Source: an uncultured Acidobacteriota bacterium (GTDB taxonomy: Bacteria > Acidobacteriota > CAIWXX01). Taken from it: DNA of 37,488 bases. The notes under the pieces were generated by a model. The model saw only the letters and a list, made by a program, of their open reading frames with translations. It had not been told where the DNA came from and did not search any database. Position numbers and translations under genes: made by a program. This document shows positions 1-37,488 of the stretch, one piece after another. Numbering within the stretch: the stretch's first letter is position 1; each line of letters opens with the position of its first letter. Location of the stretch: the NCBI GenBank assembly GCA_903916735.1, contig CAIWXX010000110.1, positions 1 to 37,488 of the forward strand, given 5' to 3'.

Positions 1-252
1 CAATGTGCAATAAATACAAAAATAGTGTGTCACTACAAATTTCCGGGAAGTGCCTAAAAACCTGTCATCAACAACCCTATTTTCGCCGACTCCTACTCCA
101 ATTCAGCTCGCCCTCGCCTCCAATGTGCAAACATGCGCTAGTCCCTTCTTTGTGAAAAAAATTTCTCACCCGAATGAATCACCCAATGAATTCAAGGCTC
201 TGCTATTCTTGCGTCAGGGCTGAGGCCGAGTCTGTCCATTTTTCAATTCGCA
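1..252. other. Intergenic DNA, no gene recognised
   Basis: This stretch is more A+T-rich than the gene that follows. The ten-base word CAATGTGCAA occurs at 1-10 and again at 121-130 in the same orientation. An open frame from 174 runs on to 554 and ends in an ATGA overlap with the next start, but its composition is not convincing and a strong hairpin lies inside it. It is not called as a gene. Confidence 0.4.
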
Positions 253-281
253 TTGACACCGGCCCGCCAGTGGTCTACATT
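253..281 (+). promoter_or_regulatory. Candidate sigma-70 promoter for the 551-3199 gene
   Basis: A perfect -35 TTGACA at 253-258 is followed, after 17 bases, by TACATT (276-281), which matches four of six -10 positions. The expected start near 288 would give a leader of about 260 bases. The assignment rests on motif and spacing alone. Confidence 0.45.
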
Positions 282-328
282 TTGATCGTGTTCCACCATC
301 GACTCCCGCAAAATAACTATCCGCTGTG

Positions 329-358
329 CCATCCTCCGCCCTCGGGGACGGAGGATGG
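329..358 (+). other. Strong hairpin in the leader of the 551 gene
   Basis: Bases 329-338 and 349-358 are perfectly complementary over ten positions, enclosing a ten-base loop that can itself form a short CCC/GGG stem. No T-run follows, so it does not look like an intrinsic terminator. It could be a structured 5' leader element or a protein site. Confidence 0.5.
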
Positions 359-550
359 GTGCCGATATCGATGCAAGGATACTCAATTTACTACGTTCGT
401 GGCATTTAAGCATTCAGAGCAAAAGTGCAAAATCCTATATTCTTTTGAAACCTTCGGCATCGCTCTGATTGTCGACGGCTCGATCGTGATTCCCAAACTG
501 CGCCGCGGCGCGGATTTCCTGGAGGAACTCGAAAACCGTGCGGGAGGAAT

Positions 551-3199
551 ATGAGAGCTCGGCACGTTCTTGTCGCTTTTTGCACTGTCCTGTTCGCCGC
601 CTTGGCATCCGCGGCTCAACCGTACAACAACCCGTTGACGCTCGCACAGCTTCAGGCGCTGGCGGTTCTGCCGAAGGATCAGCAGCAGCAGGACGCCAAC
701 CAGCGCGAGCTCCAGCACTGGTTCTTCTACAACGTCGAGTACTTTCGCCATGCGCCGGAGGTGAGCGTGATCGGTCGCTCGCCGCTGATCAGCCTGGGGC
801 CGCAGGCCTGGCCACCGGCCGCGATCTACGACGCGGTCGTTCGACCGCGAGGTGTGGCGTACATTCTCTTTGATCCGGCCACGCCGAACCCTGCCACGCT
901 GGATAACGTCACCTTCCCCGCTCCACCGCACACGCTGAGGGGCACGACGGACGACACCTGCTGGGAGGAGGCCCAGCACCTGGTGCTGGGGCAGCACGAC
1001 CTGGGACCCATCGTGGACCTCGCCACGTGGAGTTCCTACCGGCAAGGCAGGAGCGATCAGGAGCGCCGCGAGCACATCTTCATCAACTTTGCCCGCGGGA
1101 CGGTGACCTGGATTCAGCGGCTCCAGGACTTTGAAACCGAGGCACGCAAGGCGTACGCCGAGGAGATGAAGCTCGTCAAGAGCGGCGTGCGGATCAACCT
1201 GGAGACCGAGCATTTTGTGTGGCGTGAGGCGTGGAACCGATGGAAGAATATCTGGAACATCTGTGTTGAGGATATGCGGACGGGAAAGCGGCTGATCACC
1301 CCGCTGACTCCGCGGGTGGCATTCCAGTATGAACATCTGGTGGGTGTGCGGATCCCGACCGAGAACCAGGTGATCGCGTTCTACATGAACGGCGGCCTGA
1401 CGGACGACACGGACCCGGAACGGAACAGGGGCCAACGGATCAAGATCTCAGAATGGGTGATGCGACCGCGTCTGCATCGGTCGAAGCTGCTGAAACTCCA
1501 GCATACGCCTGCCGATCCGGTGCCCGTCCTTGTGCCGGGCGCCGACGAACGGCTGGAATGCAAATTCGCTGTCCAGCTCATCGACACCTACACCCCGTTA
1601 GGCAGGTCGTACGGTGGGAACAACCCAGTCATTCGTGGCAAGCTGAGCGTGTTCATCCAGCGGCCGGGTCCGGACGACCTCGAGCCGGAGATCAGCCTGG
1701 AGGTGAAGCAGGGGATGCGGGTCTTCGCCGCAGCGCGCAACAGCGAGCGGTACAATGTGATCACAATCGACTTGGCCGACGCGTATCGCCAGGAGCTCCT
1801 GAAGAGCACGGGGGGCGACCCGCTGGCCTTGCTCAGCGCGATCACCAGGCCGGTGCAGCCGCTGAGCTTTGACATCAATTTCAGCCGCCGGAAGCCGGCC
1901 GAGCTGAAGGGGCGCCGCCAGTACGTGCTGATGGTGCGCTACGTCGATAACGACAGCCCGAAAGACCCGGCCATCTATGAGAATGTGGACGCCCCGTTCG
2001 TCATCGACCTGGAGCCCGCGGGCGGGACGACAGTTGGCGGTGGCGGAACCGCCCCGCTCCCCGGCGGGCCCGCGTGGGTACTCACCAAGACGACAGCGGA
2101 AACGAAGAAGAAAGCGGAGAGCAAGTCGCGCCAGTTCAACGAAGGGTATGGCATCGTGAACGTTAAAGAGACGTTCGATATTAAGGGGACCAACCGGGAT
2201 GCGTGGTGCGCCTGGAAGACGATCAAGGATCTTCCAAAAGGAACCCCGAGCGGGCCGCTGCATCGAGAGTCCGAGCTCAGGTTTGACCTCTCGTGGACGG
2301 CCCCCCCGCCACGCCTGCCGATCGGCTGGGCGATGCCAATGGAACTGACGTGGAAGCGAAGCTATCGAGCGACGGTCCCGGAGAAGCTCACCGACTCGAT
2401 CGGCGGCCTGTCCTACAACATGTTCAACGGCAAGTGGAGCGTGAAACCGTTCGCGATCGGGGTCAGCGACGCTGCGCCCGGGCCGCTCAAGGATTCTTTC
2501 ATTGTCCCGCCGCCTGACGACCCGAAGAATCCGATCCTGACCGTGCGTGTCACGTGGGAGGCGTACCAGGAAGTGTTCCACGAGGTTGTCTATGAGTACG
2601 GGCTGCAGAAAGGGCCGGCACCGACCGTTTCCGGGCACGTGACGCCGCCGAAGTTCGAGCCTCCCGTGGAGGACGCGGAGATCGACAACGTCCCGCCAAT
2701 AGAGGAAGAAGAGACGCCACCGCCGCCCGTGCCGGAGGCGAAGAAGGTCGCGCGACTGTGGTACACACATCCGTCCGGCGACTATCGCCTGCTTCTGCCC
2801 GATGGCTGGAACGTCGCCGCGAAGCATCTGTTCGATGAGGAGAACGACGAGTACGACACGCTCATGCCTCCGGACCAGGGCATGGCGCTGATCTGCGCTC
2901 GAAGCGTGAACGATCACAAGGTTGAGAATGCCGGACGCATCCTCACGGAGTACGCGCAGCAGTTGTTGAAACAGAACCCCGGCTCACGGTCCGCCAACTT
3001 TCGGGTCGGTTCCGCGGTAGCGGTGCAGGTGGCGAACCACGATCCGAAGGACAAGGTCATGCACTGGCACCTCAAGCTGTTCGAAAAGGGCCGAAGCTAT
3101 AACCTATCGGTCGCCATGCCTGCGGCGAAGGCGATGGAGCGGATGCCGAAGGTGGTCGAAGACCTGCTGGCAGGGGCGCAGATGAAGGGGGAATGGTAG
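551..3199 (+). CDS. Secreted protein of unknown function, 882 aa
   Basis: The family was not recognised. The N-terminus is a clear Sec signal peptide (a basic MRAR start, a hydrophobic stretch, and an Ala-x-Ala-type end near residue 22), so the protein is exported. Two low-complexity linkers divide it: a Gly-rich one near residue 490 and a Pro/Glu-rich one near 715-732. The last ~150 residues (from about 733) form a compact alpha/beta-looking domain loosely reminiscent of PsbP/DcrB-type small domains; that comparison is a guess. The ATG at 551 is preceded by GGAGG at only 3 bases, short but clear. Spot counts of three 60-base lines inside the gene gave 60-67% G+C, against 47-58% in two lines sampled elsewhere. 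Long antisense frames here are G+C-driven shadows. The nearest downstream feature is a pseudogene on the other strand, so it seems to be transcribed alone. Confidence 0.85.
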   Translation: MRARHVLVAFCTVLFAALASAAQPYNNPLTLAQLQALAVLPKDQQQQDANQRELQHWFFYNVEYFRHAPEVSVIGRSPLISLGPQAWPPAAIYDAVVRPRGVAYILFDPATPNPATLDNVTFPAPPHTLRGTTDDTCWEEAQHLVLGQHDLGPIVDLATWSSYRQGRSDQERREHIFINFARGTVTWIQRLQDFETEARKAYAEEMKLVKSGVRINLETEHFVWREAWNRWKNIWNICVEDMRTGKRLITPLTPRVAFQYEHLVGVRIPTENQVIAFYMNGGLTDDTDPERNRGQRIKISEWVMRPRLHRSKLLKLQHTPADPVPVLVPGADERLECKFAVQLIDTYTPLGRSYGGNNPVIRGKLSVFIQRPGPDDLEPEISLEVKQGMRVFAAARNSERYNVITIDLADAYRQELLKSTGGDPLALLSAITRPVQPLSFDINFSRRKPAELKGRRQYVLMVRYVDNDSPKDPAIYENVDAPFVIDLEPAGGTTVGGGGTAPLPGGPAWVLTKTTAETKKKAESKSRQFNEGYGIVNVKETFDIKGTNRDAWCAWKTIKDLPKGTPSGPLHRESELRFDLSWTAPPPRLPIGWAMPMELTWKRSYRATVPEKLTDSIGGLSYNMFNGKWSVKPFAIGVSDAAPGPLKDSFIVPPPDDPKNPILTVRVTWEAYQEVFHEVVYEYGLQKGPAPTVSGHVTPPKFEPPVEDAEIDNVPPIEEEETPPPPVPEAKKVARLWYTHPSGDYRLLLPDGWNVAAKHLFDEENDEYDTLMPPDQGMALICARSVNDHKVENAGRILTEYAQQLLKQNPGSRSANFRVGSAVAVQVANHDPKDKVMHWHLKLFEKGRSYNLSVAMPAAKAMERMPKVVEDLLAGAQMKGEW

Positions 3200-3443
3200 C
3201 AGATCCGCAAGGATCCAGCTACGACGTCATTGCGGGCATAATACTGGAAAAATGTGTGTGGGTAAATCCGCATCTCTTTCTAATACATGAAGATAGGAGC
3301 GATTTTTCACCAATCAGTAAACCGTTGAGCCTCTTGCAAAACCGCCCTGAGCAGGGTTATTGGGGGAGCCTCAGGCGAGTAGATCGCGGTGAGGTTGAGC
3401 AGGCAGTAGGGGAGAGGCAAGAGCGACGTCCATTCTGCTCGAC
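3200..3443. other. Intergenic DNA with possible mobile-element remnant
   Basis: No gene is recognised. The word GAGCCTC occurs at 3328 and again at 3365 in the same orientation, bracketing a short CCCTG/CAGGG inverted repeat. The region abuts the point at which the neighbouring threonine-dehydratase homology stops, so a vanished insertion sequence or deletion scar is possible. No transposase sequence is visible. Confidence 0.3.
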
Positions 3444-3821
3444 TCGGTCGTAAAAAATGATTTCGGCGCCGTACTCCCGCGTGGCCCTCATCTTAACCCC
3501 AGGCGTGTCATATGGCATCACGATCACGGCAGGGGCATCGAGGAGCTTGCCGGCGAGAGCCACACCCTGAGCGTGATTTCCCGATGAAAATGCAACAACT
3601 CCGCGCGGCCGCTGCTGTTCGGCGTTCAATCAGCTGATCGTATCATAAGCACCACGTAGCTTGAAGGCACCTGTTCGCTGGAAATTCCCGCATTTCAAGA
3701 ATACCTGCGCACCGACGCGTGCATCGAGTGTTCTCGATGTGAGAACAGCCGTGCGATTAACGATGCCGGCAAGCCTCTGCGCAGCCGCTTTAATGTCATC
3801 AAACGAAACGACTGGCTCCAT
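3444..3821 (-). pseudogene. Broken threonine dehydratase (PLP-dependent fold type II)
   Basis: Reading from ATG 3821, the translation follows the N-terminal part of the threonine dehydratase/serine racemase family. It opens with SFDDIKAAAQRLAGIVNRT and reaches the PLP-lysine motif RTGAFKLRGAYD. A TGA stop at 3630-3632 follows, then, in the same frame, the next conserved block VVAFSSGNHAQGVA and the segment to GAEIIFYDR. The stop is a single in-frame nonsense change (a CGA to TGA transition would explain it). Family resemblance ends near 3444, roughly 125 residues in, where full-length enzymes have over 300. The gene therefore has both a premature stop and a lost C-terminus and cannot make a normal enzyme. 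Nothing suggests selenocysteine recoding. It may be a decayed duplicate of an intact gene elsewhere. Confidence 0.85.
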
Positions 3822-3874
3822 TGTCCGGAGGATTCTCTCACAAAATCCGGTCAAGGTGCCAGAGCCGGCCCGGA

Positions 3875-6103
3875 CTACTTGATTGTGAACGGCACCGAGT
3901 TGCTCTTGACTCCTTTCACCATCACGAAGACGTTGACGGTCGATTTCGGTTTCAGCTTCTTGGGGATGTTGATCTTAATTGTGGTTTTTGTTGACGTGAG
4001 GATTTTCGCGTTGCGCCCGCCAAAATTCACTCTGACGTCCTTCTTGTTCGAAGAAAAATTGTTCCCATGGATCGTCGCGGAACTGCCGGGTTTGTGGGAT
4101 TTGTTGGAAATGCTCGAAATGAACGGCAGAGCTCCACCGCCGCTCGTCACAAAAACACTGACGTCGTCCGTATTGGAGAGAGATCCATCACTGACAGTCA
4201 GACGGAAGATCAGCGTTCCGGCAGTCGACGGTGCGATAAAATGCGGCGTCGCCGTTGTCGCCCCAACGAGAGAGGCCGATGTTCCGGAGATTTGTTGCCA
4301 ATTGAAGCCGAGGACGTCTCCATCCTGATCCGAGCTCTTTGTCCCATCCAAAATCACGTTTGACGTTGCCGTGACGGTCTGATTGTCCCCTGCTTCGGCC
4401 ACCGGCGCATGGTGGGAGCCGCCGCCTGTGGAAACGGTGATTGTCACCTGGTCACTATTTGAAAGCGTCGCATCACTGACGGTCAAACGAAAAACCAGAG
4501 TCGCCGGAGCTGCTGGAGCCGTAAAAGACGGAGCCACCGTCTTGGCTCCCGCGAGGCTAACCGCCGGGCCTTGAACCTGTTGCCAGCTATAGGTGATCGG
4601 ATGACCGTCCGGATCATAGCTGCCTCCGCCGTTGAGCGCCACATGCGAAGAAACGAGGACTCCCTGATCGGATCCGGCTTCAGCGACAGGCGCATGGTTT
4701 CCGGTGCTATCCAAAGGATAGGGATTTTGAAAGTAGGCTTCACCCGCCATTCTGAGATAGCCACCGTCATCATCGGCCACGGTGCTTGTATGATTGTTGC
4801 AAATTGTACCGCCACCCGAAATGCCATCGGTTGTGCAGGCCGGCGTATTGTTCGTGACGCCATCTCCGCGGCCATCCCACGGCACCGTGCTGCCGTCATT
4901 CCCGCATCCAAATTGCAGGCCGATGATGCCGACATTCACGAGCTCCGGAATATGTTCAAAGAAATATTCGGCGCAGTTGTCCTGATAGTGCCCCCATGAA
5001 TTATTCATGGTGCTGAAATATTGATTCCCGATCGGTATCTGCCAAATGATCGCCGGCTTTCCGGTGGTTGAGTAGACGGCTTGCATATAGGTTTCCCACT
5101 GGTGGAAATGCGGAAGGGCAACATTATTGCGATCCCAGAATGCGTTCTGGTCTCCATAGATGTATTTATAGAAGCCGGCGTCCCGATCACTCACATCGTT
5201 GAATATGAGATCGTAACGTGAAACGCCTGATTGAACCTGAGCGACACCGCACTTGTTGAGGAATTCCCCAGCCATCCGGCCTTTCGCCGCCACATCAAGT
5301 CCCGGATCGGTATTGGATCCCACGTCATACATCGTGGACCAGTTGCTGAGATGGAGTGCCATGAGGACATTGGGGGCATACAGATCGCGTATATGAAGCA
5401 GCGCCAGGTGGTACCCGACAAATGTATTAGGAAATCCTGCGGCCTCGGCCACTCCTGAACTCGCCACCGCCGCCTTCAGCAGCGCCGGATCGTTGCCTTG
5501 TCCAGAACAGAATCCAAAACAGGCGCCGCCATTATTCAGGACTGCCTGTTCGGCATAGCCGGTCAAATCGCCCTCAATATGCACGATCGCCGTTTTGCCA
5601 AACCCCTTAATGCCGTCATAGGTGCCGGGGCCGAGTCTCTTCATGAGCAATATGAAATCTCGGAAATATGCCTGCATGACGGATGTGGAATTCAGGTTGG
5701 CGAGATCGCGGTTGTTTTCCGCACAACCATCGCATGGCCCGGTGCTCTGGAGGACTTGGTAATATGAGAACGTCGGTATGTACCCATGTTGGTCCGCACC
5801 CTGGCAATAGTAGGTGACAAATTGCCCGTTATCGTTCCACGTGGCCCATCCACATCCATTGCAGGTATTCGCGCCACCGCAGAGATACTGATAAGCGTAG
5901 TCCCATGGAATACCTGTCTGAGGCATCCAGCCATAGAGGCCGTCATTATCCGGCTGTGCGGCGAGGCCGATGCCGAAATGCCGCGGCAGACCATTCGGAA
6001 CGGTGACGGCTCCTGCGCTTATCGCAGATCCGAGGATGAGCAGTCCGAGCATGCCTAATCGGGTTAGGCATAAGAGCCTTTTCTGAAACACTTGCCTTTG
6101 CAT
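3875..6103 (-). CDS. Secreted TIM-barrel glycosidase-like protein with PKD-PKD-IPT tail
   Basis: An exported protein of about 742 residues. Residues 1-33 are a signal peptide. Residues ~34-465 resemble a family of secreted, aromatic-rich, glycoside-hydrolase-like proteins. Recognisable stretches include GIPWDYAYQYL near the start, GYIPTFSYYQVLQS, an acidic strand end IVHIEGDLTGYAEQA, and NDVSDRDAGFYKYIYGD. Catalytic carboxylates and substrate are not established. Two PKD/K319-type Ig domains follow (~470-560 and ~565-655, each with an APVAEAG opening and DPDG- or DQDG-type motif), then an IPT/TIG-like domain (~660-743). The start at 6103 is chosen over the GTG one codon upstream because AAGGGG lies 7 bases before it. 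The neighbouring protease gene has the same tail. A perfect CRP-type site lies upstream. The role is inferred as extracellular polymer degradation. Confidence 0.8.
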   Translation of the reverse strand: MQRQVFQKRLLCLTRLGMLGLLILGSAISAGAVTVPNGLPRHFGIGLAAQPDNDGLYGWMPQTGIPWDYAYQYLCGGANTCNGCGWATWNDNGQFVTYYCQGADQHGYIPTFSYYQVLQSTGPCDGCAENNRDLANLNSTSVMQAYFRDFILLMKRLGPGTYDGIKGFGKTAIVHIEGDLTGYAEQAVLNNGGACFGFCSGQGNDPALLKAAVASSGVAEAAGFPNTFVGYHLALLHIRDLYAPNVLMALHLSNWSTMYDVGSNTDPGLDVAAKGRMAGEFLNKCGVAQVQSGVSRYDLIFNDVSDRDAGFYKYIYGDQNAFWDRNNVALPHFHQWETYMQAVYSTTGKPAIIWQIPIGNQYFSTMNNSWGHYQDNCAEYFFEHIPELVNVGIIGLQFGCGNDGSTVPWDGRGDGVTNNTPACTTDGISGGGTICNNHTSTVADDDGGYLRMAGEAYFQNPYPLDSTGNHAPVAEAGSDQGVLVSSHVALNGGGSYDPDGHPITYSWQQVQGPAVSLAGAKTVAPSFTAPAAPATLVFRLTVSDATLSNSDQVTITVSTGGGSHHAPVAEAGDNQTVTATSNVILDGTKSSDQDGDVLGFNWQQISGTSASLVGATTATPHFIAPSTAGTLIFRLTVSDGSLSNTDDVSVFVTSGGGALPFISSISNKSHKPGSSATIHGNNFSSNKKDVRVNFGGRNAKILTSTKTTIKINIPKKLKPKSTVNVFVMVKGVKSNSVPFTIK

Positions 6104-6142
6104 CACTTCGCCCCTTTCAATGAATGGGATTGCGACGACACG

Positions 6143-6186
6143 ATTTTTGACCAGAGCGATATCCCTGTACTGTGACGGCTGTCACA
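6143..6186 (-). promoter_or_regulatory. CRP-type site and weak promoter for the 3875-6103 gene
   Basis: Bases 6171-6186 read TGTGA-CGGCTG-TCACA, a perfect match to the TGTGA-N6-TCACA consensus of CRP; the inner six-base arms TGTGAC/GTCACA are fully symmetric. The site centre (6178.5) lies about 75 bases upstream of the ATG. A weak -10, AAAAAT (minus 6148-6143), begins 30.5 bases from the centre, one off the class II geometry. The regulator is inferred from the consensus only. Confidence 0.6.
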
Positions 6187-6210
6187 ATCGGGTGGTTGAA
6201 TGGATCTGAT

Positions 6211-8319
6211 CTAGTTCAAGGTAAAGGGCACAATGTTGCTGCTATTACCATTCACACTAACTGATACATCGACAGTCGCACGCCTGCTTAATCGCTGTGG
6301 AATTGTGATCTTAATGGAATCCGGTTTCGCTTTGCTGATTTTCGCTCGTTGCCCGCCGAATCTCACTTCAACTATTTTTGAATTGCTTGAGAAGCCATTC
6401 CCGTAGATTGTCGCCGCGCCGCCGGGTTTTCCAGTTTTGCTCGTAATGAGCGAAATGGAAGGCGTATCCTCGCCGCTGCCGATCGCGACCTGGGCATCAT
6501 CGCTGCTGATGAGTGAACCGTCGCTGACGATGAGCCGGAACGCGAGAACGGCACTCACGGTTGGAGCCCAAAAGGTCGGAAAAGCCGTGGTCGCAGAGAA
6601 TAGCTCGACGGTCGGGCCTGATATCTGAACCCATTGATAGCTGATCGCATTGTTATCCGGATCGTAACTCCATGCACCATTCAGCTTCACGAAACTGCCG
6701 GGCGAGACGGATTGGTCCGGGCCGGCATCCGCAACGGGAGCTCGATTGTGATCTCCGCCATTGCTCGTGACGGCTATCGAGACGTCATCGGTGCCGGCCA
6801 AGGATCCGTCACTGACGATGAGGCGGAAGACGAGTGTTCCTGGTGATGAGGGAGCGACGAAAGAAGGTTTCGCTGTGGTATTTCCGCTCAGTGCCACGGC
6901 TATCCCGGACATCTGCTGCCAATTATAGGTGATCGGCTGACCGTCCATGTCGTTGCTGCCTGAACCATCCAGGGACACATGTGAAGTGACAACGACACTC
7001 TTGTCGGCTCCGGCGTTTGCAGTCGGTGCGTGATTCGTTGATCCGCTGCCCGTCCAGCCGATATGTGAGGGAGTATAGCTGCAGAGCCCTGCCGCTATCG
7101 AACCGTCTCGCATGATGCAGGAGACACTATTCTGATTGCAGGATTGGCAATTTCCATCAATTGAATTCGGCCGAGGGCAGTTCCCATAGGTCCCACAACT
7201 CGTGCATCCTCCATACCCGGCCTGGTAGTATTCGTCGTCCGCCCAAAAAATGTGAGCCGTCTCATGCGCCAGAACCTGCGCGAAATTGCCGGCGCCCCAG
7301 CCATCGTTGCAGTAGCAGAGCTGGGTGTAAGGGCCTCCGAGATAGGCATATGCAAAGTAGCCGTCTTTGAACGTGTGTTCGGACCCTGGGTTGTAAGCAA
7401 CGAAAATAGAATATGACCAATCGGCGCCGGTGGAGGATCTCACCGATGAATTATAGGAATTAACCGTTGAGGCTCCAATATTTTGCATGATTCGATTGAT
7501 CCAGAGGCTGTCTTCACTCGTCGTATGCAGGACAGGTTCATATGGAACCTGGCACACGGGATCCGATGCTGATTTGATGATGATGTTGAAAGTGACACCG
7601 GCACCATACTCGGGCGCTCGGGACGACCACCAGCTCAGCCCGCTAACGGCTCTGTTATATGTGTCGGCCTGATGTTGCAGCGTCCAGGTATAGGTATTCG
7701 GGTCTGTGCCGGCGCCATTGCTCTCCACGAAAAACATCGTGACGGCCACGACACCTGTCATTGATTCGCTATTTCCGCATCCGGCTCTATCCAGAGGCGG
7801 CAGTTGCCCCATGAGAGAGCCGGTAGGGATTTTTTCAAATGGGTCTGCTCCGGCGCGTGGCTGCACAAAAGCGTCGAGAGTGAGCGGTTCGCCTTGACGA
7901 TCCGCCGTGATAAGCATTTCATCGATCGCTGATCCTGACTTGATCCAATTGAATGCCGTCGCCCCCTGTTTCGATTCCAGCGATCTGAAACTGTCAATCG
8001 GTACGATCTGACGTTCGACGGCAGCCACCCCCGCGTGTCCGCAGATCCTGGATTCGATCGATGGTTTGATCCAGCCCAGTAATACGTCCTTTGATGCAAT
8101 GATTGCGACCCTGCCACCTGCGGATTCGATGGAATCGCGGGCCGCCACGGGATTTGCCCCTGGGTGAAGCCTGATCAGGCAATAGTCATCCATCCATGAT
8201 GTCATCTCGCGATAGCCGGCCGGATCCAGCGCCATGACATTCGTGCCGCAGAAGAGAAACCCGATGAATATGAGCCCCATATTTTTCATACTGATGATGC
8301 TCTTGAAAAAATTCCACAT
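6211..8319 (-). CDS. Secreted metzincin-like metalloprotease with PKD-PKD-IPT tail
   Basis: An exported protein of about 702 residues. The start at 8319 (MWNFFKSI...) has GAGGAA at 6 bases, and the hydrophobic signal peptide follows; the frame upstream of it has no Shine-Dalgarno support. An N-terminal stretch of ~100 residues (DYCLIRLHPGANPVAARDSI) resembles a propeptide/inhibitor fold. The catalytic signature is HETAH (H352, E353, H356) followed closely by a DDEY acidic cluster. About 70 residues on, CIMR in a Cys-rich segment is placed like a metzincin Met-turn. Two PKD-type Ig domains and a C-terminal IPT/TIG-like domain complete it, homologous to the tail of the adjacent glycosidase-like protein. 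Cysteine pairs (CTSC, CQSC) suggest disulfides and export to an oxidising space. Substrate unknown; assigned as zinc endopeptidase on motif evidence. Confidence 0.82.
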   Translation of the reverse strand: MWNFFKSIISMKNMGLIFIGFLFCGTNVMALDPAGYREMTSWMDDYCLIRLHPGANPVAARDSIESAGGRVAIIASKDVLLGWIKPSIESRICGHAGVAAVERQIVPIDSFRSLESKQGATAFNWIKSGSAIDEMLITADRQGEPLTLDAFVQPRAGADPFEKIPTGSLMGQLPPLDRAGCGNSESMTGVVAVTMFFVESNGAGTDPNTYTWTLQHQADTYNRAVSGLSWWSSRAPEYGAGVTFNIIIKSASDPVCQVPYEPVLHTTSEDSLWINRIMQNIGASTVNSYNSSVRSSTGADWSYSIFVAYNPGSEHTFKDGYFAYAYLGGPYTQLCYCNDGWGAGNFAQVLAHETAHIFWADDEYYQAGYGGCTSCGTYGNCPRPNSIDGNCQSCNQNSVSCIMRDGSIAAGLCSYTPSHIGWTGSGSTNHAPTANAGADKSVVVTSHVSLDGSGSNDMDGQPITYNWQQMSGIAVALSGNTTAKPSFVAPSSPGTLVFRLIVSDGSLAGTDDVSIAVTSNGGDHNRAPVADAGPDQSVSPGSFVKLNGAWSYDPDNNAISYQWVQISGPTVELFSATTAFPTFWAPTVSAVLAFRLIVSDGSLISSDDAQVAIGSGEDTPSISLITSKTGKPGGAATIYGNGFSSNSKIVEVRFGGQRAKISKAKPDSIKITIPQRLSRRATVDVSVSVNGNSSNIVPFTLN

Positions 8320-8343
8320 GACGATTCCTCTGTTCTTCGCCCT

Positions 8344-8386
8344 ATTATCGAATAGGCGGGGACAGGATTCTGTGAGAATGATCACG
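8344..8386 (-). promoter_or_regulatory. Candidate class II CRP-dependent promoter of the protease gene
   Basis: Bases 8371-8386 read TGTGA-GAATGA-TCACG, nine of ten consensus CRP positions. On the minus strand a -10, GATAAT, lies at 8349-8344. With transcription starting near 8337 the site centre (8378.5) falls at -41.5, the exact class II activation position of E. coli CRP. The leader would be about 18 bases and contains the Shine-Dalgarno sequence. The -10 is embedded in the palindrome CCTATT-ATCG-AATAGG (8341-8356). Confidence 0.6.
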
Positions 8387-8413
8387 TTTTCATAAAACGC
8401 CGTGGATTGTGCT

Positions 8414-8433
8414 GAGGCTAGTATAATAGCCTC
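8414..8433 (+). promoter_or_regulatory. -10 element inside a 20-bp palindrome, start of the ABC/RuvX operon
   Basis: GAGGCTA (8414-8420) and TAGCCTC (8427-8433) are perfect inverted arms around GTATAA. Together they contain a consensus TATAAT at 8422-8427. No good -35 is seen (GCCGTG at 17-base spacing). Transcription would start at about 8434, the first base of the GTG start codon, so the mRNA would be leaderless; no Shine-Dalgarno is present. The opposite strand reads TATACT across the same centre and could fire divergently. The palindrome could also be an operator. Confidence 0.55.
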
Positions 8434-10116
8434 GTGTTGAATGTTGTCGATCTCAACTTCGCTTATGCGGGAGCAAACCGGCGAGCCCTTCACGACATTT
8501 CTATTCATACGAAGACTGGACAGCACCTTCTGATCATGGGGCCGACGGGCGCCGGCAAGACGACTCTTTGTTGTGCCTTGCGCGGATTACTTGGAACATT
8601 CATCGATGGCGAACTGACAGGTGAGATCGAATTAGTCGGTGAGAAAATTTTCCCGCCGGCGAAGGCTTCCGAACAAAGCGATCCTTTTCCGGTCGCCAGA
8701 CTCGCCCGGATTGTTGGACTCGTTTTCCAGGATTTCGAGCGGCAGCTCTTTTCCACGACTGTGGCACGAGAGGTTGCCTTTGGTCCGGAGAATCTGAATA
8801 TTCACCCTACTGAAATCAGGCGGCGGGTCGACTGGGCACTTGCGATCGTCGGACTGACTGGACTGGAAGATCGAAATCCACAGACGCTTTCGGGAGGCGA
8901 AAAGCAACGTCTCGCCATCGCCTCGATTCTCGCTCTCCACCCGCGGATTCTCCTCCTCGATGAACCAACGACGGATCTTGATCCTGTCGGCAAGGAACAG
9001 ATTTTTTCGCTGAGGAGAGAGATTGCGGAACAGGTTGAGATGCTGGTGATGGTCGAGCATGAAATCGAGCCGGCGCTTGCATTCGAACAAATTCTCATTC
9101 TCACTGACGGCCGGATCGCTGGTGAAGGAAGCCCGCAGCTGCTGCTGGATTGGCGGCTCTTCGAAAAAAATTCGATTCAACCATATGAACCGGCGGTGCT
9201 CGCCGCTGAAGCCGGCCTCGGCAGCTACGACGAATGCGCCCTCCGGCCTCTTCTTTCGGGGCTATCCAACTCGGCCGCTCTTCACTCACCGGTGGCGCCG
9301 CCGCGAGAAGCGATCAGGTTTGTCGGCATCACTGCAGGCTATGAAGGAAAGAAAATTATCGAGGATTTTTCGGTCACCATAGGCGAGGGCGAGTTCGTCG
9401 CGATCCTGGGTCCGAACGGCTCCGGAAAAACGACTGTCGCCAAGATCATGGCCGGCCTTCACCAGCCATCATCGGGTCGTGTCGAAATATTCGGGAAGGA
9501 TTTCTCAACGGGCAGATCCAATCCAGCCGCGACTAAGGTGGGCTATGTTTTTCAGAACCCCGATCATCAGATTTTTGCATCCACGATCGCTGAAGAAATT
9601 GCGTTTGGCCCTCGCAACGTGGGCATGACGGATGACGAGGTCGCTCGTCGAGTCAAGGATGTCGTCCGAACGGTCGGCTTGGTGGGTTTGGAATCGGCTG
9701 ATCCTTTTACACTGCCGAAAGGATATCGGCAAATGGTGGCGGTGGCTTCAGTCATGGCCATGCAGCCCCGAATATTGATTCTCGATGAGCCAACGACAGG
9801 CCTTGACCTGGCGGGTCAGCGGGCCATTCTGAAGGTGCTGAACGAACTGCATTCCTCCGGTCATACGATCATCATCATCACACACTCGATGCGAATCGCA
9901 CTCGAACACGCGGTGCGCACCATTGTGATGAAAAATGGTAGGATCATTCTGGATGGACTGACGAAGGATGTTTTTTATGGAGGTGATCTCGCACAGGCGG
10001 CCTTGCGACCGCCGCCGATTGTTGAACTGGGAAAAATGGCTGGTATTCAGGTCCGGTCCATCTCGGAGCTGATCGACATCATGAAGCATCAGGGGAGGCT
10101 GAAAGGACGATCGTGA
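8434..10116 (+). CDS. Fused double-ATPase ABC protein, ECF/CbiO type
   Basis: 560 residues with two ABC ATPase domains in one chain, resembling the paired EcfA1/EcfA2 (CbiO) ATPases of energy-coupling-factor transporters for vitamins and metal ions. Domain 1 has Walker A GPTGAGKTT (36-44), Q-loop VFQDFERQLFS, signature LSGGE (152-156), Walker B ending D176-E177, and an H-loop histidine in VEHE. Domain 2 has Walker A GPNGSGKTT (326-334), VFQNPDHQIF, Walker B LILDEPTTGLD and THSM, but its signature is altered to LPKGYRQM (427-434). One composite site may therefore be weakened. No transmembrane (EcfT) or substrate-binding (EcfS) gene is adjacent, so the substrate is unknown. The GTG start is placed by a consensus -10 just upstream. 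The last codon overlaps the next gene by four bases (GTGA). Confidence 0.88.
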   Translation: MLNVVDLNFAYAGANRRALHDISIHTKTGQHLLIMGPTGAGKTTLCCALRGLLGTFIDGELTGEIELVGEKIFPPAKASEQSDPFPVARLARIVGLVFQDFERQLFSTTVAREVAFGPENLNIHPTEIRRRVDWALAIVGLTGLEDRNPQTLSGGEKQRLAIASILALHPRILLLDEPTTDLDPVGKEQIFSLRREIAEQVEMLVMVEHEIEPALAFEQILILTDGRIAGEGSPQLLLDWRLFEKNSIQPYEPAVLAAEAGLGSYDECALRPLLSGLSNSAALHSPVAPPREAIRFVGITAGYEGKKIIEDFSVTIGEGEFVAILGPNGSGKTTVAKIMAGLHQPSSGRVEIFGKDFSTGRSNPAATKVGYVFQNPDHQIFASTIAEEIAFGPRNVGMTDDEVARRVKDVVRTVGLVGLESADPFTLPKGYRQMVAVASVMAMQPRILILDEPTTGLDLAGQRAILKVLNELHSSGHTIIIITHSMRIALEHAVRTIVMKNGRIILDGLTKDVFYGGDLAQAALRPPPIVELGKMAGIQVRSISELIDIMKHQGRLKGRS

Positions 10117-10556
10117 GCCGCATCCTTGGTCTCGATTATGGCGAAAAGCGAATGGGCGTCGCGCTCTCCGATGAGACTCGGACCCTGGCCTCAGGCCGTG
10201 GAGTGCTCCGCAAAGAAGGCATTCAGGATGCCCTCAGCACGCTCATCCGGGAGAACGGCATCGAACTCGTCGTGCTGGGCTTGCCGGTCAACATGGATGG
10301 CAGCTTGTCGCAGATGGCGGCTCGGGTTCGTGACTTCGGAGAAAGCCTCATCAGACGCTTCAGCGTACGGGTCGAATACTGGGATGAACGCCTGACATCG
10401 GTCGTGGCTGAATCCGTGCTTCGGGAGCAAAGTATCCGTCGCAGCCGCCAACGGGAATTGATCGACGAAATGAGCGCCATCCTCATCCTCCAAAGCTATC
10501 TCGATGGCCATGCGCTGAAGTCCTCTGATGGAGATTCATCCGGATCGGAGCTCTGA
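10113..10556 (+). CDS. ruvX: RuvX/YqgF family putative pre-16S rRNA nuclease
   Basis: 147 residues, the usual size for this RNase H-fold family. Its members are linked to 16S rRNA 5'-end maturation and described as putative Holliday-junction resolvases. The N-terminal strand LGLDYGEKRMGVALSD carries the first catalytic aspartate (D8). VLGLPVNMDGS, YWDERLTS and the C-terminal DEMSAILILQSYLD block supply the other conserved positions. The GTG start overlaps the stop of the ABC gene by four bases, indicating translational coupling. The mltG gene follows about 100 bases on; ruvX near mltG also occurs in Firmicutes (yrrK-yrrL), which supports both assignments. Confidence 0.93.
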   Translation: MSRILGLDYGEKRMGVALSDETRTLASGRGVLRKEGIQDALSTLIRENGIELVVLGLPVNMDGSLSQMAARVRDFGESLIRRFSVRVEYWDERLTSVVAESVLREQSIRRSRQRELIDEMSAILILQSYLDGHALKSSDGDSSGSEL

Positions 10557-10653
10557 GAGTGGATTCAATGCGGAGCTTGGTATTCGAAGGAGATCACGCG
10601 CTCTTTTTCCAATGTGCTTCTGTTCAACTGAGCCACATTCTGCTGTTTGAGAG

Positions 10654-11682
10654 ATGATAGTAATGACACGGTGGAAAAGACGTACGAAGTGGTGGCGGCT
10701 GATCGCGGTTTTCCTGATCCTCAGCGGTGCATTGATCTATGCAACCCTGAAATTCATGAAATACGTGGGGCGAATGCCATTCCGTGAGAGTACAGCTCCG
10801 GCTGTGACGATCGTTATCGAGCCGGGGATGAATGCTCCAGCGATTTTCAGGAAGCTCAAAGCAGCCGGCCTCATTCGCGATGCACGACAAGCAGTCCTCT
10901 ATTATCGGATTCGCGGTCATGGAACGCTCAAAGCCGGCGAATACGGATTCAGCGGCACCGCCAGCCTCGATGATATTTTGTACAAGCTTGAAAAAGGCGA
11001 CATCCTCCTGCATCCTTTCACCGTTGCCGAAGGCTTGACCGCATTGCAGATTGCAGATCATTTGGAGCAGCTGGGCATCTGCAAAGCGGCGGATTATCTC
11101 CACGCCGCAAGAAGAGTATCGCTCATTGCGCACTATGATCCTGCAGCCGCTGATCTCGAAGGGTACCTCTTTCCGAGCACATATTCTTTTCCCGCAGGCG
11201 TCACGGCGAATCAGATCGTCGCCAAGCAGATCGAAACATTTTTGCAGCGGTATCTTGATCTCCGACAGAAAGAGAATCCGAGCATGGGATTCCGCGAAGC
11301 GGTGATCCTCGCCTCCCTCGTCGAAAGAGAGACCGGCCAGCCATCGGAGCGCCCGCTCGTCGCGTCCGTCTTCACCAATCGTCTCAGCCGGCACATGCTG
11401 TTGCAATGCGATCCGACGGTGATTTATGCCTTGATGCTCGGCGGACGGTATGACGGTACCATATACCGATCAAGCCTGACGATGGACTCACCCTACAACA
11501 CTTACCGCCATGCCGGGCTGCCTCCGGGGCCGATCTGCAATCCCGGCGAAGCCTCTCTGGAGGCGGCTCTGTATCCACCGGCGACACAGTATCTCTATTT
11601 TGTCGCCAGACATGACATGACTCACATTTTCTCAACGAGCTTGGATGATCATAATCACGCTGTCAGCCTGTATCAGAGATAG
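10654..11682 (+). CDS. mltG: Endolytic murein transglycosylase MltG (YceG-like)
   Basis: 342 residues. A basic N-terminus and one transmembrane helix (~14-34) anchor it in the inner membrane, with the rest periplasmic. A LysM-like part (~50-115, IVIEPGMNAPAIFRKLKAAGLI) precedes the catalytic YceG domain. The invariant motif LASLVERET places the catalytic glutamate at E224, and later blocks CDPTVIYAL, SPYNTYRHAGLPPGPICNPG and YLYFVA are all present. MltG cleaves nascent glycan strands and is thought to set their length. ATG codons at 10654 and 10663 are both possible; GAGAG lies just before the first. The ~100-base gap after ruvX shows no clear terminator, so co-transcription is possible. Confidence 0.93.
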   Translation: MIVMTRWKRRTKWWRLIAVFLILSGALIYATLKFMKYVGRMPFRESTAPAVTIVIEPGMNAPAIFRKLKAAGLIRDARQAVLYYRIRGHGTLKAGEYGFSGTASLDDILYKLEKGDILLHPFTVAEGLTALQIADHLEQLGICKAADYLHAARRVSLIAHYDPAAADLEGYLFPSTYSFPAGVTANQIVAKQIETFLQRYLDLRQKENPSMGFREAVILASLVERETGQPSERPLVASVFTNRLSRHMLLQCDPTVIYALMLGGRYDGTIYRSSLTMDSPYNTYRHAGLPPGPICNPGEASLEAALYPPATQYLYFVARHDMTHIFSTSLDDHNHAVSLYQR

Positions 11683-12082
11683 AACGGCTGGTGTTCTGCA
11701 CTCCTCTCTTCCTTCCGAACCAGAAAGCTGTCGATTGCAAAAAGGAGTTTTTCAGTGAGGCCTTTTGATTATTGCATGCATGCCGTAAACTTAGTGAGTG
11801 GGAGCGAGGATTTTGGAGATGCGGTTGAAGAGGACCGATTGCGTGCAGATTGTTTTAGCCATCCATCCGAAATCCCCTTTCTTTCCTGCATTGAGACTGT
11901 GGGAAACGCTCTCAGGAAAATCAGAGAGTGAAGGCTGGCGGGAAATTTTTTCGGGGACACTCTATCATTCCGTGGGCCTGGGGCTATCAGAAAAGCAGAT
12001 CCCCCTCATCGGTGTTACGCACGGAGCTTTCAGGCAGTAGAGGGGAGCACTAAAAAATTGCTGTTGGCAAGGGATAAACTTT
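11683..12082. other. Intergenic DNA, no supported gene
   Basis: Overlapping short open frames (80 codons on plus, 63 on minus) resemble no known family and lack Shine-Dalgarno sequences. AGAGTG near 11925 and CACTCT near 11959 could pair as a loose hairpin. No promoter or RNA gene is recognised. Confidence 0.4.
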
Positions 12083-12158
12083 GAAACCACAGATGAACGA
12101 GGATGAACACGGATCGGATGCCGGGTATCTGTGCTCATATGCGTTCATCTGCGGTTCC
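12083..12158. repeat. Long imperfect palindrome of the ACCACAGATGAAC type
   Basis: The outer arms, 12083-12099 and 12142-12158, pair over 17 positions with two mismatches that are G-T wobbles in RNA. Pairing continues inward (GGATGAACACGGAT against ATCTGTGCTCAT), giving a stem near 30 bp. This ACCACAGATGAACACRGATG motif resembles a palindromic interspersed element common between genes of several environmental bacterial groups. It carries no coding sequence. Confidence 0.7.
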
Positions 12159-12221
12159 ATTCAGTGCGTTAAGTTACTCGTGTGCAAGTTCTCTGACGCG
12201 CATCCGCAGGGGGACTACTCA

Positions 12222-12250
12222 TTGACACGCAGGAGTCCGTTTCTTAATAT
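12222..12250 (+). promoter_or_regulatory. Promoter of the PAS / vWA-FHA operon
   Basis: A perfect -35 TTGACA at 12222-12227 and TAATAT at 12245-12250 (four of six) are separated by 17 bases. The start point near 12257 leaves only about five bases before the ATG at 12262, which lacks a Shine-Dalgarno sequence, so the mRNA may be nearly leaderless. Confidence 0.55.
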
Positions 12251-12261
12251 TTGGGTAAACG

Positions 12262-13848
12262 ATGGGACAAGTTAAGGAAGATATCACATCCACTCCTTCG
12301 CTTCTTTCTCTCTATATTTTGCAGAAAGTTGCGAAAGTCGGCATCTATCCACCATCGAGTATTTTCATCTACGCGTTCATGGGTGAGCAGTATGCATGGT
12401 CGTATGGCCCCGATGGCTCGAGTTATGACCCGGGGCCGGCCGGTATCAAGATCCTGCTGGAAGTTCATCATCGCCAGGCTGATAGCACAAGCCCCTACAT
12501 GGGCCGCCTGAAGAACCATCTGCTCAAGGTGTTTCCGCTCGGGGCCGAGGGCAGGGAGTTTCTTGGTGTGCTCATACTGAAAAGCGACCAATACGACAAT
12601 CTTCTTCTCGACAGGCTTCTCCATGCCTATATCCTGGAGCTTCAGGCCGCCTACACCACGGATACCGAAACGGAGCAGTCCAGGGTCGTCGACGAATGCC
12701 AGGATACGCTCTTCGAACAGCGCCTCCAGCAGAAGAATGAGATCAAGTCCCTTCAATTGGAGGTTGATGAGTTCCGGAAGAAGCTCGATGAAGAACGTAT
12801 TCACAGCCTCGATCTCCAATCTCAATCTGAAACTGAGAAACAGGCCCTCCAAGCGGAACTTGCCTCCGTTCGTGACCAGCGCAATCAGTTGTTAATGGCT
12901 GCAGCGGCTCCAGCCGCCTCCTCCGCCACACCTCATCTGGAAGAAGAGATCAATAAGGTCAAGGCCACTCTTTCGGCGACCATCACGGTGCTCGAAGTTG
13001 AACGGGGGAATGGTGCTAGAGCGAAAGAGGCGGAGAGGGCTGCAAGCGAGCGGCTGACCTTCCTTGAAGATGAAATCACCATGGTCACGTCCGAGACTAA
13101 TCATCTCCAGGCGAGCCTCAAGGAAAAATCCGAAATGATCGATGTCCTCATCTCAAGCCGCGACAAGTTCCGAGCGACTGTCGATGGTTTTCCTGTCGGG
13201 GTTTTTCTGCATCAGAAATTACATGTGATCTCCAGCCTCAATTCCAAAATGGGCTCCTACATTGTGCCGTCGGATTTCCTTGATGCTGTGGGGAAGAAAT
13301 GCTACGAGTCCATTGGGCTCCATCTGCCTTGCCCAGGCTGTCCTGTTGCGAAGGCCTTTGAATCGGGAGATGTGCAGGAGGAGGAGATTTATTTCGGTGT
13401 GAGAGGGTCCCCTCGGCACTTCCGTGTGCTCGCGATGCCTGTCCGGGGCTCGGAAGACTCGGTCGATTACGTCGCCGAATACTTCGAAGACAACACCGAG
13501 AGGGTCATTAATACACAGCGGTTGAATGAGCTTTATATGGAAGGCGAACGGCTCAAGAAGCAGATCGAGCTGCAGGAGCCCGACACCTTTCACAGACTTG
13601 TCGACAACATGGTGCGGGCACAGAAAGAGCGGAAGAGAATTGAAGTTGAGCTGCTCAAGTGCCAGGGCCTCCTGGCCAATCTCCGCCGCTCATACGAAGA
13701 GATTAAAGCATCAAGCCGCAAAACAACTGATTTGGAAGTGAAGGCCGCCAGGCTTCTGAATATTGCCCGGAATTTGGTGCGTACAAAAATGCCCGCACAT
13801 GAAAAGTTTAAGACACTGCAGCGGTACATATTGGATTATTTTGAATGA
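12262..13848 (+). CDS. Coiled-coil protein with a CPGC-type PAS domain
   Basis: 528 residues, no signal peptide, predicted cytoplasmic. Residues 1-130 form an unrecognised globular domain. About 140-295 is Glu/Lys/Leu-rich and strongly coiled-coil in character. About 297-420 resembles a PAS sensor domain: DGFPVGVFLHQK opens it and GKKCYES...CPGCPVAKAF carries three cysteines near residues 347-361. Similar Cys clusters occur in PAS domains of environmental sensor kinases and could bind a metal or sense redox. A second coiled coil leads to a short C-terminal helix. There is no kinase, cyclase or receiver domain, so the signal must pass through a partner. The likely partner is the next gene, whose ATG overlaps this stop by four bases. 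Function is inferred, not known. Confidence 0.75.
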   Translation: MGQVKEDITSTPSLLSLYILQKVAKVGIYPPSSIFIYAFMGEQYAWSYGPDGSSYDPGPAGIKILLEVHHRQADSTSPYMGRLKNHLLKVFPLGAEGREFLGVLILKSDQYDNLLLDRLLHAYILELQAAYTTDTETEQSRVVDECQDTLFEQRLQQKNEIKSLQLEVDEFRKKLDEERIHSLDLQSQSETEKQALQAELASVRDQRNQLLMAAAAPAASSATPHLEEEINKVKATLSATITVLEVERGNGARAKEAERAASERLTFLEDEITMVTSETNHLQASLKEKSEMIDVLISSRDKFRATVDGFPVGVFLHQKLHVISSLNSKMGSYIVPSDFLDAVGKKCYESIGLHLPCPGCPVAKAFESGDVQEEEIYFGVRGSPRHFRVLAMPVRGSEDSVDYVAEYFEDNTERVINTQRLNELYMEGERLKKQIELQEPDTFHRLVDNMVRAQKERKRIEVELLKCQGLLANLRRSYEEIKASSRKTTDLEVKAARLLNIARNLVRTKMPAHEKFKTLQRYILDYFE

Positions 13849-15146
13849 GTCCGAGAAGAGCAGCCCTGATGCTGGTATTGTGTTGGTGGGCGTTGCCTGC
13901 CCATGCACAGGGCCCGGAACGCTACATCATCCTGTTGGATTGCTCTGGAAGCGTGGATGACGCCGGGCGAGCTCGCTCACTGCGTCTTGCCTCTCGGCTC
14001 CTCGCCGATCGTCCAGGCGCCGAATGTGCTCTTCTGGAGTTTGCCGATCGCATCGAAACGTCGCTTGATTTTGGGCCTGCCGATCGGTTGGTAGGGGTTC
14101 GCCCTGCCTTCACGCCCCATCGGAAGCAAACGGTTCTCTATGATGCAATTTTCGATGCCAGCAGGAGGCTGGCGCAGAGAAGGCCGGCGCGGTCCGCGAT
14201 GTTGGTATTCACCGACGGGAACGATGTCGGCTCAGATCTGCAGCCCGAAGATTCCATCCGGATTTGCCTCGAAAAAAACATTCCCGTTTATGCTTTTGGT
14301 ATCGGGGATCGGATTAATGAAAAAGTGCTGCGACGACTCAGTCGGTTGAGTGGAGCGGCATATTTCCATCTTGGACAGGAAGCGGACATCGATCACGCTC
14401 TTGCGGCTCTTCAGAATATCGGTACATCTCTCTCGACAGCCGGCCCAACTGAACCGGCGCCGGCTAAGGCCCAGCAGCCTGTATCCGCGCCTCCTCCTGC
14501 CACCAAGGCTCTCAATGAAACCCCTATGGCGCCCCCACCAACAGGGCATTCGTGGGTAACGGTGGCCTCTCTGCTCGTCGTGCTCCTGATCATCGCCACT
14601 GGATTCGTCTGGATTCGCAAAAGGCGACAGGTTCAGCAGTGCCCGGCATGCGGCACAGTTCTGGATGGATATCTCGCCCAGTGCCCGGTTTGCCGGCCGC
14701 CTCAGCCTGGAGCGCCGGAGGGAGCTTTCCAGGAGGTTCCACCTTCAGAGGATGCCGAGGAACCCGCGCCATTGCCCTCCTCCGACTATCCGGATCGAAA
14801 ACCGGTCAGCGACGCTCTCGACTCAACCGTCGTCATGCTCGAGACGCCGGTTTTAATCGTCAAGAAGGGCAAGAACCTGGGCGCTGTCTATCCTGTACCT
14901 TGGCGCGGAACGATCAATATCGGTCGAAGTCGTTCCAACAATATCGTCCTGGAGGACCGTACGGCATCGGGGAAGCACTGCCGCTTGAAGCACGATGGAG
15001 AAAAGTTTCTGTTGTATGATTTAAGGTCCACCAATGGCACATTTCTCAATGACCACAAGATCTCGCAGTCATACGTGAAGGATGGAGATACGATGCAGGT
15101 GGGTGAAACCCACTTGCTCTTTAAAGTGCAACGCCTCTCTGCATAG
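13845..15146 (+). CDS. Membrane vWA - zinc ribbon - FHA protein
   Basis: 433 residues. Signal peptide 1-22, then a periplasmic von Willebrand A domain (~25-195) with a complete MIDAS: D32-x-S34-x-S36, T96 and D124. A Pro/Ala-rich linker (~198-235) leads to one transmembrane helix (~237-257). A zinc ribbon (C266, C269, C280, C283) and a C-terminal FHA domain (~335-430) lie on the cytoplasmic side. The FHA core has G360-R361-S362, S375/H378 and the T-N-G-T loop around N397, the usual phosphothreonine-binding set. The topology joins an outside metal-dependent adhesion domain to an inside phosphopeptide reader. The gene is translationally coupled to the PAS/coiled-coil gene. The combination is unusual; ligand and kinase partner are unknown, and no Ser/Thr kinase gene lies in the window. 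Confidence 0.87.
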   Translation: MSPRRAALMLVLCWWALPAHAQGPERYIILLDCSGSVDDAGRARSLRLASRLLADRPGAECALLEFADRIETSLDFGPADRLVGVRPAFTPHRKQTVLYDAIFDASRRLAQRRPARSAMLVFTDGNDVGSDLQPEDSIRICLEKNIPVYAFGIGDRINEKVLRRLSRLSGAAYFHLGQEADIDHALAALQNIGTSLSTAGPTEPAPAKAQQPVSAPPPATKALNETPMAPPPTGHSWVTVASLLVVLLIIATGFVWIRKRRQVQQCPACGTVLDGYLAQCPVCRPPQPGAPEGAFQEVPPSEDAEEPAPLPSSDYPDRKPVSDALDSTVVMLETPVLIVKKGKNLGAVYPVPWRGTINIGRSRSNNIVLEDRTASGKHCRLKHDGEKFLLYDLRSTNGTFLNDHKISQSYVKDGDTMQVGETHLLFKVQRLSA

Positions 15147-15161
15147 CGCTTCTCTGCGAGC

Positions 15162-15203
15162 GATCGGCTCTCAGTATCCTCTGTGGGAAACCGAGAGCCG
15201 ATC
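15162..15203. terminator. Putative bidirectional terminator hairpin
   Basis: GATCGGCTCTC (15162-15172) and GAGAGCCGATC (15193-15203) are perfect inverted arms of 11 bases around a 20-base loop. They sit between two converging genes. Neither side carries a T-run, so intrinsic termination would be inefficient; a transcript-end stabiliser is equally possible. Confidence 0.5.
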
Positions 15204-15222
15204 ACTGACAGATGAATCGGAA

Positions 15223-16224
15223 TTAATGCTCTGCGATGACGCCTTCGAACGGGACTGTCACGAGTGCTTGTTCCTTGCTGGTCGTATGGATGTTGATTGT
15301 GCCCTTCACGGGGCCGACAGGCGCTGACTCTTTTACCTGAGGCTGAATTTCCAACATCTTCATGCCGCCCTGGCGTGTCGTTGTCGTCGTCGTGAGAATT
15401 GGAGGCTCAACGTCAACCGAGGCAACAGAAACATCCGGATTATCGAGCGTGATCAGGATCTTTTTCAGCATATCTTTTGGCTTTACCGTCCCGAATGTAA
15501 TCTTCGGCGGGAAGACGCTGATATCTCCAGTAATCTGTCCGTTCACTGGAATTTGAAGCTTGGGAAGGTCGGCATCTTGTAATGCAATGATGAGCGATCC
15601 GGAGGCGAAGCGAGGTTCAATACCGGATTTCAACTTCACCGTGATGATGTAATCCTCGGAATCCGGCTTCTTGGCAAAAGTTGCTTCGAAGGGAAGATCG
15701 TTATCAAACGAGACCGATGTGATATTCGGTTTCCGCCCTTCATTCCCTTGAACGGTAATCTGTGTTTCGAAACTGGAGTTTTTTTTGATGCGCTGGAAAT
15801 TGATGAAGGGGGGTATTGCTTCATACATCTTGACGATCATGCCGGTGAGTTCGAGCGTCAAGGCAGGGTGATTGGGATCATTGCTGCTGACGGTGATTGT
15901 TTTGTGAACCGCGCCTTCGAAGCGACTGGAGTCGAAGATGGCCTTGATGGTGGCAGTTTTCCCGGGTTCCACCACATTCTGCGAGATGGGTGCGGTCGTG
16001 CATCCACAGCTTGGTTGCACGGACATCACGTTGAGAGTTGAAGCGCCCTTGTTTTCGATCACGAACTCGTGCTCGACCTTTTTCCCCTGGTAGATCTTAC
16101 CGAAGTCATACTTTGGCTCTGCGCAGAAAATCGCCGGCTTGGCTGTAGATACCTGTTGATTCTGCGAGAATCCCGTGGATGGCAGGATCAGTAATAGACC
16201 CGCCATGAATTCGACGATTCGCAT
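15223..16224 (-). CDS. Exported DUF1573-domain protein
   Basis: About 333 residues from ATG 16224. That ATG has AAGGAG eight bases upstream; the GTG three codons earlier lies too close to the same site. A signal peptide (~1-21) is followed by a DUF1573 Ig-like domain (~30-120) with the hallmark blocks YDFGKIYQGKKVEHEFVIEN and VQPSCGCTTAPI and the closing SSNDPNHPALTLELTG. The rest looks like two further beta-sandwich repeats (GDISVFPPKITFGTVKPKD begins the last). DUF1573 proteins are periplasmic or surface proteins of unknown biochemical role. It converges on the vWA-FHA gene and diverges from the polyprenyl synthase gene. Confidence 0.87.
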   Translation of the reverse strand: MRIVEFMAGLLLILPSTGFSQNQQVSTAKPAIFCAEPKYDFGKIYQGKKVEHEFVIENKGASTLNVMSVQPSCGCTTAPISQNVVEPGKTATIKAIFDSSRFEGAVHKTITVSSNDPNHPALTLELTGMIVKMYEAIPPFINFQRIKKNSSFETQITVQGNEGRKPNITSVSFDNDLPFEATFAKKPDSEDYIITVKLKSGIEPRFASGSLIIALQDADLPKLQIPVNGQITGDISVFPPKITFGTVKPKDMLKKILITLDNPDVSVASVDVEPPILTTTTTTRQGGMKMLEIQPQVKESAPVGPVKGTINIHTTSKEQALVTVPFEGVIAEH

Positions 16225-16340
16225 ACCTGTCACTCCTTTTCACATGATAGAGTAGAATCTACCAGAAGCTGGACGGCTCTGCAATTCAAGGGCATGGGGG
16301 CAGTCGGGGTTGTCAAGAAAAAAACTGAAAGAGGGATCAA

Positions 16341-17228
16341 TTGGCTAGGAGGCGACTGGGCACATACCTGCATGCGAAAAGGGCGCTTCTCGAAAGAGAA
16401 CTGGACCGCATCCTGCCGCCGATGGAAGGACGCACGGAGAAGGTTCAGAGCGCCATGCGCTATGGTGTCTTAAATGGAGGGAAGCGGTTGAGGCCGATCC
16501 TGACTCTGGCGGTGGCCGAGATCTTCGGGGTTGATGAACGGCAGGCTCTGGTGTCGGGGTGTGCCATAGAACTCGTCCACTGCGCATCTCTCATCCTGGA
16601 TGATCTACCCAGCATGGATGATGCTCAGTTGCGCCGCGGTCGCAAGGCGTGTCATCGGGAGTTCGATGAGAGCACGGCGATTCTGGCTTCATTCGGCCTT
16701 CTCAATCGCGCTTTTCAGGTTTTGCAGGAACTTAAGGGCAAAGGTGTCTCCCAGAAAGCGATCCGGGAATTGACTCTCCTGCTGACAGCGGCCATCGGCA
16801 CCGACGGGCTTATCGGCGGGCAGATCATCGATCTCGAATCGGAAAAATCCATGGATTATGCAACGCTCGAATTCATCCATAGCCATAAAACCATTGCGCT
16901 TTTTCTTGCATCAGCCGAGTTCGGGTGCGTTCTGGGCCGGGCCGGCGGGCGAGATCGTGCCGCCATTCTGCAATACGCAAAACCCCTCGGCCTTGCCTTC
17001 CAGATCCAGGATGATCTCCTCGATGCTCTCAGCACCCCAGAAAAAATCGGCAAAGATGTCAACCGGGATGTGGAGAAAACGACCTTCGTTTCGTTTTGCG
17101 GAATCGAGGGAGCGAGGCAATTGAACCGTGAGCTGATCCAGTCCTCCATTGCATCACTGGCCCCTTTTGGCAAACGAGGTGCTATCCTTGAGGATATCGG
17201 ACGTTTCTCGCTCAGCAGGAGAAGTTGA
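16341..17228 (+). CDS. Short-chain polyprenyl diphosphate synthase
   Basis: 295 residues, typical of farnesyl/geranylgeranyl diphosphate synthases. It condenses isopentenyl diphosphate with allylic diphosphates to supply isoprenoid chains for quinones, carotenoids or lipid carriers. Motifs: GGKRLRPIL (46-54), first aspartate-rich motif D87-D88-L-P-S-M-D93-D94 followed by RRGR, GGQIIDLES, HSHKTIALF, and second aspartate-rich motif Q-D224-D225-L-L-D228. Chain length cannot be read reliably; the bacterial FARM with the two-residue PS insertion fits a type II FPP/GGPP synthase. Start TTG 16341 is used, with GAGGG five bases upstream and no nearby ATG. The C-terminus (FSLSRRS) is slightly shorter than many homologues. 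No other isoprenoid gene is adjacent. Confidence 0.9.
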   Translation: MARRRLGTYLHAKRALLERELDRILPPMEGRTEKVQSAMRYGVLNGGKRLRPILTLAVAEIFGVDERQALVSGCAIELVHCASLILDDLPSMDDAQLRRGRKACHREFDESTAILASFGLLNRAFQVLQELKGKGVSQKAIRELTLLLTAAIGTDGLIGGQIIDLESEKSMDYATLEFIHSHKTIALFLASAEFGCVLGRAGGRDRAAILQYAKPLGLAFQIQDDLLDALSTPEKIGKDVNRDVEKTTFVSFCGIEGARQLNRELIQSSIASLAPFGKRGAILEDIGRFSLSRRS

Positions 17229-17426
17229 ATCGGAAACATCCATCATCTGTCACACGGCCGAAAATCCGGCCCTCTCGTTCTCGGTGGTACGGTGTCTGCT
17301 CATGGACACATGGAAGGCATTGGCTCCCATTGGCGTGCTCGGCGTCGCTGGTGATTTCAAAAGGCGTCAATAAGAGAGTACGAATGCCGACCATTTTAGG
17401 GTAAAATCCACCGAGGAGTGAATAAG

Positions 17427-17987
17427 ATGGGCTTGGAAGTTTCAAAGAAATTTGTTTATGTTATGGCGGCGGTTACCATTGTGATTGGAGCGATTCTCAT
17501 TCTCATCGCATTGAAGAGTCACGAAAATCCACAGGCCATCCGGGATGGCGTCGAATTGACGGAGCTTGACAGCTACTGGAGCCTCAAGGCGGCAAATCCG
17601 GGCGAGGTGACGATGGTGCCGACCATCACTTTCCGTATTCGCAACAAGAGAACAGCCCCTCTGGATTACGTCAAGGTCAACGGAATTTTTACAATCGTCG
17701 GCGAGAACAGGGCACTCGGGGATGCTTTCGCGTATCCGATTCAGGGCGAGCCTTTGCAGAGCAATGTGGCCAGCCCGCAAGTTCGATTGAAATGCAACTA
17801 TGGGTATTCCGCGAGCTCACGACAGGCGTTCCTCAACAACCCTGGGTTTAAGCCGGTGGAAATCAAGATCTTTATTGAATCCCGATCATCGGGACCTGTG
17901 CCCATGGGAACATATCGGATTTCTCGCAGGATCGAGGGTGTCCCAGAGAGCTTTCAGACGGAGCCGAAAGCGATAAAGGTGAAATAA
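17427..17987 (+). CDS. Single-pass membrane protein of unknown function
   Basis: 186 residues from ATG 17427, chosen over the GTG three codons earlier because GAGGAG lies eight bases before it. One N-terminal transmembrane helix (~9-29) anchors a soluble domain outside the membrane. The domain is beta-rich (MVPTITFRIRNKRTAPLDYVKV and VEIKIFIES), suggesting an Ig-like or NTF2-unrelated sandwich. No family was recognised. The ~200 bases upstream, after the polyprenyl synthase, contain a possible -10 (TAAAAT, 17402) without a good -35. It stands 14 bases before the ABC exporter ATPase, so it likely heads that operon and may be an accessory subunit. Confidence 0.75.
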   Translation: MGLEVSKKFVYVMAAVTIVIGAILILIALKSHENPQAIRDGVELTELDSYWSLKAANPGEVTMVPTITFRIRNKRTAPLDYVKVNGIFTIVGENRALGDAFAYPIQGEPLQSNVASPQVRLKCNYGYSASSRQAFLNNPGFKPVEIKIFIESRSSGPVPMGTYRISRRIEGVPESFQTEPKAIKVK

Positions 17988-18001
17988 CCGGGCGGCAAAC
18001 A

Positions 18002-18919
18002 ATGGATGCGATCTCAATAAGAAATCTTTGGAAGGTTTTTCGGAGCGGATTCATCCCCCGGCGACGCACTGTACTCCGTGGCATCAACCTGGACGTCCGG
18101 CAGGGTGAGGTCTTCGCCTTTCTCGGGCCCAATGGAGCCGGCAAAACGACGACGATCAAAACGATCGTCAATCTGATTCGGCCGACGAACGGCGACGTGC
18201 TTATTTTCGGAAAGAAGGCGAGTACCATTGATGCCAGGAGGCGGATCGGATTCCTTCCTGAGAATCCCTATTTCTACCAGTATCTGCGCCCTGTGGAATT
18301 TTTGCAGTTCAATGCAGACCTCTGCGGCTTGCCGCGGCGTGTCTCCCGGACACGCATTCCAGAGCTGCTTCAGCTTGTCGGACTGGGGGATCGTACACAG
18401 CTGCCCATCCGAAAATTCTCGAAGGGAATGGTGCAGCGGCTCGGGATGGCTCAGGCGATGATCAACGACCCTGACCTCCTGATCCTCGATGAACCTCTCA
18501 GCGGGCTCGATCCCATCGGGCGAAAGGAGTTCCGAGATATCATTCTCGATCTCCGGGATCGCGGGAAGACGATTTTCTTCTCATCGCACATTCTGCAGGA
18601 CGCCGAGATGATCTGCCATCGCGCCGCAATCCTGGTTAATGGCGAAGTCCGACGCATCGGGACGCTCGAAGAATTGACGGCGCAAGACATTGCCGGCTAC
18701 GAAATTTCCATCCAGGGATTCGATGCTGACCGTATCAGCGGTCTGGGACGGATCATCGCAACGCAGGACAAGACAATCTTCATCCAGGTATCTGATCAGA
18801 CAGGTCTGGATCGGGCTCTCTCCGAAATTCCTGCACGGGGGGGACAGATCCAATCGGTGATCCCTCGGCGGAAAACCCTGGAGGACGTCTTCATGGGGGA
18901 GGTTCAGAAAAAGTCATGA
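18002..18919 (+). CDS. ABC-2 type transporter ATPase
   Basis: 305 residues. Walker A LGPNGAGKTTT (~41-51), Q-loop region GFLPENPYFYQYL, signature FSKGMVQRLG (the Ser-Lys-Gly-Met variant common in ABC-2 exporters), Walker B LLILDEPLSGLDP, and H-loop SSHIL are intact. The C-terminal ~70 residues match the accessory region of export-type ATPases, ending in the usual LEDVFMGE-like motif. It powers the permease encoded next, whose ATG overlaps this stop by four bases. The substrate is unknown; homologues export polysaccharides, drugs or membrane components. Confidence 0.93.
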   Translation: MDAISIRNLWKVFRSGFIPRRRTVLRGINLDVRQGEVFAFLGPNGAGKTTTIKTIVNLIRPTNGDVLIFGKKASTIDARRRIGFLPENPYFYQYLRPVEFLQFNADLCGLPRRVSRTRIPELLQLVGLGDRTQLPIRKFSKGMVQRLGMAQAMINDPDLLILDEPLSGLDPIGRKEFRDIILDLRDRGKTIFFSSHILQDAEMICHRAAILVNGEVRRIGTLEELTAQDIAGYEISIQGFDADRISGLGRIIATQDKTIFIQVSDQTGLDRALSEIPARGGQIQSVIPRRKTLEDVFMGEVQKKS

Positions 18920-19689
18920 AGCCAATCGCCATCGCCGCCATTGCGCTGACATCCTTCCGCGAAGCTGTTCGTGACAAGATCCTCTATCTGCTCCTCTTCT
19001 TCGGACTCCTTCTGATTGCCACATCGCGGGTTATTTCATGGCTGACGGTCGGAGCCGAGATCAAGATCATCATCGATATCGGGCTCGCCGGCGTCTCTAT
19101 CTTCGGCGTGCTGGTGTCGATCTTTATCGGCATCAGCATCGTGCATAAGGAGATCGAGCACAAGACGATTTACACGATCATTCCCAAGCCCATCCACCGG
19201 TACCAATTTATCCTTGGCAAGTTCGCCGGTCTCGCCATCACACTCCTCCTCAACGTCATTGTCATGTCGGCAATGCTTCAGATTGCGATTTTCTTGAAAA
19301 CGTGGAGCTGGAATTTCCCGGTTTTTCGGGCCTGCGTGCTGATCTTGTTTGAGTTGCTGGTTATTGTATCGATCGCCATCCTCTTCTCGAGCTTTTCGAC
19401 GCCCATTCTCAGCTTTCTTCTGACACTGATGCTCTACTTGATCGGGCACATTAGCTACAATCTGATCGGCCTTGCACAGAAAGCCCCAGGAACTCTACTG
19501 CCGATCTTGCTCAAGGTGCTTTATTACGTTCTTCCAAACCTAGAAAACTTCAATCTCAAAACGGCTGCGGTTCACAATCTCCCGGTGCCCCCTGGTTTTG
19601 TCTGGGCATCAATCCAGTATGGGTTACTCTATACAGCTGTCGTCCTTCTCCTCTCGATCACCATTTTCCAGAAAAGGGATTTTTCCTAG
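18916..19689 (+). CDS. ABC-2 type transporter permease
   Basis: 257 residues with about six transmembrane helices (near 20-40, 47-70, 95-120, 135-155, 160-185 and 230-252). Between the second and third lies the cytoplasmic segment HKEIEHKTIYTIIPKPIHRYQFILGK, a hallmark of ABC-2 permeases of the NatB/CcmB-like type. It shares a four-base overlap with the ATPase gene and its stop is directly followed by the next start, so the three are tightly coupled. Substrate unknown. Confidence 0.9.
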   Translation: MKPIAIAAIALTSFREAVRDKILYLLLFFGLLLIATSRVISWLTVGAEIKIIIDIGLAGVSIFGVLVSIFIGISIVHKEIEHKTIYTIIPKPIHRYQFILGKFAGLAITLLLNVIVMSAMLQIAIFLKTWSWNFPVFRACVLILFELLVIVSIAILFSSFSTPILSFLLTLMLYLIGHISYNLIGLAQKAPGTLLPILLKVLYYVLPNLENFNLKTAAVHNLPVPPGFVWASIQYGLLYTAVVLLLSITIFQKRDFS

Positions 19690-20541
19690 GTGAGACGGAT
19701 TTTTGCATTCGCGTTTTTCTCACTACTTGCGACATGTATTTTCCGTGTGCAGGCGATGCTGGATGTACTCCGAAAAGATCTGCCTGCCGGCTATGAAATT
19801 CTCTACCTTCCTTCCGGAAAATATTTGCAACTCCTCACATTTGGATATCAGGGGGTCTTTGCGGATTTCGTGTATCTCTGGTCCATTCAATATACGACCA
19901 ACCTTGAGGATCCGGATCGGTTCAAAAATATTGAGCAGATGTACAAAATTATCAACGAACTGGACCCGCAGTATGTCGATCCTTATCAGATCGGCGCAAT
20001 GGAAATGATTTACGAATTGCGAAATCCAGAGATGGCTTTCCGCTTGCTTGATCGGGGAATTCGGAATCTGCCCAATAACTGGTCGATAGCAATGGACGCG
20101 GGGTTCTATGCTTATATGCAGGAGAAAGATTATGATCGTGCCGTAAAATACTTTGATATCGCGCTCTCTTGCCCGGATGCCCCCACTCTCATCCATAGGC
20201 TCAGGGCGGACATGTTCCGGCGAAAAGGGGATCTCGTGACGGCGAGGAATTTTTGGGGGGAAATCTATAAAACGGCCGTTGATGAGCGAACAAAGCGTAT
20301 TTCCTATAATCATTACTTCGATCTGGTGCAGGATGTGGATATTGCACAACTTCGCCATGCCATCGATGCCTATACGACTGCCACAGGGCATCGTCCAGCT
20401 CGATTATCGCGGCTCATTGAAGAGGGATTTCTTCAGCAGCTTCCACGGAACCTTGAGGGAGAGGATTATCTTTACGATCCTCGAACTGGGAAGATCGACC
20501 CGCCGACGCCGTTTAAGCTCAATAGGCAAGAGGCCCGGTGA
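19690..20541 (+). CDS. Exported TPR-like protein
   Basis: 283 residues starting at GTG 19690, immediately after the permease stop. The N-terminus is a signal peptide or single anchor (residues ~3-22). Residues ~75-190 contain helical TPR-type repeats: NNWSIAMDAGFYAYMQEKDYDRAVKYFDIAL has the A-x-F-Y-A-Y and ALxx spacing of a TPR unit. The C-terminus (RPARLSRLIEEGFL... YLYDPRTGKI) resembles the end segment of pseudopilin-like and secretion-associated proteins. Position between an ABC exporter and prepilin peptidase suggests an envelope assembly or export role; this is context only. Confidence 0.8.
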   Translation: MRRIFAFAFFSLLATCIFRVQAMLDVLRKDLPAGYEILYLPSGKYLQLLTFGYQGVFADFVYLWSIQYTTNLEDPDRFKNIEQMYKIINELDPQYVDPYQIGAMEMIYELRNPEMAFRLLDRGIRNLPNNWSIAMDAGFYAYMQEKDYDRAVKYFDIALSCPDAPTLIHRLRADMFRRKGDLVTARNFWGEIYKTAVDERTKRISYNHYFDLVQDVDIAQLRHAIDAYTTATGHRPARLSRLIEEGFLQQLPRNLEGEDYLYDPRTGKIDPPTPFKLNRQEAR

Positions 20542-21353
20542 TCTGGCTCCCGCCGATTTTCTACGCCATCTGGCTTTTGATTTTCGGTCTCTGCATTGGG
20601 AGCTTTCTGAATGTATGCATTGCGCGGATTCCCGAAGGCCGCTCCATCGTCACGCCCCCCTCCACGTGCCCATCCTGTTCAGCCCGTATTCGCTGGTATG
20701 ACAATATCCCTCTATTGAGCTATCTCATATTGCTCGGCCGATGCCGTCGATGTCACACCCGGATTTCACCTGTCTATCCGCTTGTCGAGCTGGCTGGGGG
20801 GTTGATATTCTTTTCACTCTTCCTGAAAAATTCCTTCTCGGCGGAAATGGTGCGAGGGGCCGTCTTTCTTTGCTGCCTACTTGTTCTCTTCTTCGTCGAC
20901 CTCCATCATATGCTTCTTCCGAACGTCGTCACGCTGCCCTGCGCCGTTATCGGCATCCTTTTCGCGCTTTTTCACGCGTCGCCGATATCGCTTCTGGACG
21001 CGCTGGGAGGCGGCGTTGGAGGGGCGCTTTTTTTGATGTCCATCATGGGCCTCTATTATCTTTTTCGAGGGCGCCTCGGCATGGGGTGGGGTGATGTCAA
21101 AATGATGTTGGCGATCGGCGCGTTCCTCGGGGTCAAGGGAATGTTCCTCACGTTGATCTGCGCCTGTTGCGCTGGAGCCTTCTACGGCCTTTTCCTTTTG
21201 CTCTTTTATGGAAAGAAACTCGATCACGCTCTCCCGTTCGGCTCTTTCCTCGCACCGGCCGCAGCCCTTATTTACTTCGGAGGAGACCGGCTCTTCGAAT
21301 TATATGTATCGGTTCTCCAACAATATCTTGTCCCGGAATTCATTTTACGATGA
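20538..21353 (+). CDS. pilD: Prepilin peptidase / N-methyltransferase
   Basis: 271 residues, full length for the bifunctional PilD/GspO family. It cleaves type IV prepilins and type II secretion pseudopilins and methylates the new N-terminus. The N-terminal methyltransferase part has LCIGSFLNVCIARIPEG and the paired zinc cysteines C44-x2-C47 and C69-x2-C72. The catalytic aspartates are D121 (FFVDLHHMLLPN) and D186 (GMGWGDVKM), the GxGD aspartic protease signature. About eight transmembrane helices follow the usual pattern. The GTG start overlaps the previous stop by four bases. No pilin gene is present in the window, so it must act on substrates encoded elsewhere. Confidence 0.94.
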   Translation: MIWLPPIFYAIWLLIFGLCIGSFLNVCIARIPEGRSIVTPPSTCPSCSARIRWYDNIPLLSYLILLGRCRRCHTRISPVYPLVELAGGLIFFSLFLKNSFSAEMVRGAVFLCCLLVLFFVDLHHMLLPNVVTLPCAVIGILFALFHASPISLLDALGGGVGGALFLMSIMGLYYLFRGRLGMGWGDVKMMLAIGAFLGVKGMFLTLICACCAGAFYGLFLLLFYGKKLDHALPFGSFLAPAAALIYFGGDRLFELYVSVLQQYLVPEFILR

Positions 21354-21411
21354 TATCTTCGATGAACTCCTCTCGGCACATTGATCGCTGCTCTATCAGG
21401 AGTTGCTAGAG

Positions 21412-23289
21412 GTGGACCCCATTCTGACGGATCGACAACGGCGGCTTCTCATGCTCGCGGTCGTCATTTCGATGCTCCTTATCGATGGCCATGCCCTGCG
21501 AATATTCCTGTCCGCCCGGAAGTTTCTCGAAGCCCAACGCAAGTCCCATATGACGATTCTGACTTCGGTTCTGAAAAGAGAAATTTCAATCGACCGCAAT
21601 CTCTCTTCTGAGTCCGGCGGGGTCGCCGATTCATCGAAAATGCAACCGGTTCTTGCAGTCCTTGGCACTCGATACGGCTTTCTTTCAGTCGAGATCCTTG
21701 ACGATCGCGGGCTTCTCATCGCTGCGTCGCAGAGTGGCCGGCCTCTCATGGTGCCGGATAATTTTTTCGGAATTCCTTCAGATAAGCGCCACCTTCTCCT
21801 CGAAAAAGGCCAGGTCCAGTATTCGGTCCCAACCTCAGCGTCCTCGGATGATCTTCAGATCGTCAGCCTCTATGTTCCGTTTCAATCTGCTCGCCATCAT
21901 GCGATTCTCAAGGCGACTTTCGTTGACGAGAGCCTCTCCCGTGTCGGGCAGATTTCGCATGATATCGTGATCTATCAACTTCTGGGGATTGGTGTCACCA
22001 TCCTGCTTCTCGTTCTCGTGGGCATGTGGATCCTGCTCCCTTATCGCAGAATTCTTCGAACCGCCCGCCGGGCTCGCGCCGAAGTGCTTCCAGACCAGGA
22101 GATGCCGCGCGATGACAACGCCATGATGATTTCCTCTTTCCATGGAGTCATTGCTCGTTTAAAAGAAAAGGAGAAGGAACTGACGGAGTTGTCCCGCATC
22201 GACCGCGAAAAGGCCGAAACTGCGGCGAGAATGAGCACCGATATGCTGCAGCAGATGGACGCATCGGTTTTTCAGTTCTCCAGTCAGGGACGTGTCCTGC
22301 AATGCAACCGCTCTGCTTCAGATCTTTTCGGCGCTCCGTCGCTTGTCCTATTCAACCAGCATTATCTCAAACTCTTTGATGGCGAGCATGAATGGCGGCA
22401 GATGATCGAAAATGCACTCCGGCTAGGGCTCAAGGAGCAGGATCGGCTTCTTTCATGGAAGGCCCGAGGTGAGAGGCAGGTCTTCCGTGTCAGCGTGAGC
22501 CCTGTGGCTGAGCCGGATGGAAAGAGGGGCGCTTTGTGCATCATTGCGGATGTCACGGAGAAGAACCGGCTCGAACAACAGCTTGCGGAGAAGGAAAAAT
22601 TAGCGGCACTTGGTGAGATGGCGGGAGGACTGGCGCATGAAGTCCGAAACTCGCTAGGGACCATTGTCGGTTTGATGCGGTTAATCGATACCCACGAGAT
22701 GCTGTCTGCAGATGCGGCGCGGGCTGACATCACCGATAATGAACGGTTCCAATTCATGATGAAAAAAGAGGTCCGGGAATTAAACCGCATCGTCACCGAC
22801 TTCCTGGACTTCACCCGCCCAATATCGCTCCGGCTCGATCGAATCGATTGCGGCGAGGTTCTTCGGCATTGTCTGGAGGAGATCAGGGCTCAGTTCCCCG
22901 ATCGTGCCGATGATGTTCAAGTGGAAGGGCAATTCGCGCCAATCCAGGGAGACGATGCTCAACTGCGGCAGGCTTTCTTCAATTTGATCAAGAATGGTAT
23001 CGAATCGGGCACCAACGTCCGTGTGATTGTGAGCTCAACTGTGGATGCGGCGACTAATACTCTGTGCCTGCGGTTTCACGACACAGGAGCCGGGATCAAC
23101 GCTGATGACATTGAAAGGATTTTCATTCCCTTTTACACGACCAAGGAATCCGGTTATGGCATCGGACTCGCCATCGTCAAGAAAACCATCCTTGAGCATT
23201 CAGGTCGTATCGAGGTCACGAGCACCCCCGGCGAAGGGACTATTTTCACGATTTTTCTTCCGATTGTGCCGGCGTCGTCGTGCCCCTAG
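21412..23289 (+). CDS. Membrane PAS sensor histidine kinase
   Basis: About 625 residues from GTG 21412, which has AGGAG nine bases upstream; the in-frame TTG at 21403 abuts that site. Helix ~11-30, an extracytoplasmic sensor of ~150 residues, helix ~183-206, a HAMP-like/coiled segment, and a PAS domain (~270-390). The HisKA phosphoacceptor is H409 in LAHEVRNSLG. The HATPase domain has N (FFNLIKNGIESG, ~525), G1 DTGAGI (~556), F-box FIPFYTTK and G2 GYGIGLAIV. The architecture resembles PilS/AtoS/ZraS-type kinases that pair with NtrC-like regulators. No receiver gene is adjacent. It follows prepilin peptidase by 58 bases. Partnering with the NtrC-like regulator at 25873 is possible, but that one has its own kinase. 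Confidence 0.9.
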   Translation: MDPILTDRQRRLLMLAVVISMLLIDGHALRIFLSARKFLEAQRKSHMTILTSVLKREISIDRNLSSESGGVADSSKMQPVLAVLGTRYGFLSVEILDDRGLLIAASQSGRPLMVPDNFFGIPSDKRHLLLEKGQVQYSVPTSASSDDLQIVSLYVPFQSARHHAILKATFVDESLSRVGQISHDIVIYQLLGIGVTILLLVLVGMWILLPYRRILRTARRARAEVLPDQEMPRDDNAMMISSFHGVIARLKEKEKELTELSRIDREKAETAARMSTDMLQQMDASVFQFSSQGRVLQCNRSASDLFGAPSLVLFNQHYLKLFDGEHEWRQMIENALRLGLKEQDRLLSWKARGERQVFRVSVSPVAEPDGKRGALCIIADVTEKNRLEQQLAEKEKLAALGEMAGGLAHEVRNSLGTIVGLMRLIDTHEMLSADAARADITDNERFQFMMKKEVRELNRIVTDFLDFTRPISLRLDRIDCGEVLRHCLEEIRAQFPDRADDVQVEGQFAPIQGDDAQLRQAFFNLIKNGIESGTNVRVIVSSTVDAATNTLCLRFHDTGAGINADDIERIFIPFYTTKESGYGIGLAIVKKTILEHSGRIEVTSTPGEGTIFTIFLPIVPASSCP

Positions 23290-23375
23290 AAAGGGCTCGC
23301 CGACGGGCTTAGTGTCTAATCGGTAAAATCTGTGCACAAAATGGCAAGACCTGTGATAGGGCATAATCGTGAATT

Positions 23376-23486
23376 CCTCTCAGGAAGCCAGGAAGAAAGG
23401 AATGCAGGAATGGCTTATGAAACCACCGCTGCTGGTCGACATAACAATCCGTTCCTGCTTTCTTCTCTTCCTGCATTCCTGAGAGG
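23376..23486. repeat. Palindromic intergenic repeat (CAGGAATGCAGGAA type)
   Basis: Arms 23376-23410 and 23452-23486 are inverted copies with a few mismatches (both open with CCTCTCAGGAA when read inward), around a 41-base spacer. Within the arms the words AGGAA and GCAGGAA recur. It occupies the gap between the histidine kinase and the glycosyltransferase genes. No coding sequence is seen. It resembles interspersed palindromes found in environmental genomes; family membership is not established. Confidence 0.65.
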
Positions 23487-23549
23487 TTCGGGAGCGATGG
23501 TTGTCGAAGCCGGCTTGTTTGGTTGCGGCTATGCCGCGTTAGGGTTTCG

Positions 23550-24698
23550 ATGAGAATTTTGCATATCACTCCTTTTTATGCACCCGCGTGGGCGTACGGA
23601 GGAATTCCACGGGCTGTCTCGTCTCTGGCCCGTGCCCAGTACGCTCTCCCTGGAATCGAGGTTGAAGTGGCGACAACGGATGTGTTGGATGCCCGACACC
23701 GTTTCCATGGCGCCGCGGCGAACGTCCATTATTTCAAGAATGTCTGTAACAGCTGGGCCTATAACTCCATGTTGCTTCTGCCGATGGGATTCCGGAACTT
23801 CCTGGAAGAGCAACTTCAATCCTTTGATATCGTCCATCTGCACGGATGCCGACATCTCCTGAATGAAATATTTGTCCGTCGTCCCGAGCGTCCACCTTAT
23901 GTCCTTTCGCCGCATGGGACACTGCCGCGTATTGAAACGAAGATATTGCTGAAAGGCCTGTGGGATCGCCTTTTCGGCCGGGGCGTCGTTGACGGTGCAT
24001 CAAGGGTGCTGGCATTGACTTCAGCCGAGGCGACTCGGTTCGAAGGGATTGATTCTCATCGAATACGAATCCTCCCGAATATAGTCGAAGATCCTGCATC
24101 CAAGAAAGACATACCTTTGCAGCAGGCTTCCTTTGCCTCCACTTTCGGAATCAACTCCCCCTATCTGCTGTATCTCGGTAAACTCACCCCGAGAAAACAT
24201 GTTGACACTTTGCTCCAGGCCTTCTCATCTCTCAATCTCCCGGACGTGATTTTGGTCATCGCCGGGAATGACATGGGGAGTGGCCGCCGGCTGCGCGCTC
24301 TTTCGCGCGAGCTGTCAATTGAAAAACGAGTCTCCTTCACAGGACTCTTAATCGGCAGGCACCGGCGCGAGGCCCTGGCCGGGGCCGAGCTCCTTGTATA
24401 CCCCGGTGAACACGAGGTCTTTGGGCTGGTGCCTTTTGAGGGGCTCTTCGCGGGTGTCGTGCCGATTGTCTCTGATGATAGCGGCTGTGGAGAATTGATC
24501 CAAGAAGGGGCATGTGGATATCGGTTCCACCGGGGAGATGCGTTGGATCTCACTCGCGTCATCGCCGGCGCACTTCATGATCGCCACGGCCGATCTCAAA
24601 TGATCCAACGGGCTCAGGTGTTTCTTCGCCGATTTGCGCCCGAATCCGTCGCAGAGACTTCTCTGGAGATCTACCGAGAAGCTCTTCGACATCAATAG
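23550..24698 (+). CDS. GT4-type glycosyltransferase
   Basis: About 382 residues from ATG 23550, where the conserved MRILHITPFYAP begins; a TTG nine codons earlier adds no conserved residues. The N-terminal Rossmann domain has the GG loop (AYGGIPRAVSSLA) and DIVHLHG. The C-terminal domain has LLYLGKLTPRKHVDTLLQAF and the nucleotide-sugar motif EHEVFGLVPFEGL, the E-x7-E signature of GT-B retaining enzymes in GT4. It likely transfers a sugar in capsule, lipopolysaccharide or exopolysaccharide synthesis; donor and acceptor are not readable. It stands alone, preceded by a palindromic repeat, with no sugar-pathway genes beside it. Confidence 0.9.
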   Translation: MRILHITPFYAPAWAYGGIPRAVSSLARAQYALPGIEVEVATTDVLDARHRFHGAAANVHYFKNVCNSWAYNSMLLLPMGFRNFLEEQLQSFDIVHLHGCRHLLNEIFVRRPERPPYVLSPHGTLPRIETKILLKGLWDRLFGRGVVDGASRVLALTSAEATRFEGIDSHRIRILPNIVEDPASKKDIPLQQASFASTFGINSPYLLYLGKLTPRKHVDTLLQAFSSLNLPDVILVIAGNDMGSGRRLRALSRELSIEKRVSFTGLLIGRHRREALAGAELLVYPGEHEVFGLVPFEGLFAGVVPIVSDDSGCGELIQEGACGYRFHRGDALDLTRVIAGALHDRHGRSQMIQRAQVFLRRFAPESVAETSLEIYREALRHQ

Positions 24699-24941
24699 AC
24701 GTGCCTCTTCCTTGTTGATTCGCACTGAGTCCCTTCACGATCACCGTCGCCGATTGACTCTTCATATCAACTCAAACAAATCACTATTTCCGTGAGTGAG
24801 CTCATCTCTTCCGTTCATGTCATCATGAAATAGCGGTGTCGGCATATCTTTCATTGTGCAGGTTATTTGAGAATGGCTGCGCCATACGATTGCCTTTGCA
24901 CCCGAAGGCGATGCTTCCAGATGTCACAGCAGGGAAATGAG

Positions 24942-24969
24942 TTGGCTCGACAATCAGCAGTGATATAAT
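24942..24969 (+). promoter_or_regulatory. Extended -10 sigma-70 promoter of htpX
   Basis: TTGGCT (24942-24947), a 16-base spacer, and consensus TATAAT (24964-24969) preceded by TGA, an extended -10 (TGn). Transcription from about 24976 leaves a 12-base leader carrying GGAGGAG before the ATG. The rest of the gap (24699-24941) shows nothing recognisable. Confidence 0.65.
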
Positions 24970-24987
24970 TATTCTTCGGAGGAGTGA

Positions 24988-25869
24988 ATGAAGATTGAAA
25001 ATTCAGTAAAGACGGTTTTTCTCATAGTTTTTATGACGGGCATTTTCATTGTGGTCGGCAGCGCGATCGGCGGCCGTAGCGGCATTATTCTCGCACTGGG
25101 GCTTTCACTCGCGATGAACCTTATCATGTACTGGTTTTCGGATAAGATTGTGCTCAGCATGCATCGTGCGCAGCCGATCGGCCCCGGCCATTCGTCAGGG
25201 GTGTTTGAAATTGTGAGGGATCTTGCGGAGCGCGATGGGCTTCCGATGCCGCGCGTCTACATCATTCCTCAGGTTGTGCCTAATGCTTTTGCGACGGGCC
25301 GTGATCCGGCGCATTCGGCAATCGCCGTTACCGAAGGAATCGTACGGCTTCTCGACCCTCGTGATCTACGCGGTGTTTTGGCGCACGAGATGAGCCACAT
25401 CAAGAACCGGGACACGCTGATCTCGATGCTCGTTGCCGGTGTGGCGTCGGCCATCATGCATCTGGCCAACATCGCACGATGGGCGATGATCTTTGGAGGC
25501 GTCCGCAGCGATGATCGCAACGGAAGAAATCCACTCGTGATGCTCCTGGCCATCATCGTCGCACCGATCGCAGCATTGTTGGTTCAGATGTGGATTTCTC
25601 GCACTCGGGAATTCGAAGCCGACGCATCGGCAGCGCGTCTCACGGTCGACCCAGAAGCGCTCGCTTCGGCTCTCGAGAAGATATCCAATCCGGCTTTGAT
25701 CCAGCGTATTGCTCAAGCCGGCGCGATGCCACAAACATCGCCGGCGTTCAACCACATGTACATTGTCAACAATTTCTCAGGGCAATCTTTCCTGAAGCTG
25801 TTTTCCACACATCCGGCGGCGGCCGAAAGAATCAAGCGGTTGAGGGAGATGATTGGGATCAGAGCCTGA
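24988..25869 (+). CDS. htpX: HtpX membrane zinc metalloprotease
   Basis: 293 residues, standard HtpX (M48B) length. HtpX degrades misfolded membrane proteins at the inner membrane in concert with FtsH. Two N-terminal helices (~8-25 and 31-50), then the zinc site H133-E-M-S-H137 with catalytic E134, two further helices (~140-165 and 183-203), and the third ligand E208 in EFEADASAA. ATG 24988 has GGAGGAG at close spacing and a strong promoter 19 bases further up. The stop is three bases from the stop of the converging response-regulator gene, so the two transcripts overlap at their ends. Confidence 0.95.
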   Translation: MKIENSVKTVFLIVFMTGIFIVVGSAIGGRSGIILALGLSLAMNLIMYWFSDKIVLSMHRAQPIGPGHSSGVFEIVRDLAERDGLPMPRVYIIPQVVPNAFATGRDPAHSAIAVTEGIVRLLDPRDLRGVLAHEMSHIKNRDTLISMLVAGVASAIMHLANIARWAMIFGGVRSDDRNGRNPLVMLLAIIVAPIAALLVQMWISRTREFEADASAARLTVDPEALASALEKISNPALIQRIAQAGAMPQTSPAFNHMYIVNNFSGQSFLKLFSTHPAAAERIKRLREMIGIRA

Positions 25870-25872
25870 CGC

Positions 25873-27246
25873 TTATTCCCTTTTCATCTCGATGCCGAAA
25901 CGCTTGATCATTTCATTGAGCGTCGTTGGCTTGATACCGAGGTATTGAGCGGCCTTTTTCTGCACGCCGCTGGCTCGGTCGAGCGCTTGTATGACGAGGT
26001 TTTTTTCAAACGCCAGCACTCGTTCCCGGAACGGCATATCCTCCTCCGGCAGGAGGAGATCGATACGATCCGAAGGGCGCACTGAGTCAGGGAAGAGCGA
26101 TTCATCGATGTAATCCCCGCGGCTGAGCACGATAGCCCGTTCGATCACGTTCTCCAGCTCACGCACATTACCCGGCCAGCTGTACTCAAGCAAAATCTTG
26201 AGCGCCGATTCCGAAATCCGAAGGATCGGTTTGCCGTTTTCGCGACAATACTTTTCAATGAAGTGCTGGACCAAAAGAGGAATATCTTCTCGTCGATCCC
26301 GGAGAGGGGGAATCTCGAGCTTAATGACGTTCAGTCGATAATAAAGATCTTCTCGGAATTGCCCTGCATCGACGAGTGATTTCAGATCGATGTTTGTTGC
26401 GGCGATGATCCGGACATCCACCTTGATCGTTTCAATTCCGCCCAATCGCATGAATTCCCGTTCCTGGATGACTCGCAGCAGCTTCGCCTGTGTCTCCGCC
26501 GAGATGTTGGAAATTTCATCAAAAAAAATAGATCCGCGATCGGCGACTTCAAAAAGGCCCTTTTTCGATGCGATGGCGCCTGTGAAAGCGCCACGAATGT
26601 GGCCGAAGAGATTGCTCTCCAGCAGGTCGGCCGGCAGCGATCCGCTGTTGACCGTCACGAATGGGAAGGAAGCCCGCGGGGATTGGTGGTGAATGGCACG
26701 CGCAACCAGCTCCTTGCCTGTGCCGCTTTCTCCTTGAACAAGAACCGTGCTACGACTCGCCGCCACCTGCTCGATCAGGCCGTAGATTTTTAACATACTT
26801 TGATGGCGTCCGATGATGTTGGCGAAGGGATATTTATCGGCGAGTGCTCGCTTTAGAACTCGGTTTTCTTCAAGAACGCGTCTTTGAGTGATCGCCTTGT
26901 CGAGCAGAACCAGGATCTCATCGTTCTTGAACGGCTTGGTCACGTAGTCATAGGCTCCGGTCCGCATTGCCTGAATCGCCGTTTCGATCGTCGCGTACGC
27001 TGTAATCATAATGACGGGGCAGACAGGATCGAGCCGTTTCAGCTCTTCGGTCACTTTTAGTCCGTCCATGCCGGGCAGCATCAGATCGCAGATCACCGCA
27101 TCGTAACTCCGCTGGCGGAAGCGATCGAGCGCCCCTTCACCGTCGGAGAACAGATCCACTTCGTAATCTTCGGCGGACAGGAGGCTCTGCAGGATGTCCT
27201 GGATGACTTCCTCGTCGTCGATGACGAGGATTGTGCCTCTGGCCAT
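25873..27246 (-). CDS. NtrC-family sigma-54 response regulator
   Basis: 457 residues. Receiver domain (1-120) with the acidic pair D10-D11, phosphoacceptor D54, T82 and K104. AAA+ domain (~140-375) with Walker A GESGTGKE (172-179), the sigma-54-contacting GAFTGA loop (219-224), Walker B FFDE (241-244) and the arginine-rich sensor segment. C-terminal Fis-type helix-turn-helix (~420-455, KKAAQYLGIKPTTLNEMIKR). It activates sigma-54 promoters on phosphorylation. Its ATG lies three bases after the stop of the kinase gene, so the pair is one operon. No convincing -24/-12 promoter was found in the window, so targets lie elsewhere. Confidence 0.95.
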   Translation of the reverse strand: MARGTILVIDDEEVIQDILQSLLSAEDYEVDLFSDGEGALDRFRQRSYDAVICDLMLPGMDGLKVTEELKRLDPVCPVIMITAYATIETAIQAMRTGAYDYVTKPFKNDEILVLLDKAITQRRVLEENRVLKRALADKYPFANIIGRHQSMLKIYGLIEQVAASRSTVLVQGESGTGKELVARAIHHQSPRASFPFVTVNSGSLPADLLESNLFGHIRGAFTGAIASKKGLFEVADRGSIFFDEISNISAETQAKLLRVIQEREFMRLGGIETIKVDVRIIAATNIDLKSLVDAGQFREDLYYRLNVIKLEIPPLRDRREDIPLLVQHFIEKYCRENGKPILRISESALKILLEYSWPGNVRELENVIERAIVLSRGDYIDESLFPDSVRPSDRIDLLLPEEDMPFRERVLAFEKNLVIQALDRASGVQKKAAQYLGIKPTTLNEMIKRFGIEMKRE

Positions 27247-27249
27247 CGA

Positions 27250-30186
27250 TTATGAGCCGGATTCCCGGCCGTCGGCGCGCTCGGCTGCTCCAGCGTCTTC
27301 GGGCATTGCCTTGCGGAGAGAGCTCATGGGCGCGCGCATGGGCAGCATGATTGTAAATGTGGTTCCCTTGCCGGGTTGACTGTCGACAGAGATTGAACCC
27401 CCATGCTGTTTGATGATGCCGTAGCTGACTGCAAGCCCGAGGCCAGTCCCCTTCCGGTCGCGCTTTGTTGTGAAGAACGGGTCGTAGATGCGCACGAGAT
27501 CGTCAGGCTTGATCCCCTCGCCTGTATCCGATACAACGATGCCGACTTCATCATCGAGCTGCTGCGTCGAGACACTGAGCCTTCCGCCACCCGGCATTGA
27601 ATCGATGGCATTGACGAAGAGGTTTAAGAATATCTGCTGGAGCTTGCTTTCGTCTCCCTGAATTGGCTGAAGAACACCCAGCTCTCTCTGCAAGTGGATG
27701 CGAGCACGATTGAGTCGGTGTTCCAGGAGTGAGAGAGCATCCTGGATGATTTCATTGACATTGATATCTTCAAAGAGGGGTACATCCCCTTGTCGAGCGA
27801 AATTGAGCAGACTTTGAATGATGCGGGAGGCGCGGGTTGTTTGCTTTTCAATTTTATCGAGAATGCCTCGATCCGGGTCGCTCTCCGTGCGATCCTTCTT
27901 CAACATCTGAGCATAGCTGCTGATGCCTGTCAGTGGAGTGTTGAGCTCGTGAGCGACACCGGCGGCCAAAATTCCGATTGATGCCAGCTTTTCGGAGGTG
28001 GCGAGCTGCTCTTCGAGTCGGACCTTTTCGCTGATGTCTTCCAGAATCGTCACTGTTCCGTAAGGCTGGATCTGCGAATCGAGAAGCGGCGTCGAGGAGA
28101 TGTGGAGGATTTTGTGCTCACCGCCGATATCGATCGGCACCTCACAGGAATTTTTCAAATCAAGCGACGACGGAGTGTTTCGCGTGAAGAAAACAATCTC
28201 TGGAAGTATTTCAAGCGGGACGATTTCGCCCGCCAAATGTTGCATGACATCTTGTTTGGGTTTCTGCAATAAGTCTCCGAGCGTTTTGTTCCACCCAACG
28301 ACCCTTGTATCGAGGTCAGTCACCATGATCCCAACATTCAGACTCTCAATGATGTTCTCGCTGTACTCCTTCAACATCCGGAACTGCTCTGCGCGTTCGA
28401 CCGATTGCCTGTACAGCGCGGCGTTTTCAAGAGCCAGGGCGGCGGGAGTCGCGAGCGTCTGGAGAAGCTCCCAGTCTTCACTGCTCAGCAGCTCACCTGT
28501 CGATTTTCGATCGAGCGCCAGAATCCCCATGAGTCGGTCCTCAACCTTGAGGGCCAGATACTGTGGGAAGCTCAGGTCTTCGATTGGAGGATTGTTGAAC
28601 GAGTAGGAGTCGGTGCTATCAGAGATACTCAGTGGGTTTGTGAGAACAGAGTTCTGAAGTAGTCTCCGTACCACTGTTTTGTCCATAAAGGGCTTGCTTC
28701 CGATCGGATACAACTGCTCGCCGCGTTTCAAATAGACCTGGAACTTCTCATCTTTCGAATCTTCAGGAATAAAGAGCGCAAGTTGCTCGATTGACAGCGC
28801 CTTCGAAATGAGCTCGGTCATCGTTCGGATGAGGCCGGAGAGATCCCGTTCCGCACTGATGCGCTTGCTGAATTGAAGCAGAGTCCGACGGTAGTCATAG
28901 CTCGTCCGATAAAAGATCCTGTCCATATAGGTTTGGATCAAGCGATAGAGCGGCGAGAAGACCGTCGCTCCAAGCAATATGGCCAAGAACGCAAGAACCG
29001 CCCGGGCGCGGCTGTCCTGAAAGAAAAATTCGCCGCTGCTCCGGGCAACGATAATATAAAACAGGAACACCAGGAACGCTGATAAGCCGAAGCTCAAGCC
29101 ACGCTTGAAAATAACTTCGACGTCCATCAGCCGGTAGCGTGTGACGGCATAGGCGAAGGTGAGTGGGACGAAGATTTGGAAGAGGACGGTGCTTTCGAGC
29201 AGCGTCGAGTGTTTGTAACCGAGTGTGAAGGGCACGACATAAAAAAGGACAAACGGCAACAACCCGAAGCCCAACCCGAGTGAAATCCATCGGAGCTGCT
29301 TTTTGAAAATGACGTTTGTTGTGACGGCCCAGCCATGGATCAGCGCTGTGAACGCAAGGAGAATGTGAATTCCGAAATTCGCGACAGTGAGCCGTTCGAT
29401 CGTGTCCATGATGGCGAGTTGCACGTCCCCAGAGAAAAGGCCGGCGTAGAAGAGAATATGCATGGTGATGTCGCCCAGCGCGAAGGCGACACTCGGGATG
29501 TAGATCGCCGGAATGAGCCCTGGTCTGAGCCTCAGAAGGGCCTTTTTCCGAGGAAACGTCGTGAAAAAGTGGAGCAAAATCGGCGGAAACATCCAATACG
29601 CTATTCGATCCGCCCAGTAGAAAAAGTTGTCCCAGAGATCGAGCTCCCCAGTGTAAGAGAAAATATTGAGCGCGAAGAGCGCCAGTGTCATCAGGAAGAA
29701 ATGAATACTGAAGGGCTTTCCAGACCGGCGAGTCAAAATGATGAGTCCCACCCCAACGGAGAAACACCCGACAAAAGCCAGGTAAAAGTAAAAACTTTCC
29801 CTGGGACGCGGCTCGAAAACGAGAACGAGAGGCACCACCTGGCCGCCTCGCTTCACAACATAATCGGCGCGAGCTCCAATTCCTGCTTCCCAGATCCACT
29901 GCGTTAACTCGATGCCTGTTTTCGGATTTTCGCTGTTGATGCTGAGCAGGACATCTCCTTCGGCAACGCCTGCTTTATACGCCGGGCCCGTCGGATCAAT
30001 CCACACACAAGTAAGCCCCGGCGCCGTGGCCCCTGGCTGTGCCTTGTATGCCCATTCCGCCCCGTCTGAAGGAGGTTTGAAGCGTGTCTTTTTTACAACA
30101 TTCACCGCGCCGGCAACCATCAACACGGCGGCCAGCAACGTTAGGAACGCTGTAATAAGTCGATAGTTACGAAACGGCAATTGCAA
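27250..30186 (-). CDS. PDZ - multi-TM - GAF - PAS sensor histidine kinase
   Basis: About 978 residues from TTG 30186, chosen because GGAGG lies seven bases before it; the longer frame to 30216 has no such signal. Helix ~9-30; an extracytoplasmic PDZ domain (~52-126, APGLTCVWIDPTGPAYKAGVAEGDVLLSI); about eight further helices (~130-420); a GAF domain (~450-600); a PAS domain (~615-730, SENIIESLNVGIMVTDLDTRVVGWN). HisKA carries H746 in GVAHELNTPLTGISSYAQ. The HATPase domain has LNLFVNAIDSMPGG, DTGEGI, PFFTTK and GTGLGLAVS. The PDZ domain before the membrane array suggests sensing of peptide C-termini or envelope protein damage; that is inference. It is paired with the NtrC-like regulator gene three bases downstream. 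Confidence 0.93.
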   Translation of the reverse strand: MQLPFRNYRLITAFLTLLAAVLMVAGAVNVVKKTRFKPPSDGAEWAYKAQPGATAPGLTCVWIDPTGPAYKAGVAEGDVLLSINSENPKTGIELTQWIWEAGIGARADYVVKRGGQVVPLVLVFEPRPRESFYFYLAFVGCFSVGVGLIILTRRSGKPFSIHFFLMTLALFALNIFSYTGELDLWDNFFYWADRIAYWMFPPILLHFFTTFPRKKALLRLRPGLIPAIYIPSVAFALGDITMHILFYAGLFSGDVQLAIMDTIERLTVANFGIHILLAFTALIHGWAVTTNVIFKKQLRWISLGLGFGLLPFVLFYVVPFTLGYKHSTLLESTVLFQIFVPLTFAYAVTRYRLMDVEVIFKRGLSFGLSAFLVFLFYIIVARSSGEFFFQDSRARAVLAFLAILLGATVFSPLYRLIQTYMDRIFYRTSYDYRRTLLQFSKRISAERDLSGLIRTMTELISKALSIEQLALFIPEDSKDEKFQVYLKRGEQLYPIGSKPFMDKTVVRRLLQNSVLTNPLSISDSTDSYSFNNPPIEDLSFPQYLALKVEDRLMGILALDRKSTGELLSSEDWELLQTLATPAALALENAALYRQSVERAEQFRMLKEYSENIIESLNVGIMVTDLDTRVVGWNKTLGDLLQKPKQDVMQHLAGEIVPLEILPEIVFFTRNTPSSLDLKNSCEVPIDIGGEHKILHISSTPLLDSQIQPYGTVTILEDISEKVRLEEQLATSEKLASIGILAAGVAHELNTPLTGISSYAQMLKKDRTESDPDRGILDKIEKQTTRASRIIQSLLNFARQGDVPLFEDINVNEIIQDALSLLEHRLNRARIHLQRELGVLQPIQGDESKLQQIFLNLFVNAIDSMPGGGRLSVSTQQLDDEVGIVVSDTGEGIKPDDLVRIYDPFFTTKRDRKGTGLGLAVSYGIIKQHGGSISVDSQPGKGTTFTIMLPMRAPMSSLRKAMPEDAGAAERADGRESGS

Positions 30187-30211
30187 CGAAAATCCTCCAG
30201 CTATTGGGACC

Positions 30212-30234
30212 TGCAATATGCATGCCGTATTGCA
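30212..30234 (-). other. Inverted repeat in the kinase leader
   Basis: TGCAATA (30212-30218) and TATTGCA (30228-30234) are perfect seven-base arms around a nine-base centre, about 25-45 bases before the start at 30186. It could be an operator or an mRNA hairpin affecting kinase expression. Confidence 0.4.
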
Positions 30235-30303
30235 AGGGCTTCACCTTGCTATTTTCAATTCTAACCTACAGAAAATTCGATGGTCACTTTTCCAAGAGCT
30301 AGA

Positions 30304-30333
30304 ATTATCTTCTTGAGAAACAAGCACCTTCAA
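30304..30333 (-). promoter_or_regulatory. Candidate promoter of the kinase/regulator operon
   Basis: On the minus strand, TTGAAG (30333-30328) and GATAAT (30309-30304) are separated by 18 bases. The surrounding ~220-base gap (30217-30443) is A+T-rich. The leader would be about 110 bases. Confidence 0.4.
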
Positions 30334-30443
30334 AAATTTGAATTATTCAACGGAAATTTGGATTTCCAGAAATCGCCGGTTGCCATTTCTTTTGGTTTTA
30401 ATTCGTCTACGGGACTGGCGTATAGAAGTGGAAGATCGAACGC

Positions 30444-32171
30444 CTAAAATCTTAGGGTCAACCCGCCTGTGATGCGCCGTGGATGCGGAACCAAAACCAC
30501 GATCCTTTCTTCACGACCGAATGAGATGATCGGTTCCTTGCCCAAGGTTATGGGATTGCGGATATCCAGCAAGATTTCCCAAACTGTATCCCCTGTTGAA
30601 ATGAAAGGGATTCCCTGGCGTAGATTGATTTCGATCTGAGTTGTTGGATCGTCGAAGCCGTCGATCATGGTATCGGGTCTTAAGGGCATGCTGCTATCCC
30701 ATCGATAGTCTCCGCTGATGCAACTCGCCGTCTTAGGCAATCGAAGCGTCACATTGGCTGCCACGGTTTGGATGTAGCTATCCCCGGTCCACGGCCGAAG
30801 ATCCGCCGGCGCGTCAGGATCGAGTCCCATGGGTGTTGTCGATAGCGTTAATGCCTTGGAACGATTAACCCGATATGTGACCCCGCCCGTTAGCTTCTCC
30901 GTAATTTTGGCTCGATAGCCGACTCTCACTCCGTGAGAACGCATCTGGCTGGAGTTTGTCAATAAATATCTGTAACTGGGCTGCAAATTATCCTCGGGAG
31001 CGAAATCCCTGTATGGGACCTGCAGGATTGGGTTCGTCAGTTTCTCAAGGACATATGCGATATCGAGTGCTTGCCGTGGCCCGATTTGTTTTTCCACAGT
31101 TGCTCGAAAAGCAAGGAATCGTTCGGGCACAATTTCAGTCTGATCTGACAGTGTATAGCTCTCTGAGAAGACGGGCATACTCCACCGCAATGCTCGACCA
31201 GGCAGATTGACACCATAAACGAATTCATTGGCCAGCTTGAATCCTTCAGCAATTTTGGTAATGAAAGCCGCTTGTGGGCTGAAGAAGCCGGAGCTGGAGG
31301 GATATCCCCATCTCTCGTAAGTCAGGCCATACGAAAGGCCGTATCTTGGATGAAGCTCCCAATAATCCCGAGCATAGACGCTGGCGATCCAATCAGATCT
31401 GAAATTTGCCTCGGAGTGCTCCGAAGTTTGCAGCGAATTCTGGAAGAGAATGCTGCCAAGAATTGCGCCGGCGTCCATGGAATGCTTATCAATTTCCAGA
31501 ACGGTGACATTCGCTCGCGTCGCCCATGTGAAGGCCCCGGAATCACCGCCAATCCTTCCCTGTATAGTCGTGTGACTGTGATTCAATATCGGGAATGCCA
31601 CCTTGACCTCGGTGGCGCTTCGCGAAACTAAAGAATTGTCATTGAGGAGCTCGCCTTGGTTGGACGATGAGAGCGTGATCTCGGCTTGAACATCGCCCAG
31701 GCGCGAATGCGTTCGCGAATTCAGATGGTTTCTCGTGTCACTCACAAAAACCCGGCCGCGATCTTCATCCCGGAGGACGTTGCGTTTTTGGCTTCGAAGC
31801 AGCCATTTATATGAGGAGTCCTCCTGTTTCTTGGGCGCCGGTGGCGCATACTCGGCGTTATTGGCCGGCGTTGTCGATATTATGGCGGGCAATTGGCGAG
31901 TGAATGATAGGCCCGCGAGGATCTTTGGCTGCGCCGAGCTTGTTTCGAGTGTCTTGATCAGAGTCGAAATATTGCTCAAGAGCTGATAGCCGATGATGGG
32001 GTTCGCTCTGAGGCTTGGTCCGAGAGCCGCAAAGCTGATTTCGCGTGATGTTGGATCTTGGGAACGGGCTGATTGACTCTCCCCCGGAGGATCCCCGACG
32101 GCCAGCCCCGATCCGCAGGCAAAGATCGCCACAAGGGTTAGTAGTGCCCGCGATGCCTTTAAGTTAAACAT
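30444..32171 (-). CDS. Outer-membrane beta-barrel protein, unknown function
   Basis: 575 residues with a signal peptide (~1-26) and a C-terminal phenylalanine in the strand RRITGGLTLRF, the usual terminal signature recognised by the BAM complex. From about residue 150 the sequence alternates polar and hydrophobic residues in successive strands (for example GYRAKITEKLTGGVTYRVN and RQALDIAYVLEKLTNP), as in TonB-dependent-receptor-like barrels. No plug domain or TonB box was recognised. The N-terminal ~120 residues are Pro/Ser-rich and may be periplasmic or a linker. It is divergent from nrdJ, with its own promoter. Ligand unknown. Confidence 0.75.
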   Translation of the reverse strand: MFNLKASRALLTLVAIFACGSGLAVGDPPGESQSARSQDPTSREISFAALGPSLRANPIIGYQLLSNISTLIKTLETSSAQPKILAGLSFTRQLPAIISTTPANNAEYAPPAPKKQEDSSYKWLLRSQKRNVLRDEDRGRVFVSDTRNHLNSRTHSRLGDVQAEITLSSSNQGELLNDNSLVSRSATEVKVAFPILNHSHTTIQGRIGGDSGAFTWATRANVTVLEIDKHSMDAGAILGSILFQNSLQTSEHSEANFRSDWIASVYARDYWELHPRYGLSYGLTYERWGYPSSSGFFSPQAAFITKIAEGFKLANEFVYGVNLPGRALRWSMPVFSESYTLSDQTEIVPERFLAFRATVEKQIGPRQALDIAYVLEKLTNPILQVPYRDFAPEDNLQPSYRYLLTNSSQMRSHGVRVGYRAKITEKLTGGVTYRVNRSKALTLSTTPMGLDPDAPADLRPWTGDSYIQTVAANVTLRLPKTASCISGDYRWDSSMPLRPDTMIDGFDDPTTQIEINLRQGIPFISTGDTVWEILLDIRNPITLGKEPIISFGREERIVVLVPHPRRITGGLTLRF

Positions 32172-32192
32172 AGTCCTGTTACGTCAGTCACT

Positions 32193-32221
32193 ATTCAACC
32201 GCTCCTGGCAGGGCTTGTCAA
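32193..32221 (-). promoter_or_regulatory. Promoter of the outer-membrane protein gene
   Basis: On the minus strand, a perfect TTGACA (32221-32216) is followed after 17 bases by TTGAAT (32198-32193), four of six. The start near 32186 leaves a leader of about 15 bases before ATG 32171. Confidence 0.55.
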
Positions 32222-32519
32222 GTAGTTTGTGTTGAAAATGTGATGATGTGGATTTTTCAGGGGTTAAGACGGCCTAAAAGGGCTTTGAAATACGGGCAAT
32301 TATTGTGGATTCGAAAGGATCCGCCAACGGCCAATATGCAGCGAAAAGACTCGGGAACATAGTACAATTTTGGTTGGTGGCAGATTGACAATTGTTGATA
32401 GCGGGTCTCCTCAAAATGGATGAAAGATGGAAGCGTCATGTGATTGGCGCACGGTGAAAGGGCCATGATCCTCTCGATTGTTCTTGGATGCACTTTCACC
32501 CCGGGGCTGACCGTAGAAT
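32222..32519. other. Intergenic DNA between divergent genes
   Basis: A minus-strand frame of 80 codons (32257-32499) is open, but it has no known relatives that I recognise and no Shine-Dalgarno support. No RNA gene, repeat or terminator was identified. Confidence 0.35.
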
Positions 32520-32530
32520 TGTGATGAAAT

Positions 32531-32578
32531 GCACAATATTTGGTATTGACATACCCCCGACGACGCCATATATTGTGC
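32531..32578 (+). promoter_or_regulatory. Pair of NrdR boxes over the nrdJ promoter
   Basis: Box 1 (32531-32546, GCACAATATTTGGTAT) and box 2 (32563-32578, ACGCCATATATTGTGC) match the NrdR consensus ACACWATATATWGTGT at about 12 and 13 of 16 positions. Their starts are 32 bp apart, three helical turns, the spacing known for NrdR sites. Box 1 touches the -35 and box 2 covers the -10, so binding should repress. The outer halves GCACAATAT and ATATTGTGC are exact inverted copies. Confidence 0.8.
32546..32574 (+). promoter_or_regulatory. Near-consensus sigma-70 promoter of nrdJ
   Basis: TTGACA (32546-32551), 17 bases, TATATT (32569-32574): a perfect -35 and a five-of-six -10. Transcription should start near 32581, giving a leader of about 150 bases. 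Confidence 0.8.
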
Positions 32579-32641
32579 TAGCGCGGTTTCGTGGGGAAGT
32601 CGCGTATTCGAGAAAACGGAGCTACACGAAATAGAGTTATC

Positions 32642-32686
32642 CCGCAGGCCGGGAGGGAGTGCCCTTTCCCGGGTGAGCGGTTTTTT
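32642..32686 (+). terminator. Terminator-like hairpin in the nrdJ leader
   Basis: CCGGGA (32649-32654) pairs with TCCCGG (32667-32672), extended inward by GGG/CCC (32655-32657 with 32662-32664) and outward by CCGC (32642-32645) with GCGG (32677-32680). Six T residues follow directly (32681-32686). It has the form of an intrinsic terminator about 60 bases into the transcript and about 47 bases before the nrdJ ATG. A seven-base stem (TTTCGTG 32587-32593 with CACGAAA 32625-32631) lies upstream. Attenuation or a separate small RNA end are both possible. Confidence 0.6.
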
Positions 32687-32733
32687 GTAAAGAGGGGTTT
32701 TCGCTTTTTCCGAGTCCGATAGAGGTAGTGTCT

Positions 32734-35700
32734 ATGAAAATCACCAGGAAGTTCACGCATGAGGAAGGTAATCCGTACCAGGACATCCGCTTCGAGCGAC
32801 GTTCATCCGAGATCAAGAATCCTGACGGATCAACCGTTTTCAAATTGGATTCGATCCTTATCCCTGCCGATTGGTCGCAAGTGGCAACCGATATTCTGGC
32901 GCAAAAATACTTCCGCAAGGCTGGAGTTCCGCAGAAAAGCGCCGAGGAGATGGTGGTTCAGGGTGGAGAAACCGATGCGCGCCAGGTCTTCCACCGCCTT
33001 GCTGGTTGCTGGACTCACTGGGGGAAAAAATACGGCTACTTCACAGCGGAGACCGATGCGCAGGCCTTCTATGACGAGATGTGTTACATGTTGGCGGCGC
33101 AGATCGGCGCACCCAACTCTCCGCAATGGTTTAATACCGGACTCCACTTCGCCTATGGAATCAGCGGGCCTTCCCAGGGCCACTATTATGTCGATCCCGA
33201 TACAAAGCAGCTCGTTCGCGCGGACAACGCATACGAACACCCTCAGCCTCATGCCTGCTTCATCCAATCCGTCAGTGATGATCTCGTCAATGAGGGCGGT
33301 ATCATGGATCTCTGGGTGCGGGAAGCGCGTCTGTTCAAATACGGTTCCGGATCAGGCACGAATTTTTCATCGCTTCGTGGTGAGAACGAAAACCTCTCGG
33401 GTGGAGGCAGGTCTTCAGGCTTGATGTCGTTCCTCCGCATCGGCGATCGTGCGGCGGGTGCCATTAAATCAGGCGGCACAACGAGGCGGGCAGCGAAAAT
33501 GGTCTGTCTAGATCTGGATCATCCCGATATCGAAGCTTTCATCGACTGGAAGATTGTCGAAGAGCAGAAGGTTGCAGCGCTCGTGGCTGGCTCCCGGATC
33601 TGCAAGAAGCATCTGGAAACGATCTTTGATGCCTGCCGGCTCGATGATTCCCGAATCGAGATCGATCCGGCAAAAAATCTCGCACTCCGACAGGCTGTTC
33701 GCGATGCCCGTGTGGCGATGGTGCCAGAGGTCTATATCCGGCGAACACTCCAATATGCTACCCAAGGCCTTCCGGTCTTTCATTTTGAAGAGTATGACAC
33801 AGACTGGGATAGCCAGGCGTACGCGACGGTCTCCGGGCAGAATGCCAACACCAGCGTTCGCATCCCGAATGAGTTTTTCAGACGACTGGATCGGGATGGA
33901 GAGTGGACTCTCATCCGACGGGTGGACCGCAAGCCGGCAGCCACGGTTCCGGCTCGCACGCTGTGGGACAAGATCGCAACAGCGGCCTGGAGTTGCGCTG
34001 ATCCCGGCGTCCAGTTTGACACGACAATTAATGAATGGCACACCTGTCCGGCGGATGGCCGGATCAATGCGAGCAATCCCTGCTCGGAATACATGTTTCT
34101 CGACGATACGGCCTGCAATCTGGCTTCGATCAACCTGGCGAAGTTTCTCCGGGAAGATGGGAGCTTCGATATCGACGGCTATCGTCATGCGTGCCGCCTC
34201 TGGACGATTGTCCTCGAGATCAGTGTGCTCATGGCATCTTTCCCGAGCCGGCAGATCGCGTTGCGAAGCTACGAATTCCGGACGCTGGGGCTTGGCTATG
34301 CCAATCTTGGCACGCTCCTCATGCGCCTCGGCATTCCCTACAACTCGCCTAAAGGGGTTGCGATCTGCAGCGCGGTAACAGCAATCATGACTGGCGAAGC
34401 CTACGCGACATCGGCGGAAATGGCCGGTGAGTTAGGACCGTTCCCGGCCTACGAAAAAAACCAAGAAAGCATGCTGCGCGTCATTCGGAATCATCGGCGT
34501 GCAGCCTTTTCGGCGCCGGCCTCGTCCTACGAAGGCCTGTCGATTACACCGAAGGGAATTGATCCGGTTTTCTGCCCGGCCGATCTACTCGGGGCGGCCC
34601 ACGAGTGTTGGGATCGCGCTCTCGACCTCGGCGAAAAATTCGGCTATCGAAATGCGCAGACAACCGTCATCGCTCCGACCGGCACCATCGGCCTCGTCAT
34701 GGATTGCGATACGACGGGGGTGGAACCGGATTTCGCGCTTGTGAAATTCAAGAGACTGGCCGGCGGAGGATATTTCAAGATCATTAACCAGAGCATCCCG
34801 ATCGCTCTGCAGAAGCTGGGTTACGCGGCGACACAGATCGATGACATCATCACTTACTGCATCGGACGCCGGACTCTGCTCGGCGCACCTCACATCAATC
34901 ACGACTCGCTCCGCGTCAATGGGTTCGATGATGGAGCCATCCAGCGAGTGGAGGCGGAACTCAGCGCTGCTTTTGACATCACCTTCGCTTTCAACCGATG
35001 GACGCTCGGGGAGGAGTTCTGCCGGGAGAAGCTGTCACTGGATCCCGAGCAAACCAATGCCCTGCGCGCGATGGGTTTCACGCCGGAGCAGATCCAGGAA
35101 GCCAATGATTATTGCTGCGGCACCATGACGGTTGAAGGGGCGCCGCATCTTCAGGAAGAACATCTCGCTGTTTTCGATTGTGCGAACCGTTGCGGCCGCA
35201 AGGGGCGGCGCTTCATTCCAACGTCGGCTCACATCCACATGATGGCCGCCGCACAACCGTTCGTGACTGGAGCCATCAGCAAGACCATCAACATGCCGAA
35301 CGAGGCCACGATTGAGGATGTCAAGCGCGCCTATATGCACTCATGGCGATCGATGCTGAAGGCAGTGGCGCTTTACCGGGATGGATCAAAACTCAGCCAG
35401 CCGCTCTCGGCAGCTCTCGATGAGAGCGAGGGATCGATGGCGGAGGCTGTGGCAAGCGAAGATCCGGTGCGCAAGGTCTCGGAAAAAATCACTGAAAGAA
35501 TTGTCCTGCGGTATCTTGCGCGTCGTCGGCGCCTGCCGGATCGCCGCAGCGGCTATACGCAAAAGGCGAATGTCGGCGGACACAAAATTTACCTGCGAAC
35601 GGGCGAGTACGAAGATGGAACAATCGGCGAGATCTTCCTCGACATGCACAAGGAAGGCGCGGCGTTCCGTAGCTTGATGAACTGTTTCGCCATTGCCATC

Positions 35701-36222
35701 AGCCTGGGGCTGCAACATGGAGTGCCGCTTGAAGAGTACGTCGATGCATTCGTGTTCACGCGTTTCGAACCGAATGGGATCGTGACGGGCAACAACAAGA
35801 TCAAGATGGTGACATCGCTCATCGATTACATCTTCAGGGAACTGGCCATCAACTACCTCGGGCGCAATGATTTGGCCCAGGTCGGCGAAGACGATCTCCG
35901 CATGGATACCGTGAAGCGTGAGGAGCCGACGTTCGATGGCGAGGAGGTCGTCGAAGAACGCGTGATTGAAAACATCGGAGGCGCCGGTTCTCCGGCGCTG
36001 CTCGTCGCCGGCCAACGAGCCACCGGTTCAACCAGTTCGGCGGGGCGCGTGGCGGGAAGCATTTCGCGGACGACAGCGATCCCGCTGATCGAAGCCTATC
36101 GCCAGGCGCGCCTGAAGGGATACGAAGGCGATGCCTGTCGCGAGTGCGGCCAATTCACACTCATCCGCAACGGCACCTGCTTGAAGTGCGATACCTGCGG
36201 TGCAACGACCGGATGTTCGTAG
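32734..36222 (+). CDS. nrdJ: Adenosylcobalamin-dependent (class II) ribonucleotide reductase
   Basis: 1162 residues. It reduces ribonucleotides to deoxyribonucleotides in the cytoplasm, with coenzyme B12 as radical generator, so it is oxygen-independent. ATG 32734 is used since AGAGG lies eight bases upstream; the GTG two codons earlier is too close. The active-site pattern matches the Thermotoga enzyme in spacing: N448-P-C450-S-E452 (C450 as thiyl-radical cysteine), C461 eleven residues on, and partner C175 in HACFIQSV for the redox disulfide. Later blocks [26 protein letters not shown] and INMPNEAT are standard. The C-terminus has a zinc-ribbon-like Cys set (C1135, C1138, C1149, C1152, C1155) and a terminal C1161, likely the swinging reductant tail. 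The upstream region has two NrdR boxes and a terminator-like hairpin. Confidence 0.97.
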
Positions 36223-36494
36223 GCGGATATCTTGTCAAGCCCGGCAACTGGATGTTCACGTTTTCGTGGCATTCTGCAAGGAGAGGCAGCGAGGGGGCAG
36301 GGACGATGACATGGCCTTGCTTCGCTTTGGCCCGGGGGTCCGTTGAACCCTTTCCCTTCTTTGTGAGCGAAGCGATCTCAGCGCAGAAGGATGGCTCTAA
36401 GAAAGTGGTGGCCTCTGACTCATTCAAAATTCAGCCGGCAATAAAGGAAGCGGGAGACCGCTTTCTCACCGGCATGTGCATATCCATCGATGTG
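36223..36494. other. Intergenic DNA between converging genes
   Basis: Frames on both strands are open here (one continues from inside nrdJ, the other is 88 codons from TTG 36427), but neither shows family resemblance or a Shine-Dalgarno sequence. No clear terminator hairpin was found. A decayed gene fragment cannot be excluded. Confidence 0.35.
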
Positions 36495-37406
36495 TCATTT
36501 CTGAAGCAAGCCGGCGCGCATCAGGATTTGTTGGAGAATATTCCGGTCCTCTTCGGGCAGTGGCAGAAGTGGCGATCGCACAGGGCCGCCATAATAGCCC
36601 AAGAGATCCATCGCGGCCTTCAGGCCAGGGACGCCGAAGCGGGCGGTCACAGCCGTATTGGCTTCAATGAGCGGCAGCTGGATGGCGCGGGCCCCGGATA
36701 GATCGCCTTTCAAAAAACGATCGAGAAGATCGGCAAGTTGAGTCGCTGCGATGTTGGCCAAAGCAGCAATGCAGCCCACAGCGCCGACCGAAAGCGCCCC
36801 CAGGAAAAATCCGGCCGACCCTGCCAGTACCTGGAACTCGGCTTTGGTTTCATGCACGAGGAAGCCGATCTTCGCTACATCTCCGCCGCTCTCTTTCATT
36901 CCGATGATGTTGGGATGTGAGCTGAGGTTGATGACAGCCTGCGGCGGCAGGTCGATGCTTGTGTTGGCAGGGACATTGTAGAGAATCACGGGAATCGGAG
37001 ATGCATCCGCGACCGCATTGAAATGGTGTTCAAGGACAGGCGCCGTCATTCTCCCCTTGTAATAGCTGGGAGTGATGACCAGTGCGGCATCGGCGCCGGC
37101 TCTTGCCATGCGTCGCGTCAGATCAATCGTCGCCGCCGTTCCTTCCATGCCGGAACCGGCGATGAGCCGGCGCGTTGATGATACACTCTCTCGTAGAATG
37201 GTGACCATTTCGACACGCTCATCGGTCGTGAGCAATACATATTCGCCATTGGAGCCGCCGACGACGTAGCCTGATAGCGGCTGTGAATTCCAGCGTTTCA
37301 CATTGGCCAGCAGGTTCGCCTCATCCACTCGGCCTTCGGACGTGAATGGCGTTGGAATCGGAGGGAAGACACCCGCGAGAGACATGGGTCGATTCGGTGA
37401 AGTCAT
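36495..37406 (-). CDS. DapA-superfamily aldolase resembling 4-hydroxy-2-oxoglutarate aldolase (HOGA)
   Basis: About 303 residues from ATG 37406; ATG 37439 and TTG 37451 are also in frame and no start has a good Shine-Dalgarno sequence, so the N-terminus is uncertain. It is a class I aldolase of the dihydrodipicolinate synthase/N-acetylneuraminate lyase TIM-barrel family. The Schiff-base lysine is in NIIGMKESGGD, the catalytic tyrosine in VILYNVPANT, and the carboxylate-binding loop is GSNGEY rather than the GTTGE of DapA. GSNGE, ITPSYYKGRM, FQVLAGSAGF and FGVPGLKAAMDLLGYYGGP closely follow the mitochondrial HOGA enzyme as I remember it. That enzyme splits 4-hydroxy-2-oxoglutarate to pyruvate and glyoxylate in hydroxyproline breakdown. 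No other hydroxyproline gene is in the window, so the substrate is inferred. Confidence 0.85.
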   Translation of the reverse strand: MTSPNRPMSLAGVFPPIPTPFTSEGRVDEANLLANVKRWNSQPLSGYVVGGSNGEYVLLTTDERVEMVTILRESVSSTRRLIAGSGMEGTAATIDLTRRMARAGADAALVITPSYYKGRMTAPVLEHHFNAVADASPIPVILYNVPANTSIDLPPQAVINLSSHPNIIGMKESGGDVAKIGFLVHETKAEFQVLAGSAGFFLGALSVGAVGCIAALANIAATQLADLLDRFLKGDLSGARAIQLPLIEANTAVTARFGVPGLKAAMDLLGYYGGPVRSPLLPLPEEDRNILQQILMRAGLLQK

Positions 37407-37488
37407 TTCTTTTTCAAGCTCCGTGATAGAAACCGGCATTTTGGTAAACAACTGCCTGCAGAAGAGCCAGGGGGCGGAGGAGCAGAGG

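Follow-up and report, generated by a model that had tools for sequence, protein, structure and literature searches.

Predicted class II operators of a CRP-family activator upstream of secreted-protein genes in an uncultured Acidobacteriota bacterium

Here, we address why, in an uncultured Acidobacteriota bacterium, each of two secreted-protein genes is preceded by a palindrome resembling the binding site of Escherichia coli CRP, whose TGTGA-type motif and class II promoters have been described (PMC12360894). The two genes lie in the window, i.e., the whole stretch of 37,488 nucleotides analysed, on contig C110 of a metagenome-assembled genome of 5.37 Mb that is 98.7% complete. We suggest that both palindromes are operators of one CRP-family activator, the product of a gene on contig C78, which is predicted to act at class II promoters of secreted-protein genes, and we regard this explanation as a whole as highly probable. 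The features concerned are as follows.

3875..6103, minus strand: gene for a secreted protein with an N-terminal domain without a family match, PKD-like domains and a C-terminal TIG domain (the 6103 gene; "glycosidase-like" in the original prediction)
6143..6148, minus strand: AAAAAT, weak −10 candidate for the 6103 gene at offset 33, with a predicted start at 6136
6171-6186: perfect CRP-type palindrome TGTGA-CGGCTG-TCACA (TGTGACGGCTGTCACA), 10/10, no mismatches
6211..8319, minus strand: gene for a secreted putative metalloprotease with a signal peptide, a HETAHIFWADDE motif, two PKD-like domains and a C-terminal TIG domain
8337, minus strand: position at which transcription of the protease gene is predicted, from geometry, to start
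8349-8344, minus strand: −10 hexamer GATAAT, centred 32 bp from the centre of the 8371 site
8371-8386: CRP-type palindrome TGTGA-GAATGA-TCACG (TGTGAGAATGATCACG), 9/10, one mismatch
8434..10116, plus strand: divergent gene for an ECF-type transporter ATPase with two ABC domains, which shares the gap containing the 8371 site

Both palindromes of the original prediction are confirmed, with 10 of 10 and 9 of 10 matching positions, respectively. The 6171 site lies in the gap from 6104 to 6210, between the protease stop codon and the ATG at 6103, and its centre is 75.5 bp upstream of this ATG. The 8371 site lies in the gap from 8320 to 8433, which separates the protease ATG at 8319 from the ORF of the divergent ATPase; the site centre is 59.5 bp upstream of the protease ATG. 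Both downstream genes start with a signal peptide. The protease remains putative because its assignment follows from an HExxH motif spotted by eye, and its catalytic part has no match in Pfam or PDB. The label "glycosidase" for the 6103 gene was not borne out: the N-terminal domain of its product matches nothing in Pfam, NCBIfam or PDB, a four-member profile searched against PDB and Pfam also came back blank, and a structural model made without an alignment was unusable (mean pLDDT 33).

Matches with up to two mismatches number 11 in the window against a mean of 13.8 in shuffled sequences, i.e., they are no more frequent than expected by chance, and the case therefore rests on genome-wide evidence. 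Several lines of such evidence point to a regulon. First, the genome contains 14 perfect sites compared with one for a reversed-pattern control and with ∼6 expected from half-site densities (P = 0.004), a modest overall excess. Second, 11 of these 14 sites are intergenic while non-coding DNA makes up only ∼19% of the sequence examined (P ∼2e-6); the other three lie inside genes for a hydrogenase, RpoB and a transport permease. Third, a genome of the sister genus (G001) has 19 perfect sites, mostly intergenic and far above the reversed control, and in a survey of relatives these two genomes ranked at the top, with 0 to 9 sites in others of the phylum. Fourth, the spacer is biased towards TGTGAT....ATCACA, so that the conserved pattern extends beyond the one searched for; the spacer of the 6171 site has C..G, which differs from the T..A common in its own genome and is common in the sister genus. 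The palindromes as chance matches would be in keeping with the count in the window and with perfect sites such as those inside the hydrogenase gene and rpoB; this reading is nonetheless very unlikely, given the intergenic bias together with the signal-peptide bias, the exact −10 offset and the conserved orthologue site described below.

With one mismatch allowed, the count in this genome rises to 162 sites compared with 42 for the control. Because most of the one-mismatch sites listed fall in coding sequence, where they are probably due to chance, we rejected them in bulk as a list of regulon members. For the same reason, what speaks for the 8371 site is its location together with its −10 hexamer and its gene.

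We next consider the genes downstream of the perfect sites, using gene and signal-peptide calls made with simple home-made scripts and rules. Across both genomes, 23 intergenic perfect sites have a gene within ∼250 bp. By a strict rule, 14 of these 23 genes encode a signal peptide compared with 65 of 217 controls, i.e., remaining genes preceded by a gap (P = 0.004); by a looser rule, the numbers are 17 of 23 and 72 of 217 (P = 0.0002). The sites thus concentrate before genes for secreted products, the outcome that the original prediction proposed to look for by a genome scan with TGTGA-N6-TCACA, with 14 to 17 positives among 23 against a background of 30-33%. Targets with known domains in this genome include an M12B-like metalloprotease with a TIG tail, a Sortilin/BNR protein and an HYR-domain protein, while those in the sister genus include a glucose/sorbosone dehydrogenase, an M43-like peptidase, a beta-helix protein, a DUF4331 protein and Ig-repeat proteins. 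Non-secreted targets are also found, with one site before a gene for a metallo-beta-lactamase-fold protein and one before mraZ. The latter is a perfect site 142 bp upstream of the gene (L029 5168-5183, C120:55167); mraZ usually heads the division and cell-wall cluster.

The −10 element occupies −12 to −7, and a distance of 32 bp between site centre and hexamer centre therefore corresponds to a site at −41.5, the class II position. For the protease gene, GATAAT lies at exactly this distance and a start at 8337 places the centre of the 8371 site at −41.5, in agreement with the original prediction. For the 6103 gene, the hexamer at offset 32 is CAAAAA, a poor −10, and AAAAAT lies one base further, so that the earlier description of a fit within one base to a poor −10 also stands. 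At the level of the regulon, we assembled 28 sites from the two genomes, comprising perfect sites and selected one-mismatch sites before genes, picked regardless of any −10, and scored the hexamer at each offset from the site centre for likeness to a −10. Strong hexamers occur at offset 32 for 9 of the 28 sites, the only offset that stands out (the next best has 3); in 2000 shuffles, the maximum at any offset was 6. On the opposite side of the same sites, no strong hexamer is found at offset 32, and the aligned sites show no enrichment at offset 52, the class I geometry. The protease GATAAT is among the nine hexamers and the 6171 promoter is not. Class II architecture, with a site near −41.5 and a −10 at a fixed distance, is accordingly seen at the 8371 site and across the regulon, and is weak at the 6171 site. 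The window contains a third 9/10 site, missing from the list in the original prediction, at 32520-32535, with an outer-membrane-like gene on one side and a class II ribonucleotide reductase gene on the other; it has no −10 at the class II offset of 32 in either direction.

Because the gap around the 8371 site is common to two genes, this site might serve mainly the divergent ATPase, or repress one of the two genes, rather than activate the protease gene. The ATPase side has a TATAAT of its own on the plus strand (8422-8427), 46 bp from the site centre. This offset, however, is that of neither a class II (32) nor a class I (52) promoter, whereas on the protease side a hexamer occurs at the offset enriched in the regulon. 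We consider such a role for the 8371 site unlikely and activation of the protease gene the better supported assignment.

The 6171 site, which has the weaker promoter, is conserved in another genus. Among 297 genomes of the phylum, matches to the N-terminal domain of the 6103 protein turned up in just 4. One of these is the genome of the sister genus, in which the orthologue (L040 4131-6155; 41-49% identity) lies in a 4.1-kb locus with a single site at up to two mismatches; this site is perfect, is located just upstream of the orthologue and has TAGACT at offset 32. The orthologue lacks the TIG tail and its upstream neighbour is unrelated to that in the window, which argues that the site tracks the promoter of the gene and neither the tail nor the neighbour. 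These observations also bear on a reading in which the protease transcript ends in an RNA hairpin formed by the 6171 palindrome, which would then act as a terminator or stabiliser and not as an operator. The 6171 sequence can fold, with a 4-base loop, and lies ∼32 nt past the protease stop codon; however, no terminator-like site and no T run were found, and in the sister genus, where the stem would be shorter and part of the site coincides with the end of an unrelated upstream gene, both the site and the class II −10 are kept. A hairpin function in place of an operator is therefore quite improbable in our view.

The original prediction took the same motif upstream of two genes with the same tail modules as a sign of common control. 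Part of this argument holds: among TIG-domain genes with readable upstream DNA, 6 of 22 are preceded by a site with no more than one mismatch compared with 0 of 38 other genes in the same loci (P = 0.0015), and with the two window genes left out, the TIG genes still score 4 of 20 (P = 0.011). By contrast, the tail-less orthologue in the sister genus keeps its site. The TIG tail marks members of the regulon only in part and does not define it. Conservation extends to a pair of TIG lipoprotein genes (L088 and L037), which have retained 9/10 sites in both genomes. A perfect site also precedes each of three genes with one common C-terminal tail, L031 in this genome and L036 and L044 in the sister genus. 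This tail of ∼165 amino acids, with roughly 50-70% identity over parts, is carried by otherwise different secreted proteins in two genera.

Which protein might recognise these sites? Only two proteins in this genome pass the HTH_Crp cut-off. The candidate regulator is a CRP-family protein of ∼227-228 amino acids encoded outside the window on contig C78; its recognition helix reads SRETVSR, whereas that of the other protein reads PETLSR. The C78 protein belongs to the CRP/FNR superfamily, matching PF00027 (91.6 bits) and PF13545 (56.5 bits) in one frame, and falls below the cut-off of NCBIfam NF008732, "cAMP-activated global transcriptional regulator CRP" (136 vs 266 bits). Its best sequence relatives in the PDB include the CRP proteins of Mycobacterium tuberculosis and E. 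coli, and the CRP of the same-family genome G001 is 72% identical to it. Aligned with E. coli CRP, it keeps R180, E181 and R185, with S in place of G184; it also keeps G71, E72, R82 and S83 of the phosphate cassette as well as R123, and carries A and N, respectively, in place of the adenine contacts T127 and S128. The R180/E181/R185 helix and the intergenic enrichment of TGTGA-N6-TCACA both place it with the TGTGA-binding subgroup. The compatible recognition helix anticipated by the original prediction is thus present, and the CRP-type regulon that it proposed is supported by the excess of sites, the intergenic and signal-peptide biases, the −10 offset and this helix. Upstream of the crp operon, no site with up to two mismatches was found in the stretches examined, which therefore provide no evidence of autoregulation.

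Based on these findings, we infer the following mechanism. A dimer of the C78 protein would bind TGTGA-N6-TCACA through its SRETVSR helix and, positioned at −41.5, would contact RNA polymerase in the class II manner, in that way switching on genes for secreted multi-domain proteins, including those at 6211-8319 and 3875-6103. A small ligand would control the regulator.

The original prediction named cAMP as the signal. However, searches of this 98.7% complete genome turned up neither a class I nor a class III adenylate cyclase, and this absence, together with the A and N residues at positions 127 and 128, makes the cAMP step the weak part of that reading; cAMP from a class I or III cyclase is unlikely here. 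The word "catabolic" in the original prediction likewise found no support. The genome encodes six proteins with a cNMP-binding domain (on C10, C25, C78 and C164), the C78 regulator included. That this genus lacks the class III cyclases of its sister genus and keeps the receptor, its sites and the five other cNMP-binding proteins leads us to propose, tentatively, that a CRP-like protein runs a class II secretome regulon without cAMP, answering another nucleotide or none. The same regulon may be an ordinary cAMP-CRP system supplied by a class IV or otherwise unrecognised cyclase, a reading that we also hold to be possible at somewhat less than even chance: the phosphate-binding cassette of the C78 protein is intact, the number of cNMP-binding proteins is in keeping with cAMP signalling and a search for class III cyclases gave six matches in the sister genus, whereas the missing class I and III cyclases and the substitutions of T127 and S128 speak against it. 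One of the cNMP-binding domains is fused, judged by eye, to a mechanosensitive-channel-like protein.

The palindrome, the DNA-contact residues and the −41.5 geometry are the same as in the class II promoters of E. coli CRP. The present system differs from E. coli CRP in the changed T127/S128, in the class I/III cyclases, of which none was found, in AR2 residues that are only partly kept and in targets that are mostly secreted proteins. CRP-like control of extracellular enzymes is already known from Xanthomonas campestris, in which the CRP-like protein Clp controls extracellular-enzyme genes through TGTGA-type boxes; Clp is inhibited by c-di-GMP and belongs to a different phylum (PMC3528676). 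The M. tuberculosis CRP (Rv3676), among the best PDB matches of the C78 protein, has an N aligned with S128; it comes from a different phylum and presumably has different targets. The CRP family varies in cAMP dependence (PMC4005916), and the Deinococcus CRP-family protein DdrI binds DNA without cAMP (PMC11253593). DdrI, compared with the C78 protein by family alone, is a precedent for cAMP-free DNA binding. With Clp responding to another ligand and DdrI binding without cAMP, a cAMP-free system in this bacterium would not be unprecedented. In open-licence papers, we found no CRP regulon described in Acidobacteriota and no description of the present one, which appears to be undescribed. It is a regulon of secreted-protein genes with base-exact predicted starts, in a phylum whose uncultured members are abundant in the environment, and it prompts the question of what signal a CRP responds to where no class I/III cyclase can be recognised in the genome. 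Its promoter logic also allows secreted proteins without an assigned function to be grouped by common control.

Two further observations concern transcripts near these sites. On contig C55, a perfect site (L024 5711-5726, C55:81710) has CATAAT at the class II offset and faces ∼480 bp without a convincing gene. Rfam gave no RNA family near this site, nor in the window; the predicted RNA folds well (z −2.0), and the transcript is possibly a CRP-controlled small RNA. On the ATPase side of the 8371 gap, a perfect 7-bp inverted repeat, GAGGCTA-GTATAA-TAGCCTC (8414-8433), covers the TATAAT. Because the ATPase ORF begins at 8434, approximately at the expected transcription start, this gene may be leaderless and may have its own operator.
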